Made by a program: the position numbers and the translations under genes. A stretch of DNA of 6,305 nucleotides from an uncultured Paraglaciecola sp. GTDB lineage: Bacteria > Pseudomonadota > Gammaproteobacteria > Enterobacterales > Alteromonadaceae. The stretch is taken from positions 1 through 6,305 of the forward strand of contig CAJQKX010000800.1 in assembly GCA_905479025.1 (NCBI GenBank), written 5' to 3'. The notes beneath the pieces are model-generated. The model was not told the DNA's origin. It saw only the letters and a program-made list of their open reading frames with translations, and did no database searches. This document shows, in pieces, positions 1-6,305 of the stretch (within the stretch, counting starts at the first letter, position 1; every line of letters begins with the position of its first letter).

Positions 1-126
1 TGAACGGATTTATGCTCAATTTACTGGCAGGATTAGTAGCTTATTGCTTAAAGAAAGATAAGCCATCCCTTAATTTAACTGACGTAGAGTTTAACGCTAT
101 GATCGTTGCTTAAGCAGATCTGGGGT
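1..126 (+). mobile_element. Right end of an insertion sequence abutting nrtA
   Basis: The transposase tail is followed by only a few bases (114-126, GCAGATCTGGGGT), which read inward as ACCCCAGATCTGC. That would suit a terminal inverted repeat of an IS982-type element, since such ends commonly begin with AC. If the end is instead at GGGGTTAGT (130), the element would supply one base of the nrtA stop codon. The left end and target-site duplication are outside the window, so the boundary is inferred, not shown. Confidence 0.4.
3..113 (+). CDS. C-terminal fragment of a transposase, probably IS982 family (5' end outside window)
   Basis: An open frame enters from the left edge and ends at TAA 111-113, giving 36 residues. 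It contains NGFMLNLLAGLVAY followed by KKDKPSLNL, which resembles the C-terminal tail of IS982-family DDE transposases, where an NGF-hydrophobic-AY helix and a KPS motif precede the stop. The catalytic DDE residues would lie outside the window, so activity cannot be judged. The frame points toward nrtA and converges with it, ending 16 bases before the nrtA stop codon. The family assignment rests on recall of a short tail; another transposase family is possible. Confidence 0.5.
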   Translation, partial: NGFMLNLLAGLVAYCLKKDKPSLNLTDVEFNAMIVA

Positions 127-129
127 TAG

Positions 130-1533
130 TTAGATTTTAGTGTCATTTTTAAGACCGATAGCAAATTTTTCTAAATAAGCATTAGGTTGACTACCGTCAT
201 ACACAATTTTGTCAATAAATTCTGTCTGAGGAGGTTTAAAACCTGTTTCTGTTGCAAACTCAGGGAAGTCAACCGCATTGGCTTTACCTTCTGTAATCAA
301 AGCTTTAGCGGCTTGAGCATAAATATCAGGACGGTAAACTTGTTTGGCTATATCTTTGTACCAAGAATCAGGTTTAGGCTCAGAAATTTGTCCCCAGCGG
401 CGCATTTGCGTCAAATACCAGATAGCATCGCTGTAGAAGGGATAAGTTGCGTTATAACGGAAGAACACATTGAAGTCCGGCACATCGCGTTTATCGCCTT
501 TTTCGTACTCAAAGGTACCTGTCATGCTGTTTGCGATAACCTCGTAATCCGCTCCAACATATTGACTCTTAGATAGAATTTTCACTGCTTCTGGACGGTT
601 AGCATTGTTATTTTCGTCTAACCACATGGCAGCTCTGATCATCGCCTTAACCACTCGAATATGCGTATTCGGATTTTTTTCAGCCCATCCTTTGCTGACT
701 CCAAATACTTTCTCAGGGTTATTTTTCCAAATTTCATAATCGGTCACAACTGGCACACCAATACCTTTAAACACCGCTTGTTGGTTCCAGGGCTCGCCTA
801 CGCAGTAGCCATGGATAGTACCGGCTTCCATAGTAGAAGGCATTTGTGGTGGAGGCGTAACAGATAACAAAGCATCAGCATCAATTTGGCCACTAGTGTC
901 GCCTTTATGGGGTGCATAAAATCCAGGGTGAATACCCCCTGCCGCTAACCAATAACGTAATTCATAGTTATGGGTAGAAACGGGAAACACCATACCCATT
1001 TTGAAAGGTTTACCCTTGCTTTTGAAATCGTCTACTACAGGCTTAAGGGAATCCGCCGAGATTGGATGAACTGGCTTTCCGCCTTCATGGGGAACATGCT
1101 TTTTCATCTCTTTCCAAATATCATTGGAAACTGTGATGGCATTACCGTTTAAGTCCATGCTAAACGCAGTAATAATATCTGCTTTAGTGCCATAACCGAT
1201 AGTTGCACCTAAAGGTTGACCAGCCAACATGTGAGCGCCATCAAGCTGTCCATCAATCACTCGGTCAAGTAATACTTTCCAGTTTGCTTGTGCTTCAAGG
1301 GTGACGTAAAGGCCTTCATCTTCGAAATAACCTTTCTCATAGGCGATCGCTAGCGGTGCCATATCAGTTAATTTAATAAATCCAAATTTTAATTCTTCCT
1401 TCTCTGGCCATCCCAAATCTTTTGCACCAACACCGGTTACAATCACTGAACCGCTTAAAATTGTTGATATCAAGCCGAGCCTGAGAGATGTAACAGCTAG
1501 TTTTAACGAACTTAATAACGTCAGGTTATTCAT
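130..1533 (-). CDS. nrtA: Nitrate ABC transporter, periplasmic substrate-binding protein
   Basis: A 467-residue NrtA/CmpA-family solute-binding protein that should bind nitrate (possibly nitrite) in the periplasm and deliver it to an NrtB permease and NrtC ATPase. Residues 1-37 form a Sec-like signal peptide (hydrophobic stretch about 19-36, likely cleavage after VGA37). No lipobox cysteine is present, unlike cyanobacterial NrtA. The mature part shows [20 protein letters not shown] from residue 51, the ligand-type tryptophan W85 in [14 protein letters not shown] (101-109), NGNAIT (129-134) and later [12 protein letters not shown]. The length is normal, and the C-terminus ([17 protein letters not shown]) looks complete. 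The ATG at 1533 is preceded by AGGAG (1544-1540) at six bases' spacing. The gene follows a sigma-54 promoter and an antitermination leader. No nrtB is visible downstream: an insertion element begins there instead. nasF is an alternative gene name. Confidence 0.93.
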
Positions 1534-1539
1534 TTCTTA

Positions 1540-1544
1540 CTCCT
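1540..1544 (-). promoter_or_regulatory. Ribosome binding site of nrtA
   Basis: AGGAG lies six bases before the nrtA ATG and 14 bases after the T-run of the leader terminator. Only transcripts that pass the terminator carry this site, which fits control by antitermination. It also fixes the ATG at 1533 as the start. Confidence 0.75.
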
Positions 1545-1557
1545 ATTTTTATTAGCC

Positions 1558-1603
1558 AAAAAAAAACCCACAAAGACTCCAGGACACGGAAAATCTTTGC
1601 GGG
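1558..1603 (-). terminator. Intrinsic leader terminator ahead of nrtA
   Basis: Read on the minus strand, CCCGCAAAGA (1603-1594) pairs with TCTTTGTGGG (1576-1567) in a ten-pair stem with one G-U pair. The loop is 17 bases, and nine T residues follow at once (1566-1558). It lies 25 bases before the nrtA start codon, inside the leader rather than after a gene, so it should act as an attenuator. Its 5' arm overlaps the 3' arm of the upstream hexaloop hairpin by two bases. Confidence 0.88.
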
Positions 1604-1646
1604 CTGCATTGCCTATTTGTAACAACACTACGTCGTATAATTACAA
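1602..1646 (-). promoter_or_regulatory. Tandem-hairpin ANTAR (NasT) recognition element
   Basis: Two hairpins lie three bases apart directly before the terminator. P1 (1646-1617) has arms TTGTAATTATAC and GTGTTGTTACAA, giving 11 pairs (two G-U) with one U-U mismatch around the hexaloop GACGTA. P2 (1613-1602) is GGC-AATGCA-GCC: a three-pair stem with a six-base loop carrying A at position 1 and G at position 4. Known ANTAR target RNAs are paired stem-loops with hexaloops conserved as A1 and G4. P2 matches fully; P1 keeps G4 but has G at position 1. P2 shares bases 1602-1603 with the terminator stem, so P2 and the full terminator cannot both form. NasT, encoded nearby, is the expected ligand. 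Confidence 0.72.
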
Positions 1647-1739
1647 TTTTTTGTTTAAAGCATTATGACACTTATTGTCTTCTAATTATTGAGGACAATT
1701 ATCATTGTTATAAGTAGTAGGTCACTCATTCACTGTTTA

Positions 1740-1754
1740 GCAGTAACAATGCCA
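1740..1754 (-). promoter_or_regulatory. Sigma-54 (-24/-12) promoter of nrtA
   Basis: The minus strand reads TTGGCATTGTTACTGCT, with GG (1753-1752) and GC (1741-1740) exactly ten bases apart, as RpoN promoters require. The -24 element TTGGCA is a good match; the -12 element is CTGC rather than the more usual TTGC. Transcription would begin near base 1728, giving a leader of about 195 bases. An IHF-like site and an NtrC box lie upstream in the expected order. Confidence 0.75.
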
Positions 1755-1772
1755 ACTATTATTTTTGTTTAA

Positions 1773-1785
1773 TTTCAATAACTTA
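1773..1785 (+). promoter_or_regulatory. IHF-like site between NtrC box and sigma-54 promoter of nrtA
   Basis: TTTCAATAACTTA differs at one position from the IHF consensus WATCAANNNNTTR. It is 11/13 identical to the site before nasT, in the same orientation and 33 bases from the -12 GC (32 at nasT). DNA bending here could bring NtrC to the promoter. One mismatch in AT-rich DNA is weak alone; the parallel with nasT supports it. Confidence 0.45.
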
Positions 1786-1839
1786 ATGAATACACATCAA
1801 TTTTATCACACAGCATTGTTGTCATAGGAGTGCATACCT

Positions 1840-1856
1840 TGCACTATCAAAGTGCC
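1840..1856 (-). promoter_or_regulatory. NtrC-binding site (enhancer) of nrtA
   Basis: The plus strand reads TGCAC-TATCAAA-GTGCC. This matches the NtrC dyad TGCAC-N7-GTGCA at nine of ten half-site bases. Its centre lies about 120 bases upstream of the predicted start of transcription, a normal enhancer distance. A further GTGCA at 1830-1834 forms a perfect six-base inverted repeat (AGTGCA/TGCACT, 1829-1845) that shares one half-site with the box. Confidence 0.75.
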
Positions 1857-1986
1857 ATTGTATTTATGTGGTGTCTGATTTAGACGGGAAATATAAACAA
1901 TTTTCTTCTAAGGGTTCTATTTTAAAGACATTCACAAATCATAAAAAACCACACACAAGAATAGTCAAGTCTAAACCCAGTACTTT

Positions 1987-3096
1987 TTAACCTGAGCGGC
2001 GAAAAAATTGCACTGCTTGGTCTTCAAGTTTCAGTCGCATTTGCTGATATATATCGGGTCTAAATACATCCCTAACTAGTTCAGCCGGAACATTAATATT
2101 TTTCAGCTGTCCTGCACTTCTCATTTGACTAATTAACCATTCACCTCGGATGTATTCAGGCACATTAATTGAGCCATTGCTAGATTTTGAGAACTGATTA
2201 TATGAAGGTATGGTACGAGGTGGCATAGTAATATGAGTTAGGCAACTGCCAATTAAAGATGGTGTAATCACATCAACAGACGCATCTAAATATTGTTCTG
2301 AACTCAACAAACGTGCAGCCTCAAATCGATTTGGAATACTTTCTAACCAAATACAGGCTTGCTTTAACGCAGCGGCTAAAGCGATGACTGTGTTAGGTTT
2401 ACTCAGCTGAAAACTAGCTAATAATCCTAGGACTTTCTCAGGGCTGTCTTGCCATATATCAAATGATGTCAGAGCAGTTAAACCAATACCTGCTCTAACA
2501 GCTTTGGCATTCCAAGGTCCACCAACACAACATCCGTCAATTTCACCGCTTTGTAAAAATGCCACCATATTTACCGGTGGCACAACCACTATGTCCAAGT
2601 CTGCTTCTGAAATTTGGGCAGAGGCTAACCAATCTCTAAGCTGATAATAATGACAACTGTAAGGAAATACAGTCGCAAACCTTAACTTTGGACGGTTTTG
2701 ATTTTTACGCACGCGAATGACTTTCTGCAATAGGTATGCAGCAAGAGGCAATGTCACATGAACAATATTGTTTTCTTTTAAAATCTCTTGGTGTAATTTT
2801 TCAGACAAAGTAATAGCGTTACCATTTAAGCTAAGTACTAAAGGAGTAATCACTTTTACCTTTGCACAACCTAAGCCTAGTGAACTGGCTAATGGCATGG
2901 GGGCTAGCATTTGAGCTGCATCTAATAATCCAGCGTGTAATTTATCTCTGAGCGTTGCCCAAGAATTCTGTTTTTGCAATTTCACATTCAGCCCCCACTG
3001 GCTAAAAAAACCCATTTCTTTAGCCACAATTAATGGTGCAGAGTCTGTCAGTGGTACAAATCCTAAGGTTAAATCTGTTTGTTCAGGTTCAATCAT
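1987..3096 (-). CDS. nasS: NasS, cytoplasmic nitrate sensor controlling NasT
   Basis: A 369-residue NrtA-like protein without a signal peptide, so it should stay in the cytoplasm. It starts directly with the fold: GFVPLTDSAPLIVAKEMGFF (12-31), NSWATL with the likely ligand tryptophan W46, AQMLAPMPLA (61-70), LNGNAIT (90-96) and later GCCVGGPWN, all parallel to motifs of the neighbouring NrtA. In known NasST systems this sensor binds NasT and blocks it, then releases it when nitrate or nitrite binds. The gene is 17 bases downstream of nasT, with TAGGT as a modest ribosome binding site, so the two are one operon. The absent signal peptide and pairing with nasT separate it from transport proteins. 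NrtA has E where NasS has G in the GxPWN motif. No clear terminator follows its stop. Confidence 0.92.
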   Translation of the reverse strand: MIEPEQTDLTLGFVPLTDSAPLIVAKEMGFFSQWGLNVKLQKQNSWATLRDKLHAGLLDAAQMLAPMPLASSLGLGCAKVKVITPLVLSLNGNAITLSEKLHQEILKENNIVHVTLPLAAYLLQKVIRVRKNQNRPKLRFATVFPYSCHYYQLRDWLASAQISEADLDIVVVPPVNMVAFLQSGEIDGCCVGGPWNAKAVRAGIGLTALTSFDIWQDSPEKVLGLLASFQLSKPNTVIALAAALKQACIWLESIPNRFEAARLLSSEQYLDASVDVITPSLIGSCLTHITMPPRTIPSYNQFSKSSNGSINVPEYIRGEWLISQMRSAGQLKNINVPAELVRDVFRPDIYQQMRLKLEDQAVQFFRRSG

Positions 3097-3113
3097 ACTT
3101 TTGACCTAGTATC

Positions 3114-3731
3114 TTAAATAGTGTTCAGAAAAGAAATGAGTGTTTTTGCCACATCATCCAACTTTTGTCCTGTATCCATAGCAGTCTTTCGCATGGCTTT
3201 AAAAGCGTCATCTTCTGATAGATTCTTTTTCTTCATTAATAATCGTTTAGCTTGATCAATCAGATTACGCGAGGCTAGTTGATGTTTGGTTTCACTTAAT
3301 TCTACTTTTAATTTTTGAAATTCACGAAATCGAGCCACAGCCGCATCCAAAATTGGTTTAACCCTTTCAGCTTGCAAATCACCGACTACATAAGCGCTAA
3401 CCCCAGATTCAATATATTGATTAATGGTGTCAGTATCTTTTTCGCCAGAAAACATCACTACGGGTTTGGGATTGTAATGAGAAATGGTACTTAAACTTTC
3501 TAAAATATCACGGCTGGGAGACTCTATATCAATCACAATAATATCTGGCTGGATCTCATCCACCTGTTTTAATAGTGACATGTGTGGATTGGCTAGGTGA
3601 CTAATTTTGTAACGAGAGTTATTTAGAGCCCACGCTAAAGACTCGGCTCTTTGGCGGTTTTCGTCAATCAACAAAATACGCAATTTTGGAATCACAGTAT
3701 TTTGTGCTTTAGATAAAGCTGTATCTTGCAA
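3114..3731 (-). CDS. nasT: NasT, ANTAR-domain transcription antiterminator
   Basis: A 205-residue regulator with a receiver-like domain (about 16-130: LRILLIDE at 17-24, aspartate D68 in IIVIDIESPSRD) and a C-terminal coiled-coil/ANTAR RNA-binding domain (about 135-202: RNLIDQAKRLLMKKKNLSED, then MRKTAMDTGQKLDDVA). ANTAR proteins bind paired hexaloop hairpins and prevent termination; the nrtA leader is the natural target. NasT receivers are controlled by NasS rather than by a kinase. The best start is TTG at 3731: no in-frame ATG occurs between the upstream TGA (3764-3762) and the receiver domain, and GGAAAG stands before it at suitable distance. Starting at M51 would delete the first receiver strand. 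An ATT in the same frame is a less likely alternative. A sigma-54 promoter lies just upstream. Confidence 0.93.
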   Translation of the reverse strand: MQDTALSKAQNTVIPKLRILLIDENRQRAESLAWALNNSRYKISHLANPHMSLLKQVDEIQPDIIVIDIESPSRDILESLSTISHYNPKPVVMFSGEKDTDTINQYIESGVSAYVVGDLQAERVKPILDAAVARFREFQKLKVELSETKHQLASRNLIDQAKRLLMKKKNLSEDDAFKAMRKTAMDTGQKLDDVAKTLISFLNTI

Positions 3732-3776
3732 GCTATCTTTCCGAGATGTAATAATGATCTTTCATAACTGTGCTTA

Positions 3777-3791
3777 GCAAGCCATAAGCCA
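3777..3791 (-). promoter_or_regulatory. Sigma-54 (-24/-12) promoter of nasTS
   Basis: The minus strand reads TTGGCTTATGGCTTGCT, with GG (3790-3789) and GC (3778-3777) exactly ten bases apart and a consensus TTGC -12 element. Transcription would start near 3765, leaving a leader of about 34 bases before the TTG start of nasT. No terminator is seen in this leader, so nasTS itself should not be attenuated. Confidence 0.75.
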
Positions 3792-3808
3792 AATTTAATG
3801 ACCATAGA

Positions 3809-3821
3809 TATCAATAAGTTA
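3809..3821 (+). promoter_or_regulatory. IHF site between NtrC box and nasTS promoter
   Basis: TATCAATAAGTTA fits the IHF consensus WATCAANNNNTTR at every defined position. It sits between the NtrC box and the -24/-12 promoter, where IHF commonly bends DNA at sigma-54 promoters. Its edge is 32 bases from the -12 GC. Confidence 0.6.
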
Positions 3822-3871
3822 ATAATAAAATTGCAAATAACTTGTTTATTTAAAGTCCAAATAAATGCAAG

Positions 3872-3888
3872 CGCACCAACTTAGTGCA
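3872..3888 (-). promoter_or_regulatory. NtrC-binding site (enhancer) of nasTS
   Basis: The minus strand reads TGCAC-TAAGTTG-GTGCG, nine of ten half-site bases of the NtrC dyad TGCAC-N7-GTGCA and very like classic glnA enhancers. The centre is about 115 bases upstream of the predicted transcription start. A third half-site, GTGCA at 3893-3897 on the plus strand, repeats nine bases further out. The box begins shortly after the stop of the upstream gene. Confidence 0.78.
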
Positions 3889-3904
3889 TTTTGTGCAAAG
3901 TAAA

Positions 3905-4447
3905 TTATGTCTCCCGCAGTTGTTTTATCAATTTTACAAGCCGCATTATTTTAATATTCGATAATTGGCGATAATCAAAATAAGGACAAACCACCAGTTT
4001 GTTATGGATATTTATCGAAAATTCGTGATCTAACCATGTCAATAAGTGGGGCAAAGTTAGTGATTTAGCATATGTCTTGCCCATAATGATGTGCACCACA
4101 TTGTTATTTTGCTGTTTAATATTATTAAGTTGTGGTGGTAAAAACAATAAACTCGTGTTTGACGAATTTTGTAATAAAACATGCTCACGAAAATCTTGCC
4201 AACTTTTAGCTCCTTGCAACGAAACAATGTTTTCAGCATTAAGCGCAAATAGCAGCTTGGCATATACGTTAAATACTTTTCGCCAACCGTTACCACAAGC
4301 CAAACCAATAGCATTGATTTCCCCTGTTGATAACGGCTTAATCCCGCCGTTACTTGAATATTCAGAAAACGTCGGGATATTGCCAATATACACATTGAAT
4401 TCAGCGTATTGATCGCCCAGTCCAGATAACGAGGCACTTATCGGCAT
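3905..4447 (-). CDS. Conserved-type protein of unknown function
   Basis: A 180-residue protein I cannot assign with certainty. It has no signal peptide or membrane segment and looks like a soluble cytoplasmic protein. Visible marks are GLACGNGWRKVFNVYAKLLF (48-67), a central glutamine/asparagine-rich patch (106-116), IIMGKTYAKSL (120-130) and a C-terminal VVCPYFDYRQLSNIKIM. It may belong to an uncharacterised family shared among Alteromonadales and Shewanella (DUF6942 is a guess from memory). Its ATG follows the stop codon of the DUF2750 gene with no gap (TAAATG) and no evident ribosome binding site of its own, which points to translational coupling. It ends shortly before the nasTS enhancer, with no terminator seen between. 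Open frames on the opposite strand and in another minus frame overlap it, but this frame is longest and fits the coupled start. Confidence 0.75.
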   Translation of the reverse strand: MPISASLSGLGDQYAEFNVYIGNIPTFSEYSSNGGIKPLSTGEINAIGLACGNGWRKVFNVYAKLLFALNAENIVSLQGAKSWQDFREHVLLQNSSNTSLLFLPPQLNNIKQQNNNVVHIIMGKTYAKSLTLPHLLTWLDHEFSINIHNKLVVCPYFDYRQLSNIKIMRLVKLIKQLRET

Positions 4448-4855
4448 TTAGCTAAGATCGTTTGCCGCAAGCCCTTTTAAATCTTCTTCAATACAACTGA
4501 TCATTTCTTCAGCCTCAAGCATAATACCTTCTTCATCGCCACTTAATGGAAAAACCAAGACTAAAGTATTGTTGTTTTTCATTCCCGGCAACCATGTGTC
4601 GATCCATTCCACAAAATCAATTTGTTTAGGCTGACAATTAGGAAACTCATCTTTTACCCAAGCCTCAGCAAACTCTTTGTGTGGCCAAATAGGTATACAG
4701 GCATCCTCATCAGCCTTGAGCATCACCCAACCACTTTCACCATACAATCCCCAAAGGTTTTGCATTTCGATCATCTGTGCCAATGCATATTCAAAGCGCA
4801 GCTCGGGTAACATTTTACTCAAAGCAAGAAACTTTTCCTGTGAAATTTTATTCAT
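4448..4855 (-). CDS. DUF2750 domain protein
   Basis: A 135-residue protein matching DUF2750, a family of unknown function. The features that suggest it are LWGLYGESGWVML (34-46), PIWPHKEFAEAW (55-66), EWIDTWLPGM (83-92) and VFPLSGDEEGIML (101-113), in the usual order and filling almost the whole length. The protein is acidic and tryptophan-rich, with no signal or membrane segment. AGGA is placed seven bases before the ATG. Its stop codon touches the start of the next gene, so the two are probably co-transcribed. No link to nitrate assimilation is visible beyond adjacency. The family name is from recall of these motifs; the coding call itself is firm. Confidence 0.85.
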   Translation of the reverse strand: MNKISQEKFLALSKMLPELRFEYALAQMIEMQNLWGLYGESGWVMLKADEDACIPIWPHKEFAEAWVKDEFPNCQPKQIDFVEWIDTWLPGMKNNNTLVLVFPLSGDEEGIMLEAEEMISCIEEDLKGLAANDLS

Positions 4856-4943
4856 ATCAATATCCTAATTTACATTTCCATAAAACATACATTTTTTAAG
4901 CGTCACATTTGATTTTCAGCCAATGACAACCTTAATTAAATTT

Positions 4944-5075
4944 ATGCAAAAAAAAATTCATATATCCACCAAAACAGTGTTGCAGACTACCTCATATCGC
5001 ACCCAGGCTCAAAAAAGTAAAACGTGGATTTACTTGCTGGTCGCTATTATCATTATCTTAGGTTTTGGGTATTGA
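4944..5075 (+). CDS. Possible small single-pass membrane protein
   Basis: A 43-codon frame ending at TGA 5073-5075. The first part is basic and polar (MQKKIHISTKTVLQTTS, then AQKSK); the C-terminal 17 residues, TWIYLLVAIIIILGFGY, form a strong transmembrane helix right after a lysine cluster, as in tail-anchored peptides. An in-frame ATG at 4923 would add seven residues. Neither start has a convincing ribosome binding site, which is the main weakness. It lies alone on the plus strand in a large gap, divergent from the DUF2750 gene. No family is recognised. Confidence 0.4.
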   Translation: MQKKIHISTKTVLQTTSYRTQAQKSKTWIYLLVAIIIILGFGY

Positions 5076-5351
5076 AGTTTACTTAATACGTCTAGTAAAT
5101 ACATCGATCACTACTTTCATCTCGTCTCGTATGAATTTTCAAATTAATTTAACTAAAACCTCAATTCCCTAAAAACATGTACTGATGAAATTGGGTATAA
5201 GTTAACAATCACACATTACTATCGACTCACAAATGGACGAACTACCTTACTTACCTATTATAGGTTTATGTGAGGTAAATCAGGCTCTTCGCCATAATCA
5301 TCCTTAGTAATTTAGCAGTAATCTGAACTTGAGGCTGACTATCACATCAGG
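5076..5351. other. Intergenic stretch without a recognisable gene
   Basis: Only very short frames occur here, for example 24 codons from ATG 5233 to TAG 5307, with no family resemblance or ribosome binding site. A small inverted repeat, ACCTA-TTA-TAGGT (5253-5265), is nested with a second pairing of TTACCT (5251-5256) to AGGTAA (5273-5278). No RNA gene or clear terminator with a T-run was found. Confidence 0.5.
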
Positions 5352-5374
5352 TTAACTAATCTTGCTAACCTGAT
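5346..5374. repeat. Nine-base inverted repeat at the end of the acetyltransferase gene
   Basis: ATCAGGTTA (5346-5354) and TAACCTGAT (5366-5374) are perfect complements around an 11-base spacer. The left arm contains the acetyltransferase stop codon (5354-5352). The transcript could form a hairpin here, but no T-run follows in either direction, so it is not a standard intrinsic terminator. It could protect the mRNA end or be a weak bidirectional stop. Confidence 0.5.
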
Positions 5375-5903
5375 ATTCACTGGCTAACATAGAATAAATA
5401 GCATGATCGACATGCTGGTCATACAACCATTCACATTGACGCAAGGTTGCTTCATAGGAAAAACCTAAACGTTCAGGAATAGCTCTGCTCTTGTAATTTT
5501 TATCAGCACAGCGTATTTCGATTTTGTTCAGACTGGCCTCAACAAAGCCATACTCCAATAATTTTTGTACCACTTTCGTCATCACACCGGAGCCAGTGTA
5601 ATAAGCACAAAGCCAATAGCCAATTGCTCCCCACTTGTGTTGATAATCAATATAATTAAACCCCGCAACACCCACTAAATCACCGCGATGCAAGATAGCA
5701 AAAGTAGTGGCCTGATTATTGTTGTGTTGATGAACAGCAGTTTCGATAAAGGTTTCGGTGTCTTCAAAGGTTTTCACTAAGTCTAACCAGGATAACCATT
5801 TTTTTAAATAGGCTCGGTTCTTGTTAGTCAAACCATATAAACGCTCGGCAAATGCGGGCACTAAAAGCTCGATGTGAATATCGTTATCAATCTGAAGTTT
5901 CAT
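5352..5903 (-). CDS. GNAT N-acetyltransferase, RimJ/RimL type
   Basis: A 183-residue GNAT protein like RimL/YdaF ribosomal-protein serine acetyltransferases, which move acetyl from acetyl-CoA to an N-terminal amine. The N-terminal part has NRAYLKKWLSWLD (29-41); the central strands include TTFAILHRGDLVGVAGF (66-82). The acetyl-CoA loop is GYWL...YTGSGVMTKVV (95-112), where the usual (Q/R)GxG(I/V)MT core reads TGSGVMT. IEIRCADKNYKSRAIPERLGF (128-148) is the typical C-terminal motif, though IPERLGF is more often a VxEKLGF form. The length is normal for the family. The substrate cannot be read from the sequence; an N-acetyl group on another protein or a small amine is possible. The start ATG is 32 bases from the first possible start of the divergent gene. 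The ribosome binding site is weak. Confidence 0.88.
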   Translation of the reverse strand: MKLQIDNDIHIELLVPAFAERLYGLTNKNRAYLKKWLSWLDLVKTFEDTETFIETAVHQHNNNQATTFAILHRGDLVGVAGFNYIDYQHKWGAIGYWLCAYYTGSGVMTKVVQKLLEYGFVEASLNKIEIRCADKNYKSRAIPERLGFSYEATLRQCEWLYDQHVDHAIYSMLASEYQVSKIS

Positions 5904-5935
5904 ACTTTAACTATGTAAAATCTTTAAAAAAAGCG

Positions 5936-6305
5936 ATGATATTACATAAACTGCTATTTGTTCACGGGATTTTTTTGGCACATATCAATACAGTACACAT
6001 TTTGCGCAAGCAGCAGCTAGCATTATCGACTAAGGAATTTAGGGCTAGAGGTTATAAAGTTAAACGCTGCGAGGATTGTTTAATCCCAGAAAAAAAGTGT
6101 ATTTGTTCACAGCGCCCTTCAATTTACAGTCACAGCGCATTTTGTTTGGTGATGTATAAAAATGAATATTACAAACCAACCAATACCGGTAAACTCATCG
6201 CAGATGTCATACCCGACAACTATGCATTTAGATGGGACAGAGTCGCCCCCGATCCTGCACTCATCGAGTTACTACAAAATCCAAAGTACGTCCCTATATT
6301 GGTAT
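5936..6305 (+). CDS. DTW-domain tRNA-uridine aminocarboxypropyltransferase, N-terminal part (runs off right edge)
   Basis: An open frame of 123 residues that continues past the window. It carries the N-terminal signature of DTW-domain (TapT/TuaA-like) enzymes, which add a 3-amino-3-carboxypropyl group from S-adenosylmethionine to tRNA uridines (acp3U). Visible marks are FRARGYKVKRCEDC with C45 and C48, a CIC pair (C55, C57) likely completing a zinc site, and KPTNTGKL (80-87), a conserved family motif. The DTW motif itself lies beyond the edge. The start is uncertain: ATG 5936 is the only in-frame ATG before the conserved part, but it adds a hydrophobic stretch (MILHKLLFVHGIFLAH) unlike the family and leaves just 32 bases to the divergent gene. 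TTG 6002 (residue 23) would give the usual short N-terminus before LRKQQLALST. Neither has a good ribosome binding site. Confidence 0.85.
   Translation, partial: MILHKLLFVHGIFLAHINTVHILRKQQLALSTKEFRARGYKVKRCEDCLIPEKKCICSQRPSIYSHSAFCLVMYKNEYYKPTNTGKLIADVIPDNYAFRWDRVAPDPALIELLQNPKYVPILV

Follow-up and report, generated by a model that had tools for sequence, protein, structure and literature searches.

Leader RNAs read by ANTAR proteins are the closest described counterparts of the locus examined here. In the published ANTAR motif, two hexaloop hairpins (hereafter P1 and P2) both have loops with A in the first and G in the fourth position (A1/G4), and mutation of A1 or G4 in either loop was reported to lower eutP induction (PMC3369931). 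For the nasF leader, A1 and G4 of P1 are described as essential (PMC3369936). According to PMC8934654, an EutV dimer binds a single hexaloop at a time, and A1 is not specifically contacted. With regard to initiation, dual control by Ntr and NasR is stated for Klebsiella oxytoca (PMC5424462), and NtrC control of nasT has been reported in Paracoccus denitrificans (PMC5424462) and Pseudomonas stutzeri (PMC8443478). A first-pass annotation of the DNA studied here had proposed that nrtA is gated by NtrC/sigma-54 initiation and by NasT-type antitermination, and it rightly called this principle not new. The gate itself is a known, orderly textbook circuit (K. oxytoca nasF), and the departure of P1 from the loop code is the part that seems new.

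Promoter elements of nrtA and nasT

The window, meaning the whole stretch of 6,305 nucleotides analyzed, is known as a contig only, and all genome-wide statements below concern its relatives (loci are given as L numbers and genomes as G numbers). By NrtA identity, the closest named relatives were uncultured Paraglaciecola genomes (L001, 94%; L002, 91%), and ntrC and rpoN, which were read in relatives, scored above cut-off in 13/13 related genomes searched. The minus strand carries, in order, nasT (3731-3114), a nasS-like gene (3096-1987), and nrtA (1533-130). The 205-aa NasT, which begins with TTG, is a receiver-ANTAR antiterminator (Pfam ANTAR 6e-19, Response_reg 1.4e-11) with relatives of solved structure in 1s8n, 6wsh (EutV), 4akk (nitrate regulatory protein), and 1qo0 (AmiR). 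It adjoins a 369-aa NMT1_2 protein (2.5e-75), as expected of a NasS-NasT system, and the latter is putatively named a NasS-like sensor because it follows nasT and shows no obvious signal peptide at its N-terminus. The controlled gene, nrtA, encodes a 467-aa ABC-transporter substrate-binding protein (NMT1_2 2.3e-98), for which the gene context suggests nitrate as the substrate. Two adjoining genes of unknown function, encoding DUF6942 and DUF2750, were observed 5' of nasT on the same strand (3905-4855).

The intergenic region before nrtA spans 453 nt. A dyad, GCACTTTGATAGTGC (1841..1855, minus strand), matches at 10/10 positions GCACY-N5-RGTGC, which we take to be the NtrC consensus, and would act as the distal enhancer site. 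Downstream of it lies a GG-N10-GC element, TGGCATTGTTACTGCT (1739..1754, minus strand), with 9/12 sigma-54 consensus positions, and sigma-54 spacing would place the nrtA transcription start near 1728. Among 5000 dinucleotide-shuffled versions of the gap, a sigma-54 site of at least 9/12 was found in 3.2%, a 10/10 dyad in 0.04%, and the two together at a spacing of 60-220 bp in 0/5000. Both elements named by the first-pass annotation were thus borne out, in the arrangement of an NtrC-type sigma-54 promoter with the enhancer dyad 5' of the GG-N10-GC element. We also noted a possible, weak proximal half-site, GCACT (1819..1833, minus strand), 22 bp from the first site. Sigma-70 promoters were considered between 1401 and 2100 and set aside, with two found against 2.8 expected.

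We compared nine loci from Paraglaciecola, Aliiglaciecola, Catenovulum, and Planctobacterium. An NtrC site of 8-10/10 lies 98-100 bp 5' of the promoter in six of the nine (L001, L002, L003, L005, L006, and L038). L007 possesses its NtrC site at -79 and none near -100, and no such promoter-NtrC site pair was found in L004 and L008. Sites of 7-8/10 at -79 were recorded in L001, L002, L003, L007, and L038.

Between the NtrC site and the promoter, a match at 8/9 positions to what we assume to be the IHF consensus, TTTCAATAACTTA, was found at 1773..1785 on the plus strand. Taken alone, this site is at chance level, with scores of at least 8/9 in 27% of 2000 shuffled spacers. Its placement is constant: the window and each of the seven relatives compared (L001, L002, L003, L005, L006, L007, and L038) have it 18 nt 5' of the promoter, with scores of 7-9 of 9 that reach 9/9 in L003, L005, and L006. 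The IHF-like site proposed earlier is therefore present and keeps its offset in 7/7 relatives, but its match alone does not distinguish it from chance.

The family survey drew on 196 genomes from the family to which G001 belongs, and NrtA was recognized at 1e-100 in 84 of them. Leaders were read in 83, after a fragment (G094) was dropped, and P2 was found in 82 (none was recognizable in G065); 80 of these are distinct, and two are duplicates. A sigma-54 element of at least 9/12 occurs within 450 nt of P2 in 62/82 family leaders, compared to 2.8% of shuffles, and no qualifying site was found within that distance in the other 20/82. The first gate is thus not universal in the family. Eight loci (L004, L008, L009, L010, L012, L017, L019, and L022) possess P2 and the terminator, with no sigma-54 site of even 8/12 within 450 nt; in them the second gate is seen with no sign of the first.

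The nasT gene was found to have a candidate promoter region of its own (3776..3887, minus strand), which the first-pass annotation had missed. It comprises an NtrC dyad, GCACTAAGTTGGTGC (3887-3873), a 9/9 IHF-like site (3821-3809), and a sigma-54 element, TGGCTTATGGCTTGCT (3791-3776), with a score of 9/12. The geometry of these parts is nearly equal to that at nrtA: in the window, L001, L002, and L006, the NtrC site lies 96-97 bp and the IHF-like site 17-18 nt 5' of the promoter. The spacing is looser in L038, and L005 shows the promoter only. Because nasT has its own NtrC-IHF-sigma-54 promoter, NtrC probably drives both the antiterminator nasT and its target nrtA, which probably makes the circuit an AND gate with a coherent feed-forward loop.

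Terminator, P2, and the two-step reading

An intrinsic terminator occupies 1558..1603 on the minus strand. Its core is formed by CCCGCAAAGA (1603-1594) pairing with TCTTTGTGGG (1576-1567) through ten pairs, one of them G-U, and is followed immediately by nine Ts (1566-1558), then by AGGAG and the nrtA ATG at 1533. The fold has an energy of -18.8 kcal/mol (z -5.3). Over 30 leaders, chosen by the author from 74, 91.4% of stem cells are paired compared to 70.7% when shuffled, with a covariation of 0.587 against 0.205 (0/500). The ten-pair terminator with its nine Ts, AGGAG, and ATG therefore stands as first described, by direct reading as well as by fold and covariation. It was noted that a simple terminator scan, which allowed loops of 3-8, did not list this terminator.

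Overlapping the 5' arm of the terminator is P2, GGC-AATGCA-GCC (1602..1613, minus strand), whose hexaloop AAUGCA at 1610-1605 has both A1 and G4. Bases 1602-1605 belong to both P2 and the full terminator. The 3' arm of P2 is built from bases at the outer end of the extended terminator 5' arm, and therefore the two structures compete. Folded alone, the 45 nt before the terminator (z -2.0) form exactly two hairpins, P1 and P2, and this fold makes up 59% of their ensemble. P2 carries A1/G4 in 78/80 distinct family leaders by a score that itself favors A1/G4 and with two leaders set by hand; it does so in 76/83 when P2 is chosen by stem energy alone and the loop letters are ignored.

The overlap bears on whether the terminator regulates nrtA at all. 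The terminator follows nasTS in the same orientation and might merely end read-through from these genes, in which case nrtA would be under sigma-54 and NtrC alone, with leaky termination. No minus-strand terminator was listed after nasS, which is a weak argument in favor of this idea because the scan also missed the nrtA terminator. Against it, the promoter lies 5' of the terminator, P2 overlaps the terminator arm in nearly all leaders, and the same P2-terminator arrangement precedes narK and nirB genes. We consider a purely nasTS-ending role to be highly improbable.

The best explanation is a two-step AND gate of NtrC/sigma-54 initiation and ANTAR antitermination, to which we assign a probability of roughly 0.86. 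As predicted from the sequence, phosphorylated NtrC would bind 1855-1841 under nitrogen limitation, IHF would bend the DNA, and sigma-54 polymerase would start near 1728. Without nitrate, NasS would hold NasT, and the leader would form the terminator (1603-1567 with nine Us), stopping transcription before nrtA. With nitrate present, NasS would release NasT, which would bind the P1-P2 region and stabilize P2; P2 would then occupy the outer end of the terminator's 5' arm, and the polymerase would read through into nrtA. Since nasT probably has an NtrC promoter of the same type, the whole would form a coherent feed-forward loop. The modules of the gate are conserved in close relatives. Counted against the AND gate are the 20/82 family leaders and the eight loci above with no qualifying sigma-54 site, the result that no Rfam match to the leader came near a threshold, and a window P1 without the A1 that is needed in eutP and nasF.

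Eight bases in the terminator loop, GTGTCCTG (1580..1587, minus strand), are unchanged in 11 distinct nrtA leaders (12 matches, one a duplicate, among 164 upstream sequences in which some loci appear twice). Besides the window, the carriers are L111, L112, L120, L126, L128, L129, L130, L136, L002, and L005; the string also stands in one narK leader, L196. This element is constant although the flanking stems covary, and no pairing partner common to the leaders was found for it. A genome repeat was ruled out, as the longer string CGTGTCCTG occurs in 1-25 copies per genome in nine genomes compared to 7-26 for the reversed control. The element is possibly a protein site or a site for a trans-acting RNA.

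Contrary to the first-pass annotation, which had expected an ANTAR covariance match over 1600-1730, Rfam gave no such match: the best hit on the leader was bglG-cis-reg at 20.3 bits against a gathering threshold of 80 (E 0.15), and none of the three whole-window Rfam matches lies inside the leader. Neither RF00625 (P11) nor RF03032 (narK RNA) matched the window. As a control, four related nrtA leaders were searched, and RF00625 was matched in three of them (L057 4558-4691, E 4e-6; L070 4757-4932, 0.005; L062 4823-4947, 0.5) and RF03032 in one (L016 4851-4927, E 0.43), all below gathering. As an ANTAR test, Rfam was therefore set aside, with no near-threshold window match and with only weak P11 and narK-RNA matches on related leaders. 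RF00625, named as a Pseudomonas sRNA, or RF03032 may include terminated ANTAR leaders, and our literature search for P11 with nitrate found no paper.

P1 and the loop code

The window P1, TTGTAATTATAC-GACGTA-GTGTTGTTACAA (1617..1646, minus strand), carries the hexaloop GACGUA at 1629-1634, with G at position 1, where A is expected, and G at position 4. The first-pass annotation had described paired hexaloop hairpins; P2 is canonical, but P1 is without A1, so that the pair is not canonical in the ANTAR sense, a departure from the loop code that went unremarked there. No A1/G4 hexaloop of at least four pairs and dG <= -2 was found in the 150 nt 5' of P2, where the same rule finds one in 1.65% of shuffles. 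The 42 nt 5' of P2, which contain P1, fold with a z of -3.5. In a small sample of six equal-length leaders, hand-picked by the author, the P1 stem covaries, with 90.9% of cells paired compared to 79.3% when shuffled (1/500) and at most 64% in slid controls.

Across the family, P1 was read with a strict rule (at least three contiguous pairs, dG <= 0), which misses forms with short apical stems, and with a relaxed rule that was added to capture them. An A1/G4 hexaloop P1 within 60 nt was found in 43/80 leaders under the strict rule, compared to 42/1600 shuffles, and in 43/80 under the relaxed rule, in a slightly different set, compared to 14/400 shuffles. The canonical P1 is thus far above chance and far from universal. 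G1/G4 hexaloops of the window type occur in 8/80 leaders under the relaxed rule (4/400 shuffles) and in 5/80 under the strict rule; by the relaxed rule, one further leader of the 80 has an A1/G4 pentaloop, and at P1 of 28/80 neither a G4 hexaloop nor an A1/G4 pentaloop is present. The P1 position forms equally stable hairpins whether or not the strict A1/G4 loop is there (mean z -2.66 with it and -2.68 in its absence), compared to -0.48 in a control region further 5'; the hairpin is thus retained even in leaders that depart from the loop code. Among the close relatives, the nrtA-leader P1 is A1/G4 in L005 and L006, an A1/G4 pentaloop in L007, G1 in L001, and U1 in L002 and L003, with none in L038. 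Of two culturable relatives, Paraglaciecola mesophila has a P1 that is not a hexaloop, and Aliiglaciecola lipolytica has an A1/G4 P1.

Outside the Alteromonadales (58 loci, placed by the author), a terminator and candidate were found in 38; P2 is canonical in 37/38, and P1 is canonical in 24/37 of the leaders with a canonical P2. In eight non-Alteromonadales loci (L036, L048, L049, L052, L057, L058, L066, and L070), the gap between canonical P1 and P2 was roughly 17-45 nt. In vitro, extension of the linker by 20 nt abolished EutV antitermination.

Further leaders were sought with a covariance model of P2 and the terminator built from the 30 leaders, with the window included, so that its own match is by construction. 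With 150 of 1437-2209 candidates scored per genome, each of 13 genomes gave at least one to five matches at E <= 0.1. At E <= 2.5e-5, 28 of the 34 matches listed were examined; three weaker ones in the eight genomes named next were left out. At this threshold, at least 11 further leaders were found in G001-G006, G161, and G197, before genes for a NarK-type transporter (three) or nirB (eight). The narK genes of L196 and L208 match NCBIfam TIGR00886 above cut-off, and the truncated nirB at L212 has nitrite reductase large subunit as its best match, below its cut-off; the remaining assignments were judged by N-terminus. In G197, the NarK-type transporter of L208 (171-3048), with its own P2-terminator leader, is placed immediately 3' of the nasS-like gene and 5' of nrtA. 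None of the 11 further leaders has an A1/G4 hexaloop P1 under the strict rule, in which rows L198 and L204 were not used. The relaxed rule recorded an A1/G4 hexaloop in L211 (G006, narK), A1/G4 pentaloops in L212 and L218, C1/G4 in L196, and none of these loops in seven. The departure of P1 is thus widespread in the regulon, yet not absolute.

We examined which regulator would read these leaders. Exactly one ANTAR protein scored above cut-off in 79/80 genomes searched, with none in G065, and therefore the leader has one candidate ANTAR regulator. In 11 genomes (G034, G043, G071, G081, G115, G117, G146, G166, G177, G185, and G203), the ANTAR domain lies in a frame of 428-488 residues that also holds a NIT domain, the NasR type; this is the only ANTAR protein in these genomes and replaces NasT, a regulator swap on a conserved leader. 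A complete reading of the NasR-type protein of L090, whose genome, G018, is not among the 80, showed NIT and ANTAR domains. P2 and the terminator are kept under both regulators. Canonical P1 was found in 42/66 verified NasT leaders compared to 1/11 NasR leaders (Fisher exact test, p 0.002, with descent ignored and three unverified leaders counted as NasT). The resulting 69 NasT leaders include G063, G174, and G193, which were unsearched for ANTAR proteins and none of which has a canonical P1. The swap would explain the loss of P1 at most partly, as 24/66 verified NasT leaders are also without a canonical P1.

NasT residues were mapped by the author through a phmmer alignment to EutV and the contacts listed in PMC8934654. 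By this mapping, NasT retains R155, K162, E173, the aromatic F177 (Tyr in EutV), R181, and M185, whose EutV counterparts are described there as holding G4 and the loop. N156 and Q160 stand in place of two lysines through which the second EutV chain contacts P2, and D186 and G188 replace Asn and Arg of the alpha7-alpha8 loop. A K or R at the N156 position was found in 36/37 genomes with canonical P1 and in 17/24 without. In 61 sequences, NasT residues are associated with P1 class (best at residue 151, p 1.5e-5), but the associations are confounded by descent and strongest at residues that are not EutV contacts; neither these nor the N156 counts were used as evidence. Since EutV is described as making no specific contact with A1 and as binding one hexaloop per dimer, its structure does not argue against a G1 loop.

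There are two accounts of the window P1 to weigh. G1 may be a tolerated purine substitution, with NasT reading both loops in the ordinary way. This is consistent with the recurrence of G1/G4 at P1 in 8/80 leaders and at P2 in L121 and L118, one of them from Catenovulum agarivorans, but less so with the U1 of close relatives L002 and L003 and the 28/80 leaders whose P1 has neither a G4 hexaloop nor an A1/G4 pentaloop. We hold such tolerance as a tentative possibility. Alternatively, NasT may need only the canonical P2 loop, with the P1 hairpin kept as structure (a spacer, a pause, or a low-specificity landing site) and its loop no longer read for A1/G4, which is compatible with the AND gate and would alter its second step. 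The contrast between P2 and P1 (78/80 against 43/80) at equal P1-position stability points this way, as do the 11 or more further leaders of eight window-like genomes, with zero (strict) or one (relaxed) A1/G4 hexaloop, and the EutV contacts as described. Against a P2-only requirement, the window P1 retains its hexaloop size, C-G closing pair, and G4; L212 and L218 (2/11 further leaders) and L007 retain A1 and G4 in a five-base loop; both bases of P1 are reported as needed in eutP and nasF (PMC3369931, PMC3369936); and NasR is reported to bind the single P2 hairpin at ~12 uM compared to ~1 uM for both (PMC7496416). We lowered our estimate for reliance on P2 alone, and raised that for a tolerated G1, because the relaxed rule found L211, L212, and L218 and because G1/G4 recurs; we now regard reliance on P2 alone as rather unlikely.

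Equally doubtful is the broader proposal that, in the window's clade, one canonical hexaloop (P2) carries the code and P1 is selected for fold and position and not for an A1/G4 hexaloop, across most nrtA, narK, and nirB leaders and under both NasT and NasR. If true, the clade would offer a natural experiment on the usual presence of two hairpins in ANTAR targets. The window P1 departs at a loop base that was considered indispensable in two model systems, and in nearly half of the family leaders the hairpin at the P1 position has no A1/G4 hexaloop. Most of the genomes nearest the window contain two or three clear target leaders beside a single ANTAR protein, and the clade could therefore test the need for two hexaloops, a point that the EutV structure left open. 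A model demanding two canonical loops would miss such leaders, which would change how ANTAR targets are searched for. Among the open-licence PMC papers listed by the literature searches, none was seen to describe loss of the P1 loop in leaders under NasT or NasR.

Comparison with described systems

The two-step gate read here has a close counterpart in Klebsiella oxytoca nasF, which is likewise described as combining Ntr activation in nitrogen limitation with nitrate antitermination at a leader terminator. It differs in its regulator, the one-component NIT-ANTAR protein NasR, and in the reported A1 and G4 of its P1 loop. The dual-hexaloop antiterminator of Enterococcus faecalis eutP, read by EutV, shares the two hairpins with P2 over the terminator; both eutP loops are reported as A1 and G4, whereas the window P1 has G1. 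In gene content, the window resembles the NasS-NasT system of Paracoccus denitrificans, alongside which that of Azotobacter vinelandii is named as the same kind. There, nasTS is described as adjoining its target, nitrate frees NasT to bind the leader RNA, and an NtrC site is present at nasT (PMC5424462). The source calls an NtrC site at P. denitrificans nasA itself as yet unidentified, and in this respect the window differs, with one such site at nasT and another at nrtA.
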